64,000 nt of DNA from Nitrosomonas oligotropha (GTDB taxonomy: Bacteria > Pseudomonadota > Gammaproteobacteria > Burkholderiales > Nitrosomonadaceae), in assembly GCF_900106555.1 (NCBI RefSeq), contig NZ_FNOE01000001.1, positions 124,001 to 188,000 on the forward strand. The letters run 5' to 3'. Positions 1 to 64,000 of the stretch are shown here, one piece after another. The notes below the pieces were generated by a model. The model was not told the DNA's origin and searched no databases. It saw only the letters and a program-made list of their open reading frames with translations. Positions within the stretch are counted from its first letter, which is position 1, and every line of letters starts with the position of its first letter. The position numbers were made by a program, and so were the translations under genes.

Positions 1-1
1 A

Positions 2-1009
2 GTCAGCGGTATTATCAAAAAAATTCATTTCACCGAAGGGCGGAATGTCAAACAAGGCGACAAGCTATACCTGATCGATCCGGTGCCCTTTAAGGCCATT
101 TACCTTAGCAACAAAGCAAAAGTTGCACAATCCCAAGCACGCCTGACCCAAGCCAAGCAGGATCTGGCGCGTGTCAAACCGTTGCTGGAAAAGCAAGCCG
201 TCAGCAAGAAAGACGTCGATGACGCCGAGGCCGGAATGCTGGCAGCCCGCGCGACGCTGGAAGCCGCACAAAACGATCTGATCAAAGCAAAATTCGATCT
301 CGATAACACACTGATCACCGCACCGGTCAACGGCCGTATCGGCCGCAGCCAGTTTTACGAAGGGCGTCTGGTTTCCGCGCAGGAATCGCTACTCGCCACG
401 ATCGATCAGCTCGATCCGATGTATGTCAACGTCAATGTACCGGAAAGCTATTTGCTGCGCCGCCGCCGCGAATTGGCTGCACATAAGGTGGAACGGCCCG
501 ACATTTTCCAGCTACGCGGCGTCATGACGTTTTCCGATGGCAGCGTGTATCCGCATGAAGGCATACTGGATTTCGCCGATGTCACGATACGGCCGCAAAG
601 CGGATCGTTGCAGGGGCGTTTCAAATTTCCCAATCCGGAAGGCGGCATGGCGCCGGGAGATTCCTATTTTTATCCCGGTCAGTTCGTCAGAGTCCGTATC
701 AAGGGTTATATCCGCAATAACGCCATGCTGACCCCGCAACGCGCGGTGCAGCAAGGTCCCAACGGTTCATTCGTGTATGTGATCGACGCTGAGGAAACCG
801 CACAACTGCGTCCGGTGCAAGCCAGCGCTTGGCGTGGCAAGGATTGGTTGATCGAGAGCGGTTTGCAGCCGGGAGAACGCGTAGTGGTGGAAGGATTTTT
901 CCGCATCCTGCCAGGGGTAAAAGTGCACGCGATTGAACAGCAGCAACAACTGCAGGAAAACGCTGCCATTCAGACATCCGATCAACCGGCTCAGCAGGTC
1001 GCACCATGA
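2..1009 (+). CDS. RND efflux periplasmic adaptor (membrane fusion protein), 5' end missing
   Basis: This is the periplasmic adaptor of a tripartite RND efflux pump, which links the inner-membrane pump to an outer-membrane channel. The reading frame is open to the left edge, so the N-terminus (lipoprotein or signal peptide) lies outside the window. The visible part starts inside the first half of the lipoyl domain (GRNVKQGDKLYLIDP), followed by an alpha-helical hairpin rich in Ala, Gln and Lys, the second lipoyl half (ITAPVNGRIG) and the beta-barrel and membrane-proximal domains, ending in a Gln-rich tail. The stop codon overlaps the start of the pump gene (ATGA at 1006), so the two are translationally coupled. 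Family membership is clear; the substrate cannot be told from sequence. Confidence 0.93.
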   Translation, partial: VSGIIKKIHFTEGRNVKQGDKLYLIDPVPFKAIYLSNKAKVAQSQARLTQAKQDLARVKPLLEKQAVSKKDVDDAEAGMLAARATLEAAQNDLIKAKFDLDNTLITAPVNGRIGRSQFYEGRLVSAQESLLATIDQLDPMYVNVNVPESYLLRRRRELAAHKVERPDIFQLRGVMTFSDGSVYPHEGILDFADVTIRPQSGSLQGRFKFPNPEGGMAPGDSYFYPGQFVRVRIKGYIRNNAMLTPQRAVQQGPNGSFVYVIDAEETAQLRPVQASAWRGKDWLIESGLQPGERVVVEGFFRILPGVKVHAIEQQQQLQENAAIQTSDQPAQQVAP

Positions 1010-4000
1010 AGTCACATTTTTTCATCGACCGGCCTATTTTCGCATCGGTATTGTCGATCATCATCGTCGTGCTAGGTTTGGTGGCATTGCAGAAATTACC
1101 GGTTGCGCAATTTCCACAAATCACACCGCCGATGGTGCAGATCGACGCGGATTATCCCGGCGCCAGCGCAGAAGTCGTTGCCGAAGCGGTGGCGCGCCCG
1201 ATCGAAGTGCAGTTACCCGGTATCGATAATCTGCTGTATTACGAATCGGTCAGTACCAACGATGGGCACATGATGCTGCGCTTGACCTTTGAGATCGGTA
1301 CCGATGTCGATATCGCACAAGTGCAGACGCAGAACCGGCAACGCTTGGCTGAGCCGCAGCTGCCGGACGAAGTGGTGCGGCAGGGCGTGACGGTGAAAAA
1401 AACATCGCCGGATTTGCTCGCTGTGGTCATCCTGAGCTCCACCGATCCCAAGCATGATAACGTTTTTCTGTCTAATTACGCGTTGCTGCGCATACTCGAT
1501 AATGTCAAACGCCTACCCGGCGTAGGCGACGCCATCATTTTCGGCGGCCAGAATTATTCCATGCGGCTCATCCTCGATCCGGTGCGCATGGCGCAACTGA
1601 ACCTGACACCGAGCGAAATCGCCGCCGTGGTGCGCGAACAGAATCGCGATTTTCCGGCGGGACGGATCGGACGTGAACCGACGCCGGAAGGCACGGAAAT
1701 GACCATTCCGGTGATTACCCACGGACGCATGAGCGAGGTCAAGGAATTCGAGGACATGATCGTGCGCGCTTACCCGGACGGCTCGATGGTGCGGCTGCGC
1801 GATGTGGCGCGCATCGAACTGGGAGCGCAATCGTACGATCTGGAGGGACGCTGGAACGGTCAGCCAAATACTTTCTTGCTGACTTTCCTGGCGCCCGGCG
1901 CCAATGCGCTCGAGACCGTGCGAGGTATCCGCGCGGAAGTGCAGCGCTTAAGCAAAAGCTTTCCGGCCGGGGTGTCGTACGATATTCCCTATGACACGAC
2001 CACGTTCATCGATGTTTCCATTAAAGAAGTGTTGATAACGCTGGCGGAAGCGACACTGCTGGTGATTCTGGTAGTTTTTGTCTTTTTGCAAAGCTGGCGC
2101 GCTACGTTGATTCCCGCCGTGGCCGTTCCTGTTTCCTTGATCGGCACCCTGGCCGGTATGGAAATGCTGGGATTTTCCATCAATACACTGACGCTGTTCG
2201 GCATGGTGCTGGCGATCGGTATCGTGGTCGACGATGCCATTGTGGTGGTAGAGAACGTCGAGCGGCACATGAATCAAGGCGGTTTGTCCCCCAGGGATGC
2301 GGCGAAACGCGCCATGGAGGAAGTATCCGGTCCGGTGATCGCGATCGTGCTGGTGCTGGCCGCGGTGTTTTTGCCGGTCGCTTTCCTTGGTGGTATTACC
2401 GGCGAATTGTATAAGCAATTTGCCATCACCATTGCGTTGTCGGTCGCCATATCCGGTTTCGTCGCGCTAACCTTGAGTCCCGCTTTATGCGCGCTGGTGC
2501 TCAAACCTGCGCATCAAGCGCCGCAAGGGGTTTGGCAGTTGTTTAACCGCTCGTTCGATTGGATGCAGACCCGCTATATCGGTGCCGTAGCAACGATCAT
2601 ACGGCGTTCGGTGATCGCGCTGACGCTTTTCGCGGTGATGATTGCCGGTATCATCGGTTTGTTCAAAATTCTGCCAGGCAGTTTTCTGCCGGAAGAAGAT
2701 CAAGGTTATTTCATCACCGTGGTGCAATTGCCGGACGGCGCTTCGATGACGCGCACACGGGAAGTGTTGAGTAAAATCGAAAGCTATTTTCAGGCGAATC
2801 CGGCGGTGCATTCCACCGATGTGCTGGCGGGCCAGAACTTTGTGTTCAGCACGCGCGGCGCTAATCAAGCCACCATGTTCGTTCCGCTGAATCACTGGGA
2901 TACGCGCCCGAATCCCGAACAAAAAGTGCACGGCTTGATCGGCGCGGCTTTTCAGGAATTCGCCAAGATTCCCGAGGCGCTGATTCTGGCTTTCAATGCG
3001 CCTTCGATCAGCGGATTGGGATCGACCGGCGGATTTTCGGTGCAGATACAAGATCCCAGCGGCGGCGATTTCGCCGAGTTTGCTGCGGTGGCGCAGGAAT
3101 TCACCGCCAAGGCCATGGAAAATCCGGCGATTGCCGTGGCCAGCACCAATTTCCGGGTCAGTGCACCAAGACTGTATGTAACGGTAGATCGTGAACGCGC
3201 CAAGGCCCTAGGGGTGCCGATTTCGGAAATTTTCGATACCATGCAGGCCTATTTCGGTAATTTTTATATCAATGATTTCGTCAAATTCGGCCGCATTTAC
3301 CGGGTGCAAACCGAAGCATTGCCGGAATACCGCTCCAATCCCGACGATATCAGCAAAATTTATGTGCGTGCGCAAAGCGGCGCAACGTCGACCATGATTC
3401 CACTGGATTCGGTCGTCAATACCACATTCAACAGCGGCCCCGATCCGGTAACGCACTTCAACGGCGCCAATTCCGCGCTGGTGCTGGGCGGCGCCGCGCC
3501 GGGCTACAGCTCGGGGCAGGCGCTGGCCGCACTGGAGCAAGCCGCCGATGAAATTCTGCTGCCACGCGGCTACACGCTCGATTGGAGCGGTATTTCGCTG
3601 CAAGAGCGCAAAGCGGGCGGACAATCGGTCATGGTGTTTGCATTTGCCCTTCTGATGGTGTTTCTGGTACTGGCCGCTCTGTACGAAAGCTGGTCGATTC
3701 CGATGGCGGTGATTCTGGCGATTCCTTTCGGCATACTCGGCGCGCTGTTGGCGATATGGATGCGCGGTTTGAGCAATGATATTTATTTCCAGATCGGCTT
3801 GGTGACTTTGATCGGCTTGGCGGCCAAAAACGCCATTTTGATTGTCGAATTTGCCAATCAGCGCCACGCCGCCGGAGAAACGCTCACCGATGCGGCGCTG
3901 GATGCCGCGCGACTGCGCTTCCGCCCGATTATTATGACCTCAATGGCGTTCATTCTCGGCGTATTTCCCTTGGTGGTCGCATCCGGCGCCGGTGCCGCCA

Positions 4001-4209
4001 GCCGTCATTCGATCGGTACCGGGGTATTCGGCGGTATGCTGGCGGCGACATTTCTGGCAATCTTTTTCGTGCCGCTGTTTTTTGTGCTGATCGGTAAGAT
4101 CGGTCACCGCGGCAAACTTCCACCCGCTGAGAGCGAACGCATTGAGGCCAAAGATCCTGCGCCACAAAAGGAAAATCAGGATCATCATCCAAGCGGTGAT
4201 CAGAAGTAA
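1006..4209 (+). CDS. RND efflux pump, HAE1 (AcrB/MexB) family
   Basis: Proton-driven inner-membrane transporter of the hydrophobe/amphiphile efflux type, 1067 residues, the usual length for AcrB homologues. The N-terminus carries the typical SHFFIDRPIFASVLSI start of TM1. The proton relay is intact: paired Asp in TM4 (GIVVDDAIVVVENVE) and Lys in TM10 (GLAAKNAILIVEFA). Two large periplasmic loops and twelve TM segments fit the family. It overlaps the upstream adaptor gene by 4 bp. No outer-membrane channel gene follows; the TolC-family gene at about 18.4 kb or another genomic copy could serve. The C-terminus is hydrophilic and slightly extended. Substrate is unknown. Confidence 0.95.
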   Translation: MKSHFFIDRPIFASVLSIIIVVLGLVALQKLPVAQFPQITPPMVQIDADYPGASAEVVAEAVARPIEVQLPGIDNLLYYESVSTNDGHMMLRLTFEIGTDVDIAQVQTQNRQRLAEPQLPDEVVRQGVTVKKTSPDLLAVVILSSTDPKHDNVFLSNYALLRILDNVKRLPGVGDAIIFGGQNYSMRLILDPVRMAQLNLTPSEIAAVVREQNRDFPAGRIGREPTPEGTEMTIPVITHGRMSEVKEFEDMIVRAYPDGSMVRLRDVARIELGAQSYDLEGRWNGQPNTFLLTFLAPGANALETVRGIRAEVQRLSKSFPAGVSYDIPYDTTTFIDVSIKEVLITLAEATLLVILVVFVFLQSWRATLIPAVAVPVSLIGTLAGMEMLGFSINTLTLFGMVLAIGIVVDDAIVVVENVERHMNQGGLSPRDAAKRAMEEVSGPVIAIVLVLAAVFLPVAFLGGITGELYKQFAITIALSVAISGFVALTLSPALCALVLKPAHQAPQGVWQLFNRSFDWMQTRYIGAVATIIRRSVIALTLFAVMIAGIIGLFKILPGSFLPEEDQGYFITVVQLPDGASMTRTREVLSKIESYFQANPAVHSTDVLAGQNFVFSTRGANQATMFVPLNHWDTRPNPEQKVHGLIGAAFQEFAKIPEALILAFNAPSISGLGSTGGFSVQIQDPSGGDFAEFAAVAQEFTAKAMENPAIAVASTNFRVSAPRLYVTVDRERAKALGVPISEIFDTMQAYFGNFYINDFVKFGRIYRVQTEALPEYRSNPDDISKIYVRAQSGATSTMIPLDSVVNTTFNSGPDPVTHFNGANSALVLGGAAPGYSSGQALAALEQAADEILLPRGYTLDWSGISLQERKAGGQSVMVFAFALLMVFLVLAALYESWSIPMAVILAIPFGILGALLAIWMRGLSNDIYFQIGLVTLIGLAAKNAILIVEFANQRHAAGETLTDAALDAARLRFRPIIMTSMAFILGVFPLVVASGAGAASRHSIGTGVFGGMLAATFLAIFFVPLFFVLIGKIGHRGKLPPAESERIEAKDPAPQKENQDHHPSGDQK

Positions 4210-4249
4210 ACTGCTACACCGTCAATGTATTCGAGACAGCCGATGCAAG

Positions 4250-4283
4250 GCAGAAACAGGCGATAGCGCAGTTTCTGCTTAAT
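4250..4283 (+). terminator. Possible terminator hairpin after the RND operon
   Basis: Inverted repeat GCAGAAAC / GTTTCTGC with a 13-nt loop lies 40 bp after the pump stop codon and is followed by TTAATAAAT. The T-tract is weak, so intrinsic termination is only possible. Confidence 0.35.
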
Positions 4284-4349
4284 AAATGAGCATTTTCAGC
4301 CTGTTTTAACACCACAGCGGCAACGCAAATAGTTTTTCAACGGCGCCTG

Positions 4350-5717
4350 CTAAACATTGCCATGACGTCCCCGTCCTCCACCCCCAGCACGGCGCTGAGC
4401 GGATGGCCGATTGGCCGCCGGATGCGCAGAGCCACCCAACCCAGCAGGTTTCTTAGCGGCTGGTTTTTTGCTTGGAGCATTTTTTGGTGCGCTACGCGGT
4501 GCGTTTCGTGAAGATGGCGCACCACGCGGCTCGCCGCCACGGCCATTTTTTATCGGCTCGGCTTTAATGCGTGGATCCGGTTCAAAACCGGCAATTACTT
4601 GACTGGGTAACTCACGCTTGATCAATCTTTCGATTGCTGTGAGTAACTTAGTTTCATCGACACACACCAGCGACACCGCATCGCCTTCCGCACCGGCACG
4701 GCCTGTGCGGCCGATTCGGTGCACATAATCCTCAGCCACATTGGGTAATTCAAAGTTAACAACGTGCGGCAGCTCACTGATATCAATGCCGCGCGCGGCA
4801 ATATCGGTGGCCGCCAGCACTTGCAGGCTACCCGCCTTGAATTTTGCCAAAGCCTGAGTACGCGCCGACTGGCTTTTGTTTCCATGAATGGCAAGCGCTG
4901 AAATGCCGTTTGCTGCCAAAAATTCAGTTAGTTTATTAGCACCATGTTTGGTGCGAGTAAATACCAGCACTTGCGACCAGCGATGTTGTTTAATCAAATG
5001 CGCAAGTAGCTCTTTTTTGCGGTCACGATCTACGGGATGCACCACGTGCGTGACCTTGTCAGCAGTCGCATTACGGCGCGCAACCTCAATCATTACCGGC
5101 TTGTTGAGTAAATTATCCGCCAGTGCCTGGATTTCATCCGAGAAAGTGGCCGAGAATAATAAATTCTGCCGCTGCTTGGGCAGTAGTGCGAGAATTTTTT
5201 TAATATCGCGGATAAATCCCATGTCCAACATGCGATCGGCTTCATCCAGCACGAGAATCTCAACCTGCGACAGATTCAGCGTTTTTTGCTGCACATGATC
5301 GAGTAACCGTCCCGGCGTGGCGACCAATATATCCACACGGCTTTTCAGGCGCGTGATTTGCGGATTAATATTCACGCCGCCGATCATGATCATCGAGCTT
5401 AATTTCAGGTATTTGCCATAATCACGCACACTCTCTTCCACCTGCGCGGCCAGTTCACGCGTCGGCACAAGAATCAGCGCTCGTATCGGTGGCCGCCCGC
5501 TGGATGGTCCTTTGATACTTTTGTCGGAAAGACGATGCAAAATGGGTAAAGTAAAACCAGCAGTCTTTCCGGTGCCGGTTTGTGCACCGGCCAATAAATC
5601 ACCGCCAGCCAATACGGCTGGAATGGCTTGTGTTTGAATGGGGGTAGGAACCGTATAGCCGCGTTCAGTGACGGCACGGATAATTTCATCGGACAAGCCG
5701 AAATTTGAGAAAGACAT
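4350..5717 (-). CDS. rhlE: DEAD-box ATP-dependent RNA helicase, RhlE-like
   Basis: ATP-dependent RNA helicase of 455 residues, expected to act on structured RNA during ribosome assembly and RNA decay. All motifs are visible in order: Q motif ([13 protein letters not shown]), motif I (AQTGTGKT), Ia (PTRELAAQ), II ([10 protein letters not shown]), III (SAT), V ([10 protein letters not shown]) and VI ([10 protein letters not shown]). The C-terminus is a basic Pro/Lys/Arg/Gly-rich tail from about residue 395 ([20 protein letters not shown]), typical of RhlE proteins and used for RNA contact. It is transcribed alone, convergent with the RND operon and divergent from the methyltransferase gene. RhlE rather than DbpA or SrmB is chosen from the tail type and overall length. 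Confidence 0.93.
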
Positions 5718-5933
5718 AAAAATCCAGGAGGGTTAACGGTCTGTCATAGCGACTATCGCATGACAATCAAGGTAAGCGGATGAAGGATACTGCCATAAAT
5801 CCAGAACTTAAACTTATGATGAGTATAATATGGGTTGAACTTAAAATCTCAACTATAATTAATAAATTTCTCATACTTCCCATGCATTTATACTTCTATT
5901 CCGTGGCCCTATTATCCTGCTGCAATTCTCACA

Positions 5934-7082
5934 ATGTGTGATTATCCCGTCATCCGCTGGCATGAAGCGGACGAAGAAAAATCAGCACGCTGGTGTTCGG
6001 AAAAGGATTTGCCGCCGCCTAAACGGGTGCAGGTTATTGACGACCGCATGCCTGCCGATACTGCTTATCGTCTGGCTTGTGAAGGAACGGCGTTGTTATG
6101 GCGCGGTGATTTCCAAAATGCGCGCCAACTGTTGCAAGCATTGGCGCGGCGTGTGGATAAAAAAAAGCCGGAGAAGCCCAAGCAGCAAGCCATTGTATCG
6201 CCCGCCGAAGCATTTCACCGGCACCGTCTGGTGCAATCACAACGCGCACGCACGCTGGAAAAATTATTGATTCCTTTTAATGCAGATCACAGTATCCCGC
6301 TACGCCGCGCACCGGATGTGCATGCCGCTTGCCTCGAAGCCTATGGCGCTTGCACCGGAGCGTATATTGCCTCGCTGCGCGAGCTGTTGGGATTGATCGG
6401 CGCTTACGAATGGCGTAAGAAAGGGATTGAAATTGCCGCGCTGGGTATGACGATACACCCGCATTACGGCGTATTTGCACCGATCCGCAACGAATATGTC
6501 AAATTGGTCACTCAAGCACCGCTACCCAAACTGCTAGCCACACAGTCCATCGCCTTCGACATCGGCACCGGCACCGGCGTATTGGCCGCCGCATTGGCAT
6601 TGCGCGGCGTGCAACACATTACCGCGACCGATCAAGACCCACGCGCATTACAATGCGCACGCGACAATTTAACACGCTTGAATCTGATCGATCATGTCGA
6701 GTTAGTGCAAACCGATCTTTTTCCGCAAGGACAAGCGGCGCTGATCGTCTGCAATCCGCCGTGGATCCCGGCGCGCCCCAGCTCACCGCTCGAGCATGCC
6801 ATTTTCGACCCGGAAAGCCGCATGCTGCGCGGATTTCTACAAGGTTTGCGCGATCATTTGCTGCCGGATGGCGAAGGCTGGCTGATTCTGTCGGATTTTG
6901 CCGAACATTTGGGATTGCGCACGCGCGAAGAATTGCTGCACATGATCGATGCGGCGGGCTTGAAAGTGCTAGGACGCACTGATATTAAACCGCACCATCC
7001 ACGCGTTTCGGATACCAGCGATCCGCTGCACAGCGCCCGGGCTGCGGAACTCACGTCATTATGGCGGCTAGCAATAAAGTAG
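5934..7082 (+). CDS. Class I SAM-dependent methyltransferase with NPPW motif
   Basis: Predicted methyltransferase, 382 residues. The catalytic domain is in the second half: SAM-binding motif I (FDIGTGTGVLAAALA, near residue 205), an acidic motif II region (ITATDQDPRAL) and motif IV NPPW (VCNPPWIP), the signature of enzymes that methylate planar nitrogens in Gln, adenine or guanine, such as PrmC/HemK and RsmC relatives. The N-terminal 190 residues are not a known methyltransferase domain that I recognise. The gene starts at an ATG, is divergent from rhlE, and converges on the MazG-like gene 11 bp after its stop. Substrate is not determinable here. Confidence 0.8.
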   Translation: MCDYPVIRWHEADEEKSARWCSEKDLPPPKRVQVIDDRMPADTAYRLACEGTALLWRGDFQNARQLLQALARRVDKKKPEKPKQQAIVSPAEAFHRHRLVQSQRARTLEKLLIPFNADHSIPLRRAPDVHAACLEAYGACTGAYIASLRELLGLIGAYEWRKKGIEIAALGMTIHPHYGVFAPIRNEYVKLVTQAPLPKLLATQSIAFDIGTGTGVLAAALALRGVQHITATDQDPRALQCARDNLTRLNLIDHVELVQTDLFPQGQAALIVCNPPWIPARPSSPLEHAIFDPESRMLRGFLQGLRDHLLPDGEGWLILSDFAEHLGLRTREELLHMIDAAGLKVLGRTDIKPHHPRVSDTSDPLHSARAAELTSLWRLAIK

Positions 7083-7093
7083 CCGGGGAATTG

Positions 7094-7432
7094 CTATAAC
7101 TCAGTGTACTTTTTCGCACTGCCTTTGGATTTCTCGACCGGATACTTCAGCGCATTTTTCGCCATTTTTTCCAGTACGATCTGCTTCACGTCGAGATCGT
7201 ATTTGTCGGCCAGCAGCAACGCAAACGCGATCACATCAGCCAGCTCTTCCTTGACACTATCGATATCCGCCTGCTCCGGTGCTTTCCACAAAAAAACCTC
7301 GAGCAGCTCAGCCGCCTCGATGTTCAGCGCCATCGCCAGATCCTTGGCGTTATGAAACTGCGCCCAATCGCGCTCATCGCGGAATTTGCGTAACGTCTCG
7401 GTGAGTTGCTGGATGTCGTTCAATTTTTTCAA
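7094..7432 (-). CDS. MazG-like nucleotide pyrophosphohydrolase (RS21-C6/dCTPase type)
   Basis: Small all-alpha NTP pyrophosphohydrolase, 112 residues, likely a house-cleaning enzyme that hydrolyses (deoxy)nucleoside triphosphates to monophosphate and pyrophosphate. The metal-binding pattern is visible: EAAELLE on one helix and ELADVIAFALLLAD on the next. The FRDERDWAQFHNAKDLA segment is characteristic of this subgroup. The start is TTG at 7432 and no ATG is available near it. It begins 4 bp after the stop codon of the small YefM-like gene, so translational coupling is likely. This context suggests the two form one transcription unit. Confidence 0.87.
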   Translation of the reverse strand: MKKLNDIQQLTETLRKFRDERDWAQFHNAKDLAMALNIEAAELLEVFLWKAPEQADIDSVKEELADVIAFALLLADKYDLDVKQIVLEKMAKNALKYPVEKSKGSAKKYTEL

Positions 7433-7436
7433 TCTG

Positions 7437-7607
7437 TTATCGCACGGCGCCTTTTCCAGCTTCCAACGCCTGATAATCTTCGAGAGAGATCAGAACAACT
7501 GGCGCTCCCTCTTTCCAGGTAATAATGACAGACACATGATCGTTGCAAACCCGTTTCATTGTTTGGGCTAAATTGGTGCAGATGGTTGAGTAATTAATTG
7601 TATTCAT
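7437..7607 (-). CDS. Short YefM/Phd-type antitoxin-like protein (56 residues), probably truncated
   Basis: A small gene. Its translation MNTINYSTICTN..., ending SLEDYQALEAGKGAVR, closely follows the N-terminal DNA-binding and dimerisation fold of YefM/Phd antitoxins, including the hallmark VVLISLEDYQALE strand-helix. Full-length YefM proteins are about 80 residues; here the toxin-neutralising C-terminal part is missing because a TAA ends the frame after residue 56. No toxin gene lies next to it; instead a MazG-like gene starts 4 bp downstream. A palindrome sits directly before the ATG. No Shine-Dalgarno sequence is visible. It may be a stand-alone autoregulator or a decaying antitoxin. Homology is clear by eye; function is inferred. 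Confidence 0.72.
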   Translation of the reverse strand: MNTINYSTICTNLAQTMKRVCNDHVSVIITWKEGAPVVLISLEDYQALEAGKGAVR

Positions 7608-7609
7608 AG

Positions 7610-7632
7610 AAATACTATTTATAAAAGTATTT
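7610..7632. promoter_or_regulatory. Palindrome in front of the YefM-like gene
   Basis: AAATACT and AGTATTT form a perfect 7-bp inverted repeat separated by 9 bp, placed 2 bp upstream of the antitoxin-like start codon. On the minus strand it also contains a TATAAAT box. Position and form fit an autoregulatory operator, as known for YefM/Phd proteins, but it could also be a hairpin terminating the upstream orphan gene, whose stop codon it touches. Confidence 0.4.
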
Positions 7633-8966
7633 TAAACAGGCAATTCTCTCACCCAATTTTGAGCTAAATCCTTTTCTTTAACATATTCAGATTCATCGCA
7701 CATTTCTAAAAATTTCTTAAAGTTTTCTACCGCCAAAATCTGATCGCCTTTGATTCCCATATTTATAAAACCAAGACAATAATATAGTTGATATTTAGTA
7801 GGCTCTTGTTCAATTAACCAGTGAATGAAATCTTCAATTTGAAATAATTTTTCTTGCTGATAATCACACTGCTCAGCATAGCGATAATGTTGAATGACTT
7901 TTTTTAAATCCCCTTTATACGCGTATAAGAAAGCCATATTACACTGCCAAATTTGATTATCACTTTCCTTCACTCTTTTTAACATGTCGATAGCTTTTTC
8001 AACAGAGCGAGTAGTTAAAAATGTAGTAATTGCTCTCAGAAATAAAACCGTTTTATTATCTTTTACCACTTCATCAATTTTATCAAGCCACTCATCGACT
8101 TCGGTCAAATAATCAAAATTGCGCGTTTCAGACCATTTGGAAAAATAAGTAGAGGCCATGGCTTCATATAGCTCTGCCAATCTATGTGGAATACGTTCTT
8201 TTAGTTTCCTATAAATAAGAAAATTTTGATCTTTGCCTTGAAGGCGTGATAAAACATCCTGATATAAATTTTCAGCATAATTAATATCCCCTGAGTAGGC
8301 AGCGGCAACGCCAATTATGTAACGAGCTACAGTCTCAGCCCATTCAGAGGTAAACTGAAAAGCAAAAAGATCGTTCTCAATTGGTATATGGACGTTTCTT
8401 GGTAAAAGTTCTGAGAATTCTGCGGTCAAATTTTCACGAACTTCATCTGACACTGGCTGATGAGCTACAGCCCCTTCTAACTCAATAATGTGGTTCTCTT
8501 GCTTGTTGATAATTTTTCGACGTACGCGCCCATAAATCATAAAATGCGCTTTACATCGAACTCGCATTTCAAGGGCAGAATCTACATCAATCACTTGATT
8601 TGCCAATCGCTGAGGCATCTCGATAAAGTGAAAAGAATTCCCGCTTGTACCGGTTCTAATAAGCTGTCTAAGCGGAATAATAAAATCCTCAGTAACCGAT
8701 TTTAATTCTTTCTCATCCGAACATGTAATACATACCAAGAATCCGATTTTGTTTTTTGGAACAACTGGCGGTTTCGTCGTATAAAACCATAAAAACCAAA
8801 CAACGAAGCTAATCACTGGTATTGAAATCCACCAAGTAAGCTCCGCATTAGCCGATATTAAAAGAAAAGATACTGAACATATAGAAAAAATTTCAGCACT
8901 GATTAAACCGATTTTTTTGTGCCAATATTCTTCTAAGAATTGAGCAATATCTCTAGGTGATTGCAC
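7632..8966 (-). CDS. Unknown membrane-anchored protein with C-terminal TPR-like helices
   Basis: I do not recognise a named family. The 444-residue product has two hydrophobic segments near the N-terminus (about residues 20-38 and 44-63) separated by a very short loop, then a soluble alpha/beta region of about 170 residues (starting NKIGFLVCITCSDE), then a helical region from about residue 215 with repeated Ala/Tyr/Leu-rich pairs of helices resembling tetratricopeptide repeats (AENLYQDVLSRL, YLTEVDEWLDKI, AIDMLKRVKESDNQIW, QILAVENFKKFLEMC). The soluble part should face the cytoplasm. The gene is strikingly AT-rich beside its neighbours, which suggests horizontal acquisition. It lies just upstream of the antitoxin-like gene on the same strand. 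Confidence 0.75.
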   Translation of the reverse strand: MQSPRDIAQFLEEYWHKKIGLISAEIFSICSVSFLLISANAELTWWISIPVISFVVWFLWFYTTKPPVVPKNKIGFLVCITCSDEKELKSVTEDFIIPLRQLIRTGTSGNSFHFIEMPQRLANQVIDVDSALEMRVRCKAHFMIYGRVRRKIINKQENHIIELEGAVAHQPVSDEVRENLTAEFSELLPRNVHIPIENDLFAFQFTSEWAETVARYIIGVAAAYSGDINYAENLYQDVLSRLQGKDQNFLIYRKLKERIPHRLAELYEAMASTYFSKWSETRNFDYLTEVDEWLDKIDEVVKDNKTVLFLRAITTFLTTRSVEKAIDMLKRVKESDNQIWQCNMAFLYAYKGDLKKVIQHYRYAEQCDYQQEKLFQIEDFIHWLIEQEPTKYQLYYCLGFINMGIKGDQILAVENFKKFLEMCDESEYVKEKDLAQNWVRELPV

Positions 8967-9043
8967 TTGCCGTACTTACGCCTCTTAGGATTAGAATTCT
9001 TTTTTGTTTTGTTTTTGTAATAGCCAAGAAGAAATAAAAGTGA

Positions 9044-9364
9044 TTATCTTGGAACACACCAAGTTCCACCTTTCCCAATCTCCTCGTGCAACCATACCGG
9101 ATCAAGATCAGCACCATTCGGCCACGTGAGCACACCTAACTCTATACGAACCTGATTGAATAATTGTTCATCTTTGAGTGATGCAAAGATGCCCGCCTCC
9201 TCACTGGAAATAAGCTGCGACATATCGACGGTACCAGCCGTGCCATCGCTACAAGTGACTGAAAGGCAATAATCAGGCAGTACAGTCACTGAACTTATAC
9301 GCCATGGCGCTACAGCCTTTATTCCAGAGGAGCGATGCTCTTGGGTAGCTGTTTCTGTTGACAT
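9044..9364 (-). CDS. DUF2442 family protein
   Basis: A protein of 106 residues with a DUF2442 domain: the strand pattern around VTVLPDYCLSVTCSDGTAGTVDMSQL and the C-terminal GVLTWPNGADLDPVWLHEE are typical. The ATG at 9364 is chosen because GGAGGA lies 9 nt upstream; a TTG at 9373 in frame has no ribosome-binding site. The gene overlaps the end of the DUF4160 gene by 46 bp, so the pair is co-translated. DUF4160-DUF2442 pairs are common in bacterial accessory regions and are often suggested to be toxin-antitoxin-like, but biochemical function is not known to me. Confidence 0.85.
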   Translation of the reverse strand: MSTETATQEHRSSGIKAVAPWRISSVTVLPDYCLSVTCSDGTAGTVDMSQLISSEEAGIFASLKDEQLFNQVRIELGVLTWPNGADLDPVWLHEEIGKGGTWCVPR

Positions 9365-9579
9365 AATTTCCAATCCTCCATCAATTCAGTGCGATGTTGT
9401 ACTGCCCATTCCAGAACCATTGCCAATGCCCTTTTTGGAAGATTACCTTTAATGATCTCCAATGTTCTTATATCAATTAATGCTTCATATTCCGCGTATA
9501 GCGCATGAAAATGCGTTGGCGAATGTTCGCGCCAGAACATTTGAATCACGATTCCAAAAAACTGGCTGATCGTTGGCAT
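9319..9579 (-). CDS. DUF4160 family protein
   Basis: An 86-residue protein of the DUF4160 family. It has the characteristic MPTISQFFGIVIQMFW start, the EHSPTHFHALYAEYEALIDI strand with clustered histidines, and the terminal helix ALAMVLEWAVQHRTEL that usually reads as W...H..EL..NW in the family. It is the first gene of an overlapping pair with the DUF2442 gene and precedes no other gene on that strand. The function is unknown; a toxin-antitoxin-like role has been suggested for such pairs because the two genes travel together. Confidence 0.88.
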   Translation of the reverse strand: MPTISQFFGIVIQMFWREHSPTHFHALYAEYEALIDIRTLEIIKGNLPKRALAMVLEWAVQHRTELMEDWKLCQQKQLPKSIAPLE

Positions 9580-9608
9580 CCTCTTTCTTCACTGTAAAAA
9601 TTTTATAA

Positions 9609-11273
<1,665 letters not shown>

Positions 11274-11373
11274 GGGTTTAATCTTTGTTTGATATGAAAA
11301 AAATTAAGAAACGAATAGACGGTGAGTTTAGCGCACGTCTCGCGGCAATGATAGCCAAATGGAAGGGATTTGC

Positions 11374-11601
11374 TCAACTGCCCATGCGCTTGATTGATAC
11401 AAACTTATTGTTTTCGTCGAAAACCAATTCAAACGTGCCGTACACCCCGTTGTTCCGTACTACGGAGCGCAATACATTGGCCGGAAAATGAACGATGCGG
11501 CCATCGATTGCCTCGGCCGCCACGGTATCCACTGCACCTTCGTAGTAGTACAGCAATTGATGCGCAGGAATTTTAAGCACAACGTGCAGGTGTTGATGCA
11601 T
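11374..11601 (-). CDS. DUF2835 family protein
   Basis: A 75-residue protein of the DUF2835 family, found in proteobacteria and of unknown function. The match is seen in LLYYYEGAVDTVAAEAIDG, in GRIVHFPANVLRSVV and in the ending NGVYGTFELVFDENNKFVSI. ATG 11601 is preferred over the TTG at 11613 because GAGG lies 6 nt upstream of it. It sits downstream of the pseudouridine synthase gene on the same strand and may be co-transcribed with it. Confidence 0.82.
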   Translation of the reverse strand: MHQHLHVVLKIPAHQLLYYYEGAVDTVAAEAIDGRIVHFPANVLRSVVRNNGVYGTFELVFDENNKFVSIKRMGS

Positions 11602-11626
11602 AAACAGCCTCAATCAGGAAACACCA

Positions 11627-12367
11627 TCAAAACTTCTCGCCATCCTCCAGATAGCGCCACTGGCCTTCGGGCAGGTTGCCCAGTTTGACTTTGCCGATGC
11701 GCACCCGCTTCAAACCGGTCACTTTCAGACCAACCAGCTCGCACATGCGGCGGATCTGGCGCTTTTTGCCTTCGTGCAGGATAAAGCGCAGTTGATCCTG
11801 ATTTTGCCAGCTCACTTGCGCCGGTTTTAAAGCTTTACCGTCCAAGCTCAAACCATGATTCAACAATGCCAGTTTGGCCGGTGGCAAACCACCCTCGACC
11901 CTCACCAGATATTCCTTTTCAATACGGGATTCTTCACCGATCAACTGCTTGGCGATGCGGCCGTCCTGTGTCAGCACCAGTAAGCCTTGCGAATCAATAT
12001 CTAGCCGCCCCGCAGGTGCGAGGTTTTTCAGGTGCGCAGGCTGAAATCTTTTAGCGGGTTGCACCGGTTGCTTCGGAATGAACTGATTTTCAGGCTTGAT
12101 CAATACCACGGCGGGTTGATAACCCGGTTCCGGTTGCCCGGATACATAACCGACCGGCTTGTTGAGCAATATCGTCACCTGCTGGGTTTGTTGCGCTTGC
12201 GCGGCTTTGTTCAGGGTGATTTTTTGCGTTGGAAAAATTTTAGTGCCGAGCTCGGAAATCCGTTCGCCGTCAACAAATACCCAACCCAGCTCGATGTACC
12301 GGTCCGCTTCACGGCGCGAACAGATACCTTGCTCGGACATCAGTTTGGATAAGCGGATTTTTTCCAT
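11627..12367 (-). CDS. rRNA pseudouridine synthase, RluF/RluB-like
   Basis: Pseudouridine synthase of the RsuA/RluB/RluF family, 246 residues, expected to isomerise a uridine in 23S rRNA. An S4 RNA-binding domain covers about residues 1-50 ([20 protein letters not shown]). The catalytic domain has the essential Asp in [14 protein letters not shown] and the C-terminal signature [15 protein letters not shown]. RluF homologues share the [13 protein letters not shown] start, so RluF is the closest by eye, but RluB/RluE assignments cannot be excluded. It is divergent from the rhodanese gene. Confidence 0.9.
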
Positions 12368-12469
12368 GAAGCGCTATAATATTGGAAATTCGAGGAATGA
12401 AAAGTGGGCGTTACCGCTATTATAAAGGTAATCAATCGATCATTTTTAATAACATCGCTAGGATCATTT

Positions 12470-12922
12470 ATGGAAACTACCGTAGCAATACTGGAAAAAG
12501 CGCAACAACGCGCGCAAGAATTGGGGCTTCCCTACAAAGGCGCATTACTGCCGATGGAAGCTTACCGTGTGTTACAGGAACATACGCAAGCACAATTGGT
12601 GGATGTGCGCTCGCGCGCCGAACTGGATTGGGTCGGACGCATTCCCGGTGCAACGGAAATCGAATTGCGCTCGTATCCCAATATGCAACCCAATCCAAAC
12701 TTCCTGGATCAGCTCATACAGCAAACCGATAAAACACTGCCGGTGCTGTTTATCTGCCGCAGCGGCGCGCGTTCAAACCAAGCAGCCGCGATGGCAACGG
12801 ACATGGATTTTGCTGAATGCTACAACATCCTGGAAGGTTTTGAAGGCGATCGCGATGAAAACGGTCAGCGCGGCAAGGCTTCCGGTTGGAAGGCCGCCGG
12901 TTTGCCGTGGGTGCAAAGTTAA
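12470..12922 (+). CDS. Rhodanese-domain sulfurtransferase
   Basis: Single-domain rhodanese of 150 residues that would carry a persulfide on its active-site cysteine. The CRSGAR active-site loop is visible with Cys at about residue 96, and the DVRSRAELDWVGRIPGA strand-loop is typical. The ATG at 12470 is chosen because AGGA is 6 nt upstream and the protein then begins where the family does; longer in-frame starts add residues with no family similarity. It is a stand-alone gene, convergent with the PEP-CTERM gene. Physiological acceptor is unknown. Confidence 0.9.
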   Translation: METTVAILEKAQQRAQELGLPYKGALLPMEAYRVLQEHTQAQLVDVRSRAELDWVGRIPGATEIELRSYPNMQPNPNFLDQLIQQTDKTLPVLFICRSGARSNQAAAMATDMDFAECYNILEGFEGDRDENGQRGKASGWKAAGLPWVQS

Positions 12923-12950
12923 GAATTAAGAAAACGGTGATTTTAGCAAT

Positions 12951-12974
12951 ACTGCCGCGCTGCCTTTAATCCGG
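12951..12974. terminator. Possible hairpin between convergent genes
   Basis: GCCGCGCTGCC and GGCAGGCGGC pair with one bulge around an 8-nt loop, in the 88-bp gap between the rhodanese gene and the convergent PEP-CTERM gene. There is no T-tract, so it is at best a weak bidirectional transcription barrier. Confidence 0.3.
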
Positions 12975-13010
12975 CAGGCGGCTGATAGTAACAGTTTGAA
13001 GCTTAAAGAC

Positions 13011-13691
13011 TCAACTGCGTCGGCGTACAGCAACACCAATCAACCCCAAACCAGCTATCAATAACGCCCAGGTATCGGGTTCTGGTATCGGTGCGGCAAA
13101 CATGGTGCCGTATTGCACATGATCCACTTCAATGCCGCCACCGCTGTTCGAAATAAAGATCGACTTAATACCGCCATCGAACGTTAGGCCGAAAAAGCGG
13201 TCTTCTGCGGTTCCACCACCAAAGCTACCGTCAGGTATGCCACTGAAAGTCTGTGAAAGCAGCAACGTGTCGCTACCATCAAAGGCTTCGAATGTAATGG
13301 AGCCACCACCGTCAGTCCACACCAATCCAAAGGCCGTCGGCAGATCGCTACCTGTGTAGGTGAATTGCACAACACCTGCGCCGTTGAACCAGCTTGAACC
13401 AGTTACGCCTGATCCATCAATAGCACCGTCATCGCCATCGACTGAATCACGGATGCCGTCAAATACTCCCACTCCAATCCGGGAACCAGCGCTAGCCGTC
13501 AAGCCACCGCCAATGCCGGGACCATCCTCAAAGTTATCCAGAAATGCCGGTGCGCCACCCTGATAAAAACCGGCGGGAATATCAGCATCCGATAGATAAG
13601 AAGAGGGCCCAAACAGCACCGGCGCAGCTACAGCTGATGTGCCGATAAAGGCAGTTAGCGCGAATAGCGCCGTAAATCGTATTTTATTCAT
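13011..13691 (-). CDS. PEP-CTERM sorting-domain exported protein
   Basis: Secreted protein of 226 residues with an N-terminal signal peptide (FTALFALTAFIGTSAVAA) and a C-terminal PEP-CTERM tripartite tail: PEPDTW, a hydrophobic helix (ALLIAGLGLIGVAV) and a final RRRS. Such tails are recognised by exosortase (EpsH) in bacteria that make exopolysaccharide, and the protein is then anchored or released at the surface. The Gly/Asp/Ser-rich middle is a beta-rich domain that I cannot name. ATG 13691 is chosen since AAAGGAA lies about 7 nt upstream; the frame is open further but without a good start. Exosortase itself is not in the window. Confidence 0.85.
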   Translation of the reverse strand: MNKIRFTALFALTAFIGTSAVAAPVLFGPSSYLSDADIPAGFYQGGAPAFLDNFEDGPGIGGGLTASAGSRIGVGVFDGIRDSVDGDDGAIDGSGVTGSSWFNGAGVVQFTYTGSDLPTAFGLVWTDGGGSITFEAFDGSDTLLLSQTFSGIPDGSFGGGTAEDRFFGLTFDGGIKSIFISNSGGGIEVDHVQYGTMFAAPIPEPDTWALLIAGLGLIGVAVRRRS

Positions 13692-13794
13692 TTTATTATT
13701 CCTTTTTGTCATTGATCCAATTCGGACGAATCCTGCTTTAGATTCCATCCACGTAGTGTTCAAATTTCCTCTTTGAGCTAACTATATAAAAGTC

Positions 13795-13863
13795 GCTCCC
13801 GATATTTCTTTTATAAAAAATGCCAATAACCAGACAATTTTTAATGACAATATCGGTGGGAGC
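13795..13863. repeat. Long-spaced inverted repeat upstream of the PEP-CTERM gene
   Basis: GCTCCC-GATATT at 13795-13806 is matched in inverse by AATATC-GGT-GGGAGC at 13849-13863, 12 bp of complementarity with a 3-base bulge and a 42-bp AT-rich spacer. It lies about 105 bp upstream of the PEP-CTERM start codon. It could be a regulator-binding pair, an RNA fold, or the ends of a small decayed element. Confidence 0.5.
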
Positions 13864-13969
13864 AATTTTACGCAATGGATTATCTTCCTAGTTTACTAGT
13901 ATATTTATACTAGTTTTGGGTAGCTTTTTTCTATTAAGAAAAGCCGAATTGGCTTCCGTCAAAAACCAC

Positions 13970-14569
13970 TCAACCGTGAGCAGTTTCACGCTTGTTACGG
14001 CGCGCGAATAGTGTTAAAACTCCAAGACCGGCCAGCAATAACGCATAGCTTTCAGGCTCCGGCACCGGGCTCAATAATCCCCGTATCTCGCCGCCCGTGA
14101 ATACACTCGTGTGAAGATTGAAATAAGCTTTTCCGGTATCAAGACCTGCGACCAAATCGTTGAAAGCTGTGCTCACCGAGCCGCCGTGATTTGTGATAAA
14201 TGCTGCGTTATAACTGGAAGACAGCGCCATATCGAAAGTATGATCGTACGTACCGGCTGTCACCCCCAGAGGAAAGCCAAAGAAAGATGGGGTTTGCGTT
14301 GCAACACCGACATTGGTTCCCGGATCCGTGCAGCAGTGGATATGCGCTGCAGTCACAGTTCCCAGCAGATCGCTGAAATTGGCTTCGACCCGCATCGTCA
14401 CTAAGTCGAAATCGATCGTAACCAGCACCGAACCGGTGGCAGGTGACCCATTTGCAGGCGCTTCACTGCTACCGAGCAAAGGCGCGGCGTATTTCGCCTC
14501 GTGCGCCGCTACCGGTAATGTTGCGCTGAAAAAAACAAAGAAGCCTAAAATTAATTTATTAATATTCAT
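13970..14569 (-). CDS. CHRD-domain PEP-CTERM protein
   Basis: Exported protein of 199 residues. A signal peptide (ILGFFVFFSATLPVAAHE) is followed by a CHRD domain, recognised by AHIHCCTDPG, the YFNLHT element and GGEIRG; CHRD domains occur in chordin and in many bacterial surface proteins and their biochemical role is unclear. The C-terminus is a PEP-CTERM tail (VPEPESYALLLAGLGVL then ARRNKRE). ATG 14569 is used because GGAGGGAC precedes it by about 6 nt. It is followed on the same strand by a second PEP-CTERM gene about 280 bp away. Surface localisation by exosortase is inferred. Confidence 0.9.
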   Translation of the reverse strand: MNINKLILGFFVFFSATLPVAAHEAKYAAPLLGSSEAPANGSPATGSVLVTIDFDLVTMRVEANFSDLLGTVTAAHIHCCTDPGTNVGVATQTPSFFGFPLGVTAGTYDHTFDMALSSSYNAAFITNHGGSVSTAFNDLVAGLDTGKAYFNLHTSVFTGGEIRGLLSPVPEPESYALLLAGLGVLTLFARRNKRETAHG

Positions 14570-14590
14570 GATTTGTCCCTCCAAGTTATA

Positions 14591-14604
14591 GGGAAAAAAT
14601 TCCC
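14591..14604 (-). promoter_or_regulatory. Short palindrome in the CHRD gene leader
   Basis: GGGAA and TTCCC flank a 4-base A/T loop, 22 bp upstream of the CHRD start codon and just before its ribosome-binding site. It may be an operator or a leader hairpin. Confidence 0.25.
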
Positions 14605-14708
14605 CTTGCGACTGTACTGAAAGTCGAACTGGCGGTCAAACACGTTGATGCTCGATCAGAGAAAATAAAAAAACTTAATCGTCTATTTTTATAGGATTAA
14701 TTTTTCAC

Positions 14709-15533
14709 TCACATCTCCGACCAGCCAATCACACCGGTATACCCCGTCACCAGTATCACAATGCCAAACACAATCCGGTACCAGGCAAAAATGGTGAAGT
14801 CGTGATTGCTGACAAACCGCAGCAAAGCGCGTACGGCCAGTAAAGCACTGAAGAAGGCGGCAGCGAAACCTGCTGCGATCAGCGTTAAATCATTCCAATC
14901 CAGCAGTTCACGGTTTTTATAGAGATCGTAAAAAGTGGCGGCGAACATAGTGGGAATCGCCAGGAAAAAAGAAAACTCCGCAGCCGCTTTGCGCGACAGA
15001 CCGAAAAATAAGCCGCCGATAATTGTGGCGCCGGAGCGCGAAGTGCCGGGAATCAGCGCCAAACACTGCGCCAAGCCGACTTTTAGCGCATGCTTCCAAT
15101 CCATGTCATCGACTTGCTCGACTTCAATGACATGTTCTCTGCGCTCCGCCCATAAAATCAGCAAACCGCCGACAATCAAAGCGGTAGCCACCGGAATGGG
15201 GTGAAACAAATAATATTTGATAGTTTTGATGAACAACAATCCCATCACCGCAGCCGGCAGGAATGCGATCATCAGGTTGATGACGAAGCGGTTCGCCGCC
15301 GCACTGCGGCCAATACCACGAACCACTTCGATCACCTTAGCGCGATATTCCCAGCAAACCGCCAAAATCGCGCCCAATTGGATCGCAATAGTGAACACCT
15401 TGGCGCGTTCGCCGGTGAAGTCGAGCAAATCGCCGATCAAGATCAAATGACCGGTCGATGAAACCGGCAGGAATTCGGTCAATCCCTCAACAACGCCCAG
15501 GATCAACGCTTTTAGCAATAAGGCTAAATCCAT
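14709..15533 (-). CDS. uppP: Undecaprenyl-diphosphatase UppP (BacA)
   Basis: Integral membrane phosphatase of 274 residues that converts undecaprenyl diphosphate to the monophosphate carrier used in peptidoglycan and surface polysaccharide synthesis, and gives bacitracin tolerance. The conserved active-site segments are both present: [19 protein letters not shown] near the N-terminus and [13 protein letters not shown] in the middle. Eight hydrophobic segments fit the family. It follows thiC by 34 bp on the same strand, so co-transcription is possible. Confidence 0.96.
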
Positions 15534-15567
15534 AAGCGTTTTTGTTATGCCTTCATAAAATTGAAAA

Positions 15568-17597
<2,030 letters not shown>

Positions 17598-17668
17598 TGA
17601 TGCTGTGAAGCTAATGGAAATGTGAAATAATTGCAAGTCTTATGTCAATTTAAGAATACGGAATAGAA

Positions 17669-18322
17669 ATGGACCTTGAACAAACCCGGTTTAACATGGT
17701 AGCGCAGCAAATTCGCACATGGTATGTATTGGATGATAACGTGCTGGATCTGCTATATAAAGTAAAACGTGAAGAATTCGTTCCGGCGGAAAATCGTGCC
17801 GCCGCTTTTGTCGATATGGAAATTCCGCTCGGTTACGGCCAAGTCATGCTGACGCCGAAAATGGAAGCGCGCATTCTGCAGGAACTTCACGTTCAGAAGA
17901 CAGATAAAATTCTCGAAGTGGGCAGCGGCAGCGGCTACATGACAGCGTTACTAGCGGACAGAGGCGCGCATGTGTACAGCGTCGAAATCATACCCGAACT
18001 GAAAGCGATGGCGGAAAACAATCTGAAAGCGCACAACATCACCAATGTCACCGTCGAACAAGGCGATGCCGCGCGCGGCTGGTCCAAGCATGAACCGTAC
18101 GATGTGATTGTGTTAACCGCATCGACCCCGGTGTTACCGGCTGCTTTTCAAAACAGTCTGAATCCCGGCGGACGTTTGTTTGCGATTGTCGGCGAAGATC
18201 CCGTCATGGAAGCATTATTGATTACCTGCGTGGCTCCCGGTGAATTCACCACCGAACAATTATTTGAAACCAGCACGGTAGCACTCGTGAATGCCCAGCA
18301 ACCCGTAAGGTTCAGCTTTTGA
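17669..18322 (+). CDS. pcm: Protein-L-isoaspartate O-methyltransferase
   Basis: SAM-dependent enzyme of 217 residues that methylates isoaspartyl residues to start repair of aged proteins. The SAM motif I (LEVGSGSGYMTALLAD) and the family start MDLEQTRFNMVAQQIRTW, with conserved YVLDDNVLDLL and REEFVPAENR, are visible. Its gene directly precedes the TolC-family gene (89 bp gap), an order also seen in other betaproteobacteria, so the two may be co-transcribed. The substrate-specific residues were not checked. Confidence 0.9.
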   Translation: MDLEQTRFNMVAQQIRTWYVLDDNVLDLLYKVKREEFVPAENRAAAFVDMEIPLGYGQVMLTPKMEARILQELHVQKTDKILEVGSGSGYMTALLADRGAHVYSVEIIPELKAMAENNLKAHNITNVTVEQGDAARGWSKHEPYDVIVLTASTPVLPAAFQNSLNPGGRLFAIVGEDPVMEALLITCVAPGEFTTEQLFETSTVALVNAQQPVRFSF

Positions 18323-18410
18323 GTATCACAGCATTGACGCGCGTCATTGGCCACAGCAATCAACCTATAGCTGAAGTATCACCGGCTCCGGGCAATTGCC
18401 GGAAATCGCT

Positions 18411-19760
18411 ATGAAATTTATGCCATTCGTTTGGGTTGCCTGCATCGGGATGCTATCGCATGCCACGCTGCAAGCCGCCGACCTGATGAATATTTATCAG
18501 GAAGCATTAACACAAGACGCCCAGTTCAAGTCTGCGCGGGCCGCCTATGAAGCGGCTCAGGAAAAAATACCGCAAGGCAGGGCCGGTTTTTTACCGAATA
18601 TCACCTTGTCGGGCACACGCCAAGTGCAGGAAGTCGATGCTGGCAAAATCGTCAATTCGACAACCGGGCTGGCCATCAATCCCGGCGCCAATATCGTTCA
18701 AAGCGGCGGGATTACGATCTCCGCAACGCAGCCGATTTTCCGCATGCAAAATATCGTCATTTACCAGCAGGCAAAAATCGAAGTCAGCAAAGCGGAGTCA
18801 CAATTCATCACAGCCGGGCAAGACCTCATTTTGCGCGTAGCGCAAGCATATTTCGACGTACTGGATGCGCAAATCGATGTCGAAGTCATCGAAACGCAGA
18901 AAAATGCCATCCTGAGACAACTCGAACAAGCCAGGCGTAATTTTGAAGTGGGCGTTTCGACCATCGTCGATACCAATGAAGCGCAAGCGCGTTATGACTT
19001 GACGTTGTCGCAGGAAATCGCCGCGCGCAACGCATTGGAAATCAAAAAGCGCGCGTTGCAAGGCATTATCGACCGTCTCCCGGAGAATCTCTCCGGCGCT
19101 AGGGAAATCGCCAACAACTTGGCCACTTTGAAATACGGCAGCATGGATGAATGGGTGCGCACCGCGGAAGAAAAAAACTTTACCTTGAAAGCACAGCAAG
19201 CCGCGTATGAATCGGCGCATCAAAACGTAAAAAGAATCTGGGCGCAACATTACCCGACATTGGATCTGGTGGCGCAATACAGCAATCAAATCGGCGTCGG
19301 CGCGGCGGTTACCGGACGCGGCATCGATCTCACTTCGCAATCCATCGGTTTACAGCTCAATGTCCCCTTATTCCAGGGCTTTTCGGTGCAATCCCAGGTA
19401 CGCGAGGCGATGGCGCTGCAAAATAAAGTCTTGCACGATCTGGAAAACACCCGGCGCAACATCACGATACAAACGCGTCAGCAGTATCTGAACGTAACCA
19501 ATGGTATTGCACAGGTCAAAGCACTCAAGCAAGCCTTGGTTTCCAGCCAAAGCCAATTGGATTCGACCATTCTCGGCCAGCAAGTCGGGGTCAGAACCGA
19601 AGTCGACGTGCTCAATGCCCAGCAGCAACTATATGCCGCCAAGCGCGATCTGGCCAAGGCCTACCACAGCTACCTGATGTCCCGCTTGCGCCTGAGCGCG
19701 GAAGCCGGTGAATTGGACGAAGATGCGTTAATACAAATTAACGCCATGTTGATCAAGTAA
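18411..19760 (+). CDS. TolC-family outer-membrane channel protein
   Basis: Outer-membrane efflux/secretion channel of the OEP family, 449 residues. A signal peptide (MKFMPFVWVACIGMLSHA) is followed by LMNIYQEALTQDAQFKSARAA, the first of two OEP repeats; the second half shows the matching SQSQLDSTILGQQVGVRTEVDVLNAQQ repeat. Long coiled-coil helices fit the periplasmic tunnel. ATG 18411 is chosen since GGAA lies 6 nt upstream and it begins at the signal peptide. It may serve the RND pump at the window start or the HlyD/ABC peptide exporter 4 kb away, but neither link can be shown from the sequence. Confidence 0.92.
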   Translation: MKFMPFVWVACIGMLSHATLQAADLMNIYQEALTQDAQFKSARAAYEAAQEKIPQGRAGFLPNITLSGTRQVQEVDAGKIVNSTTGLAINPGANIVQSGGITISATQPIFRMQNIVIYQQAKIEVSKAESQFITAGQDLILRVAQAYFDVLDAQIDVEVIETQKNAILRQLEQARRNFEVGVSTIVDTNEAQARYDLTLSQEIAARNALEIKKRALQGIIDRLPENLSGAREIANNLATLKYGSMDEWVRTAEEKNFTLKAQQAAYESAHQNVKRIWAQHYPTLDLVAQYSNQIGVGAAVTGRGIDLTSQSIGLQLNVPLFQGFSVQSQVREAMALQNKVLHDLENTRRNITIQTRQQYLNVTNGIAQVKALKQALVSSQSQLDSTILGQQVGVRTEVDVLNAQQQLYAAKRDLAKAYHSYLMSRLRLSAEAGELDEDALIQINAMLIK

Positions 19761-19791
19761 CGGACAATCTTCCAACGGCCAATCCCGCTAG

Positions 19792-19800
19792 TGATAGAAT
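19792..19800 (+). promoter_or_regulatory. Extended -10 promoter element of rnpB
   Basis: TGATAGAAT is an extended -10 (TGn plus TAGAAT) ending 8 bp before the 5' end of the RNase P RNA, which fits a start point at about 19808. No good -35 box is visible at 17 bp. Confidence 0.45.
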
Positions 19801-19807
19801 AACCGCC

Positions 19808-20105
19808 GAAGCTGGCCAGACAGTCGCCGCCTGCCGTTCTTTTTGAACGCAGGGGGAGGAAAGTCCGGGCTCCATAGAGCAGGATGACGGTTAACGGCCG
19901 TCCGCCGTGAGGCGAGGAACAGGGCCACAGAGACGAGCGTATTCAGTTACGGTGAAACGCGGTAACCTCCATCCGGAGCAAGACCAAATAGGCAGGCGAT
20001 GATGTTGCTCGCAGAGCCTGCGGGTAGGTTGCTTGAATGCACGGGTAACCGTGCGTCTAGAGGAATGACTGTCCACGACAGAACCCGGCTTACCGGCCAG
20101 CTTCA
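19808..20105 (+). ncRNA. rnpB: RNase P RNA (class A)
   Basis: Catalytic RNA of RNase P, about 298 nt, which trims tRNA 5' leaders. The P1 helix strands GAAGCTGGCC at the start and GGCCAGCTTC at the end are exact complements. The conserved core is present: GAGGAAAGTCCGGGCTCC near the 5' end, CAGGATGACGG, GAGGAACAGGGCCACAGAGACGAG, GGTGAAACGCGGTAACCTCC, and the 3' ACGACAGAACCCGGCTTA. The length is shorter than the E. coli RNA and in keeping with beta-proteobacterial forms that lack some peripheral helices. Confidence 0.97.
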
Positions 20106-20188
20106 CAAAATTTTAATGAGATTGACCCGAATTGAATTGTAGCCATCATGCAAAAACACAATGAGCGCTTGATACTTTACGTTTAGCA

Positions 20189-21577
20189 ATGATCCGTAAA
20201 TTTCTCTGCAAGGTATTCAACCGTAAAGCGCCCGCTGCCGAATCGATCGCAACGCTGAGTATCATTCCAAACAAGCGCCACGGCATCCGGCGTAACCAGA
20301 TTAATCCGTGCGCGTTAAAAGTCGCCACTACCCTGCAACAGGGCGGATTTTCCGCCTATATCGTCGGGGGGGCGGTACGTGACTTGCTGCTGGGATTGAC
20401 ACCGAAAGACTTCGATGTCGCAACCAACGCAACCCCGGAAGAAATCCATAAGCTATTTCGCCGTTCACGCATCATCGGGCGCCGTTTTCGCCTGGTTCAT
20501 GTGATGTGCGGTATGGAAACGGTCGAAGTGTCGACTTTCCGCGGACCATCACCGGACGATGAGGCAGATTCCGCAGCAGTCCCGTTAACCGACCAGCATG
20601 GCCGCCTGTTGCAGGATAATGTTTTCGGCAGTCAGGAAGAAGATGCGGTACGCCGCGATTTCACCGTCAACGCACTGTTTTACGATCCGATCAAGGAAGA
20701 AATTCTGGATTATCTGAGCGGCTTTGACGACATTAAAGCCAAAAAGCTGCGCATTATCGGCGATCCGGAGCAGCGTTACCGCGAAGACCCGGTGCGGATG
20801 TTGCGCGCAGTGCGGCTAGGGTCGAAACTGGATATGCAAATCGACGCGGAAACCGCCAAACCGATCGGTGATCTGGCGCCATTGCTGCAAAATGTTCCGC
20901 CATCGCGCTTGTTTGATGAAATGCTGAAGCTGTTACTGTCGGGACACTCGTTGTCTTGCGTGGTCGAATTGCGCGCGCGCGGGTTGCATCACGGTCTTCT
21001 GCCGATGCTCGATGTGATCCTGGAACAACCGCTCGGTGAGCGTTTTATCACCATCGCACTGAAGAATACCGACGAACGGGTCCGGCAAAACAAACCCGTG
21101 TCACCCGGATTTCTGTTTGCCATATTGTTGTGGCACGAAGTGCTGGCAAACTGGAACACCTTGAAAGCATCCGGCGAAAAACCGATGCCCGCTTTATTTA
21201 AGGCGATGGATCAAATTCTTGCACGGCAACACAAGAACCTGGCGATTCCCCGTCGCTTTGACGCGGTGATACAGGAAATATGGTCGATGCAACCACGCTT
21301 TGAAGCGCGTAGCGGCCGTCAACCGTTCCGTTTACTCGCCCATCCGCGTTTTCGTGCAGCTTACGATTTCATGCAACTGCGCTGCGAAAGCGGTGAATTG
21401 GGCGCGGAGCTGGGCGAATGGTGGAAAACTTTCCTGTCCGTAGATAGTGAAGAACGGGAAAAAATGCTGCCCACGCAAACATCCGGTAAAAAACCCCGGA
21501 AAAGACGCAGCCGCAAAAAATCTTCTTCCAGTTCCGCTGCTCCGTCCGGCAACGCAACGGATCAAGAAAGCTCTTAA
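20189..21577 (+). CDS. pcnB: Polynucleotide adenylyltransferase (poly(A) polymerase) PcnB
   Basis: Class II nucleotidyltransferase of 462 residues that adds 3' poly(A) tails to RNA and speeds its decay. The catalytic motif GGAVRDLLLGLTPKDFDVATNA gives the metal-binding Asp pair; RRDFTVNALFYD and RYREDPVRMLRAVRL follow as expected. The C-terminus is a basic tail (KKPRKRRSRKKSSSSS). CCA-adding enzyme is excluded by the HGIRRNQINPCALKV-type N-terminal segment and the long basic end, both typical of PcnB. folK follows 12 bp later, the same order as in E. coli, which points to one operon. Confidence 0.95.
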   Translation: MIRKFLCKVFNRKAPAAESIATLSIIPNKRHGIRRNQINPCALKVATTLQQGGFSAYIVGGAVRDLLLGLTPKDFDVATNATPEEIHKLFRRSRIIGRRFRLVHVMCGMETVEVSTFRGPSPDDEADSAAVPLTDQHGRLLQDNVFGSQEEDAVRRDFTVNALFYDPIKEEILDYLSGFDDIKAKKLRIIGDPEQRYREDPVRMLRAVRLGSKLDMQIDAETAKPIGDLAPLLQNVPPSRLFDEMLKLLLSGHSLSCVVELRARGLHHGLLPMLDVILEQPLGERFITIALKNTDERVRQNKPVSPGFLFAILLWHEVLANWNTLKASGEKPMPALFKAMDQILARQHKNLAIPRRFDAVIQEIWSMQPRFEARSGRQPFRLLAHPRFRAAYDFMQLRCESGELGAELGEWWKTFLSVDSEEREKMLPTQTSGKKPRKRRSRKKSSSSSAAPSGNATDQESS

Positions 21578-21589
21578 TACACTCCTCGC

Positions 21590-22090
21590 ATGCATAAAAA
21601 ACCGAGCCAGGCCTTCATCGCTTTGGGCAGCAATCTGGAAAACCCGGTTTTTCAGATCCAACAGGCATTTGACGAATTGAAACGACTGCCCGGCACCCGC
21701 TTGATCAGCTGCTCATCGCTGTATCGAAGCGCTCCGGTGGGAAGACTGGATCAGCCTGATTTTATCAACGCAGTGGCCTTGATTGAAACCCAGCTTGCGC
21801 CACACGATCTGCTCAATGCGTTGCTGGCCATCGAGCAATGCCACGGGCGCATACGCGAATCGCTCAACGCGCCGCGAACGCTTGATCTCGACGTTCTATT
21901 GTATGATGCGCTGCAATACCAGGATACCCACCTGACCATCCCTCACCCGCGCATGACGCAACGTGCCTTTGTGTTAAAACCGTTGTTTGAGATTGCGCCG
22001 GATTACGATATTCCGGGTCACGGACCCATTGCACCGCTGCTTGCGGCGTGTCACGAACAACAACTGGAACAAATCAAGGAATCGCCCTAA
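21590..22090 (+). CDS. folK: HPPK (6-hydroxymethyl-7,8-dihydropterin pyrophosphokinase) FolK
   Basis: Transfers pyrophosphate from ATP to hydroxymethyldihydropterin in folate synthesis, 166 residues. The family pattern is clear: FIALGSNLENP at the start, then SSLYRSAPVGRLDQPDFINAV, and the catalytic RTLDLDVLLYDAL followed by LTIPHPRMTQRAFVLKPL. It lies 12 bp downstream of pcnB and converges on the ABC transporter gene after 8 bp. Confidence 0.96.
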   Translation: MHKKPSQAFIALGSNLENPVFQIQQAFDELKRLPGTRLISCSSLYRSAPVGRLDQPDFINAVALIETQLAPHDLLNALLAIEQCHGRIRESLNAPRTLDLDVLLYDALQYQDTHLTIPHPRMTQRAFVLKPLFEIAPDYDIPGHGPIAPLLAACHEQQLEQIKESP

Positions 22091-22098
22091 CCCGGCTT

Positions 22099-24282
22099 TT
22101 AACCTGCAACGGCAACCGGCAGTTCTGCCGGGGAATGCGCGGTGGGATCGAGTTCCAGTATTTGCGCGGACGTTTGGCCCGGCATATCGCTGATAATCTT
22201 TCCACCCTCCAACACAATGACTCTATCCGCACTGGCGATGGTTTCGGGACGATGCGCAACGATGATGCGCGTCAGTTTCAGCGCACGAATCGCTTCGTTG
22301 ACGCTGTGCTCACGCGCGATATCGAGATGACTGGTGGCTTCGTCAAGGAAAAGAATACTGGGCTGGCGGTAAAGCGCCCGGGCCAGCAATAGCCGCTGTT
22401 TCTGTCCACCTGACAAAACCGCGCCCATATCGCCGACTAATGTATTGTATTGCATCGGCATCGCGGTAATGTCGTCATGGATCGATGCCAGCCGCGCGCT
22501 TGCTTCGATACGGCCGTAATCCGCTTGCGCATCGAAAAAACAGATGTTTTCCGCGATGGAACCGGCGAACAATTGATCGTCCTGCATGACGCTGGCGACC
22601 GCATTGCGGTACCGTTCAATCCCAAAACGGCCCAGCGGGGCACCATCCACTTCGATACTTCCGCCGCTCGGCTGCAAGAGTCCCAGCATCAGTTTAACCA
22701 AAGTCGTTTTACCGCAACCCGACGGGCCTACGATGGCGACCGACTCACCCGGTTGGATATCGAAGCTGACATCGTGCAGCACCAGCGGATCGGTTTCCGC
22801 ATGACGAAAGGCCAGATGTTTTACTTCGATCCGTCCGGCAAGCGGCGCCGTGATACCTCCCGATTCATCAGGCGGTTCCGTGGGCGTGAGCGCAATATCA
22901 CCGGCACGTTCCGTGTGCAACCCTAGCATGCGCAATTCCAGGCCCTTTTCAATCAAGCCCGCGACACGCTGCACAAATTGGGTTTTATACGCGATGAAAG
23001 CAAACAGCATTCCGATCGAAAAACCGCTGCCGTTCGCGGTATCCAGCACCAGCATGGCGCCGAACCAAATGGCAATCACATTTTCCACACCAAACAGCAA
23101 GCCATTGAGTCCCTGATACAAAATACCCAGGCGCTGGGTCCGGATGCTGGCATTAAACTGATCGACCGTCAGATTTTGCCACGCTGCCGTACGCGGCGAT
23201 TCATGCGCGTGCAGCTTAATGCTCTGCATGCCGCGGATCGTCTCAAGAAAATGACTTTGTTGTTTAGCGCTGCGGACAATATGTTCTTCCGTGGCAAGAC
23301 GAAACGGACGGTATAACGCAAACCGCAGCAAGGCATAAACCACAGCGGCAATCAGTGCGATCAATGCCAGTTTGATACTGTAAAAAAGCATCATGCCGAG
23401 CGTGACCATGGCCATCACACCGTCGATCAACGCTTCCAGAAATCCGGTTGTCAGGGTACGTTGTATGACATTGAGCGAATCGAAACGCGACACGATATCG
23501 CCGACGTGACGCTTGTCAAACCAGCTCATGGGCAGGCGGATCAAATGACGAAACAGGTTCGTGATCATCTGCAAATTGAGCATTGTTCCAAGCACCATCA
23601 GCACCCAGGCGCGCAATGCTGTCACACCCGCTTGCACTATGGCGAACAACAGAAATCCAATTCCCAGCACGGTGATGAGATCATAATCTTGTGCCACCAG
23701 TGCCTGATCGACAATCCACTGCATATAGAAGGGCGCGAGGATAGCAAAAAGCTGTAATACCAGCGCGAGCACCAGGATCTGGGTAACCGTCCCGCTCAAT
23801 CCTTGCAAACGGCCGATCAACGTGGTCAGTTTTACCTTGCGCGTATCGTCGCGCGGCGTGAATTCGCTGGCCGGCATCAGCTCTAACGCAACCCCGGTGA
23901 AATGCTTGGAGAATTCGGCTAACGCCAATACACGTTCGCCTGCGGCCGGATCGTGCAGTGTGACCCGGTCTCCTTGAACACGAGTCAATACCACAAAATG
24001 ACTGAAGTCCCAGTGCAACACGCAAGGCAGCTTCAGTTCCGGCAAATGTACAAGATCCAGCCGCAAGGGGCGCGGTGTGAGTTTGAGTTGACCGGCAATT
24101 TTCATCAAATCGGCGAGTGTCGATCCGCGTAACGAGATGGGATAGCGTGTTCGCAAAGTAGCCAGATCGATGCGATGGCCATGATAACTGGCAATCATCG
24201 CCAAGCACGACAAACCGCATTCTGCCGCTTCGGTTTGCAGAATAACCGGGGTTTTGTGGCGTAAGGAAAAATTAAGCATCAT
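22099..24282 (-). CDS. C39-peptidase ABC transporter (double-glycine leader processing exporter)
   Basis: Peptidase-containing ABC transporter of 727 residues that cuts and exports peptides with GG leaders. The N-terminal C39 protease has the catalytic triad: Cys22 in EAAECGLSC, His95 in SHFVVL and Asp111 in LHDPAAG. A six-helix membrane domain is followed by an ATPase with Walker A GPSGCGKTT, signature LSGGQKQRLLLARAL and Walker B ILFLDEATSHLD. Two adjacent ATGs (24282, 24279) follow AAAGGATTG; either may be used. The gene is 8 bp from the end of the HlyD gene and is the last gene of the peptide locus, matching the double-Gly precursor at 26638-26841. The C39 domain is complete, so it should be active. 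Confidence 0.95.
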   Translation of the reverse strand: MMLNFSLRHKTPVILQTEAAECGLSCLAMIASYHGHRIDLATLRTRYPISLRGSTLADLMKIAGQLKLTPRPLRLDLVHLPELKLPCVLHWDFSHFVVLTRVQGDRVTLHDPAAGERVLALAEFSKHFTGVALELMPASEFTPRDDTRKVKLTTLIGRLQGLSGTVTQILVLALVLQLFAILAPFYMQWIVDQALVAQDYDLITVLGIGFLLFAIVQAGVTALRAWVLMVLGTMLNLQMITNLFRHLIRLPMSWFDKRHVGDIVSRFDSLNVIQRTLTTGFLEALIDGVMAMVTLGMMLFYSIKLALIALIAAVVYALLRFALYRPFRLATEEHIVRSAKQQSHFLETIRGMQSIKLHAHESPRTAAWQNLTVDQFNASIRTQRLGILYQGLNGLLFGVENVIAIWFGAMLVLDTANGSGFSIGMLFAFIAYKTQFVQRVAGLIEKGLELRMLGLHTERAGDIALTPTEPPDESGGITAPLAGRIEVKHLAFRHAETDPLVLHDVSFDIQPGESVAIVGPSGCGKTTLVKLMLGLLQPSGGSIEVDGAPLGRFGIERYRNAVASVMQDDQLFAGSIAENICFFDAQADYGRIEASARLASIHDDITAMPMQYNTLVGDMGAVLSGGQKQRLLLARALYRQPSILFLDEATSHLDIAREHSVNEAIRALKLTRIIVAHRPETIASADRVIVLEGGKIISDMPGQTSAQILELDPTAHSPAELPVAVAG

Positions 24283-24289
24283 CAATCCT

Positions 24290-25537
24290 TTAAATCCGGC
24301 CGGTGATCGACAACACCGGATCAAACACCCATTCAATCAACCTCCGCCGGTCGATATGAATATCCGCATCCAACACCATGCCCGCTTGCAGTGGCATCGC
24401 TTGGCCGTACGCTTGCACCTGCTGCTGCGGCAAACGGACCGTGATGCGGTATACCGACTCCTGAATCGCTACCGGCAAACTGGATTCATCCGGTTGAATC
24501 ACCGTGCGGCCAATTTCGGCCACCTCACCGAGATGATGTCCGAAGCGCTGATAGGGAAAAGCTTGATAGCGCAGGGAAACTTGCTGTTCCGGCTTAATAA
24601 ATCCGGCAGCGCGCGTGGGCACCAATAACTGCGCTTGTAGCTCGGCGCCCTCGGGCAAAATGGAAAGCAGCGGCATGGCTGGATTCGCCATCTGCCCTAC
24701 TTCAGCCAAAATGGTCGTAACTGTGCCATCGGCCGGTGCGGTCAAAATAACGCTACGGCGTGCATCCACTTCCGTGAGTTGCTGCTCCAACTCGGAGATT
24801 TGCCGTTCGATCGCTGCGGTATTATTGGCCTGTTTCAAACCGGAAGCCGATAATTCCACGCGCGCCGCGCTCAGCTCGCGATTCAGGCCGGTGATGCTGC
24901 GTTTTAATTGCGCGTGCTGATTACGCTGATCGATCAGCGCCTCCTGCTTTTCCTGCACGGCCGCATCGGAGACAAAACGCTCTGTCAGTAATTTTTCATA
25001 GCGCGCCACCGTGCGTTCCGCATTCGCCACGCGGCTGGCTTGAAGCGCCAATTGCGCCAAAGCTTCGCGGATTTCCGTTTCCAATCCCCGGATCCGTCCG
25101 GCAATACTGCTGCTGGTCAATACATCGATTTGCTGCTGCTTACCTTGCTCCTGCCGCAAACTATCGCGCCGTTGTTTCAGTTCACCGAGCATCGCCGCCT
25201 GCGCTTCGCGCGTATTCGACGTGGTCCGTTCGCTGGTAATGGTCAGCAATGCATCGCCTTGTTTGACCTGTTGACCTTCACTGACGTGCTTTTCAACCAC
25301 AGTTCCGGCTTGCGGGGAGAAAATCCGGATCATGCCTTGTGTCGGCGACAAATAACCCACCACATGTTCCTTACGGGTATATTCCCCCCAGTATGCAAAA
25401 CCAGCGATCGCGATGGCAAAAAGCGCAGCTGCCCAAACCAGCACACTGATCGCCGGAGACCGGGCAATCAAAACATCGCCATGCAGGCGGTTTTGCTGGT
25501 GGGATAAGGCTTCTGTGCGAAAGAGGTTGTGTTTCAT
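24290..25537 (-). CDS. HlyD-family secretion adaptor of the peptide exporter
   Basis: Membrane fusion protein of 415 residues that partners ABC exporters with an outer-membrane channel. One N-terminal TM helix (about residues 29-50, ISVLVWAAALFAIAIAGFAY) is followed by the first lipoyl half (FSPQAGTVVEKHVSEGQQVKQGD), long coiled-coil hairpins with repeated Leu/Gln/Arg, and the second lipoyl half (APADGTVTTILAEVG), ending with a beta-barrel domain. It lies between the radical SAM gene and the C39-ABC gene. ATG 25537 is chosen from the typical position of the TM helix; an upstream ORF extension overlaps the radical SAM gene and is not supported. Confidence 0.93.
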   Translation of the reverse strand: MKHNLFRTEALSHQQNRLHGDVLIARSPAISVLVWAAALFAIAIAGFAYWGEYTRKEHVVGYLSPTQGMIRIFSPQAGTVVEKHVSEGQQVKQGDALLTITSERTTSNTREAQAAMLGELKQRRDSLRQEQGKQQQIDVLTSSSIAGRIRGLETEIREALAQLALQASRVANAERTVARYEKLLTERFVSDAAVQEKQEALIDQRNQHAQLKRSITGLNRELSAARVELSASGLKQANNTAAIERQISELEQQLTEVDARRSVILTAPADGTVTTILAEVGQMANPAMPLLSILPEGAELQAQLLVPTRAAGFIKPEQQVSLRYQAFPYQRFGHHLGEVAEIGRTVIQPDESSLPVAIQESVYRITVRLPQQQVQAYGQAMPLQAGMVLDADIHIDRRRLIEWVFDPVLSITGRI

Positions 25538-25554
25538 TGGATCAATGGATGACG

Positions 25555-26613
25555 TCAAATATCGCTGTGCGCATGCACTACATTCGATTGACCGCTCTTT
25601 TTCATGGGAGACGGATGATTCGTTTCTTCCGCCCGTTTGCCAATCAAATTGTTCCAATCAAAGAAATAGGGTTTAGGCGCACAGGCAATTTCATCGTACA
25701 CATCCCGGCAGAGCGCATAAAACGCTGGCAGGCGCTGTACTTGCCAGTCTTTCAGCAGTGTGCGCAACGGTGCCTGGGTTAAATTACCGATGGCAAAATC
25801 CCGCGCAAATCCGTATTGAATTGGACTGACGGTGGCGTCCGCCTCAATCACGATCGGAGAAACCAAATCGCCAAACCGTTTAATTTTGAGTTCTGACGCA
25901 GCACTGGCAAAAACCAGCTCAGGATGTTGTTTCACGGTTTCGCTAAATGCGAGATCAATTTGCACTCTCAACGCACTGTTATTGCTTTGCTGGGCAAGCA
26001 GCCAGGCATACGCGCTTTCCGTCGCATCCGGCGCGCTTCCTTGCAACATCGTGGCGGCATTACCGACTTCCTCCAAGGGGTGAATCTGGAGCAATTTTGC
26101 ACCTTCGCTAATGGCAAAATCCCGGACCCAGTCGAGTTCGTTCAGATTGTATTGCGTCAATGTGAAAATAAAACCGAAATTCAGATTCGCTGCGCGCAGC
26201 AACGGCAAGCGCGCTTTCATGGTATCGAACGCCAGTTGCGAACCTCTGATGCGATTATGCGACTCGGGTATGCCGTCAATGCTTATCGCCAGCACATCGA
26301 CGTTGCCATACAACAGCTCGATATTGGGCGCCGTCAGCAACATTCCGTTGGAAGTCACACTGGTACGCATACCGCACGTGTGGGCATGCTGTAATAATTG
26401 CGCCAACGGTTTATAAAGCAGCGGTTCACCACCGGAAAGACTGACAAAATTGAAACCTTCATCGGCTGCATCCGAAATGGCCTCACACAAAAGATCAAGC
26501 GCAAGTGCGCCATGCGCGCGCGGTGAAGAAGAAGAATAGCAGTGGAGACAACTCAGATTGCACTGCCGTGTTGGATGAATTTGCAAAATACGGGCTGATC
26601 CGGTTGGTCCCAT
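25555..26613 (-). CDS. Radical SAM peptide-modifying enzyme
   Basis: Radical SAM enzyme of 352 residues, predicted to modify the product of the adjacent precursor gene. The 4Fe-4S cluster motif CNLSCLHC (Cys18, Cys22, Cys25) and the GGEP-like LSGGEPLL follow the family order, and TSNGMLL and AISIDGIPESHNRIRG complete the TIM-barrel pattern shared with PqqE-, AlbA- and XyeB-type maturases. There is no complete SPASM cysteine set; only Cys302 and Cys311 (CRDVYDEIAC) remain near the C-terminus, so auxiliary cluster binding is uncertain. A strong GAGGGAG ribosome-binding site lies 6 nt before the ATG. The reaction is not known; cyclophane C-C cross-linking is one possibility inferred from the core sequence. 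Confidence 0.9.
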   Translation of the reverse strand: MGPTGSARILQIHPTRQCNLSCLHCYSSSSPRAHGALALDLLCEAISDAADEGFNFVSLSGGEPLLYKPLAQLLQHAHTCGMRTSVTSNGMLLTAPNIELLYGNVDVLAISIDGIPESHNRIRGSQLAFDTMKARLPLLRAANLNFGFIFTLTQYNLNELDWVRDFAISEGAKLLQIHPLEEVGNAATMLQGSAPDATESAYAWLLAQQSNNSALRVQIDLAFSETVKQHPELVFASAASELKIKRFGDLVSPIVIEADATVSPIQYGFARDFAIGNLTQAPLRTLLKDWQVQRLPAFYALCRDVYDEIACAPKPYFFDWNNLIGKRAEETNHPSPMKKSGQSNVVHAHSDI

Positions 26614-26637
26614 TGCTATCTCCCTCTTTATGAACTG

Positions 26638-26841
26638 TTAGAATCCGTTACTGATCGAATTGTTAACGTGATAAATATCGACCGGGATACCCCTGATTAG
26701 CCAAGATGGAAAAGTGTTAAAATTAACTGCACCGAAACCGGATAATCCACCCGCGATTTGACTGATTTCTTCCGGGGTTAAGCTCGCCATGGTTTGGCAT
26801 TCGGCTTTCAGTTTTTCAGAACCGCTCATTTCATGAGACAT
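26638..26841 (-). CDS. RiPP precursor peptide with double-glycine leader
   Basis: A 67-residue peptide. Its leader ends in LTPEEISQIAGG, which fits the C39 rule: hydrophobic at -12, Glu at -8, Ile at -7 and -4, Gly-Gly at -2/-1. Cleavage would give a 35-residue core (residues 33-67, LSGFGAVNFNTFPSWLIRG and onward to NSISNGF). The only Cys (15) is in the leader, so the core cannot form thioethers. Aromatics are spread along it: Phe36, 41, 44, Trp47, Tyr57, His58, Phe67. A strong AAAGGAG lies 7 nt before the ATG. It is the first gene of a unit with the radical SAM, HlyD and C39-ABC genes, 24 bp before the radical SAM gene. Recognition as a precursor is an inference from leader and context. Confidence 0.85.
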   Translation of the reverse strand: MSHEMSGSEKLKAECQTMASLTPEEISQIAGGLSGFGAVNFNTFPSWLIRGIPVDIYHVNNSISNGF

Positions 26842-26917
26842 GATTTTTCTCCTTTGAAGGATTTAATAAACATTACTAGGCGGATTGATCGATCCCAAAG
26901 TTGCAATTGAAATAAGG

Positions 26918-26934
26918 TTTTGGCGCTGCCAAAA
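26918..26934. promoter_or_regulatory. Palindrome upstream of the RiPP locus
   Basis: TTTTGGC-GCT-GCCAAAA, a perfect 7-bp inverted repeat with 3-bp centre, sits 77 bp upstream of the precursor start codon in the 279-bp gap that separates the precursor from the divergent panB. It could be an operator for the peptide operon; it could equally be a small hairpin in its leader RNA. Confidence 0.35.
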
Positions 26935-27120
26935 ACTGCTGCCAATGCATTTATCAACCAATCCAGTTTCAAGATAACGCGATTGACCCAGAATCGCAGT
27001 GAGAAAAATCACAGCGGAATGCACATCCATTCCGGATATTGAAACGTCCATTGGAAGCCAACAAATACGCTATGATGATCCGGTAACAGCTAAGTCTTTA
27101 TCAGGTATTGATACAAAAAC

Positions 27121-27912
27121 ATGAGAATTTCCCACCTTACCCTGCAAAAAATGGTTGAAAACCGTGAAAAATTCGCGGTACTGACTTGTTACGACGCAAC
27201 ATTTGCTGCCGTACTGGAAAATGCTGGTGTAGACGTGTTATTGGTTGGCGACTCGTTGGGCAATGTATTGCACGGCAGTGACACTACCTTAGCTGTAACG
27301 CCTGAAGACATGATTTATCACACACGCTGTGTCGCGCACGGCAGCAACAAGGCGCTGATCATCACGGATATGCCGTTCGGTAGTTATCAGATCTCACCCG
27401 CGCAAGCGTTTGAGCATGCCGCCAGGATTATCGCCGCGGGTGCGCAGATGGTTAAAATCGAAGGCGGTCGCATCATGGCCGATACGATCCAGTTTCTTTC
27501 CCAGCGCGGTATTCCGGTATGCGCGCACATCGGTCTGACACCGCAATCAGTTCATCAGCTGGGCGGATATAAACTACAGGGCAATACGGAGAAATCGGCA
27601 AAACAATTGCTCGACGACGCAAAGGCGCTGGAAAAATCCGGTGCGAGCTTACTGGTCATGGAAATGGTTCCAGCGAAATTGGCGAAAAAAATTACCCAAG
27701 CATTATCTATTCCGACGATCGGCATCGGCGCGGGCCCCGATTGCTCAGGCCAGGTGCTGGTACTGCACGATATGCTGGGACTATCCCAGGGTAAAAAACC
27801 GCGTTTCGTCAAAGACTTTATGCCGGGTGCCAAAAATGTACCCGAAGCTGTGGCAAATTATGTGCAGGCTGTCAAAACCGGACAGTTTCCTGCTAAAGAA
27901 CACGAATTTTGA
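27121..27912 (+). CDS. panB: 3-methyl-2-oxobutanoate hydroxymethyltransferase PanB
   Basis: First committed enzyme of pantothenate synthesis: transfers a hydroxymethyl group from methylene-tetrahydrofolate to ketoisovalerate. 263 residues. Family strings are visible: [29 protein letters not shown] with metal-binding Asp, the ADMPFGSYQ-like TDMPFGSYQ, and the [20 protein letters not shown] near the end. panC begins 13 bp downstream, so the two form an operon. Confidence 0.97.
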
Positions 27913-27925
27913 TCACCTGCGCTGT

Positions 27926-28771
27926 ATGAACATACTGACCGATATTGCCGCATTGCGTGAAACGCTGCGCGGTGAAAAAAACATTGCTTTCGTTCCAACC
28001 ATGGGCAATCTGCACGAAGGCCATCTGGCGCTGATCGAACAGGCAAACCGGTTGTCCGGTTGCGTGGTGGTCAGTATTTTTGTCAACCGGCTACAATTCT
28101 TGCCGCACGAAGATTTCGAGCGCTATCCGCGCACATTGGAAGAAGATTGCAGAGCGCTGTCCGCGTTGAATGTCAAGACCGTTTTCGCACCCAATGAAAA
28201 AATTCTTTTCCCAACACCACAAGAATTCTTGTTAGCATTACCGCCTGTAGCAGATATCCTGGAAGGGAAATTCCGTCCGGGGTTTTTTCGTGGTGTTGCA
28301 ACGATTGTATTGAAACTATTCAATATTATTCAACCTGACCTGGCTGTATTCGGCAAAAAGGATTATCAGCAGTTGCATATAGTGCGTGAAATGGTACGAC
28401 AATTGAATTTACCCGTTAATATTGTAGCTGGAGAAACAGTTCGGGCAACTGATGGACTGGCATTAAGTTCGCGCAATCAGTATTTAAACGGCACGCAACG
28501 GGCAGAAGCCTGTCACCTTTATCAGACGCTTTTGCGCATCAAGCAGAAAATCATTTCAGGCTGCAACGATTTTCAGGCATTACAGGAAAACGCCAGCAAC
28601 AATCTAGCGCAGCGCGGCTGGAAAGTTGATTACATCAGCATCCATAGACGCAGTTCACTACTTCCGGCACAAGCTCCGGATCAAGATTTAGTCGTTTTAG
28701 GGGCAGCCTGGCTCGACAAGACACGATTAATTGATAACCTGGAAATTGAACCGCCGATTTTTCTAAAATAA
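27926..28771 (+). CDS. panC: Pantothenate synthetase PanC
   Basis: ATP-dependent ligase joining pantoate and beta-alanine, 281 residues. The ATP-binding HIGH-like segment [16 protein letters not shown] is present, and [10 protein letters not shown], the [15 protein letters not shown] helix, [10 protein letters not shown] and [11 protein letters not shown] follow. The usual FVNPxQF reads FVNRLQF, with Arg in place of Pro (CGG codon). ATG 27926 is 13 bp after panB; the frame is open further upstream inside panB but that part resembles no PanC. dnaA starts 9 bp after its stop. panB-panC-dnaA could be one transcript. Confidence 0.95.
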
Positions 28772-28780
28772 CATTGCATT

Positions 28781-30196
28781 ATGACTGCTTTTCCAAACCA
28801 GACAGACGAAGAACAAAAAATGATGCAATCACTGAATACTTTCTGGTTATCTTGCCTTGATCATTTTAGAAAAGAACTCAACGCACAGCAATTTAACACC
28901 TGGATCAAACCCTTACAAATTGATCCGGAACTGAATAGCGACGACGAAGTTGTATTGATTGCACCGAACCGTTTCGTGTCGCAATGGGTTAAAGATAATT
29001 TCATCGCGCACATTGAAAACATGGCGCTGATGTACTTCGGTAAGAAAATCCAGTTTCACCTGAAACTGGCTGAGCCAAATGATGCAAAAGCTGTGATAGT
29101 CAAAGCCGCGCCGGTGGAAACGCCACAGGAGCCGCCAGTGGAACTCAAGGCCGCATACCAGCCGGGCAGGAAAAATCCCAGCGGTCTGAATCCAAATTTT
29201 ACATTTGATAATTTCGTCACTGGCAAAGCCAACCAGCTCGCGCGCGCCGGTGCAATTCAGGTAGCCGAATCGCCCGGCATTGCGTACAACCCGCTGTTCA
29301 TCTACGGCGGCGTGGGACTGGGAAAAACGCACCTGATCCAGGCCATCGGTAATTACGTGCAGGAAAACAACAAAAACGCCAAGATCCGCTACGTGCATGC
29401 GGAAAAATACGTATCCGACGTGGTCAGCGCATACCAGCACAAAGCTTTCGACAAGTTCAAGCTGTACTATCATTCGCTCGATCTGCTGCTGGTGGACGAT
29501 GTGCAGTTCTTTGGCGGAAAGAATCGCACGCAGGAAGAGTTTTTCTATGCGTTCAACGCACTGATTGAAACACATAAACAAGTGATCATTACTTGCGATA
29601 CCTATCCGAAAGAAATTACCGGACTAGAAGAACGACTGGTATCGCGTTTCGGCTGGGGATTGACGGTTGCGGTCGAGCCGCCGGAGCTGGAAATGCGTGT
29701 GGCGATTTTATTAAAGAAAGCCTTCCAGGAAAAAATGCGCCTGGACGAAAATGTCGCATTTTTCATCGCCAAACATATCCGCTCCAATGTGCGCGAACTG
29801 GAAGGCGCATTGAAGCGCGTGCTGGCTTTTTCGCGCTTTGTCGGCCAGGAAATCACGCTGGATCTGGCGAAGGAAGCGCTAAAGGACTTGCTCGCCGTGC
29901 AAAGCCGGCAGATTTCGATCGAGAACATTCAGAAAACCGTTGCCGACTATTACAAAATCAAAGTATCGGAAATGTACTCGAAAAAACGCTCGCGTATCGT
30001 TGCACGGCCGCGGCAAATGGCGATGGCTATCGCTAAGGAATTGACTGCATTGAGCCTGCCGGATATCGGCGAAGCGTTCGGTGGCAGAGATCATACCACC
30101 GTGCTGCATGGCTACCGGAAGATCAACGAACTGCGGATTTCCGACCCCGTGGTGAACCGAGATTTCAACGCGCTGATACTCATTTTAAGAGGTTGA
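28781..30196 (+). CDS. dnaA: Chromosomal replication initiator DnaA
   Basis: Replication initiator, 471 residues from the first ATG. Domain I ([21 protein letters not shown]) is followed by a short domain II, the AAA+ domain (Walker [11 protein letters not shown], Walker B LLVDDVQF) and domain IV with the DNA-binding signature [15 protein letters not shown]. The start is uncertain: ATG 28781 has no Shine-Dalgarno; ATG 28820 or 28823 would begin at the usual N-terminus. It is followed by the AT-rich gap with DnaA boxes and then dnaN. Confidence 0.97.
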
Positions 30197-30384
30197 TAAT
30201 GGTTGAATAGATTGTGTATAACTCTTTTTTTTAAAAGATCGCGATTTTTATCCACAAACTATCCAAGCCGTATACACTTATCATACAGTCGAAAATTTTA
30301 TACTATCTCGTTGATATTCAGCGGATGTTAAAAACTATACAGAAGAATTGCCGACATTATCTAATTACTACTATTTTTATTTAA
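30197..30384. other. oriC: Candidate replication origin (oriC) between dnaA and dnaN
   Basis: A 188-bp AT-rich gap. A perfect DnaA box TTATCCACA is at 30248-30256 and a second, TTATACACA, is on the minus strand at 30213-30221. A weaker GTATACACT-type site follows at about 30272, then TTATCATACA. Next to the first box are the T-run and a GATCGCGATTTTT segment that could be a duplex-unwinding site. Such gaps are oriC in many proteobacteria, but it is short, so some boxes may lie elsewhere. Confidence 0.6.
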
Positions 30385-31500
30385 ATGCTTTTAATTAAAA
30401 CCAATCGAGATACGTTGCTAAAACCGTTGCAAACGGTTACCGGAATTGTCGAACGACGTCAGACATTACCCATCCTATCAAACGTGCTGATCCGGCAAAA
30501 TGCGGAAAAGACCTCTTTTTTGACCACTGATCTGGAAATACAAATCAAAACGATTGCAACCCTTGATTTGTTGCCCAAACAGGATTTTTCCTTAACGGTT
30601 TCCGCAAAAAAACTGCAGGATATTTTGCGTTCGCTATCCGCCGATGCCGAAGTGACATTAACCCGGCAAGACGATCATCTCTACGTCAAATCGGGCAAAA
30701 GCGCGTTCAATCTGCAAATACTTCCGGCGGAAGACTTTCCGGAAGTTGCTGAGGAAGCTGAATCGGAAGATGCAATTACGCTGAAACAAAAAGAATTAAA
30801 AGACTTGTTGCACCATGTCCAGTTTGCCGTCGCGCAACAAGACATCCGTTATTACCTGAACGGTCTTTTGTTATTGACGGATAACAAGCAATTTATCAGT
30901 GTCGGCACCGACGGGCATCGTCTGGCTTACATCGCAGCGGCATTGGATAAAGCACAGAAAAAACAGGAAGTCATCCTGCCACGCAAGGCTGTGTATGAAC
31001 TATCCAAACTGCTCGAAGACAGCGAAGAGCCGGTGACCATTGAATACTTCCAGAACAAGGTGCGGTTTTCCTTTTCAGGCATTGTCCTGACGTCCAAAGT
31101 CATCGACGGTAAGTTTCCCGACTACAACCGCGTTATCCCGACCCGGAACAACAAACAGTTTGAAATTAGCCGCCAAACCTTCTTGCAAGCGTTGCAACGC
31201 GTATCGATATTGTCTAATCAAAGCGAAAAATTCCGTGGCGTGCGTTTAATCGTCAGTGAAAATAACCTGCGTATCGTTTGCAAAAACAACGAACAGGAAG
31301 AAGCTGAAGAGGAACTGGAAATCAACTACCGTGAAGAAGCAGTAGATATCAGCTTGAACATCACCTATCTGCTCGATTTATTGAACAATATCGATAGCGA
31401 AACCGTGCTGTGCGCGTTTGAAAATGCCAATAGCAGCGTGCTGATCACAATACCTGGGAACGATGCGTTTAAATATATCGTCATGCCGATGAGAATTTAA
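30385..31500 (+). CDS. dnaN: DNA polymerase III beta sliding clamp DnaN
   Basis: Sliding clamp, 371 residues. It starts MLLIKTNRDTLLKPLQTVTGIVERRQTLPILSNVLI, which is typical, and contains VGTDGHRLAYI and the three related clamp domains; it ends with KYIVMPMRI, the normal C-terminus. It lies between the oriC gap and gyrB. The 83-bp gap after it holds no recF, which many proteobacteria have here. Confidence 0.98.
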   Translation: MLLIKTNRDTLLKPLQTVTGIVERRQTLPILSNVLIRQNAEKTSFLTTDLEIQIKTIATLDLLPKQDFSLTVSAKKLQDILRSLSADAEVTLTRQDDHLYVKSGKSAFNLQILPAEDFPEVAEEAESEDAITLKQKELKDLLHHVQFAVAQQDIRYYLNGLLLLTDNKQFISVGTDGHRLAYIAAALDKAQKKQEVILPRKAVYELSKLLEDSEEPVTIEYFQNKVRFSFSGIVLTSKVIDGKFPDYNRVIPTRNNKQFEISRQTFLQALQRVSILSNQSEKFRGVRLIVSENNLRIVCKNNEQEEAEEELEINYREEAVDISLNITYLLDLLNNIDSETVLCAFENANSSVLITIPGNDAFKYIVMPMRI

Positions 31501-31580
31501 CCGCATGTGAGCAAGAACTCAGCAAAATCTGCAACTATCGAAGTCATTCCCTGCAACGTACATAACCCTGAAAATCCTGA

Positions 31581-34004
<2,424 letters not shown>

Positions 34005-34125
34005 TCTCTTCCGGGTTTAATTCCCTGTCCCTTGGGGCGGGGTCATTCATTGATGATTGAGTAGAAACTAATGATCTATAAGTAAGATAGGGCTTATGGG
34101 CTCGTAGTCAAACACAATTGAGGAT

Positions 34126-35313
34126 ATGTTCACTATGAACCCAGCAACAAAAGATACTCTCGCCCAACTCGACAATCTTCTCGCAGCAAGCAATCAGTCA
34201 TGGCTATTCGGCGCTGGGATCAGTCTTGACGCTGGGATTCCCCTTATGGGGCCGCTAACGGATCGTGTACTCACTTTGGCAGAAACAGAAGAAGAGCCAA
34301 ACGACATTAAGGTTCTTCAGTTTGTGAAAAGTCAGCTTTCTGATAACTCGCATATCGAACACATCTTGAGTCAGCTCGGGGATCACCGTGCGATTGCTGA
34401 TCGATCCAAGGACAAGACCGTCGTATTCGACAGCGTAACTCTCTCGGTAGATGAACTCGATAAACTCCACCAAAAGATTCTGACATGGATTGCTGAGACT
34501 ATTCGATGGGGATATAAGCCTGCTAACCCTAGTGTGGGCCAGGAGGTGATCGGAACACATGCGAACCGGATCGTCGTTATCGACCACCATTCAGCATTTG
34601 TTTCTGCTCTGTTCAATCGAAGTCAAGCGGGGGTCGCGGAGCGGCGGAGAGCAGTGCGACTGTTCACAACCAACTATGACACGCTCCTTGAGGATGCGCT
34701 TGCACTCGGTGGCTTCTCCTACTGGGACGGCTTCTCAGGTGGTGCTGTAGCATACAGAAGCCACAGATATGGTGACGAAGAACCAAGCCTCGGAGATCGT
34801 GCCCATATAATTAAACTTCACGGGTCGATCGACTGGCATTTAGGGGAAGATGATCGTGTCTGGCGAGTTCGCGACGGCGACCTATATCCAAAGAGGGCTT
34901 CTCGTGTTCTCATTTACCCGCAATCGACTAAATACCTGGCGACTCAAAGGGACCCGTTCGCTGCCCAATTTGACCTTTTTCGCCGAGCACTTAGCGCGAG
35001 GGAGGAGAATGTTCTTGCAACCTGCGGATACAGCTTTGGGGACGAGCACATTAACCAAGAGATTGAACTAGCGCTTCAACGCCCGGAAAACAAAACAACG
35101 GTTCTCGCCTTCGCTCCGAGCCTCAATTCCACTCTTGAAAGATGGAGGACTGGACCGTGGGGCAAACGGGTCTATGTCATTACCGGAGATGGCTTGTATG
35201 TCGGCGCGGACGGTCCTCATTCATCTCCGACTGCCCAAGCAAAACGAGATTGGTGGACGTTTGCTGGAGTCACCAAAATGCTAAACAGTGGAGCGGGGGC
35301 CAGCGTGCTATGA
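34126..35313 (+). CDS. SIR2-like NAD-dependent defence protein
   Basis: A SIR2-domain protein of 395 residues, likely an NAD(P)-hydrolysing effector of a SIR2-HerA anti-phage system. The NAD-binding pattern is complete: FGAGISLDAGIP near residue 30, TTNYDTLLED, IKLHGSIDW and GYSFGDEHIN. The stop codon overlaps the start of the HerA gene by 4 bp (ATGA at 35310), a tight coupling known for such pairs. The ATG at 34126 is preceded by GAGG only 2 nt away; ATG 34135 is an alternative. SIR2 plus HerA has been reported as a defence pair (Nezha/SIR2-HerA). Whether this one is active is inferred. Confidence 0.9.
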   Translation: MFTMNPATKDTLAQLDNLLAASNQSWLFGAGISLDAGIPLMGPLTDRVLTLAETEEEPNDIKVLQFVKSQLSDNSHIEHILSQLGDHRAIADRSKDKTVVFDSVTLSVDELDKLHQKILTWIAETIRWGYKPANPSVGQEVIGTHANRIVVIDHHSAFVSALFNRSQAGVAERRRAVRLFTTNYDTLLEDALALGGFSYWDGFSGGAVAYRSHRYGDEEPSLGDRAHIIKLHGSIDWHLGEDDRVWRVRDGDLYPKRASRVLIYPQSTKYLATQRDPFAAQFDLFRRALSAREENVLATCGYSFGDEHINQEIELALQRPENKTTVLAFAPSLNSTLERWRTGPWGKRVYVITGDGLYVGADGPHSSPTAQAKRDWWTFAGVTKMLNSGAGASVL

Positions 35314-37160
35314 ACAGATTTGATCTTATTTCTGACCTCAAGATCGGTCACATCGTCGAAGTGTCTGGAACTACGATTCGTGTAGAGTTATCTGGCGATG
35401 TCACGGAGCTCACCCGAACTTACGAAGGTCGGGTCTACCCCATAGGACAGATAGGAAGTATCGTCAAAGTACATTTCGGAAGACGTCTCGTGTTCGGATT
35501 TGTGACCTTGTTGCGCATGCGTTCCGAGGAGTTGCTTGAGATCGCTAAGCCCATTCCGCCGGATGCTGATCAACGACTGATGGAGGTCGAACTGTTTGCC
35601 GAAGGGGTCTGGAACGCAGCGGACCAAAAACTTCGGTTCGTCCGGGGCGTTACAACTTATCCGCTGCCCCGTCAAAGCGTGCACCTGCTGACTCGCGAAG
35701 AGACCGTTCAGATTTATTCTGCTGCTGAAGGACAGCAGAATGAAGGCGAATATAGCCCACTTGTTCCATTTGCTTATTACGTCGGTGCGGACAATGCCAT
35801 CTGTCGAGCAAACGTAGATAAAATGTTTGGTATGCATTGCGCTGTGCTCGGCTCGACGGGATCGGGAAAGTCTGGAGCAGTTGCCGCTTTACTTCACAGC
35901 ATGCTGGATCACAGACCAGAGCTGAACAAAGCTTGTCATCCACGAATACTTGTTATTGATCCCCACGGAGAATACGGGCAGGCATTCAAGGAGCGTGCGA
36001 TCGTTTATCGTGCGTACGATCCACTTGGAAACGAAGAGACGACCGGCGCTCCGATCTGCCTTCCCTACTGGCTGATGTCGGCTGATGAATTCAGAACGTT
36101 GGTTATTGGAAAAACTGAGCAGGAAGCGACTTCCCAGAATAATATCGTCTACAAGGCGATCACCTATGCCCGTATGGTAACGGCAAAACTTGTAGATCCC
36201 TCGCCGACCGCATTTGGTGGGGTAGCACCTGCCGATGGCCTTGACCATGATGCACCAAGGCCCAAAGAGGGAGTGACGCATGAACAGTTGATTGAATTTG
36301 ATCACGATAAACCACGGCCATTTAGCCTTGAAGAGTTTTACAACCACATTTTTTATTTGCAGGCAGCTCGCGTTCAGGGTACCCAACTTCAGAATGTTAC
36401 GGCTTCTGATTTCGCAACAAAATTTAAATCCATCTTGGATAAACTCTCAGTATTGAGACGTGATCCACGGATTCGTTTCATGATGCGGGATTGGAACGAT
36501 CAGAGTCCTTCGCTTGAGCACATTATTGCTCAGTTAGTCGGACAGATCCAAAGTGACGGTGGTGTCGATCAAGATATTCGAATTCTAGATATTTCGGGGC
36601 TTCCAAATGAAGTGGCTGGGCCACTTGCAGCCATGTTAGCCCGTCTATTATTTCAGTATAAGGTTTACCAAACAACTGACGAGAGAAAGCGCGACCCAGT
36701 TGTCCTTGTTTGTGAAGAAGCTCATCGATATGTGCCCGACAGAGGCGAGGCCGAATATGCAGCGGCTCAAACCGCTATACGACGAATCGCTCGTGAAGGG
36801 CGAAAATATGGAATTGGGTTAATGCTCGTTAGCCAGAGACCTGCAGACGTTGAAAGCACAGTGATTTCCCAGTGTGGGACTTGGCTCGTTTTGAGGCTTA
36901 CGAATGCAGCAGACCAACAACATGTTTCTCGTTTCTTGCCGGATGGCCTGTCTGGAATGACGAAAGCTTTGCCGAATCTTGCTCAGCAAGAGGCGATCTT
37001 TGTCGGGGAGGGAGCCTCAATGCCTGCGAGGGTTCGAATTCGTGATCTTACAGACGACCAACTTCCAAAGTCGGAGACTGCAAAATTTGCGAAGGGTTGG
37101 ACTCTGGATCGTTTAACCGAGGCTGAAATTGCTAAGATCGCGAAACGGATGGCTGGATAA
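35310..37160 (+). CDS. HerA-like helicase/translocase of the SIR2-HerA system
   Basis: ATPase of 616 residues from the FtsK/HerA superfamily. An N-terminal HAS-barrel (IGHIVEVSGTTIRVELS onward) is followed by Walker A GSTGSGKSGA, Walker B VVLVCEEAHRY and the HerA-specific segments REGRKYGIGLMLVSQRP and ISQCGTWLVLRLTNAADQQHV. The start is set at ATG 35310, which overlaps the SIR2 stop; an upstream in-frame ORF extends into the SIR2 gene and is not real. HerA hexamers are reported to assemble with SIR2 dodecamers for NAD depletion or DNA cleavage. Codon use with many AGA/CGA/CTT is unlike the housekeeping neighbours. Confidence 0.92.
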   Translation: MNRFDLISDLKIGHIVEVSGTTIRVELSGDVTELTRTYEGRVYPIGQIGSIVKVHFGRRLVFGFVTLLRMRSEELLEIAKPIPPDADQRLMEVELFAEGVWNAADQKLRFVRGVTTYPLPRQSVHLLTREETVQIYSAAEGQQNEGEYSPLVPFAYYVGADNAICRANVDKMFGMHCAVLGSTGSGKSGAVAALLHSMLDHRPELNKACHPRILVIDPHGEYGQAFKERAIVYRAYDPLGNEETTGAPICLPYWLMSADEFRTLVIGKTEQEATSQNNIVYKAITYARMVTAKLVDPSPTAFGGVAPADGLDHDAPRPKEGVTHEQLIEFDHDKPRPFSLEEFYNHIFYLQAARVQGTQLQNVTASDFATKFKSILDKLSVLRRDPRIRFMMRDWNDQSPSLEHIIAQLVGQIQSDGGVDQDIRILDISGLPNEVAGPLAAMLARLLFQYKVYQTTDERKRDPVVLVCEEAHRYVPDRGEAEYAAAQTAIRRIAREGRKYGIGLMLVSQRPADVESTVISQCGTWLVLRLTNAADQQHVSRFLPDGLSGMTKALPNLAQQEAIFVGEGASMPARVRIRDLTDDQLPKSETAKFAKGWTLDRLTEAEIAKIAKRMAG

Positions 37161-37257
37161 GTTTGTTCTCAAGAGGGTTACACATTAACTTTTTACGCTT
37201 TGAAGTAATGTGCTGAAGTTAGCCTTGCCGGGGATATCATGTCTATTCATATCTCTA

Positions 37258-37288
37258 ATTGGCGCAAATTTTGACAAATCGCGCCAAT
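37258..37288. promoter_or_regulatory. Operator-like inverted repeat 1 upstream of the Fic gene
   Basis: ATTGGCGC and GCGCCAAT, an exact 8-bp inverted repeat with a 15-bp centre, 53 bp upstream of the Fic start codon. The same half-site occurs in the second repeat at 37300-37330, which suggests a dimeric regulator. Confidence 0.6.
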
Positions 37289-37299
37289 AAAGTTAATCT

Positions 37300-37330
37300 T
37301 TTGGCACAATAATCTTTCTATTGCGCCAAA
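37300..37330. promoter_or_regulatory. Operator-like inverted repeat 2 upstream of the Fic gene
   Basis: TTTGGCACAATA at 37300-37311 and TATTGCGCCAAA at 37319-37330 match in inverse at 11 of 12 positions, with a 7-bp centre. It ends 10 bp before the Fic start codon. The Fic protein begins with a winged-helix-like segment, so self-regulation at these two sites is likely. Confidence 0.6.
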
Positions 37331-37340
37331 TAATCTTGTT

Positions 37341-38747
37341 ATGCCTAAAAAACTGCCTGATGATCTGAGCGAGCGGATCGAAGCCGAGATTGTTCGGTAC
37401 ATCGAAGGTGTCGGTATTGACGAGCTGCATGCGACATTGGCGCAGATAGTCAGCCGCCGCACGTTGCAGCGCCGTCTTGCAAACCTGATTGAACAGAAGA
37501 GAGTGTTTACCTTCGGTAAAGGTCCCGGGCTACGTTACCGCCAATCCCAAATAATCGACGCCCAGACGTATGAACCGGCTTTAGCCGCGAATTCGCCGAG
37601 CACCGAAGTTGATATCCCGGTATCTCTGGAAGGGGAAGAGATCCGGCGCTATGTGCGTCAGTCCCGGCAACAGCGGGCGCCGGTCAGTTACAAGCAGTCT
37701 TTTCTGGAGCAATACACCCCTAACAGTACGGCCTATCTCCCCGAATCCCTGCGTGTGCAATTGCACAACCTCGGTCGTCCGGGCGCGTCGTCTGTTGAAG
37801 ATGCTCCGGCGGGTACTTTTGCCCGCGACATTCTCAATCGTCTGTTGATCGATCTCTCCTGGGCCTCGTCTCAACTCGAAGGCAATACCTATTCGCGGCT
37901 CGATACCGAACGACTGATCGAATACGGGCAAGCCGCCGCGGGAAAGGATGCGCTGGAAACCCAGATGATCCTTAATCATAAAGCGGCGATTGAATATCTG
38001 GTACGCGATACCGAGCATGTGGGTGTTAATCCTGAAACCGTGATTGCGTTGCATGCCTTTTTGTCGGATGGCCTCATGCCCGACCCGGCTACTTGCGGCC
38101 GCTTGCGTAACCGGCCGGTCGAAATCGGCGGAAGTGTCTATTTGCCGGTTGCCCTGCCGCAGCGTATCGAAGAGTTGTTCGGTGTCATTATCGAGATGGC
38201 GGGTGAAATTCTCGATCCCTTTGAGCAGGCTTTCTTTCTGATGGTGCATCTGCCCTACCTGCAACCGTTCGAGGACGTCAATAAACGCGTTTCCCGGCTG
38301 GCCGCGAATATTCCTTTTATCCGGCACAACCTCTCGCCGCTGTCCTTCATCGACGTTGCTGCGAAGGATTACATTGAAGCTCTGCTCGGTGTCTATGAAC
38401 TTAATCGTGTGGAATTGCTACGCGACATCTTTGTGCGTGCCTATGAACGTTCCTGCCAGCAATACGTCGCCGTGCGGCAGCAGTTAATCCCGCCAGATGC
38501 CGTGCGTCTGCGCTATCGTACCCAATTGTCAGCGCTAGTCGCGGCCATTATCCGCAGTGGCGCTAAAGCCGACTTAGCTGTGATCCGCGCCCAGGTGCCC
38601 GGTACCGTGGTTGAGGCCGATCGTGAGCGCTTCGTTGCGTTGGCGATGGAGGAATTTCAGAATCTGCATTCCGGTAATGCCATTCGATTCGGCCTGCGGC
38701 CGTTAGAATTTGCAGTCTGGCAGGAAAAGAATACCGACGAAAATTGA
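37341..38747 (+). CDS. Fic-family protein with winged-helix N-terminus and atypical QPF motif
   Basis: A 468-residue Fic-fold protein. The first 75 residues form a helix-turn-helix-like region (ELHATLAQIVSRRTLQRRLAN, then RVFTFGKGPGLRYR). An inhibitory helix motif SSQLEGN is present at about residue 178. The core motif reads QPFEDVNKRVSRLAAN where AMPylating Fic enzymes have HPFxDGNGR: catalytic His is replaced by Gln, and Gly-Asn-Gly by Val-Asn-Lys. It may therefore lack AMP transfer or use other chemistry. The C-terminal 100 residues are helical and unassigned. It lies after the SIR2-HerA pair with two operator palindromes before it. Confidence 0.85.
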   Translation: MPKKLPDDLSERIEAEIVRYIEGVGIDELHATLAQIVSRRTLQRRLANLIEQKRVFTFGKGPGLRYRQSQIIDAQTYEPALAANSPSTEVDIPVSLEGEEIRRYVRQSRQQRAPVSYKQSFLEQYTPNSTAYLPESLRVQLHNLGRPGASSVEDAPAGTFARDILNRLLIDLSWASSQLEGNTYSRLDTERLIEYGQAAAGKDALETQMILNHKAAIEYLVRDTEHVGVNPETVIALHAFLSDGLMPDPATCGRLRNRPVEIGGSVYLPVALPQRIEELFGVIIEMAGEILDPFEQAFFLMVHLPYLQPFEDVNKRVSRLAANIPFIRHNLSPLSFIDVAAKDYIEALLGVYELNRVELLRDIFVRAYERSCQQYVAVRQQLIPPDAVRLRYRTQLSALVAAIIRSGAKADLAVIRAQVPGTVVEADRERFVALAMEEFQNLHSGNAIRFGLRPLEFAVWQEKNTDEN

Positions 38748-38813
38748 ATTGCAGCTCAAGACACACCAGCCTATTCTTGTGAAAAAATATTTGCTGAAAC
38801 AGGAGATCAATTA

Positions 38814-39872
38814 ATGAAAAAGCAATTTATCAATCTAAAACTTTTATTTGTACCGCTGGCATTCGCTTTGGCATACAACGTTTCCCATGCCATGCCCGGC
38901 ATGCACGATTCCGGCAGCGGCGCGGCGACGGAGCATCCGCGCGTGTCGAACAGCATCGGCGGGAAAATCAATACATCTGGGTCGGAGATGGAGATTACTT
39001 ATAGCGCCGATGGCAAAACGGCGATTTTTGTGTCGACTCGCGAAGGTAGTGTTCAGTCGCCCGGCGGTCATTACAGTTTCGATATCTGGATGTCGCATTG
39101 GGTCGATGGTGAGTGGCAGAAGCCGGTTCATTTGGGGCCGGGGATCAATCCGAAGGTGGGGCCGAACATTAATACTTCGGCGTGGGAGCTGGAGCCGAGT
39201 TTTTCCGATGACGGCAACGCGATTTATTTTACTCGCTACGAGGCGGGCAATATGTTGTCCGGCGATTTGTATGTGGTGCAAAAAGTCGATGGCGTGTGGC
39301 AAGCGGCCAGAAACTGGAATGACGTACCGGAGCTGCCGAGCATCAATACTTCGACAGGCGAGGAACATTGCCCGATTATCGCGTCCGATAGTTTGATTTA
39401 TTTCAGCTACCACCAGCCAGGCGTGACGCAGGACAGCGATATCTGGAAGGTCGAGAAGAAAGACGGTGTGTGGCAGAAGCCTGAGAGCCTGGGGCCGAAG
39501 ATCAATTCACCGCAGCGCGACCATATGCATTGGACGGGGTTATCGAAGGACGGTAAAAGCTTGGTCATCACCAGTATGCGCACCGATTTGGGTTCGCGCG
39601 GCGGTCATGACGAATGGATTGCCCGGCAAAATGCCAATGGTGAATGGCAGGAGCCAGTGAATCTCGGTGATGCGGTTAACACTGGCGGCGAGGATATGTG
39701 CTGGACGTTCACGCCGGATGGCAAGCAATTCACCGGTAGCTGGGGGCCGCACAGCACGTACGATATGGATCTCCGCTCGATTAATAAAAGCGATGTGCCG
39801 CTGCTGAAGGGCTTTGAGCCGATCGGCCCACCGCCTAATTTGCTGAAAAGCGGTGCAACAAAAGCGAACTGA
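38814..39872 (+). CDS. Secreted PD40-type beta-propeller protein (TolB-like)
   Basis: Exported protein of 352 residues. A signal peptide (LFVPLAFALAYNVSHA) is followed by a Met/His-rich start (MPGMHDSGSG) and several PD40 blades: YSADGKTAIFVSTREG, FSDDGNAIYFTRYEAG, LSKDGKSLVITSMRTD and FTPDGKQFTGSWG. TolB-like propellers usually bind peptides or proteins in the periplasm. GGAG lies 8 nt before the ATG. The true function is unknown. A strong terminator follows at 39901. Confidence 0.85.
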   Translation: MKKQFINLKLLFVPLAFALAYNVSHAMPGMHDSGSGAATEHPRVSNSIGGKINTSGSEMEITYSADGKTAIFVSTREGSVQSPGGHYSFDIWMSHWVDGEWQKPVHLGPGINPKVGPNINTSAWELEPSFSDDGNAIYFTRYEAGNMLSGDLYVVQKVDGVWQAARNWNDVPELPSINTSTGEEHCPIIASDSLIYFSYHQPGVTQDSDIWKVEKKDGVWQKPESLGPKINSPQRDHMHWTGLSKDGKSLVITSMRTDLGSRGGHDEWIARQNANGEWQEPVNLGDAVNTGGEDMCWTFTPDGKQFTGSWGPHSTYDMDLRSINKSDVPLLKGFEPIGPPPNLLKSGATKAN

Positions 39873-39900
39873 TCAGTTGTTGCAACGGAAAGAATGGAAT

Positions 39901-39930
39901 GCGCCGGTGTGATCAAGACCGGCGCGTTTT
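39901..39930 (+). terminator. Rho-independent terminator
   Basis: GCGCCGGT and ACCGGCGC form an 8-bp GC-rich stem with a 9-nt loop, followed by GTTTT. It ends the beta-propeller transcript and lies 10 bp before the end of the convergent bipA gene. Confidence 0.8.
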
Positions 39931-39940
39931 AGATCAGCTA

Positions 39941-41755
39941 TTAAGCAGCCGCGCGTGAAGCACGTTTGCGTTCATGCTCGAGCAAAAAGCGTTTACGGAT
40001 GCGGATGGTTTGCGGCGTGATTTCGACCAGTTCGTCGTCGGCGATGAATTCAATCGCGGATTCCAACGTCAGCTGAATCGGCGGGATTAACGTCACGGCT
40101 TCGTCAGTGCCGGAGGCGCGGATGTTGGTCAATTGCTTGCCTTTGATCGGATTGACCACCAAGTCGTTATCGCGGGTGTGAATGCCGATCACCATGCCTT
40201 CGTACAGGCGGTCGCCGGGGCTGACGAACATGCGGCCGCGGTCTTGCAGTTTCCATAACGCATAGGCGACGGCTTCCCCCAGTTCGGCGGAAATCAGCAC
40301 GCCGTTTCTGCGCGGCGGGATTTCCGGGCGCATCGGGGCGAATTCGTCGAATACATGGCTCATCAAGCCGGTGCCGCGTGTCATGGTCATGAATTCGGAT
40401 TGAAAACCGATCAGACCGCGCGCCGGAATGCGGTAATCCAGCCGTACGCGGCCTTTGGCATCCGACACCATATCTTGCAAATCGCCGCGGCGTGCGCCCA
40501 AGGCTTCCATCACCGCACCTTGATTGGCTTCGTCGACGTCGACGGTGAGCATTTCAAACGGCTCGCATTTGACGCCGTCGATCTCGCGGATCACCACGTG
40601 CGGGCGCGATACTGCCAGCTCGTAGCCTTCGCGGCGCATATTTTCCAGCAGAATGGTCAGGTGCAATTCGCCGCGTCCGGAAATCAGAAACGAATCGGTC
40701 TCGTTGGTTTCTTCCATACGCAGCGCGACGTTGGTCAGCAATTCTTTTTCCAGACGTTCGCGCAATTGGCGGCTGGTGACGAATTTGCCTTCCTGGCCGG
40801 CGAATGGTGAGGTGTTGACCTGGAACGTCATGGTCAGGGTTGGTTCATCAACAGCGAGAACCGGCAGCGCTTCGGGTTTGTCGACATCGGCCAGTGTGGC
40901 ACCGATACTGAGTTCGTCCACGCCGTTGATCAGCACGATGTCACCGGCCAAGGCTTCTTTCATTTGAATCCGTTCCAGACCCTGGAAGCCGAGCACTTGA
41001 TTGACTTTGGCTTTTTTCGGCGGCTTATCGCCCATTAACACCATGACTTCCTGACCGGGTCTCAGTTTACCGCGGCGGATACGGCCAATGCCGATACGGC
41101 CGACGAAACTGGAATAATCCAGCGCGCTGATTTGCAGTTGCAAGGGCTCATCGGGATTTTCATCGGGAGCGGGGACATAGTTGAGGATGGTGTCAAACAA
41201 CGGACGCATGTCCGTGCTGGGTTTTTCAATATTCAGCGTGGCAAAACCATTCAACGCCGAAGCATACACGACCGGGAAATCAAGCTGCTCGTCACTGGCG
41301 CCCAGTTTGTCGAACAAATCAAATGTTTGATCGACCACCCAATCGGCACGCGCGCCGGGGCGGTCAATCTTGTTGATCACGACAATCGGACGCAATCCCA
41401 ACGCCAGCGCCTTTTTGGTGACAAAACGGGTTTGCGGCATCGGGCCTTCTACGGCATCGACCAACAGCAAAACGCCGTCGACCATCGACAGCACGCGCTC
41501 GACTTCACCGCCGAAGTCCGCATGGCCGGGGGTGTCGACAATATTGATGTGAACCCCTTCATAGTCGATGGCGCAATTCTTGGCTAAAATGGTAATACCG
41601 CGCTCGCGTTCAATATCGTTGGAATCCATCACACGGTCAGAAATTTGCTGGTGTGCGGCAAAGGTGCCGGCTTGATGCAACAGTTTGTCAACCATCGTGG
41701 TTTTGCCATGGTCAACGTGAGCGATGATGGCGATATTGCGGATCGGGCGAGACAT
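39941..41755 (-). CDS. typA: Ribosome-associated GTPase BipA/TypA
   Basis: Translational GTPase of 604 residues, involved in 50S assembly and stress adaptation. G1 [16 protein letters not shown]3 [15 protein letters not shown] and G4 [13 protein letters not shown] are visible, followed by the EF-G-like domain III/V and the TypA-specific C-terminal domain ([25 protein letters not shown]). It is a single-gene unit, convergent with the beta-propeller gene. Confidence 0.97.
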
Positions 41756-41874
41756 AAATAATTCCTCAAAAAATAAGCTTTTAGTTGTTGCGGCGGGGGC
41801 GGTATTATAGCAGCCGTAGCGTGAAAATGGCTAATTTTCCATTAACTTAATAGAATCTTCAGAGACAACGTTCC

Positions 41875-42843
41875 GTGCGGCAAAGTTCTGACATCCGGTA
41901 TTTATCTTGGGATTTATTGCAATCTCTGCAATTAACGCCGCAGGAAATTTCGTTCAGTATTGAGCATCTGTTGCTCGGCCGTAAGCGGCAGCAAGTTTGG
42001 AATGCGCCCAAAGCAGTCATTACACCACCGGATGGCCGGTATATGATGGCTACGCTGGCGGCGGCCGACGATCCGCCTTTTCTTGCCGTCAAAGCCTTGG
42101 TGTTGAATCCGGATAACCCTAAAAATGGCTTGGCCAGTATTAATTCGCTGGTGACTTTGCTCGATAGCCGTAGCGGATTGCCGCTCGCGGTGCTCGACGG
42201 CAACTGGGTGACGGCGGTGCGTACTGCCGGATTGAGCGCAGCCGCAGCCAAGCGGCTGGCACGGCCGGATGCTTCCGTTGCTGCGTTTATCGGTTGCGGC
42301 GTGCAAGCGCATAGCCATTTGCAGGCGCTGGCTGCGTTGTTTCCGCTCACAGAGATTCGCGCGTTTGGGCGCGGGACGACGAGCCGGGATACTTTCTGCC
42401 GCAGCGCGGAAAAAATGGGACTGGCGGCGGTTGCCAGCGAAACTGCGCGAGAAGCGATGCACGATGCGGATTTGATTGTCACATCGATAACCTTATCGCC
42501 GCAACTCGTTCCTTTTCTGGATGCGCGCTGGCTGAAACCCGGTGTTTTTGTCACCATGACGGATCTGGCCGCGCCGTGGCTGCAAGAAAGCATGGCGGCG
42601 TTTGACCGGATTATCGTCGATGACTTGGAACAGGAAGCCAGCATGGACAAACCGCTGGTTGATCCGGCACTGGTGCACGGCGATCTGACCGGATTAGTGA
42701 CGGGCGATGCGGCGGGGCGCTGCATGGCTGACGAGCGCACGGCGTTTGTGTTCCGGGGATTGGCGCTAGGGGATCTGGCGGTAGCCGGATTGGCTTATCA
42801 GCGTGCCTTTGAATGTTCACAAGGCGCGCTAGCCGGGGATTAA
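41875..42843 (+). CDS. Ornithine cyclodeaminase/mu-crystallin family protein
   Basis: NAD(P)-dependent enzyme of 322 residues. The family pattern is clear: LDGNWVTAVRTAGLSAAAAKRLA, the Rossmann motif FIGCGVQAHSHLQAL, and the C-terminal substrate segment EGD-like LTGLVTGDAAGR. Members include ornithine cyclodeaminase, alanine dehydrogenase and pyrroline-2-carboxylate reductase; the exact reaction is not evident. The start is GTG at 41875 with an AGAGAC-like weak ribosome-binding site. A hairpin terminator at 42900 follows. Confidence 0.88.
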   Translation: MRQSSDIRYLSWDLLQSLQLTPQEISFSIEHLLLGRKRQQVWNAPKAVITPPDGRYMMATLAAADDPPFLAVKALVLNPDNPKNGLASINSLVTLLDSRSGLPLAVLDGNWVTAVRTAGLSAAAAKRLARPDASVAAFIGCGVQAHSHLQALAALFPLTEIRAFGRGTTSRDTFCRSAEKMGLAAVASETAREAMHDADLIVTSITLSPQLVPFLDARWLKPGVFVTMTDLAAPWLQESMAAFDRIIVDDLEQEASMDKPLVDPALVHGDLTGLVTGDAAGRCMADERTAFVFRGLALGDLAVAGLAYQRAFECSQGALAGD

Positions 42844-42899
42844 AGAAAATGAGGTTGTTTGGTTAACAAACAGATTACGGGCGGCCGTTTAAAATTTTA

Positions 42900-42925
42900 G
42901 CGCTTTCAGCAAGCGCATTATTTTA
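42900..42925 (+). terminator. Probable rho-independent terminator
   Basis: GCGCTT and AAGCGC pair around TCAGC and are followed by ATTATTTTA, 57 bp after the cyclodeaminase-family stop codon. Confidence 0.55.
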
Positions 42926-43057
42926 CTGCTGATCCTAAGTTCAGCAGTTGGAATGTCAGTCACCGGGAGAGGTATTGAGATTGACGCAAAGAATTTTCGT
43001 GCAACTTTGTCACTGGAATTGCTCGAGTTTATCAGGACTTTTTTTGCGAAGGGTTTG

Positions 43058-43249
43058 TTATTCTTTCTCGGCGCCTGACATCAGAAATTTGACGAGCAGC
43101 GCGAAAATGAAGGGAATTGTGCTTAATCCTGTCACCATATAATGCTCGGTTGTGAATTGATCGCCTTCATCCATGAGGATGTAGCCAAAAAATACAGTGA
43201 CCGGGGTAATAATCGATAGCGCTATAACCAAGTTAAATAGTCCTTTCAT
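43058..43249 (-). CDS. Small two-helix membrane protein, unknown
   Basis: A 63-residue protein with two hydrophobic segments (LVIALSIITPVTVFFGYIL and VTGLSTIPFIFALLVKFL) and a short acidic loop (DEGDQFTTEH). AAAGGA precedes the ATG by about 6-8 nt. I recognise no family. It is flanked by the cyclodeaminase-family gene and cutA, alone on its strand. The coding call rests on membrane profile and ribosome-binding site. Confidence 0.6.
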   Translation of the reverse strand: MKGLFNLVIALSIITPVTVFFGYILMDEGDQFTTEHYMVTGLSTIPFIFALLVKFLMSGAEKE

Positions 43250-43392
43250 TTGCTCTACTCCTTGCGATTAATTATTTTTTAAGTATATGCGTATTGGCGC
43301 GGCATGCCCAGTGCGCGTGTTTGCTATCACAACTGTCCATTGCAGCGCTAAGCGAGGTAAAATCAGCTATTGAGTATTAACTGATAACGCCA

Positions 43393-43722
43393 ATGGAAGC
43401 GGTACTGATCATCTCCAACTTCCCCGATCAAAAAACAGCTACGCTACTGGCTGAAGCTTTAATCGAGCAGCGCTTGGCAGCGTGCGTCAATGTGCTGAGC
43501 CCCTGTGTTTCGATCTACCACTGGCAAGGTAAAATCGAATCGGCCGGGGAAGTTCCGGTTTTGATCAAAACCCGGAAGCAGCACTACGACCGGGTTGAAC
43601 AGTTGATCAAGATGATGCATCCTTATGAACTTCCTGAAGTGATTATGGTTCCTATAACCGGTGGGCTGCCTGCTTATTTGCAGTGGATCGCCGACACAAC
43701 ACCACTATCCGATTCCGATTAA
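43393..43722 (+). CDS. cutA: Divalent cation tolerance protein CutA
   Basis: Small trimeric signalling-like protein, 109 residues, linked to copper and other divalent cation tolerance. The family shape is visible: LISNFPDQKTATLLAEALIEQRLAACVNV, SIYHWQGKIESAGEVPVLIKT and the ending YELPEVIMVPITGG. dsbD follows 16 bp later and the two are likely co-transcribed, the same order as in E. coli. Confidence 0.95.
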   Translation: MEAVLIISNFPDQKTATLLAEALIEQRLAACVNVLSPCVSIYHWQGKIESAGEVPVLIKTRKQHYDRVEQLIKMMHPYELPEVIMVPITGGLPAYLQWIADTTPLSDSD

Positions 43723-43738
43723 ACACGACTGAATACCG

Positions 43739-45673
43739 ATGCGATCAATCCACTTTTTGTTACTGATTTTATGTTTGGCCAGTACCGCTGTTTCCGCTCA
43801 GGAAAGCGGGTCTTTCAGCTTGTTCCAGAAACTGCAGGGGCTGGGTATCAATCTGGGGCAAAGCAATCCACAAGAACTTTTGCCACCGGATGAGGCATTT
43901 AAGCTCTCAGTGGAAGTGCGCGATGGCAACACGCTGATCGCGAACCTGACTCCGGCCAAGGATTATTATCTGTATCGCGACAAAATCGTTTTTGAGCCAA
44001 AGCAAGATGGCATGGTGATTGAAAAGGTGACGTTGCCGCCGGGCAAAATGAAAGAAGACGCAACGTTTGGTCAAACGGAAGTCTATTACAGTCCGGTACA
44101 AGCCATCATTTCACTAAAACGCGTGGATTCCGCAAGCGAGCAACCGCTGACGCTATCGGCGACTTACCAGGGTTGCAATGAGCCGATCGGTGTTTGTTAC
44201 GCGCCGATTCATAAAGCCATCGATCTGACGTTACCGGCGGTGAAAGCCGCTATCGGCGCGGTTGCTAACGCCGTGAGCAACCCGGCGGCTGCGGCCGGGG
44301 TGGATGCAACCGCGGAATTGTTCCGCATGCCGTCCAAAGCGCCTGCCATTGAAACCGAGGCGTACAAAATTGACCAAATGTTTCAAACCGGTGATTTCTG
44401 GTTGATTCTGACCGGATTTTTCGGCATTGGCTTGTTGTTGTCACTTACCCCTTGTGTGTTTCCGATGTTTCCGATTTTGTCGGGAATTATTGCCAATCGC
44501 GGCAAGCACGTGACTAAAAGTCATGGATTTATCCTGGCATTGGCGTATGTGCTGGGCATGGCGATTACGTATGCTATTGCCGGTGTGGCGGCTGGGTTGT
44601 CGGGCTCAATGCTGTCGGCCGCATTGCAGAATGCCTGGGTGCTGGGTTCGTTTGCAGTGATTTTTGTGCTGCTGTCTTTTTCCATGTTCGGTTTTTATGA
44701 GCTGCAATTACCCGGCGCTATGCAGACCAAATTATCCGAAGAAGCCGGTCACCTAAAAGGCGGGCATTTGACCAGTGTGTTCGGCATGGGCGCACTGTCG
44801 GCATTGATCGTCGGCCCTTGCGTCGCGGCGCCTTTGGCCGGTGCTTTACTGTATATCAGTCAGACCCGCGATGTGATCCTGGGCGGCTCGGCGCTGTTCG
44901 TCATGGCGCTGGGGATGGGCGTGCCTTTACTGTTGCTGGGCACATCCGCCGGTGCGTTGTTGCCAAAAGCCGGAGCATGGATGGAATCGATCAAGCGGTT
45001 CTTTGGCGTATTACTGCTCGGAGTCGCTATCTGGTTGATCTCTCCGGTTATTAACGACGTGGTGCATATGCTGCTGTGGGCGGCGTTGCTGATTATCTCG
45101 GCTATTTATCTGCATGCGATTGATCCGTTGCCGGAACGCGCTTCGGGTTTGCAGAAATTTCTCAAAGGCATCGGTGTTATTGCTTTGCTGGTGGGTGTGG
45201 CATTATTAATCGGCGTGTTATCCGGCAGTCGCGATGTGTTGCAGCCGCTGTCAAAACTAAACTTGGCAGCGGATGCGGCAAGCGGTCAAGAGGCAGCAGT
45301 TTCCAGTTATCCGGCTTTACCTTTTCAGGGGGTAAAAACCGTTGCGGAATTGGATGAGCAAATCCGCCAATCCAAAGGCAAGCACGTTATGGTCAGATTT
45401 CATGCGGATTGGTGTGTTTCCTGCAAGGAAATGGATCGTTTTACGTTGTCCGATGCTAAAGTGCAATCACGTTTGAAGGATGTCGTGCTGCTGCAAATCG
45501 ATGTGACCGACGGTACACCGGATGATGCGGCTTTATTGAAGCGGTTTAAGCTATTCGGCCCGCCGGGCATTCTATTTATCGATCGCCAGGGCAACGATGT
45601 GCCTGATATTAAAGTGATCGGTTTTCTGAATAAAAATGATTTCTTAACTGTGCTGAACGCCGTTTTGATTTAG
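43739..45673 (+). CDS. dsbD: Thiol:disulfide interchange protein DsbD
   Basis: Transports electrons across the inner membrane to keep periplasmic thiols reduced, 644 residues. A signal peptide precedes the N-terminal immunoglobulin-like domain with its Cys pair (YQGCNEPIGVCYAP), then the multi-helix core with paired Cys (TPCVFPMFPILSG and GPCVAAPLAGALL), and the C-terminal thioredoxin domain with WCVSC. All six Cys expected of DsbD are in place. It follows cutA closely. Confidence 0.96.
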   Translation: MRSIHFLLLILCLASTAVSAQESGSFSLFQKLQGLGINLGQSNPQELLPPDEAFKLSVEVRDGNTLIANLTPAKDYYLYRDKIVFEPKQDGMVIEKVTLPPGKMKEDATFGQTEVYYSPVQAIISLKRVDSASEQPLTLSATYQGCNEPIGVCYAPIHKAIDLTLPAVKAAIGAVANAVSNPAAAAGVDATAELFRMPSKAPAIETEAYKIDQMFQTGDFWLILTGFFGIGLLLSLTPCVFPMFPILSGIIANRGKHVTKSHGFILALAYVLGMAITYAIAGVAAGLSGSMLSAALQNAWVLGSFAVIFVLLSFSMFGFYELQLPGAMQTKLSEEAGHLKGGHLTSVFGMGALSALIVGPCVAAPLAGALLYISQTRDVILGGSALFVMALGMGVPLLLLGTSAGALLPKAGAWMESIKRFFGVLLLGVAIWLISPVINDVVHMLLWAALLIISAIYLHAIDPLPERASGLQKFLKGIGVIALLVGVALLIGVLSGSRDVLQPLSKLNLAADAASGQEAAVSSYPALPFQGVKTVAELDEQIRQSKGKHVMVRFHADWCVSCKEMDRFTLSDAKVQSRLKDVVLLQIDVTDGTPDDAALLKRFKLFGPPGILFIDRQGNDVPDIKVIGFLNKNDFLTVLNAVLI

Positions 45674-45830
45674 GCATGCATTAAACCTGGCAGCAGGTTT
45701 CTGCAGATTGAAAATTATCTAAGGAAGTGAAGTAGCGATGCCAAAATCTAAACTTCTTGCGTTGTATTTGCGCGCACTAAAACCCAATATCAAGTTTCTT
45801 CAAGCTGGAAAACTATCAAAGGATTTCGTG

Positions 45831-46418
45831 ATGTCAAAATTTAAGCAGATTTTTTTGTATGTTTGTGTCGCATTATTTGCACTGGGAGCAGGCTCATTTC
45901 TGCGATCCGTATTGATGGAGTCGTATCAAGTTGAATTATCCAGTGCGGAAAGCCAGCAAGGTGCAAAAGCGATTCTCGAAGCCAATTTACCGGATATTCA
46001 CGGCGAAAATCAGGCCGTTTCGCAGTGGTCTGGAAAAGTCCTGGTGGTGAATTTCTGGGCGACTTGGTGTACACCTTGCCAAGAGGAAATCCCTGAGTTT
46101 GTCGAGGCGCAGGAAAAATACCGCGAGCAAGGATTGGTGTTTATCGGCATCGCGCTGGATCAAGCCGACAAAGTAAAAATGTTCAGCCAGGAATTCGGCA
46201 TCAACTATCCCGTACTGGTCGGCAGCATGGACGCGTGGTCGCTGGCGGCGGCGGCTGGCAACCGCATGTCGGTATTGCCGTATACCGTGGTCATTAACCG
46301 TTCTGGTGAAATTGCGGAAACCTATGTAGGCCGGGTCAATCTGAAAAAACTGGAAAAATTGGTTCTTCCATTGCTTAAGGAAACTTTACCAGCGCAGCCG
46401 TCAGAAAAAACCAGCTAA
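45831..46418 (+). CDS. TlpA-like thioredoxin-family thiol-disulfide protein
   Basis: Membrane-anchored thioredoxin-fold protein, 195 residues. An N-terminal TM (IFLYVCVALFALGAGSF) is followed by the TlpA domain with active-site WCTPC (FWATWCTPCQEEIPEF) and cis-Pro in SVLPYTVVI. The start at 45831 is chosen because AAAGGA lies 7 nt upstream and it begins at the TM helix; ATG 45738 gives a longer N-terminus. It sits 157 bp after dsbD, and DsbD could reduce it. Confidence 0.9.
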   Translation: MSKFKQIFLYVCVALFALGAGSFLRSVLMESYQVELSSAESQQGAKAILEANLPDIHGENQAVSQWSGKVLVVNFWATWCTPCQEEIPEFVEAQEKYREQGLVFIGIALDQADKVKMFSQEFGINYPVLVGSMDAWSLAAAAGNRMSVLPYTVVINRSGEIAETYVGRVNLKKLEKLVLPLLKETLPAQPSEKTS

Positions 46419-46777
46419 TAGTGCCGATTTCTTCAGGATCATAAGCTGTATTTATCTGTTGAAATTTTTCTTAGCCTTAAGCGCTAAAACTGCAAAATTA
46501 TAGTGAGATCTATTGCGCAAGTATTCCAAATAAACAATTGTACTGCGTGATATTCAGGTAATATTTATTGCAGGAATAGAATGCTTTTTATACTGGTATG
46601 CACGCGAGCTACTCTGTCCATAAAAACCTCGCATTCTGATTTTGCGAATACTTACCGGAAATTCAATAACACTGTTAATTTTGAATTGAATCAATTTCAG
46701 AAGGCAGTAACGCAAGGATCTTTAATCTAAATGTGACGAGGGATATTTTTCCAATATTCATTTAGGAGAACCTCATC
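46419..46777. other. Intergenic gap, no gene seen
   Basis: This 359-bp AT-rich stretch between the TlpA-like gene and the BON lipoprotein shows no tRNA, clear promoter or repeat. A 49-codon frame at 46581-46730 has AGGA before its ATG but no recognisable product. AGGAG lies 8-9 nt before the BON gene start. Confidence 0.4.
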
Positions 46778-47113
46778 ATGGTAAAACTTGATCGCAATAG
46801 TCGTTTCGTTGTTTTCTTTTTGATTGCGCAAATGGCTTTCTTCCCGGCCTGCACATCGGCGCCTAAGTATGAGGGAAGCGCAGAGCAATACGATGATATT
46901 GTCCTTACCACCAAGGTTCACGAAGCCATTATCGATGAACTCTCCTTGCGGCCTTTCGAAATCAATGTCAGAACCGTAAAGGGTGTGGTCGAACTTAGCG
47001 GCACCGTCAATTCTCGCGACGATATCGATAAAGCCATGGCGGTTGCACGCAGTATCAATGGTATAAGATTCATCAAGAATGATATGCGTACCCAAGGAAC
47101 CGGTGATTATTAA
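46778..47113 (+). CDS. BON-domain lipoprotein
   Basis: Predicted outer-membrane or periplasmic lipoprotein of 111 residues. The lipobox MAFFPACTSA is near residue 25. A BON domain follows: LTTKVHEAIIDELSLRPFEINVRTVKGVVELSGTVNSRDDIDKAMAVARSINGI, the phospholipid-interacting domain of OsmY-like and TolC-assembly proteins. AGGAG lies 9 nt before ATG. Role is envelope stress or maintenance by analogy only. An antisense open frame over the same region is a shadow. Confidence 0.88.
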   Translation: MVKLDRNSRFVVFFLIAQMAFFPACTSAPKYEGSAEQYDDIVLTTKVHEAIIDELSLRPFEINVRTVKGVVELSGTVNSRDDIDKAMAVARSINGIRFIKNDMRTQGTGDY

Positions 47114-47127
47114 TTTTGTTTGTACCC

Positions 47128-47168
47128 ATGAATTGCAAGTTGTATGGAAAACAAAACTTGCAATTCAT
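47128..47168 (+). terminator. Long perfect hairpin after the BON gene
   Basis: ATGAATTGCAAGTT and AACTTGCAATTCAT form an exact 14-bp inverted repeat with a 13-nt loop. There is no T-tract after it, so it may be a strong hairpin terminator, an mRNA stabiliser, or a regulatory site. Confidence 0.45.
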
Positions 47169-47240
47169 TCCTGCCTCAATGGCGCGATGAGTTGTTGCGC
47201 CGGTCATCGTTAATGCAAAATTACCCAATCAAACACGCCA

Positions 47241-47612
47241 TTGGCTGACATTGTACTGATCGTCCATTTTTTGTATGTGCTGTTTGTGGTTGGAAGCCTG
47301 CCCGTCATTTGGCTGGGCACGTGGTTTAAGCTGAGCTTTGTCAGGAATCCATGGTTTCGTTATTTACATCTTGGCGCGATTGTATTGGTCGTGATGGAAT
47401 CTTTGATGGGCGTCGCTTGCCCGTTGACAGCATGGGAAAATAGCTTGCGCCAGGTTGAAACCGGCGGCAGTTTTATTCAGCATTGGCTCCATCGCATCAT
47501 GTTTTACGATGCACCGGAAGGCGTGTTGACAGCGATTTATATTGTGTTTGCCGGTTTGGTCGCGATGACTTTCAAATGGGTGCCGCCGGTGCGCGGAAAT
47601 CGCCGGTCATGA
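47241..47612 (+). CDS. DUF2784 family integral membrane protein
   Basis: A 123-residue membrane protein of the DUF2784 family with three to four TM helices: [40 protein letters not shown] and [18 protein letters not shown]. The CPLTAWEN element and the [12 protein letters not shown] segment are typical. The start is TTG at 47241; no ATG fits. It overlaps the convergent ttcA 3' end by 6 bp. Function unknown. Confidence 0.82.
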
Positions 47613-48515
47613 TGATGAAACGAGTGAATGATCATCCGTTTCTTCCGCGGTAGGGGTAAGCATTTCTTCGATATTGGGTTCGAAAGTTTCTTCATCGAAT
47701 GCCGTGTCGCCGCCGATGAAGGGTTGATCTTGCGCTTTCAGGTTGAAGAAATCATAGCGGGAAGTATCGGCCAGATGCGATGGTTGAACGTTTTGTAAGG
47801 CGCGAAACATGGTTTCCAGCCGGCCGGGAAATTTTTTATCCCACTGTTGCAACATTTCTTTGATGACCTGACGTTGCAGGTTAGGCTGCGATCCACATAA
47901 ATTGCAGGGAATGATTGGAAAATTTGCAATGGCGGCGTACGCTGCCAAATCCTTTTCCTTGCAGTAAGCCAGCGGACGGATAACGATGTGCTTGCCATTA
48001 TCGCTGACCAGCTTGGGCGGCATCGCTTTCAATTTTCCGCCATAAAACATATTCAGAAACAGGGTTTCCAGGATGTCGTCGCGATGATGGCCCAGCGCGA
48101 TTTTGGTGGCGCCCAATTCGCTGGCAACCCGGTAAAGCACGCCGCGGCGCAAACGCGAGCAAAGACTGCACGTGGTTTTCCCTTCCGCGATGACGCGTTT
48201 TACAACGCTGTAAGTATCTTGTTCGACGATACGGAAAGGCATACCGATTTCCGTCAGGTAGCTGGGCAGTACCTGCTCAGGAAAACCGGGTTGCTTTTGA
48301 TCCAGATTGACTGCGATCAACTCAAATTCCAATGGCGCATGCGCTTGCAGATTGCGCAGGATATCCAATAAAGCATAACTATCCTTGCCGCCGGACAAAC
48401 AGACCATTATCCGGTCGCCGGCCTCGATCATATTGAAATCAGCAATCGCAGTACCGGCCAACCGCCGCAGGCGTTTTTGCAGCTTGTTGGTATTATATTG
48501 TTGTTTTTGTTGCAT
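47607..48515 (-). CDS. ttcA: tRNA 2-thiocytidine synthetase TtcA
   Basis: Thiolates cytidine 32 in certain tRNAs, 302 residues. The PP-loop motif [11 protein letters not shown] and two CxxC pairs, CSLCSR and CNLCGS, which hold the 4Fe-4S cluster, are visible, as is [26 protein letters not shown]. The C-terminus is acidic ([14 protein letters not shown]). It is alone on its strand. Confidence 0.96.
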
Positions 48516-48674
48516 ACTTTATGAGATTCCAGTGGATGAAAATGACCTTTTTAACCCGGTAAAATGCACGATACTGGTGGTGGAATATTAGACAAATAAA
48601 GTGGAACAATTTAGCATAGCCGGATTCTAATCAAGACGGATAAACAGGTTCGGGAATTATTTCAGGAGCATTCT

Positions 48675-49127
48675 ATGAACGGGATTATACCATTTGTGGT
48701 CTTGGTCTTGTTTTCAACCAGTAGTTACTCGAATACTAACTATTCCAATGTTGAAGTTGATATTGGCAGGCCGGGTGATGCGGACAAAGTATCCCGTATC
48801 ATCAAGCTGACACAAGTGGATAATATGTTTTTACCGGCTGAAGTCAAAGTAAATGAAGGCGAAACGATCCGGTTTGTGGTGAAAAATGGCGGCAATCACC
48901 GGCATGAAATGTTGCTGGGTTCGATGGCAGAGTTGAAAAAAGTTGCTAATATGCGGCGCATGTATCCTGATAAGGAGCATTCCGAAGCTCATCTGCTGCA
49001 ACTGGAGCCGGGCGAGCAAAAAGAACTGATCTGGCAATTCACGCACGCAGGGACAATTGATTTTGCCTGCCCGCTGCCGGGCCATTTTAAGAAGATGCAT
49101 GGAACAATCATTGTGGAGAAAAAATGA
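48675..49127 (+). CDS. Cupredoxin-like copper-binding protein
   Basis: Secreted type 1 copper protein of 150 residues. A signal peptide (GIIPFVVLVLFSTSSYSN) precedes a cupredoxin fold. The copper ligands fit: His in GGNHRHEMLLG and the Cys-His-Met cluster in DFACPLPGHFKKMHG. This is the plastocyanin-like C-terminal pattern found in copper-loading proteins. It is followed by DUF411 and cytochrome genes with a 4-bp overlap and a 13-bp gap, so all three are in one operon, which points to periplasmic copper handling. Confidence 0.88.
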   Translation: MNGIIPFVVLVLFSTSSYSNTNYSNVEVDIGRPGDADKVSRIIKLTQVDNMFLPAEVKVNEGETIRFVVKNGGNHRHEMLLGSMAELKKVANMRRMYPDKEHSEAHLLQLEPGEQKELIWQFTHAGTIDFACPLPGHFKKMHGTIIVEKK

Positions 49128-49654
49128 AATTACGAATAGGTGCGATACTGGCAGCTGGATTGTTAGGTGTTGCTGCGCAAGCAGCCGCTACAACGACGGT
49201 TGATGTTTATAAAAGCCCGACCTGCGGGTGCTGCGCTAAATGGGTTGATCACATGCGTGATCACGGTTTTACCGTAAAAACGCACGATGTAGGCAATAAG
49301 GAAATCCGCAAAAAATCGGGTATTTCCGAATCCTTGGGTTCTTGCCATACCGCGTTGATCAACGGCTATGCGATTGAAGGGCATGTACCGGCGCCGGATA
49401 TCATTCGCATGCTGAAGGAAAAACCCAAAGCCATCGGCTTATCAGTGCCTGATATGCCGCACGGCACACCGGGTATGGAAGGCAGCGGACGAGTCGATCC
49501 ATATAATGTTCTGCTGATCGAAGAACGGGATCAAGCGCGTAAGGATACGAAGATTTATCACCGTTATGACCCTTATGCCAAGAAAGCCGTGCAAGAAGCG
49601 GAACCGGCTAATGCTGAGCCGGAGAAAAGCAGTTCTGTGATGCGCTTGAAGTAG
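49124..49654 (+). CDS. DUF411 copper-chaperone-like protein
   Basis: Exported DUF411 protein of 176 residues. A signal peptide (IGAILAAGLLGVAAQAAA) is followed by the metal-site core SPTCGCCAKWVDHMRDHGF, where the CGCC cluster is the hallmark. LGSCHTALINGYAIEGHVPAPDI is also typical. The C-terminal half extends beyond the standard domain with VDPYNVLLIEERDQ. ATG overlaps the upstream stop by 4 bp. Genetic linkage with cupredoxin and cytochrome supports a role in copper delivery; it is an inference. Confidence 0.85.
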   Translation: MKLRIGAILAAGLLGVAAQAAATTTVDVYKSPTCGCCAKWVDHMRDHGFTVKTHDVGNKEIRKKSGISESLGSCHTALINGYAIEGHVPAPDIIRMLKEKPKAIGLSVPDMPHGTPGMEGSGRVDPYNVLLIEERDQARKDTKIYHRYDPYAKKAVQEAEPANAEPEKSSSVMRLK

Positions 49655-49667
49655 TAGCGGCTTTTTC

Positions 49668-50135
49668 ATGATCGTGCGTAATGTGGTGCTCTGCATTTTT
49701 GTTGCAACAATGCTGGGTTGCGGTAATTCTGCGCCGCCCGGCGTTTCTTCCGGCCAGCATCAGGTCGATAGCAAGACAGGCTTAATAAAGCGGAATTTGG
49801 ATCAAGCGCAAATCAAACGCGGTGAGAGTGTCTATAACGCCAATTGCATTGGATGTCATGGACCTAACGGTGAAGCGACCCCGGAATGGCGTAAACCTGG
49901 CGCGGATGGAAAATATCCGCCACCGCCATTGGATAGCACCGCGCATGCCTGGCATCATTCGACCGACGTTTTGAAAAAAACGATACTCAAAGGAACGCCG
50001 CCTGAAATTGGCTCCATGCCCGCATGGGAGGGTAAGCTAACTGAACAGCAGGTGGATGATGTGATCGTCTGGATAAAATCCCTATGGTCGGACGAAATTT
50101 ATGACATCTGGTTCAAGAATTTTGAAGGAAAGTAG
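49668..50135 (+). CDS. Lipoprotein c-type cytochrome
   Basis: Monohaem cytochrome c of 155 residues. The lipobox ATMLGCGN near residue 18 suggests lipid anchoring. The haem motif is CIGCH (NCIGCHGPNGE) and the sixth ligand Met lies in GSMPAWEGKLTEQQVDDVI. It is the third gene of the copper cluster. Likely a periplasmic electron carrier; its partner is not known. Confidence 0.9.
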   Translation: MIVRNVVLCIFVATMLGCGNSAPPGVSSGQHQVDSKTGLIKRNLDQAQIKRGESVYNANCIGCHGPNGEATPEWRKPGADGKYPPPPLDSTAHAWHHSTDVLKKTILKGTPPEIGSMPAWEGKLTEQQVDDVIVWIKSLWSDEIYDIWFKNFEGK

Positions 50136-50157
50136 CCGTCAGCACCGCTGATGATCG

Positions 50158-50568
50158 TCATTCTTCCGTTTTTTGTTCCAGTGATTTTATTTGTTCCAGG
50201 ATAACCTGTTTTTCATTTTCCAGTTCTGTGAAACGTGCATACAGCCGGTTTAAGTCGGCTGTATATTTTTCAATCCGTTGATCCCTTTCTTGTTTCTGCT
50301 GCATTAAATTATTGTAATTAGGCACCGGAATACTTTGCCCGGGTGTGCTCGGCAACGGTATATTCATGGAAGGCTCAGCGATATCATTGCGGCGTAATTC
50401 TTGAATCATCATGAATTGCTGTTGAATGGATTGAGATTCTTGCTGTATGCGAGCTAACGCTTTTTCCAGCTGACGTGATTGTTTTTCCGTATCCGTCATA
50501 CCCTTATCCTCATCAGCCCAAGCCATGAGGGAAAAAGTCAGTGCCAGCAAAAAAAGAGTTGTTCGCAT
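50158..50568 (-). CDS. Small exported coiled-coil protein, unknown
   Basis: A 136-residue protein with a signal peptide (TLFLLALTFSLMAWA) and two Gln/Glu/Leu-rich coiled coils (about residues 30-65 and 90-135, such as KQSRQLEKALARIQQESQSI and TELENEKQVILEQIKSLEQ) joined by a Pro-rich linker with PSMNIPLPSTPGQSIPVPNY. ATG 50568 starts the signal peptide and is preferred over the TTG at 50586. Family is not recognised. It converges on the cytochrome gene. Confidence 0.7.
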   Translation of the reverse strand: MRTTLFLLALTFSLMAWADEDKGMTDTEKQSRQLEKALARIQQESQSIQQQFMMIQELRRNDIAEPSMNIPLPSTPGQSIPVPNYNNLMQQKQERDQRIEKYTADLNRLYARFTELENEKQVILEQIKSLEQKTEE

Positions 50569-51099
50569 GGTATAGCGCCTATTCAAAAAAGAATTACTGT
50601 GTGTTTTTCACGCTGCAAAGCAGCGTCAGTTAATTCCCCGGTTTGTTCAGTATTTTCCATTCTACACGCCTGCAACGCGATGGCGCATCACTTAATTTCT
50701 AAGGAAACGCTGATTAATTGACTACACGAGCGAATCACTTCGTTGCGCGGTACTCGCTCCCTTGCCTATCTTGTAGATATGTCTCGGTTGCTGTGTTCCG
50801 TGCGCCTCGTGCTTCATCTCGTTCGCCGAATTAATCAGCGTTTCCCTAATTCATTTGTTTCTATCCGCGCAAATCAATTTCCCGGAATTATCCAAATAAT
50901 TTGCCTATAATACCGTGCGAATACTGAGGTAGCATCAATCGCCGTTCTATGCCAGTCATCCACTCGGTCCAGGTTTATCCTATTTTGAATCAATGCAGCG
51001 TTTAAAGAGAATCGTGAGACATCAAGAGATTCGTGTGGGCGGAAAGATTTTAAACAAATGATGCATTTTCCAATGCAAAAATAATCATTGCGTGAATAA
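50569..51099. other. Intergenic region holding a MITE-like element
   Basis: This gap of 531 bp contains the 143-bp element described below. The remainder has no gene. TATAAT occurs at 50906-50911 without a good -35; it may be part of a mutS promoter. No hairpin terminator is evident. Confidence 0.4.
50703..50845. mobile_element. MITE-like element with perfect terminal inverted repeats
   Basis: GGAAACGCTGATTAATT at 50703-50719 and its exact complement at 50829-50845 are perfect 17-bp terminal inverted repeats. Both ends are flanked by CTAA (50699-50702 and 50846-50849), a probable 4-bp target duplication. The total is 143 bp and it codes for nothing recognisable, so it is a non-autonomous element needing a transposase in trans. 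It lies upstream of mutS and may alter its transcription. Confidence 0.8.
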
Positions 51100-53700
51100 A
51101 TGAAAACCCAAAAAGAACAGCATACGCCGATGATGCAGCAATATTTGCGCATCAAGGCGCAGCATCCGGATATGCTAATGTTTTACCGCATGGGGGATTT
51201 TTATGAATTGTTTTTTGACGATGCGGAAAAAGCGGCAAAGCTCCTGGGGATCACGCTGACACAACGCGGCGCTTCTGCCGGGGAGCCCATCAAAATGGCG
51301 GGCGTGCCCTACCATGCGGCCGAGCAGTATCTGGCAAAGTTGGTCAAGGCGGGCGAATCCATTGCGATCTGCGAGCAGGTCGGAGATCCGGCGACCAGTA
51401 AGGGGCCAGTAGCTCGGGAAGTGACGCGCATCATCACGCCGGGAACCCTGACCGATGCGGCTTTGCTGGAAGATAAGCGCGATTGCATCTTATTGGCGTT
51501 GTCGATACAGGAGTCGACCTTGGGGTTGGCTTGGTTGAATCTCGCGGCGGGGCAGTTACGCGTGCTGGAAACGGTGCCGCACAATCTGCTCAGCGAACTG
51601 GAGCGTTTGCAACCGGCGGAGATTCTTTTGCCCGAATCATTGAAATTGCCTGAGATACAAGGAAGAAACTGGGCGTTGAAGCGTTTGCCGCAGTGGCAAT
51701 TTGATCATGACAGTACGCGCAATACGCTGACGCGGCAATTTGCAACCCATGATCTCAGCGGTTTCGGTTGCGATGATTTGTCCACCGCGCTGTGTGCCGC
51801 CGGGGCATTATTGGAATACACGCGCCTGACGCAAGGATCCGCCGCACCCCATATTTCGTCGTTGCAAGCGGAGCGGGAAAGCATTTATGTGCGCATGGAT
51901 GCCGCAACGCGCCGCAATTTGGAAATTTCCGAAACGATACGCGCCGAGCGATCGCCGACGTTGCTGTCGTTGCTCGACACCTGCGCCACCAATATGGGCA
52001 GCCGCTTGCTGCAATTCTGGCTGCATCATCCGCTGCGCGATCGCACCATCATACAACAGCGGCTCGATAGCGTGGCGGCGTTGATCGGAGAAAACGGGCA
52101 GCATCATTTTGCGGCCGTGCGCGTTCTGCTGCGGCAATGCGCCGATATCGAACGGATAACCGCGCGTATTGCGCTGAAATCGGCGCGACCAAGGGATTTA
52201 TCGGGTTTGCGTGACAGTTTGAAACTGCTGCCGCAAGTCATTTTGGCTACCGCCCACTGTAACAGTGAGCGCATCGGCCAATTGCTTCACGTCATGCAGA
52301 TTGAACCCGCAGTGGTTGAGTTACTGAGCAAAGCCTTGTTGCCGGAGCCGGGCGTGGTGTTGCGCGAAGGTAATGTCATTGCCGATGGTTTTGACGCTGA
52401 GCTCGATGAGTTGCGTGCGCTGCAAAACAATTGCGGTGAATTTTTGTTGCAACTGGAAATGCGCGAAAAGGAACGTACCGGCATTCCTAACCTTAAGGTG
52501 GAATATAACCGTGTGCATGGTTTTTATATCGAAGTCACGCATGCGCACAGCGAGAAAATCCCCGACGATTACCGGCGCAGACAAACGCTAAAGAATGCCG
52601 AGCGCTACATTACGCCGGAACTGAAGACCTTCGAAGAGAAAGCCTTATCCGCGCAAGACCGGGCACTGGCGCGGGAAAAATATTTGTACGAGGGACTGTT
52701 GAATGCGCTTGCCCAGTATATTCATGCGCTGCAAAAAATCGCCGCGAGCGTCGCGGAAATCGATGTTCTGTGCGCATTTGCCGAACGTGCCCAAGCGCTC
52801 GATTATGCTGCTCCGCAGTTAGCCGGTGAGGATGTGTTTATCATCGATACCGGCCGCCATCCGGTGGTGGAGCAGCAGGTGGAAAACTTTGTCGCCAATG
52901 ATGTGCAGCTGGGCGCCGAGCATAGCGGAAAACCGCGCATGCTGATGATTACCGGTCCCAACATGGGCGGTAAATCAACCTACATGCGGCAAATTGCGTT
53001 GATTGCCTTGCTGGCGCATTGCGGCAGTTATGTACCGGCTAAAGTTGTACAAATTGGAATCTTGGATCAAATCTTTACTCGTATCGGTGCTGCCGACGAT
53101 TTGGCCAGCGGACGCTCGACGTTTATGGTGGAAATGACCGAAACCGCTAACATTCTGCATAACGCCACGGCGCACAGCCTGGTGCTGATGGACGAAGTCG
53201 GGCGCGGTACGTCGACATTTGACGGTTTGGCTTTGGCGTTTGCCATTGCGCGCCATCTAATGATCAAGAACCGCAGTTTTACCCTTTTTGCCACGCATTA
53301 TTTTGAATTGACCAAGCTTGCGGAAGAATTCAAACAGCTCCAAAACGTGCATTTGGATGCGGTCGAGTATAAGCACCGTATTGTTTTTCTGCACAAGGTT
53401 GCCGAAGGACCGGCCAGTCAAAGTTATGGCCTGCAAGTGGCTGCACTCGCAGGCGTTCCCGATGCGGTGATCAAGCTGGCGAAAAAACACTTGATTAAGT
53501 TGGAACAGGAAAGTGTAAAACAAGAACCGCAATTGGATCTGTTTTCTGTTTCGATTGCCGGGCCGCAAGAGGAAAGCGTGCAAGAACATCCCGTCATTAC
53601 CATGCTGCAAAAGCTTTCGCCGGACGAATTGAATCCCCGGCAAGCATTGGAACAACTCTATGTATTGAAAGAAGCCCTGGGTACTGCGGATAACAGCTAG
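51100..53700 (+). CDS. mutS: DNA mismatch repair protein MutS
   Basis: Mismatch recognition ATPase, 866 residues. The mismatch-reading motif [12 protein letters not shown] is at the N-terminus and the ATPase has Walker [14 protein letters not shown] with [15 protein letters not shown] and the [20 protein letters not shown] segment. It ends with a beta-clamp/dimer-type C-terminus ([18 protein letters not shown]). It lies alone, preceded by the MITE-bearing gap. Confidence 0.97.
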
Positions 53701-53731
53701 CTTTTATCACCCCAGCGCAATTTTTGCTGCA

Positions 53732-54217
53732 TTAATGCTCATGCCCATGTCCATGCGCGCCGTGAACATGCTCGTGCGCGATTTCTTCCTCAGTGGCCGG
53801 ACGTACATCCGTCACGGTGCAGGCAAAATTCAACCGCATCCCGGCGAATGGGTGGTTACCGTCGACAATAACCGAGTCTTCCGTGACGTCAGTGACTTTG
53901 TAGAGAATAAAATCATCGGAATCTTCCGCGCCGCCTTCGAAGTGCATGCCGATTGACACATTATCGGGGAATGAATTGCGCGGCTCCACGCGAATTAATT
54001 CAGCGTCATACTCACCGAAAGTATCTTCCGGCTCCATCGAAACCGTGCAGGAATGACCAACCTCCTTTTCATGCAACGCTTCTTCAACCAGGGGAAAAAT
54101 ACCGCCATAGCCACCGTGTAAATAACTGATCGGTGTATCTGTTTTTTCCAGAATTTTTCCCGAAGCGTCCGACAATTCATAGTTGAGTGAGACCACGGTA
54201 TCTTTTAAAACGCGCAT
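53732..54217 (-). CDS. slyD: SlyD-like FKBP-type peptidyl-prolyl isomerase
   Basis: Prolyl isomerase and nickel-handling chaperone of 161 residues. The FKBP half (VVSLNYELSDASGKILEKT then ISYLHGGYGGIFP) surrounds an IF insertion domain, and the tail is histidine-rich (HEHVHGAHGHGHEH), the SlyD hallmark linked to metal binding. It is a single-gene unit convergent with mutS. Confidence 0.93.
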   Translation of the reverse strand: MRVLKDTVVSLNYELSDASGKILEKTDTPISYLHGGYGGIFPLVEEALHEKEVGHSCTVSMEPEDTFGEYDAELIRVEPRNSFPDNVSIGMHFEGGAEDSDDFILYKVTDVTEDSVIVDGNHPFAGMRLNFACTVTDVRPATEEEIAHEHVHGAHGHGHEH

Positions 54218-54354
54218 GTTATGTTTATCCTCGCTTTGGTAATTGCAAAATTAAAAAACTTCTAATAATCAAGATGATTATTGGTTACTAAAACTTATAT
54301 TGAATAGGTGCCCATTATACGCATAAAGCTATTTTTTTCCTGCAAAACAAGAGA

Positions 54355-55047
54355 TCAACCATAGTTTTTGAGCATTTTCCGGGCAACCTGATAATCGGGG
54401 TAAATCGTCTCAACCAGTCTCCAAAACGTCTTTGAATGGTTCATTTCAATCAGATGCGCCAGTTCATGCGCGACGACGTAGTCGATCAAATGCAGCGGCA
54501 GTTGGATCAAGCGCCAGTTAAGCGTGACAAGACCACGGCTGTTGCAGCTGCCCCAGCGAGTTTTGGCGCGTGACAGACGGAATGGCGGCGGGGGTACATT
54601 CAATGCCGGGGCGTAGATTGCAATGCGTTCTTTGAAGCACGCAACCGCTTGCTGGCCGTACCAGGCCATGACGAATTGCTCGATTTGGCGGGGATTGAGT
54701 TGCGCGAGGGATTGTTTCGCTTCACTGCAGGTAAATTGCCGCGTCATGTCGATCTCGCCGGATGGTTTCAGTGCGATGTGCCAAGGTTCGCCGAGCAGCG
54801 GATAGGCCGCATCGTGCGTCCACGTCAATGCGAGGTTTTTTTTGGCTTGCCATTGATCGAGCTTTTTCGTGATCCAACCGGCTTTTTCCCGCAGAACGGT
54901 ATCGATGTGCGGGAGTGCGGTTTGCAGCGGCGCGCTGATGCGCAAACCGTGGTGATCAATTTGTAAACCGATCGATTTGCGCTGACAACGTTTGAGCGTG
55001 TAGGTAATTTCCCGGCCGTTGAGCGTCGTAGTGGCTTGCACGAGCAC
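54355..55047 (-). CDS. YgjP-like M48 family metal-dependent hydrolase
   Basis: Predicted zinc metallopeptidase of 230 residues (YgjP/WLM-type, DUF45). The HExxH site is in DYVVAHELAHLIEMNHSKTFW, with the following His acting as a likely third ligand; TRWGSCNSRGLVTLNWRLIQLP is the family signature. It follows plsC with 1 bp between, in the lnt-glyQ-glyS-gmhB-plsC unit. Confidence 0.88.
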   Translation of the reverse strand: MLVQATTTLNGREITYTLKRCQRKSIGLQIDHHGLRISAPLQTALPHIDTVLREKAGWITKKLDQWQAKKNLALTWTHDAAYPLLGEPWHIALKPSGEIDMTRQFTCSEAKQSLAQLNPRQIEQFVMAWYGQQAVACFKERIAIYAPALNVPPPPFRLSRAKTRWGSCNSRGLVTLNWRLIQLPLHLIDYVVAHELAHLIEMNHSKTFWRLVETIYPDYQVARKMLKNYG

Positions 55048-55048
55048 G

Positions 55049-55774
55049 TTATGATTCTTGCAGGTTCTTCCGGCCGATGCGCAGCATTTCGTCCTCGATC
55101 CAGGCTTCCACTTGTGCGTTCAATTCCCCGGCTTCCATACCGGTGGGATCGATCGGCTGGCCGATGCTAACGGTAATGGTGCCGGGGTGTTTGACGAAAG
55201 AATTTCTTCCCCACAACTCACCGGCATTGTGCGCGACCGGCACCACTGGCACATTGGTGTGCGTCGCCAGCCAGGCCCCGCCAATGCGGTATTTACCGCG
55301 TTGTCCCGGCGGGATGCGTGTGCCTTCGGGAAAGATCACGATCCAGAAGCCTTGTTGCAAACGGTCCTTGCCTTGCTCGACAATTTGTTCCAAAGCTTTC
55401 TTCCGCGCGCTGCGGTCGATCGCGATCGGACTGGTCATCGCCAAGCCCCAGCCGAAAAACGGAATACGTAGCAGTTCTTTTTTCAGCACCCACACCTGCG
55501 GCGGAAAAATTTCCTGGAAAGCCAGTGTTTCCCATGCCGACTGATGTTTGGAGAGCACGATGCTCGGGGTTTTTGGGATATTTTCCGCGCCGATGATGCG
55601 ATAGCGGATACCGCACAAGTGCCACAACAGAAACAGCATGATGCGCGTCCAGCTCGAGGTCACGCGGTAGCGGTTATGCGGCGACAGTGGAAAGCACGCC
55701 AGCGTAAAAATGGCATACGGCGGCGTGATGATGATTTGCAGCAGCATGTACAGCGCCGAACGGAAAATGGCCAC
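55049..55774 (-). CDS. plsC: 1-acyl-sn-glycerol-3-phosphate acyltransferase
   Basis: Makes phosphatidic acid from lysophosphatidic acid, 241 residues. One N-terminal TM segment is followed by the acyltransferase motifs: KHQSAWETLAF (HxxxxE, where HxxxxD is usual), FPEGTRIPPG and VPVVPVAHNAG. The Glu variant of motif I is known in this branch. It is tightly linked to gmhB (2 bp). Confidence 0.93.
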   Translation of the reverse strand: MAIFRSALYMLLQIIITPPYAIFTLACFPLSPHNRYRVTSSWTRIMLFLLWHLCGIRYRIIGAENIPKTPSIVLSKHQSAWETLAFQEIFPPQVWVLKKELLRIPFFGWGLAMTSPIAIDRSARKKALEQIVEQGKDRLQQGFWIVIFPEGTRIPPGQRGKYRIGGAWLATHTNVPVVPVAHNAGELWGRNSFVKHPGTITVSIGQPIDPTGMEAGELNAQVEAWIEDEMLRIGRKNLQES

Positions 55775-55776
55775 TA

Positions 55777-56316
55777 TTATTCTTCTCCAACCAACGCATC
55801 GGCCACGGCGGCGAGATTGTCGAAAATCTGCGTATGCGCCGGAATTTCCTGAGAGACGCGCGTTGTTTCTCCATTGCCGGTCAGCACCAACACCGGTACT
55901 GCACCGACCGCAGCCGCCGCTTGCAAATCTTTCAACGAATCGCCGACTACCATGACATTTTTCAGATTGACGCCGTAACGCTGCATGATCTCATCGAACA
56001 ACCCAGTCGCCGGTTTGCGGCAGGAACACTTATCCGCGTTGGTATGCGGGCAGAAGAATATCGCATCGATGCGCCCGCCTGCGTGATTGACCGCTTTGTA
56101 CATTTTGTCATTGATGGCGTTATAAGTCGCCATATCGAGCAGCCCGCGCCCGATGCCCGATTGGTTGGTAGCGATCACCACGCGATACCCGGCATGCGTC
56201 AAGCGGGCGATCGCTTCCAGGCTACCAGGAATCGCAATCCATTCGTCCGGCGTTTTGATAAACGTACCGCTGCTCTGATTAATCACGCCGGTTTGGTCGA
56301 GGATGATCAGCTTCAT
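55777..56316 (-). CDS. gmhB: D,D-heptose 1,7-bisphosphate phosphatase GmhB-like HAD protein with altered active site
   Basis: HAD-family phosphatase, 179 residues, by context and overall match a GmhB, which dephosphorylates heptose bisphosphate for LPS inner core. IATNQSGIGRG, the zinc site CPHTNADKCSCRKP with four Cys/His, and VVGDSLKDLQAA are all canonical. Motif I reads LDQTGVIN, where the family has DxDGVIN: the second (acid/base) Asp is Thr (ACC codon). The first Asp is kept. This may reduce phosphatase activity. It sits between plsC and glyS as in related genomes. Confidence 0.88.
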   Translation of the reverse strand: MKLIILDQTGVINQSSGTFIKTPDEWIAIPGSLEAIARLTHAGYRVVIATNQSGIGRGLLDMATYNAINDKMYKAVNHAGGRIDAIFFCPHTNADKCSCRKPATGLFDEIMQRYGVNLKNVMVVGDSLKDLQAAAAVGAVPVLVLTGNGETTRVSQEIPAHTQIFDNLAAVADALVGEE

Positions 56317-56317
56317 G

Positions 56318-58468
56318 TCAGGCGGCCAGCTTGGAAAGATCGGCGATTTGATTCATCGTCTGATGCAGTTGCTTCAGCAAAGCAAGACGGTTATTGCGCA
56401 ATTGCACATCATCGACGTTCACCATCACGTGATCGAAAAAAGTGTCGACTGGAGCTTTCAACGTTGCCAGCAGTTGCAGCGAAGCGGTGTAATCACCAGC
56501 GGCAAAAGCTTTTTTGGTTTTCGGCTCAATGTCTTGCAACGCTTGGTAAAGCGATTGCTCATCGGCTTCCGGCAACCAATCAGGATTCACAACATCAGCG
56601 ATAGAGCCTTCGGATTTCTTAAGGATATTACCGACCCGCTTGTTGGCCGCCGCCAGACTGACCGCTTCCGGCAGTGCGGCAAACGCCCGCACGGCGGCGA
56701 GACGTTTGGGAATATCGCTTAAATGCTGTGGATTCAGGCTGAGTACGGCGTCGACTTCCTGGGCGGTGTAGCCTTGCTCGCGCAAATAGCCAACGAGGCG
56801 TTCCCAGAAAAATTTCTTCAATTGCAGCAGTAATTCTTCCAGGTTAGGGGGTAATTTCAGAAAAACCCCTTGTGGATTCGGAATCGCGGTGATACTCAAT
56901 ATTTCTCGATAAGTCTGATCGATTAATTGATTCAATTTAAAATGAGCCAGGTTTTTTTCGATCAGAATGCGAATGACTCCCAATGCATGACGGCGCAACG
57001 CGAACGGATCTTTGTCACCGGTTGGTACTTCACCGATTATGAACATGATCACCAGTGTTTCCAGTTTATCCGCAAGCGCCAGACAAATCCCCGCCGGGTT
57101 ACGCGGCAATTCGTCGCCGGCAAAACGCGGTTTGTACTGATCTTCGATGGCAAACGCGACATCGTCGCTTAAACCTTCATGCTGCGCGTAATAGCGCCCC
57201 ATGATGCCTTGCAGTTCAGGAAATTCACCGACCATGTCGGTCAGCAAGTCTGCCTTGGCCAACTTAGAAGCCTCAACGGCCTGATCGGCCAGCTCATTGC
57301 CTCCCAACTGTGCGCCAATCATTTTGGCGATGGCGCAAACAGAGTGTATGCGTTTTCCTTGTGTATACGCTTTGTTGTGATAAACCACCTTATCCAATTC
57401 CGGCAAGCGCGATGCCAACGTCTTTTTGCGATCCTGATCGAAGAAAAACTTGGCGTCGGCGAGGCGTGAGCGTACTACGCGTTCGTTACCGGTGATGACT
57501 TGTGTGGGATCGACGGGGCGGATGTTGGAAACCAGCAGGAATTTGTTGGCCAGTTTTCCGTTGGCATCAAGCAATGGAAAATATTTCTGGTTCGCTTTCA
57601 TTGTCAGAATCAGGCATTCCTGCGGTACTTGCAGGAATTCGGCATCAAATTGGCCAACCAGCACATTCGGATGTTCGACCAGCGCGGTGACTTCATCGAG
57701 TAGTGCGTCGTCATCGACCGGTGTCAGGTGTTCATGCGCCGCAGCGGCGGCGAGCTGGCGCGTGATTTCGGTGCGGCGCTCGGCGAAACTGGCAAGCACG
57801 GCACCCTCGGTTTGCAGTTGTTGCGCGTAACTGTCGGCGTTGTGCAGCACGATCGGATTGACTTTGGCTTCGAAGCGGTGCCCCTGCGTTTCGCGTCCGG
57901 CTTGCAAGCCAAGCACGCTGACCGGCACGACGTCCGCGCCGTGCAATGCAGTCAGTGCGTGCGCGGGACGCACAAAGTTGACGCTGCTCCAGCCATCCGC
58001 CAATTGATACGTCATCACCTTCGGGATCGGTAATTGTCCAATCGCTTCCTCTAACGCTTTTTGCAGTCCATCGGTCAGTGCTATGCCTGTCACGGTGGTA
58101 TCCCAAAACAACGTTTCGGTTTTGCCATCCAACGCACGCTTCAGCTGCGGCACGACCGAGGCATCCGCGCCGAGGCTGGCTAGTTTTTTCAATAACGGTG
58201 GCGTAGCCTGGCCTTGCGCGTCCAGTCCGACTTTGACCGGCATCAGTTTTTGCGTGACCGCTTGATCGGCGGCTTGCGCCGCGACGTTGACGATATGCAC
58301 CGCCAATCGTCTCGGGGCGGCGTACGGCGTGATGGTTGCGTCGTGCGCGATCAAACCTTGCGCTTTCAAGCTGTCAGCCAGCAATTGCGCAAAACTGGCG
58401 CCCAGTTGTTTCAGCGATTTGGGCGGCAATTCCTCGACCAATAATTCAACCAGCAGATTCTTGCTCAT
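56318..58468 (-). CDS. glyS: Glycyl-tRNA synthetase beta subunit
   Basis: Beta chain of the alpha2-beta2 glycyl-tRNA synthetase, 716 residues. [19 protein letters not shown] at the start and [22 protein letters not shown] are typical. Start ATG 58468 overlaps the glyQ stop by 4 bp; a longer frame begins inside glyQ but has no ribosome-binding site, while AGGA lies about 9 nt before this ATG. It is co-transcribed with glyQ. Confidence 0.97.
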
Positions 58469-59391
58469 GATGCGGATTCCTGCATGTCGGGCATTTGTGC
58501 GACCCATTCGCGCGGCGCCATCGGGAACGGCGGATTGAGGTTTTTACGGCTATCGTAATAGGCTTTGGCAACTTGGCGCGACAGGTTGCGGATGCGACCG
58601 ATATAGGCGGCACGCTCGGTCACTGAAATAGCACCGCGCGCATCGAGCAGATTGAACGTATGCGCCGCTTTCAACACTTGCTCGTAGGCTGGCAACGCCA
58701 ACTGCTGTTCGATGAGATGATTGGCTTGCGCTTCATACTTGCCGAACGCCAGAAATAGAAATTCGGTATCGCTGTGTTCAAAGTTATATTTAGATTGCTC
58801 GACTTCGTTTTGATGGTACACGTCGCGGTACGTTAAACCTTTGGTCCAGGTTAGATCGAACACGCTTTCCACGCCCTGCAAATACATCGCCAGACGCTCC
58901 AGTCCGTAGGTGATTTCGCCGGTGATCGGTTTGCAGTCAATGCCACCGACTTGCTGGAAATAGGTGAATTGCGTGACTTCCATGCCATTCAGCCAGGTTT
59001 CCCAGCCCAATCCCCACGCGCCCAGCGTCGGATTTTCCCAATCGTCCTCGACTAAGCGCACGTCGTTTTGCGTCAAATCAAATCCCAGTAGGCGCAGCGA
59101 ATCGAGATACAAATCCAGAATGTTTTTTGGTGCCGGTTTCAATACCACCTGAAACTGATAATAATGCTGCAAGCGATTGGGGTTGTCGCCGTAACGCCCG
59201 TCTTTGGGACGGCGCGCCGGTTGTACATAAGCGGCTTTCCACGGTTCGGGGCCGATGGCGCGTAGAAATGTGGCGGTATGGCTGGTGCCCGCGCCCACTT
59301 CCATATCGTACGGCTGCAAAATCGCGCATCCCTGCTCGTTCCAATATTGCTGCAAGGTCAGGATAATTTCCTGGAAGGTCAATGTCGGCAT
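58465..59391 (-). CDS. glyQ: Glycyl-tRNA synthetase alpha subunit
   Basis: Catalytic alpha chain of heterotetrameric glycyl-tRNA synthetase, 308 residues. Family strings are clear: [52 protein letters not shown] and [19 protein letters not shown]. It is the first of glyQ-glyS-gmhB-plsC. Confidence 0.98.
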
Positions 59392-59436
59392 GAAAAGTCG
59401 AGTTTTATCGCCATTAAAAGAAAAATTATGCGGATT

Positions 59437-61002
59437 TTACCGGGTTTTCCATGCCGCGCGAAAGGCGGATAGTAAACCGATGCACAATAACAATCCGGCC
59501 AGCCCTAGCACTGGGTAATTTCCCATGCGCACATACGGTGTCGCACCGGTAAAGCCTTGCGCCAATCCATGCAGCGCCGCGGTGGTGAAAATTTCGATGG
59601 TTTGTAACACTCGGCCACGCTCGTCGATGATCGCAGTCACACCGGTATTCGTGGCGCGCAGCATATAGCGTCCGGTTTCCAAGGCGCGCATTTGCGAAAT
59701 CTGTAAGTGTTGCTGCGGTCCGATTGAGCGCCCGAACCAGGCATCATTGCTGACATTGACCAGCATCGTGGCTTGCGGCAATTGATAGATAATTTCCTCG
59801 CCAAATACATCTTCGTAACAGATATTGATCGCTACCCGCTGCCCGGCTAAGTTCATCGGCTGCTGATCCAAACCGCCGCGCGAAAAATCGGACAGCGGGA
59901 TTTGCAGTACTTGAATCACCCAGCCAAAAAGCGGCTTGAACGGAATATATTCGCCGAAGGGAACCAGGTGATGCTTGCGGTAACTTTGTTCCGGCGCGGT
60001 ACCGAAGCTGAACATGGTGTTGTAATATTCGTTGCCCTCGCGGCCAGTGCGCTCGGCCAGGCCGATCAACACGTCGCCGTTATTATTCCTGGCGTGCTCG
60101 GCCAGATACGACAAATACCGTGGCGGCACGGTATCGCTGAACAACGGAATGGAAATTTCCGGCGTCACGATCAAGCGGCTATCGCTTTCCACGATCAGCT
60201 TGGCGTATGTTTGCATGGTGCTTTCCAGGTGATCTTCACGCCACTTCATGTCTTGTGGAATATTACCTTGCAGTAAACTCACGCTAACCGGCTCTCCTTC
60301 CGGTTTAACCCAGTCGATCAACTGCAAGCCATACCCGCCGCACCATATCAGTAGCAAAGGCAATGCGTAACGCCATTTTTTAATCCCTTGGTCAAGCCAG
60401 AAAAAAAGCAAAGCCGCGCTGAATATCAGCAAAAACGAAATACCGTAAACACCGAAAACCGGTGCAAAACCCGCCAAGGGACTCAACGGCGCTTGCGAAT
60501 AGCCCAGTGCCAGCCAGGGAAAACCGGTAAATAACGTGCCGCGCAACCATTCCGACAGCACCCATAAGGCCGCAGCCAGCGATGCCCAAAGAAAAGGCGA
60601 AGTCAGGCGGGATCGGGTCAGAAGCCAAAAACCTAAAGCCGGAAACAGCGACAGGTAAGCACAGAGTACGATCAATGCAACCACCGCGATGGGCATCGGC
60701 ATTGCGCCAAAATCGTGCAAGCTGACGTAAATCCAGGTGACTCCGGCGCTAAACAGCCCCATGCCAAAACCGAATCCCAATGCGGCATTTTTCAGCGGAC
60801 TTTGGCTTTTGTGGCACAATCCCAGCAATACAGCCACGGTGATGACCGGCACCGGAAAAAGATAGAAAGGGGCAAAACCGAGGACGGTCAGCATACCCAG
60901 CAGAAAAACAATAATCAGTTGTAACAAAGGATTTTTCAATCGAGTCCAATTAGCGATGAAGATGGGAAAAATGGTCAGCCGCCGGAAATTACCGGATACC
61001 AT
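59437..61002 (-). CDS. lnt: Apolipoprotein N-acyltransferase Lnt
   Basis: Adds the third acyl chain to lipoproteins, 521 residues. Seven or eight TM segments precede a nitrilase-type periplasmic domain with the catalytic triad: Glu in VTPEISIPLF, Lys after it in a SYRKHHLVPFGEYIPF region and Cys in NICYEDVFGEE. It starts at ATG 61002 with alternative downstream ATGs. It precedes glyQ on the same strand by 45 bp. Confidence 0.95.
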   Translation of the reverse strand: MVSGNFRRLTIFPIFIANWTRLKNPLLQLIIVFLLGMLTVLGFAPFYLFPVPVITVAVLLGLCHKSQSPLKNAALGFGFGMGLFSAGVTWIYVSLHDFGAMPMPIAVVALIVLCAYLSLFPALGFWLLTRSRLTSPFLWASLAAALWVLSEWLRGTLFTGFPWLALGYSQAPLSPLAGFAPVFGVYGISFLLIFSAALLFFWLDQGIKKWRYALPLLLIWCGGYGLQLIDWVKPEGEPVSVSLLQGNIPQDMKWREDHLESTMQTYAKLIVESDSRLIVTPEISIPLFSDTVPPRYLSYLAEHARNNNGDVLIGLAERTGREGNEYYNTMFSFGTAPEQSYRKHHLVPFGEYIPFKPLFGWVIQVLQIPLSDFSRGGLDQQPMNLAGQRVAINICYEDVFGEEIIYQLPQATMLVNVSNDAWFGRSIGPQQHLQISQMRALETGRYMLRATNTGVTAIIDERGRVLQTIEIFTTAALHGLAQGFTGATPYVRMGNYPVLGLAGLLLCIGLLSAFRAAWKTR

Positions 61003-61322
61003 AGAAACTGCACTGAACTTTCATATTTTAATGGTGTTCTCAGCATTTGCTTTATCATAAATTAACCCGTGACATCTTTGCGTACAATTTTAATCTTACT
61101 TTTCCGGGTGACATTCCATACGACTTATGCTAAATAATTATTTATTCACTTTATTGCCGGTATAAAAGTAGAATATGCGCACTGTTTTGCGTAACATCCG
61201 GTCTTGAATCCAGCGCACGGCTGCACGAAAAATGACTGAATGCTTAATGATTTATGAATCCTGCGAATGCTGCACAGAAGTTGTACGTTTTATCTTATAT
61301 TTGAAAATCAATCGGATTTCTC
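61003..61322. other. Intergenic gap, no gene seen
   Basis: 320 bp between the divergent lnt and the TPR lipoprotein. AT-rich, presumably carrying both promoters. TTGCCGGTATAAAAG is visible near 61155 but I cannot assign a -35/-10 pair with confidence. No repeat or RNA gene stands out. Confidence 0.4.
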
Positions 61323-63059
61323 ATGAAATTTAAAATTCTATGCGTGTTATTGCTGTCCGGACTTACTGCCTGCGCGCAGCTTCCTTCCAACAAGGAGGCA
61401 GAAAAAACAGGGGAATCCACCGATCCGGATGAAGTCAGTCAGCTGAATTTACCCAAGCAGGAGCTGACTGCGCCCATTCTGTTTGATTTTTTAGTCGGTG
61501 AAACCGCATTGCAGCGGGGTAGCTTGGATATTGCGGTCAACCGCTATGTCAAGCTGGCCAAAACGACGCGCGATCCCCGCATCGCCAAGCGCGCAACAGA
61601 AATTTCCCTGCATGCCGGCAATCCCTTTGCGGCGGAACAAGCAGCCACTCTGTGGGTTGGACTCGAGCCTGATTCCGTCGATGCGCGCCAAACCATCGCT
61701 GCATTGCTGGTCAATCTTGGCAAGCTGGATGCCGCGCGGCCCCATCTCGAAAAACTGCTGGCTACGGAAAAAGAAGGCGTCGACAATGCCTTCATGCAAC
61801 TCAACCAATTGTTGTCACGCAATCCGGACAAAACCGCGACATTGCAATTGATACAACAGCTTTCGCAACCGTATAAGGATGTTCCGGAAGTCCATTTCGC
61901 CATTTCCCAGGCAGCATGGTTTGCCAATCAGCATCAGCTGGCATTGGATGAGATGCAGCGCGCGCTGGTTTTGCGCCCTGAATGGGAAATCGCCGCCGTT
62001 CATAACGGCAGAATATTGCAACGCGTTTCCGCTGCTGATGCGAGCGAATTCTACCGCGGCTATCTCGAAAAATATCCGGCATCTAACGAAGTCAGAGTGG
62101 CTTATACCCGGGTATTGATCGGTGCAAACGAGATTGATCAGGCGCGCGAGCAAGTGCAATGGTTATTGGATAAAAATCCCGAAGACGCTGAAATTACCCT
62201 AGCAGCCGGATTACTGGCCACGGAGATGGGTGATTTTGATGTTACCGAAGCCAGTTTCAAAAAGGCACTGACCCTGGGATACAAAGACACCAATGCGGTT
62301 TACTTCCACTTGGCGCAGATTTATGAGGAAACCAATCGCCCCGATTTAGCCATGGAAGCGTATCAGCAGGTAAAAAGTGGGGGACGTTATTTACCGGCAC
62401 AAATCCGTTATGCGGATTTATTGGCATTAAAAGGTCATTTGCAGGAAGCGCGCGCGCACCTGCAAAAACTGCCCGCCGCCAATGATCAGCAGGCCGCGCA
62501 TTTGATATTGGCGGAAGCGCAGATTCTGCGGCGTTCCAAGGCCCACCAAGAAGTCTACGATTTGCTCGATGCAGGATTAAAGAAACTGCCGGATTATCCC
62601 GAGCTGCTTTATGACCGCGCCTTAGCAGCCGACAAGCTGGGTAAATTTAAAATCCTGGAGCAGGATCTGCGTAAACTGATCAAGCTAAAACCGGAAAATG
62701 CGCATGCCTATAATGCCTTGGGTTACAGCTTCGCTGAGCGTGGTATGCATTTACCGGAAGCGTTGAAATTGATCAGGAAAGCCGTTGAGCTCAATCCGGA
62801 GGATCCCTATATTATGGATAGCTTGGGTTGGGTATACTACCGCATGGGAAATGTCGTGGAAGGATTGAATTTCTTGAATTTGGCATTTGCCGCCCGCCCG
62901 GATGCTGAAATTGCGGCGCACTTGGGTGAAGTGCTTTGGGTACAAGGCGCTAAAGACGATGCCAAAAATATATGGCGTACTGCCTTGGAAAAAGATCCGG
63001 ACAACGAAATCCTGCTGGAAACATTGCAACGGTTAACAAAAAAGAAAGCGGTTGATTAA
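61323..63059 (+). CDS. TPR-repeat lipoprotein
   Basis: Exported lipoprotein of 578 residues. The lipobox LSGLTACAQ lies near residue 16. The body is a chain of tetratricopeptide repeats (such as AHAYNALGYSFAERGMHLPEALKLI and YIMDSLGWVYYRMGNVVEGL). It is likely a periplasmic scaffold; similar proteins precede ispE/prs in other betaproteobacteria. It is not followed by ispE here: minC follows 96 bp later. Confidence 0.88.
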   Translation: MKFKILCVLLLSGLTACAQLPSNKEAEKTGESTDPDEVSQLNLPKQELTAPILFDFLVGETALQRGSLDIAVNRYVKLAKTTRDPRIAKRATEISLHAGNPFAAEQAATLWVGLEPDSVDARQTIAALLVNLGKLDAARPHLEKLLATEKEGVDNAFMQLNQLLSRNPDKTATLQLIQQLSQPYKDVPEVHFAISQAAWFANQHQLALDEMQRALVLRPEWEIAAVHNGRILQRVSAADASEFYRGYLEKYPASNEVRVAYTRVLIGANEIDQAREQVQWLLDKNPEDAEITLAAGLLATEMGDFDVTEASFKKALTLGYKDTNAVYFHLAQIYEETNRPDLAMEAYQQVKSGGRYLPAQIRYADLLALKGHLQEARAHLQKLPAANDQQAAHLILAEAQILRRSKAHQEVYDLLDAGLKKLPDYPELLYDRALAADKLGKFKILEQDLRKLIKLKPENAHAYNALGYSFAERGMHLPEALKLIRKAVELNPEDPYIMDSLGWVYYRMGNVVEGLNFLNLAFAARPDAEIAAHLGEVLWVQGAKDDAKNIWRTALEKDPDNEILLETLQRLTKKKAVD

Positions 63060-63155
63060 ATCGGTTTCATGGACGTAACCGGTTCCTTTTCAAACATCAT
63101 TAAACAGTGCTATTGATCCTGCGATGAATCTCTGTGAGCCTGTCAAACAATTAAA

Positions 63156-63926
63156 ATGCTAAACACCACTCCAGCACTGGAATTCAAAAGCAGCACTTTT
63201 TTCGCGCCCATCTTGATTCTTTACACCAACGATCTGGCTGCAATCGAACAGACACTGCATGAAAAAATCAACCTAGCGCCGGAATTCTTCAAAGATTCTC
63301 CGCTGATTATCGATTTGCGCGAATTAAACAAGCAAAATCAGGATCTGGATTTCACGCAGATCATCCAGCTGTTGCGCAGAGTCAGTTTTTTTCCGGTCGG
63401 TATCCGCGGCGGTAATGAGAGCCAGAATAAACAGGCGCGCGCCTTATTCATTCCGATCGATACGGTACGCGAGCAAGGCAGTTCCATCATCATTGGGGAA
63501 CCGCAGAAACAGGAAGCGGCTCAACAGCCCGCCGCGCAACCTGAAGCAGTGACGGTCAAAGAGCCATCCATCCGGCCTGTTCCGATTCCGCCGGTTGCCG
63601 CAACGGCAACCTTAGTGACGCAGCCGATCCGCTCTGGGCAACGGATTTATGCGGCCGGCGATTTGATCATTTTGTCACAGGTCAGCGCTGGCGCCGAAAT
63701 TATGGCCGAAGGCAATATACACGTCTATAATACGTTAAGAGGGCGTGCTTTGGCAGGCGTGCATGGCAATACAGCTGCCCGGATATTTTGTTTCGATTTA
63801 CAGGCAGAGCTTATTTCCATCGCGGGCGATTATAAAACCAGCGAGGATTTGAATAAGCAGACATACAATCATCCCGTGCAGATCTATTTGCAGAATCATG
63901 CGTTGATCATTAAAGAGATTGCTTAA
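63156..63926 (+). CDS. minC: Septum site-determining protein MinC
   Basis: FtsZ-inhibiting component of the division-site selection system, 256 residues. The N-terminal domain ([15 protein letters not shown]) and the C-terminal beta-helix ([51 protein letters not shown]) are typical. A Gln/Ala/Pro-rich linker ([13 protein letters not shown]) joins them. It is followed by minD 24 bp on. Confidence 0.97.
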
Positions 63927-63950
63927 GACCAAACAGCAAAGGAGGCTCAA

Positions 63951-64000
63951 TTGGCAAGAATTATAGTCGTGACATCAGGCAAGGGCGGCGTTGGTAAAAC
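63951..64000 (+). CDS. minD: Septum site-determining ATPase MinD, 3' part outside window
   Basis: The frame starts TTG at 63951 with GGAGG 5 nt upstream and reads MARIIVVTSGKGGVGKT, the MinD N-terminus with the deviant Walker A lysine. The rest lies outside the window. It forms an operon with minC. Confidence 0.93.
   Translation, partial: MARIIVVTSGKGGVGK

Follow-up and report, generated by a model that had tools for sequence, protein, structure and literature searches.

A cassette of four genes on the minus strand (positions 22099-26841 of the window, that is, of the whole 64,000-nucleotide stretch of Nitrosomonas oligotropha DNA analysed) very probably forms a RiPP unit that is complete in itself and belongs to a so far undescribed radical SAM family, and the site of modification within the precursor is part of this assignment. 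An earlier sequence-only reading had taken a precursor, a radical SAM enzyme, an HlyD adaptor and a C39-peptidase ABC exporter, encoded on one strand, to be a single peptide unit, and all four genes were recovered as follows, with the coordinates of adaptor and exporter counted from ATG (mechanical ORF calls start at an upstream TTG in both).

21590..22090, plus strand: putative folK, left flank of the cassette (adjacency in Nitrosomonas panB loci)
22099..24282, minus strand: C39 peptidase / ABC exporter, 727 aa (Pfam C39, ABC_membrane and ABC_tran; motif residues)
23866..24252, minus strand: C39 peptidase domain, exporter residues 11-139 (Pfam PF03412, 4.4e-34)
24290..25537, minus strand: HlyD-family periplasmic adaptor, 415 aa (Pfam HlyD_3, 3.6e-19)
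25555..26613, minus strand: radical SAM maturase, 352 aa, with a degenerate SPASM domain (Pfam PF04055 Radical_SAM, 9.1e-19)
25708..25710, minus strand: C302 codon; besides the CxxxCxxC cysteines, this is the sole invariant Cys of the radical SAM enzyme (20/20 aligned)
26539..26562, minus strand: CxxxCxxC radical SAM [4Fe-4S] motif, residues 18-25 (invariant, 20/20 aligned)
26638..26841, minus strand: precursor peptide gene, 67 aa, with a GG-type leader (translation; one profile match per genome)
26641..26745, minus strand: core, residues 33-67 (35 aa), free of Cys (translation)
26683..26703, minus strand: conserved core motif WLIRGIP, residues 47-53, presumed modification site (19/19 precursors; selection)
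26746..26841, minus strand: leader, residues 1-32, GG at its end, LTPEEISQIAGG (C39 peptidase in the same cassette)
26797..26823, minus strand: leader motif GSEKLxxxC, residues 7-15, of the proteobacterial members (alignment)
27121..27912, plus strand: putative panB, right flank of the cassette (genus tally; adjacency)

The genes of the cassette are separated by 24, 17 and 7 bases, and a Shine-Dalgarno-like AAAGGAG precedes the precursor gene. A precursor with a leader of the cleavable type adjoins a putative modifying enzyme, and the exporter carries an intact C39 peptidase: the Peptidase_C39 match spans profile positions 2-132 of 133, and Q16, C22, H95 and D111, which we take to be the catalytic residues, are present together with Walker A, LSGGQ and Walker B. 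The intact Cys/His/Asp triad of the sequence-only reading would correspond to C22, H95 and D111. For the adaptor, the best NCBIfam model was TIGR01843, with 148 bits against a cut-off of 209.

The leader end LTPEEISQIAGG, said earlier to fit C39 cleavage, does end in GG in a cassette that encodes a C39 domain, and the leader would be cleaved after these residues. G7, S8, K10 and C15 are invariant in the nine of the 13 proteobacterial precursors that were aligned, and all 13 have one leader Cys, which in the window precursor is C15. The core, already reported as Cys-free, contains no Cys in any of the 19 precursors recovered, so that thioether chemistry of the sactipeptide, ranthipeptide or lanthipeptide kind, which needs a core Cys, is out. 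The window precursor matched no curated family in Pfam or NCBIfam and six homologous precursors reached no NCBIfam cut-off, in line with the earlier failure to place it in a known family.

Members of the radical SAM family were found in 22 genomes of Nitrosomonas, Methylococcales and cyanobacteria, which are overlapping draws and not a random sample. Tallies were made at E-value limits from 1e-30 to 1e-60 with only some candidates per genome scored, so distant relatives are uncounted and misses are possible. The check proposed with the sequence-only reading, a search for enzyme homologues with a co-conserved precursor and a common core pattern, was positive: a small precursor lies just upstream of the enzyme gene in 19 of the 22 genomes. 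In the other three, the enzyme is a fragment at the contig start (L035), lies about 400 bases from the contig start (L038), or showed no recognisable precursor in the approximately 8.6 kb upstream, on a contig that ends about 300 bases downstream (L034). The enzyme alignment and the tree have 20 rows, since the G075 copy and the G524 fragment were left aside; among the rows are two loci in which no precursor was found (L034 and L038). The sequences themselves show the four genes, the disappearance of auxiliary-cluster cysteines, the core motif and a pairing of enzyme and precursor that is conserved over three clades. Plasmid and viral sequence collections contained no relatives. A precursor-profile search at E-values up to 0.01 gave exactly one match, beside the radical SAM gene, in nine of nine genomes; with the motif described below in every core, the cassette recurs more than chance would explain.

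In 19/19 cores an aromatic residue stands 3-5 positions ahead of Gly-[Ile/Gln/Thr]-[Pro/Val], as in WLIRGIP of the window and FPYGIPA of a cyanobacterium. The same expression matched none of 244 control ORFs, which are mechanical ORFs and in many cases surely not genes. After removal of six near-identical cores, shuffles would give 0.62 matches among the remaining 13, a figure that is no unbiased test because the expression was written after inspection of the 19 cores. Over codons 46-56, comparison of the window precursor gene with each of the Nitrosomonas orthologues L002, L003 and L004 gave three synonymous and no non-synonymous differences, indicating that in closely related orthologues the motif is under purifying selection; the more distant pair L015 and L016 differs over codons 41-52 by about seven synonymous and six non-synonymous changes.

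An AlphaFold2 model of the radical SAM enzyme (pLDDT 83.6, pTM 0.85) predicts a SPASM-type fold, with residues 2-340 aligning with SkfB, SuiB and anSME in whole-chain matches (Z 24.7 for SkfB, 23.8 for SuiB, 22.0 for anSMEcpe); absence of a family from the fold search results does not exclude it. The cysteines for SPASM/twitch auxiliary [4Fe-4S] clusters are lacking. C302 aligns with the SPASM Cys C326 of a TIGR04103 enzyme at the cyanobacterial locus L005, where that enzyme has another five SPASM Cys the window enzyme carries F, I, Q, P and Y, and the next-commonest Cys columns of the alignment are filled in 9, 7 and 6 of 20 rows. With a single SPASM Cys kept, an auxiliary Fe-S cluster appears unlikely. 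No RRE was present among three Pfam matches or the best 25 of 80 NCBIfam families, and the first strand of the model begins at residue 9, leaving no room for an N-terminal RRE. None of those best 25 of 80 families reached its cut-off (top score 91 bits), and none of the literature titles and abstract openings searched, which cover the field in part, describes this enzyme-precursor family. With no family-level model at cut-off in Pfam or among the best 25 NCBIfam rows, precursor and enzyme appear to form an undescribed radical SAM RiPP family.

Among known maturases, SkfB, SuiB and anSME rank with the best fold matches of the window enzyme, but the latter keeps one SPASM Cys, has no space for an N-terminal RRE and is paired with a Cys-free core. 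EpeE/YydG is similar in size (PDB chain of 344 residues versus 352) and matches the model over residues 2-334 (Z 19.5, rmsd 4.0, 272 aligned, 16% identity), a match that ranks below SkfB, SuiB, BlsE, anSME and others; EpeE, however, has a second [4Fe-4S] cluster according to the available text of PMC8326336. This class is further marked by a catalytic Cys223; auxiliary cysteines are absent from the window enzyme. PoyD-type proteusin epimerases (TIGR04517) share the apparent presence of the radical SAM cluster alone plus one further strictly conserved Cys (PMC8326336, available text). The PoyD model matched none of the first 40 genomes or 14 controls, and the search was then widened to 273; in a comparison with four PoyD-type sequences, drawn from three genomes, PoyD homology was rejected as unconvincing (hhalign probability 0.6%, with only the radical SAM motif region aligned), whereas the same profile found the L005 TIGR04103 enzyme at 99.6% with 20% identity. 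TIGR04517 was not among the best 25 of 80 NCBIfam families for the window enzyme. In place of a C-terminal RRE, residues 333-352 are predicted to be disordered, and the precursor has a short GG leader, unlike the nitrile-hydratase-like leader of the PoyD type.

In the proposed pathway, the radical SAM enzyme would itself recognize the precursor leader, a step suggested because no separate or fused RRE domain was seen; in a fused precursor-enzyme model nearly all of the precursor had pLDDT under 50, so docking gets no support from it. The aromatic-x-x-X-Gly-Ile-Pro site of the core would then be altered by the enzyme; next, the C39 domain would cut after Gly-Gly, and exporter and adaptor would send out the 35-residue product. 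We infer that the enzyme takes a C-alpha hydrogen from the backbone, either beside the invariant Gly or at Gly itself, in a redox-neutral reaction, of which the likeliest form would be L-to-D epimerization of the variable residue just before Gly (Arg50 in the window). With a D-residue in front of Gly, the aromatic and Ile-Pro strands would be joined by a fixed, tight turn. Epimerization at this residue is put forward tentatively. A redox-neutral backbone change is favoured by the loss of the auxiliary-cluster cysteines together with the free variation of the residue before Gly, which is R, Y, Q, V, M, H or I and so fits backbone rather than side-chain chemistry. Proteusin epimerases, with the radical SAM cluster and a single strictly conserved Cys only (PMC8326336, available text), provide a precedent. 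The repeated PVG-I-PVG stretches of the L005 core would fit an iterative enzyme. Against epimerization, C302 is a leftover SPASM ligand, given its alignment with C326 of the L005 enzyme, and, with the place of the PoyD Cys judged by eye, is not evidently the counterpart of that key residue; it is thereby no more than a candidate for a hydrogen donor of the EpeE/PoyD kind. More doubtful still is the larger proposal that the enzyme represents a third class of RiPP backbone epimerases with an evolutionary origin of its own. Such an enzyme would be SPASM-derived, have shed its auxiliary clusters, lack an RRE and, in aromatic-x-x-X-Gly-Ile-Pro cores, invert the residue that precedes the invariant Gly, perhaps iteratively in repeats like those of L005.

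The main rival, unlikely in our view, is an aromatic cross-link joining Trp or Phe to a nearby residue in a strained ring with loss of 2 Da. The W or F found 3-5 positions ahead of Gly in every core is something that a cross-link would need and epimerization would not; W-x-I occurs in the window, L015, L016, L006 and L008 cores, among others, and SuiB, the enzyme of a Lys-Trp linked peptide, is among the PDB fold matches. Such a link could be a triceptide-like i to i+2 cyclophane or run from Trp to Ile i+2 as in ItfD, whose cluster also has a C39 exporter (PMC11002830, available text). The distance from aromatic to Gly varies, however (3, 4 or 5), as does the i+2 residue (I, K, Q, V, M, Y, H or P), so there is no constant partner. 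Of the aromatic-x-x motif with a constant partner that marks triceptides, the aromatic residue is seen in 19/19 cores, in a comparison based on published descriptions of the maturases. The window core also has Leu at -3, where WW and FP cores have an aromatic residue, and the window enzyme has lost the auxiliary-cluster cysteines, unlike the SPASM enzymes XncB, OscB and MscB; ItfD itself was found through a SPASM/twitch enzyme search (PMC11002830, available text). The list of carbon-carbon cross-link, epimerization or similar given in the sequence-only reading can accordingly be narrowed: with the auxiliary-cluster cysteines absent, a mass-neutral change becomes more probable than an oxidative cross-link with the 2 Da loss foreseen in that reading.

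A reaction of the invariant Gly itself is distinctly improbable. Here, C-alpha hydrogen abstraction would lead either to a bond with a side chain or backbone NH, or to oxidation with cleavage of the chain. Gly is present in 19/19 cores, and radical SAM enzymes are known to act on a Gly C-alpha, as when HghB links that of Gly i+1 to the amide NH of His i (PMC11002830, available text). Chemistry of this kind is oxidative, however, and an auxiliary electron acceptor seems to be missing from the enzyme; Gly may be kept for turn geometry only.

Splicease-like excision of part of the residue before Gly, as by PlpX, which removes tyramine from Xaa-Tyr-Gly (PMC11002830, available text), has very little probability, even with an X-G junction in the cores (Y-G in L007, L008, L009, L032, L037 and L048) and a neighbouring TIGR04103 enzyme, a distant homologue, at L005: this reading was rejected because the L005 enzyme (827 bits, cut-off 725) is a separate gene and family with a SPASM Cys knot and its own Nif11-leader precursor with two YG sites, and in addition TIGR04103 is not among the best 25 of 80 NCBIfam families for the window enzyme and 13 of 19 cores lack Tyr before the motif Gly. 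Cyclopropylglycine formation (TvgB), considered on account of the L005 V-G repeats, was also rejected, since R, Y, H or Q at the same place argue against it; the TvgB paper, in its available text, concerns Val in TVGG repeats.

That the radical SAM gene is a chance neighbour of an unmodified, exported GG-leader peptide is hardly probable either. Unmodified class II bacteriocins use exporters of the same kind, and L037, L047 and L048 had no full-length exporter match within the stretch analysed, yet even there enzyme and precursor still adjoin and the core motif is kept, and the pairing extends over three clades.

With just two genes, for enzyme and precursor, the family would offer a minimal maturation system whose substrate motif is sharply defined. 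A SPASM fold without auxiliary-cluster cysteines would allow a direct test of what auxiliary clusters are for, and poses the question of whether an oxidative cross-linker becomes redox-neutral once its clusters are lost. Secreted modified peptides are predicted in ammonia oxidizers, methanotrophs and cyanobacteria.

The cassette interrupts a conserved gene pair, which from their sequences we take to be folK and panB. Among the Nitrosomonas panB loci without the radical SAM gene that were examined, folK lies 6-418 bases upstream of panB in 22 of 25, and panB occurs in 58 of 61 Nitrosomonas genomes. Rfam gave no match over positions 21500-27600, and promoter-like sites were at chance level only. 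The stretch scanned has three terminator-like hairpins upstream of the precursor, on its minus strand, where 0.6 would be expected.

The cassette comprises four genes, confirmed at the positions given by the sequence-only reading and all on the minus strand of the window:

26638-26841, minus strand, precursor peptide
25555-26613, minus strand, radical SAM (rSAM) enzyme
24290-25537, minus strand, HlyD adaptor
22099-24282, minus strand, C39 peptidase/ABC exporter

They are separated by 24, 17 and 7 bases, with no additional gene between them. The rSAM enzyme matched Pfam Radical_SAM (9.1e-19), the adaptor HlyD_3, and the exporter Peptidase_C39, ABC_membrane and ABC_tran. The C39 catalytic triad, read earlier as intact, is present as C22, H95 and D111, together with Q16, and the Walker and signature motifs are preserved. 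The precursor was found as described, with 67 residues, a GG leader and a 35-residue core free of cysteine; it had no Pfam match and its sole NCBIfam match, at 13 bits, fell short of the cut-off of 40, in line with the earlier failure to assign it to a known family. At 26918-27034 on the minus strand, 77-193 bases ahead of the start of the precursor gene, three terminator-like hairpins were seen, where 0.6 would be expected over the 700 bases scanned; they possibly mark a leader region or the end of a transcript from upstream. A plus-strand gene at 18396-19760, recognized by eye as encoding a TolC-like outer-membrane protein, is separated from the cassette by about 2.3 kb; its product could complete a tripartite exporter.

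The host is a Nitrosomonas, its rSAM enzyme being 94% identical to that of the named locus of Nitrosomonas sp. MAG_20 and 91% to that of N. oligotropha Nm45. At the limits used in each genome search, the enzyme family was found in 7 of 125 genomes from the taxonomic family to which the window belongs, in 1 of 398 from its phylum (that of the window itself), in 8 of 251 from one methanotroph order (one being a fragment) and, among cyanobacteria, in 4 of 291, 3 of 339 and 3 of 192 genomes in overlapping draws. Pooling gave 22 rSAM genomes (21 full-length enzymes and one fragment). In a tree of 20 enzymes, the Nitrosomonas (100/100) and Methylococcales (100/99) clades were strongly supported and the cyanobacterial group moderately (84/91); locus L034 formed a long branch of unsure placement.

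The sequence-only reading had proposed that the neighbours of rSAM homologues be examined for small GG-leader genes with a common core pattern. Such a gene lies immediately upstream of the rSAM gene in 19 of the 22 genomes, and all 19 cores share a motif. Homologues without a leader peptide, which that reading held would count against it, were represented by a single real case, L034, in which no precursor was found in about 8.6 kb upstream and only about 300 bases of contig follow; on the data available, it is a genuine exception to the pairing. The precursor was also missing in L035, where the rSAM gene itself is truncated by the contig start, and in L038, where the contig starts about 400 bases from the rSAM gene. 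Searches with a precursor profile returned a single match per genome (E up to 0.01), adjoining the rSAM gene, in nine of nine genomes. Further GG-leader peptides were observed in two loci: in L016 (Nitrosomonas) a small ORF with an unrelated core at 2640-2825 on the rSAM strand (reverse-complement coordinates), between the rSAM and HlyD genes, and in the cyanobacterial locus L049 two peptides with Gly/Ala-rich bacteriocin-like cores at 9294-9482 and 9595-9783 (reverse-complement coordinates), after the rSAM gene and before a C39-type exporter.

The absence of cysteine held for 19 of 19 cores. All contain an aromatic residue followed, after 2-4 residues, by G-[IQT]-[PV]. Proteobacterial cores usually read W[LW][IK][RY]G[ITQ]P[VA], L033 (FPQGIPA) being different, and the cyanobacterial form is FPxGI[PV]. 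L005, a cyanobacterial MAG, carries two FPVGIPVG stretches and L049 two repeats, FPPTIGIV and WPPTIGIV. The motif occurred in 13 of 13 non-redundant cores (0.62 predicted from shuffled cores) and in none of 244 further small ORFs whose leaders follow a G-type pattern, taken from the loci examined; these figures are descriptive because the motif expression had itself been fitted to the cores. Codon changes, small in number, were compared along the precursor. Codons 46-56 showed three synonymous and no non-synonymous changes against each of three Nitrosomonas orthologues, and codons 57-67 showed 1-2 synonymous and 4-5 non-synonymous; in the more distant pair L015 and L016, codons 41-52 gave about 7 synonymous changes in 8.8 sites and 6 non-synonymous in 27.2 sites. 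The proteobacterial leaders share GSEKLxxxC (26797-26823 in the window), with near variants in L016 and L033, and its Cys is invariant in nine of nine aligned. A comparable GSKK..C stretch occurs in L005; the remaining five cyanobacterial leaders are without Cys.

The system is of a known kind, an rSAM RiPP with a GG leader and C39 export. The family, its core motif and its pared-down SPASM enzyme had no entry among the Pfam and NCBIfam matches listed, and none in the titles and abstract beginnings found, although an unnamed rSAM-RiPP atlas entry is possible. The top NCBIfam score of the enzyme, 91 bits, lay below the cut-off of 525, and among the best 25 of 80 families not one was matched at its own cut-off; with 14 members scanned singly, the top E-value among the 25 of 73 families listed was 7.5e-31.

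An AlphaFold2 model of the enzyme (pLDDT 83.6, pTM 0.85) matched SPASM-type and other rSAM structures, namely SkfB (Z 24.7, rmsd 7.0, 281 aligned), SuiB (23.8, 3.2, 288), BlsE (23.2, 3.4, 278), anSME (22.0, 3.5, 289) and EpeE (19.5, 4.0, 272). The model, with its first strand at residue 9 and disorder from 333, leaves no space for a fused RRE. Besides CxxxCxxC, C302 is the only Cys invariant in all 20 aligned enzymes, the runner-up columns holding 9, 7 and 6. A neighbouring SPASM enzyme in L005 has 13 cysteines, including a CxxCx5CxxxC knot. Profile alignment to it (probability 99.6%) placed C302 at knot Cys C326, whereas C252, C270, C317, C320 and C330 are replaced by F, I, Q, P and Y in the window protein. 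With C302 alone retained, the family is probably descended from a SPASM enzyme that lost its auxiliary clusters. In L005, a Nif11-leader precursor with two YG sites, PLYGVV and PMYGVI (9244-9684), and this SPASM enzyme, a splicease-type TIGR04103 maturase (9728-10993; 827 bits, cut-off 725), lie directly downstream of the family rSAM gene, and thus two distinct rSAM RiPP systems are neighbours there.

The chemistry that we tentatively favour is epimerization of X in the X-Gly of the core, in which the backbone would be altered. It is favoured because the position preceding the invariant Gly is hardly constrained (R, Y, Q, V, M, H or I), as expected if the backbone rather than the side chain changes there, and because a redox-neutral reaction fits an enzyme that has no auxiliary electron acceptor. 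Proteusin epimerases have the rSAM cluster only and one strictly conserved Cys, according to an excerpt of PMC8326336. Against epimerization, C302 occupies a former SPASM cluster ligand position, comparison with PoyD-type enzymes revealed no convincing homology (probability 0.6%), and the conserved aromatic residue is given no role beyond recognition. A Trp/Phe cross-link in the core is a live alternative that we consider somewhat less probable. Chemistry on the Gly C-alpha, with a precedent in HghB (excerpt of PMC11002830), is also live and unlikely. Some of the probability is given to none of these three.

Genes that we take to be folK and panB flank the cassette, which is encoded on the strand opposite to theirs. 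The panB locus was found in 58 of 61 genus genomes; among the best 30 of these, five have the rSAM gene there, and in 22 of the 25 rSAM-free loci folK precedes panB by 6-418 bases. L039 and L040 (genomes G041 and G029), from more distant Nitrosomonas with the cassette, gave no folK, pcnB or panB match in the fetched stretches, and the cassette therefore sits elsewhere there. We infer that it is an accessory unit, gained or lost as a whole. In Methylococcales, an exporter gene 27-29% identical to that of the window directly follows the rSAM gene and precedes an HlyD-like gene recognized by eye, matched by tblastn with the window HlyD in L009 only. L005 and L049 have exporters nearby; over the stretches fetched, L037, L047 and L048 yielded no exporter match of full length, with short partial ones in L037 and L047, and L036, a 4.8-kb contig, has no exporter. 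With the exporter divergent or not matched at full length in some loci, the core pairing is enzyme and precursor, and export is interchangeable. The C39/ABC gene of L003, a Nitrosomonas MAG (7456-9634), has an apparent frame shift near its start, the ORF with the C39 start lying in a different frame from the match to the remainder; the gene is either decaying or wrongly assembled. To the right of panB and panC, ORFs at 28781-30196, 30385-31500 and 31584-34004 resemble dnaA and dnaN (by eye) and gyrB (guessed from gene order), and a replication-origin region therefore likely lies about 2 kb from the cassette.
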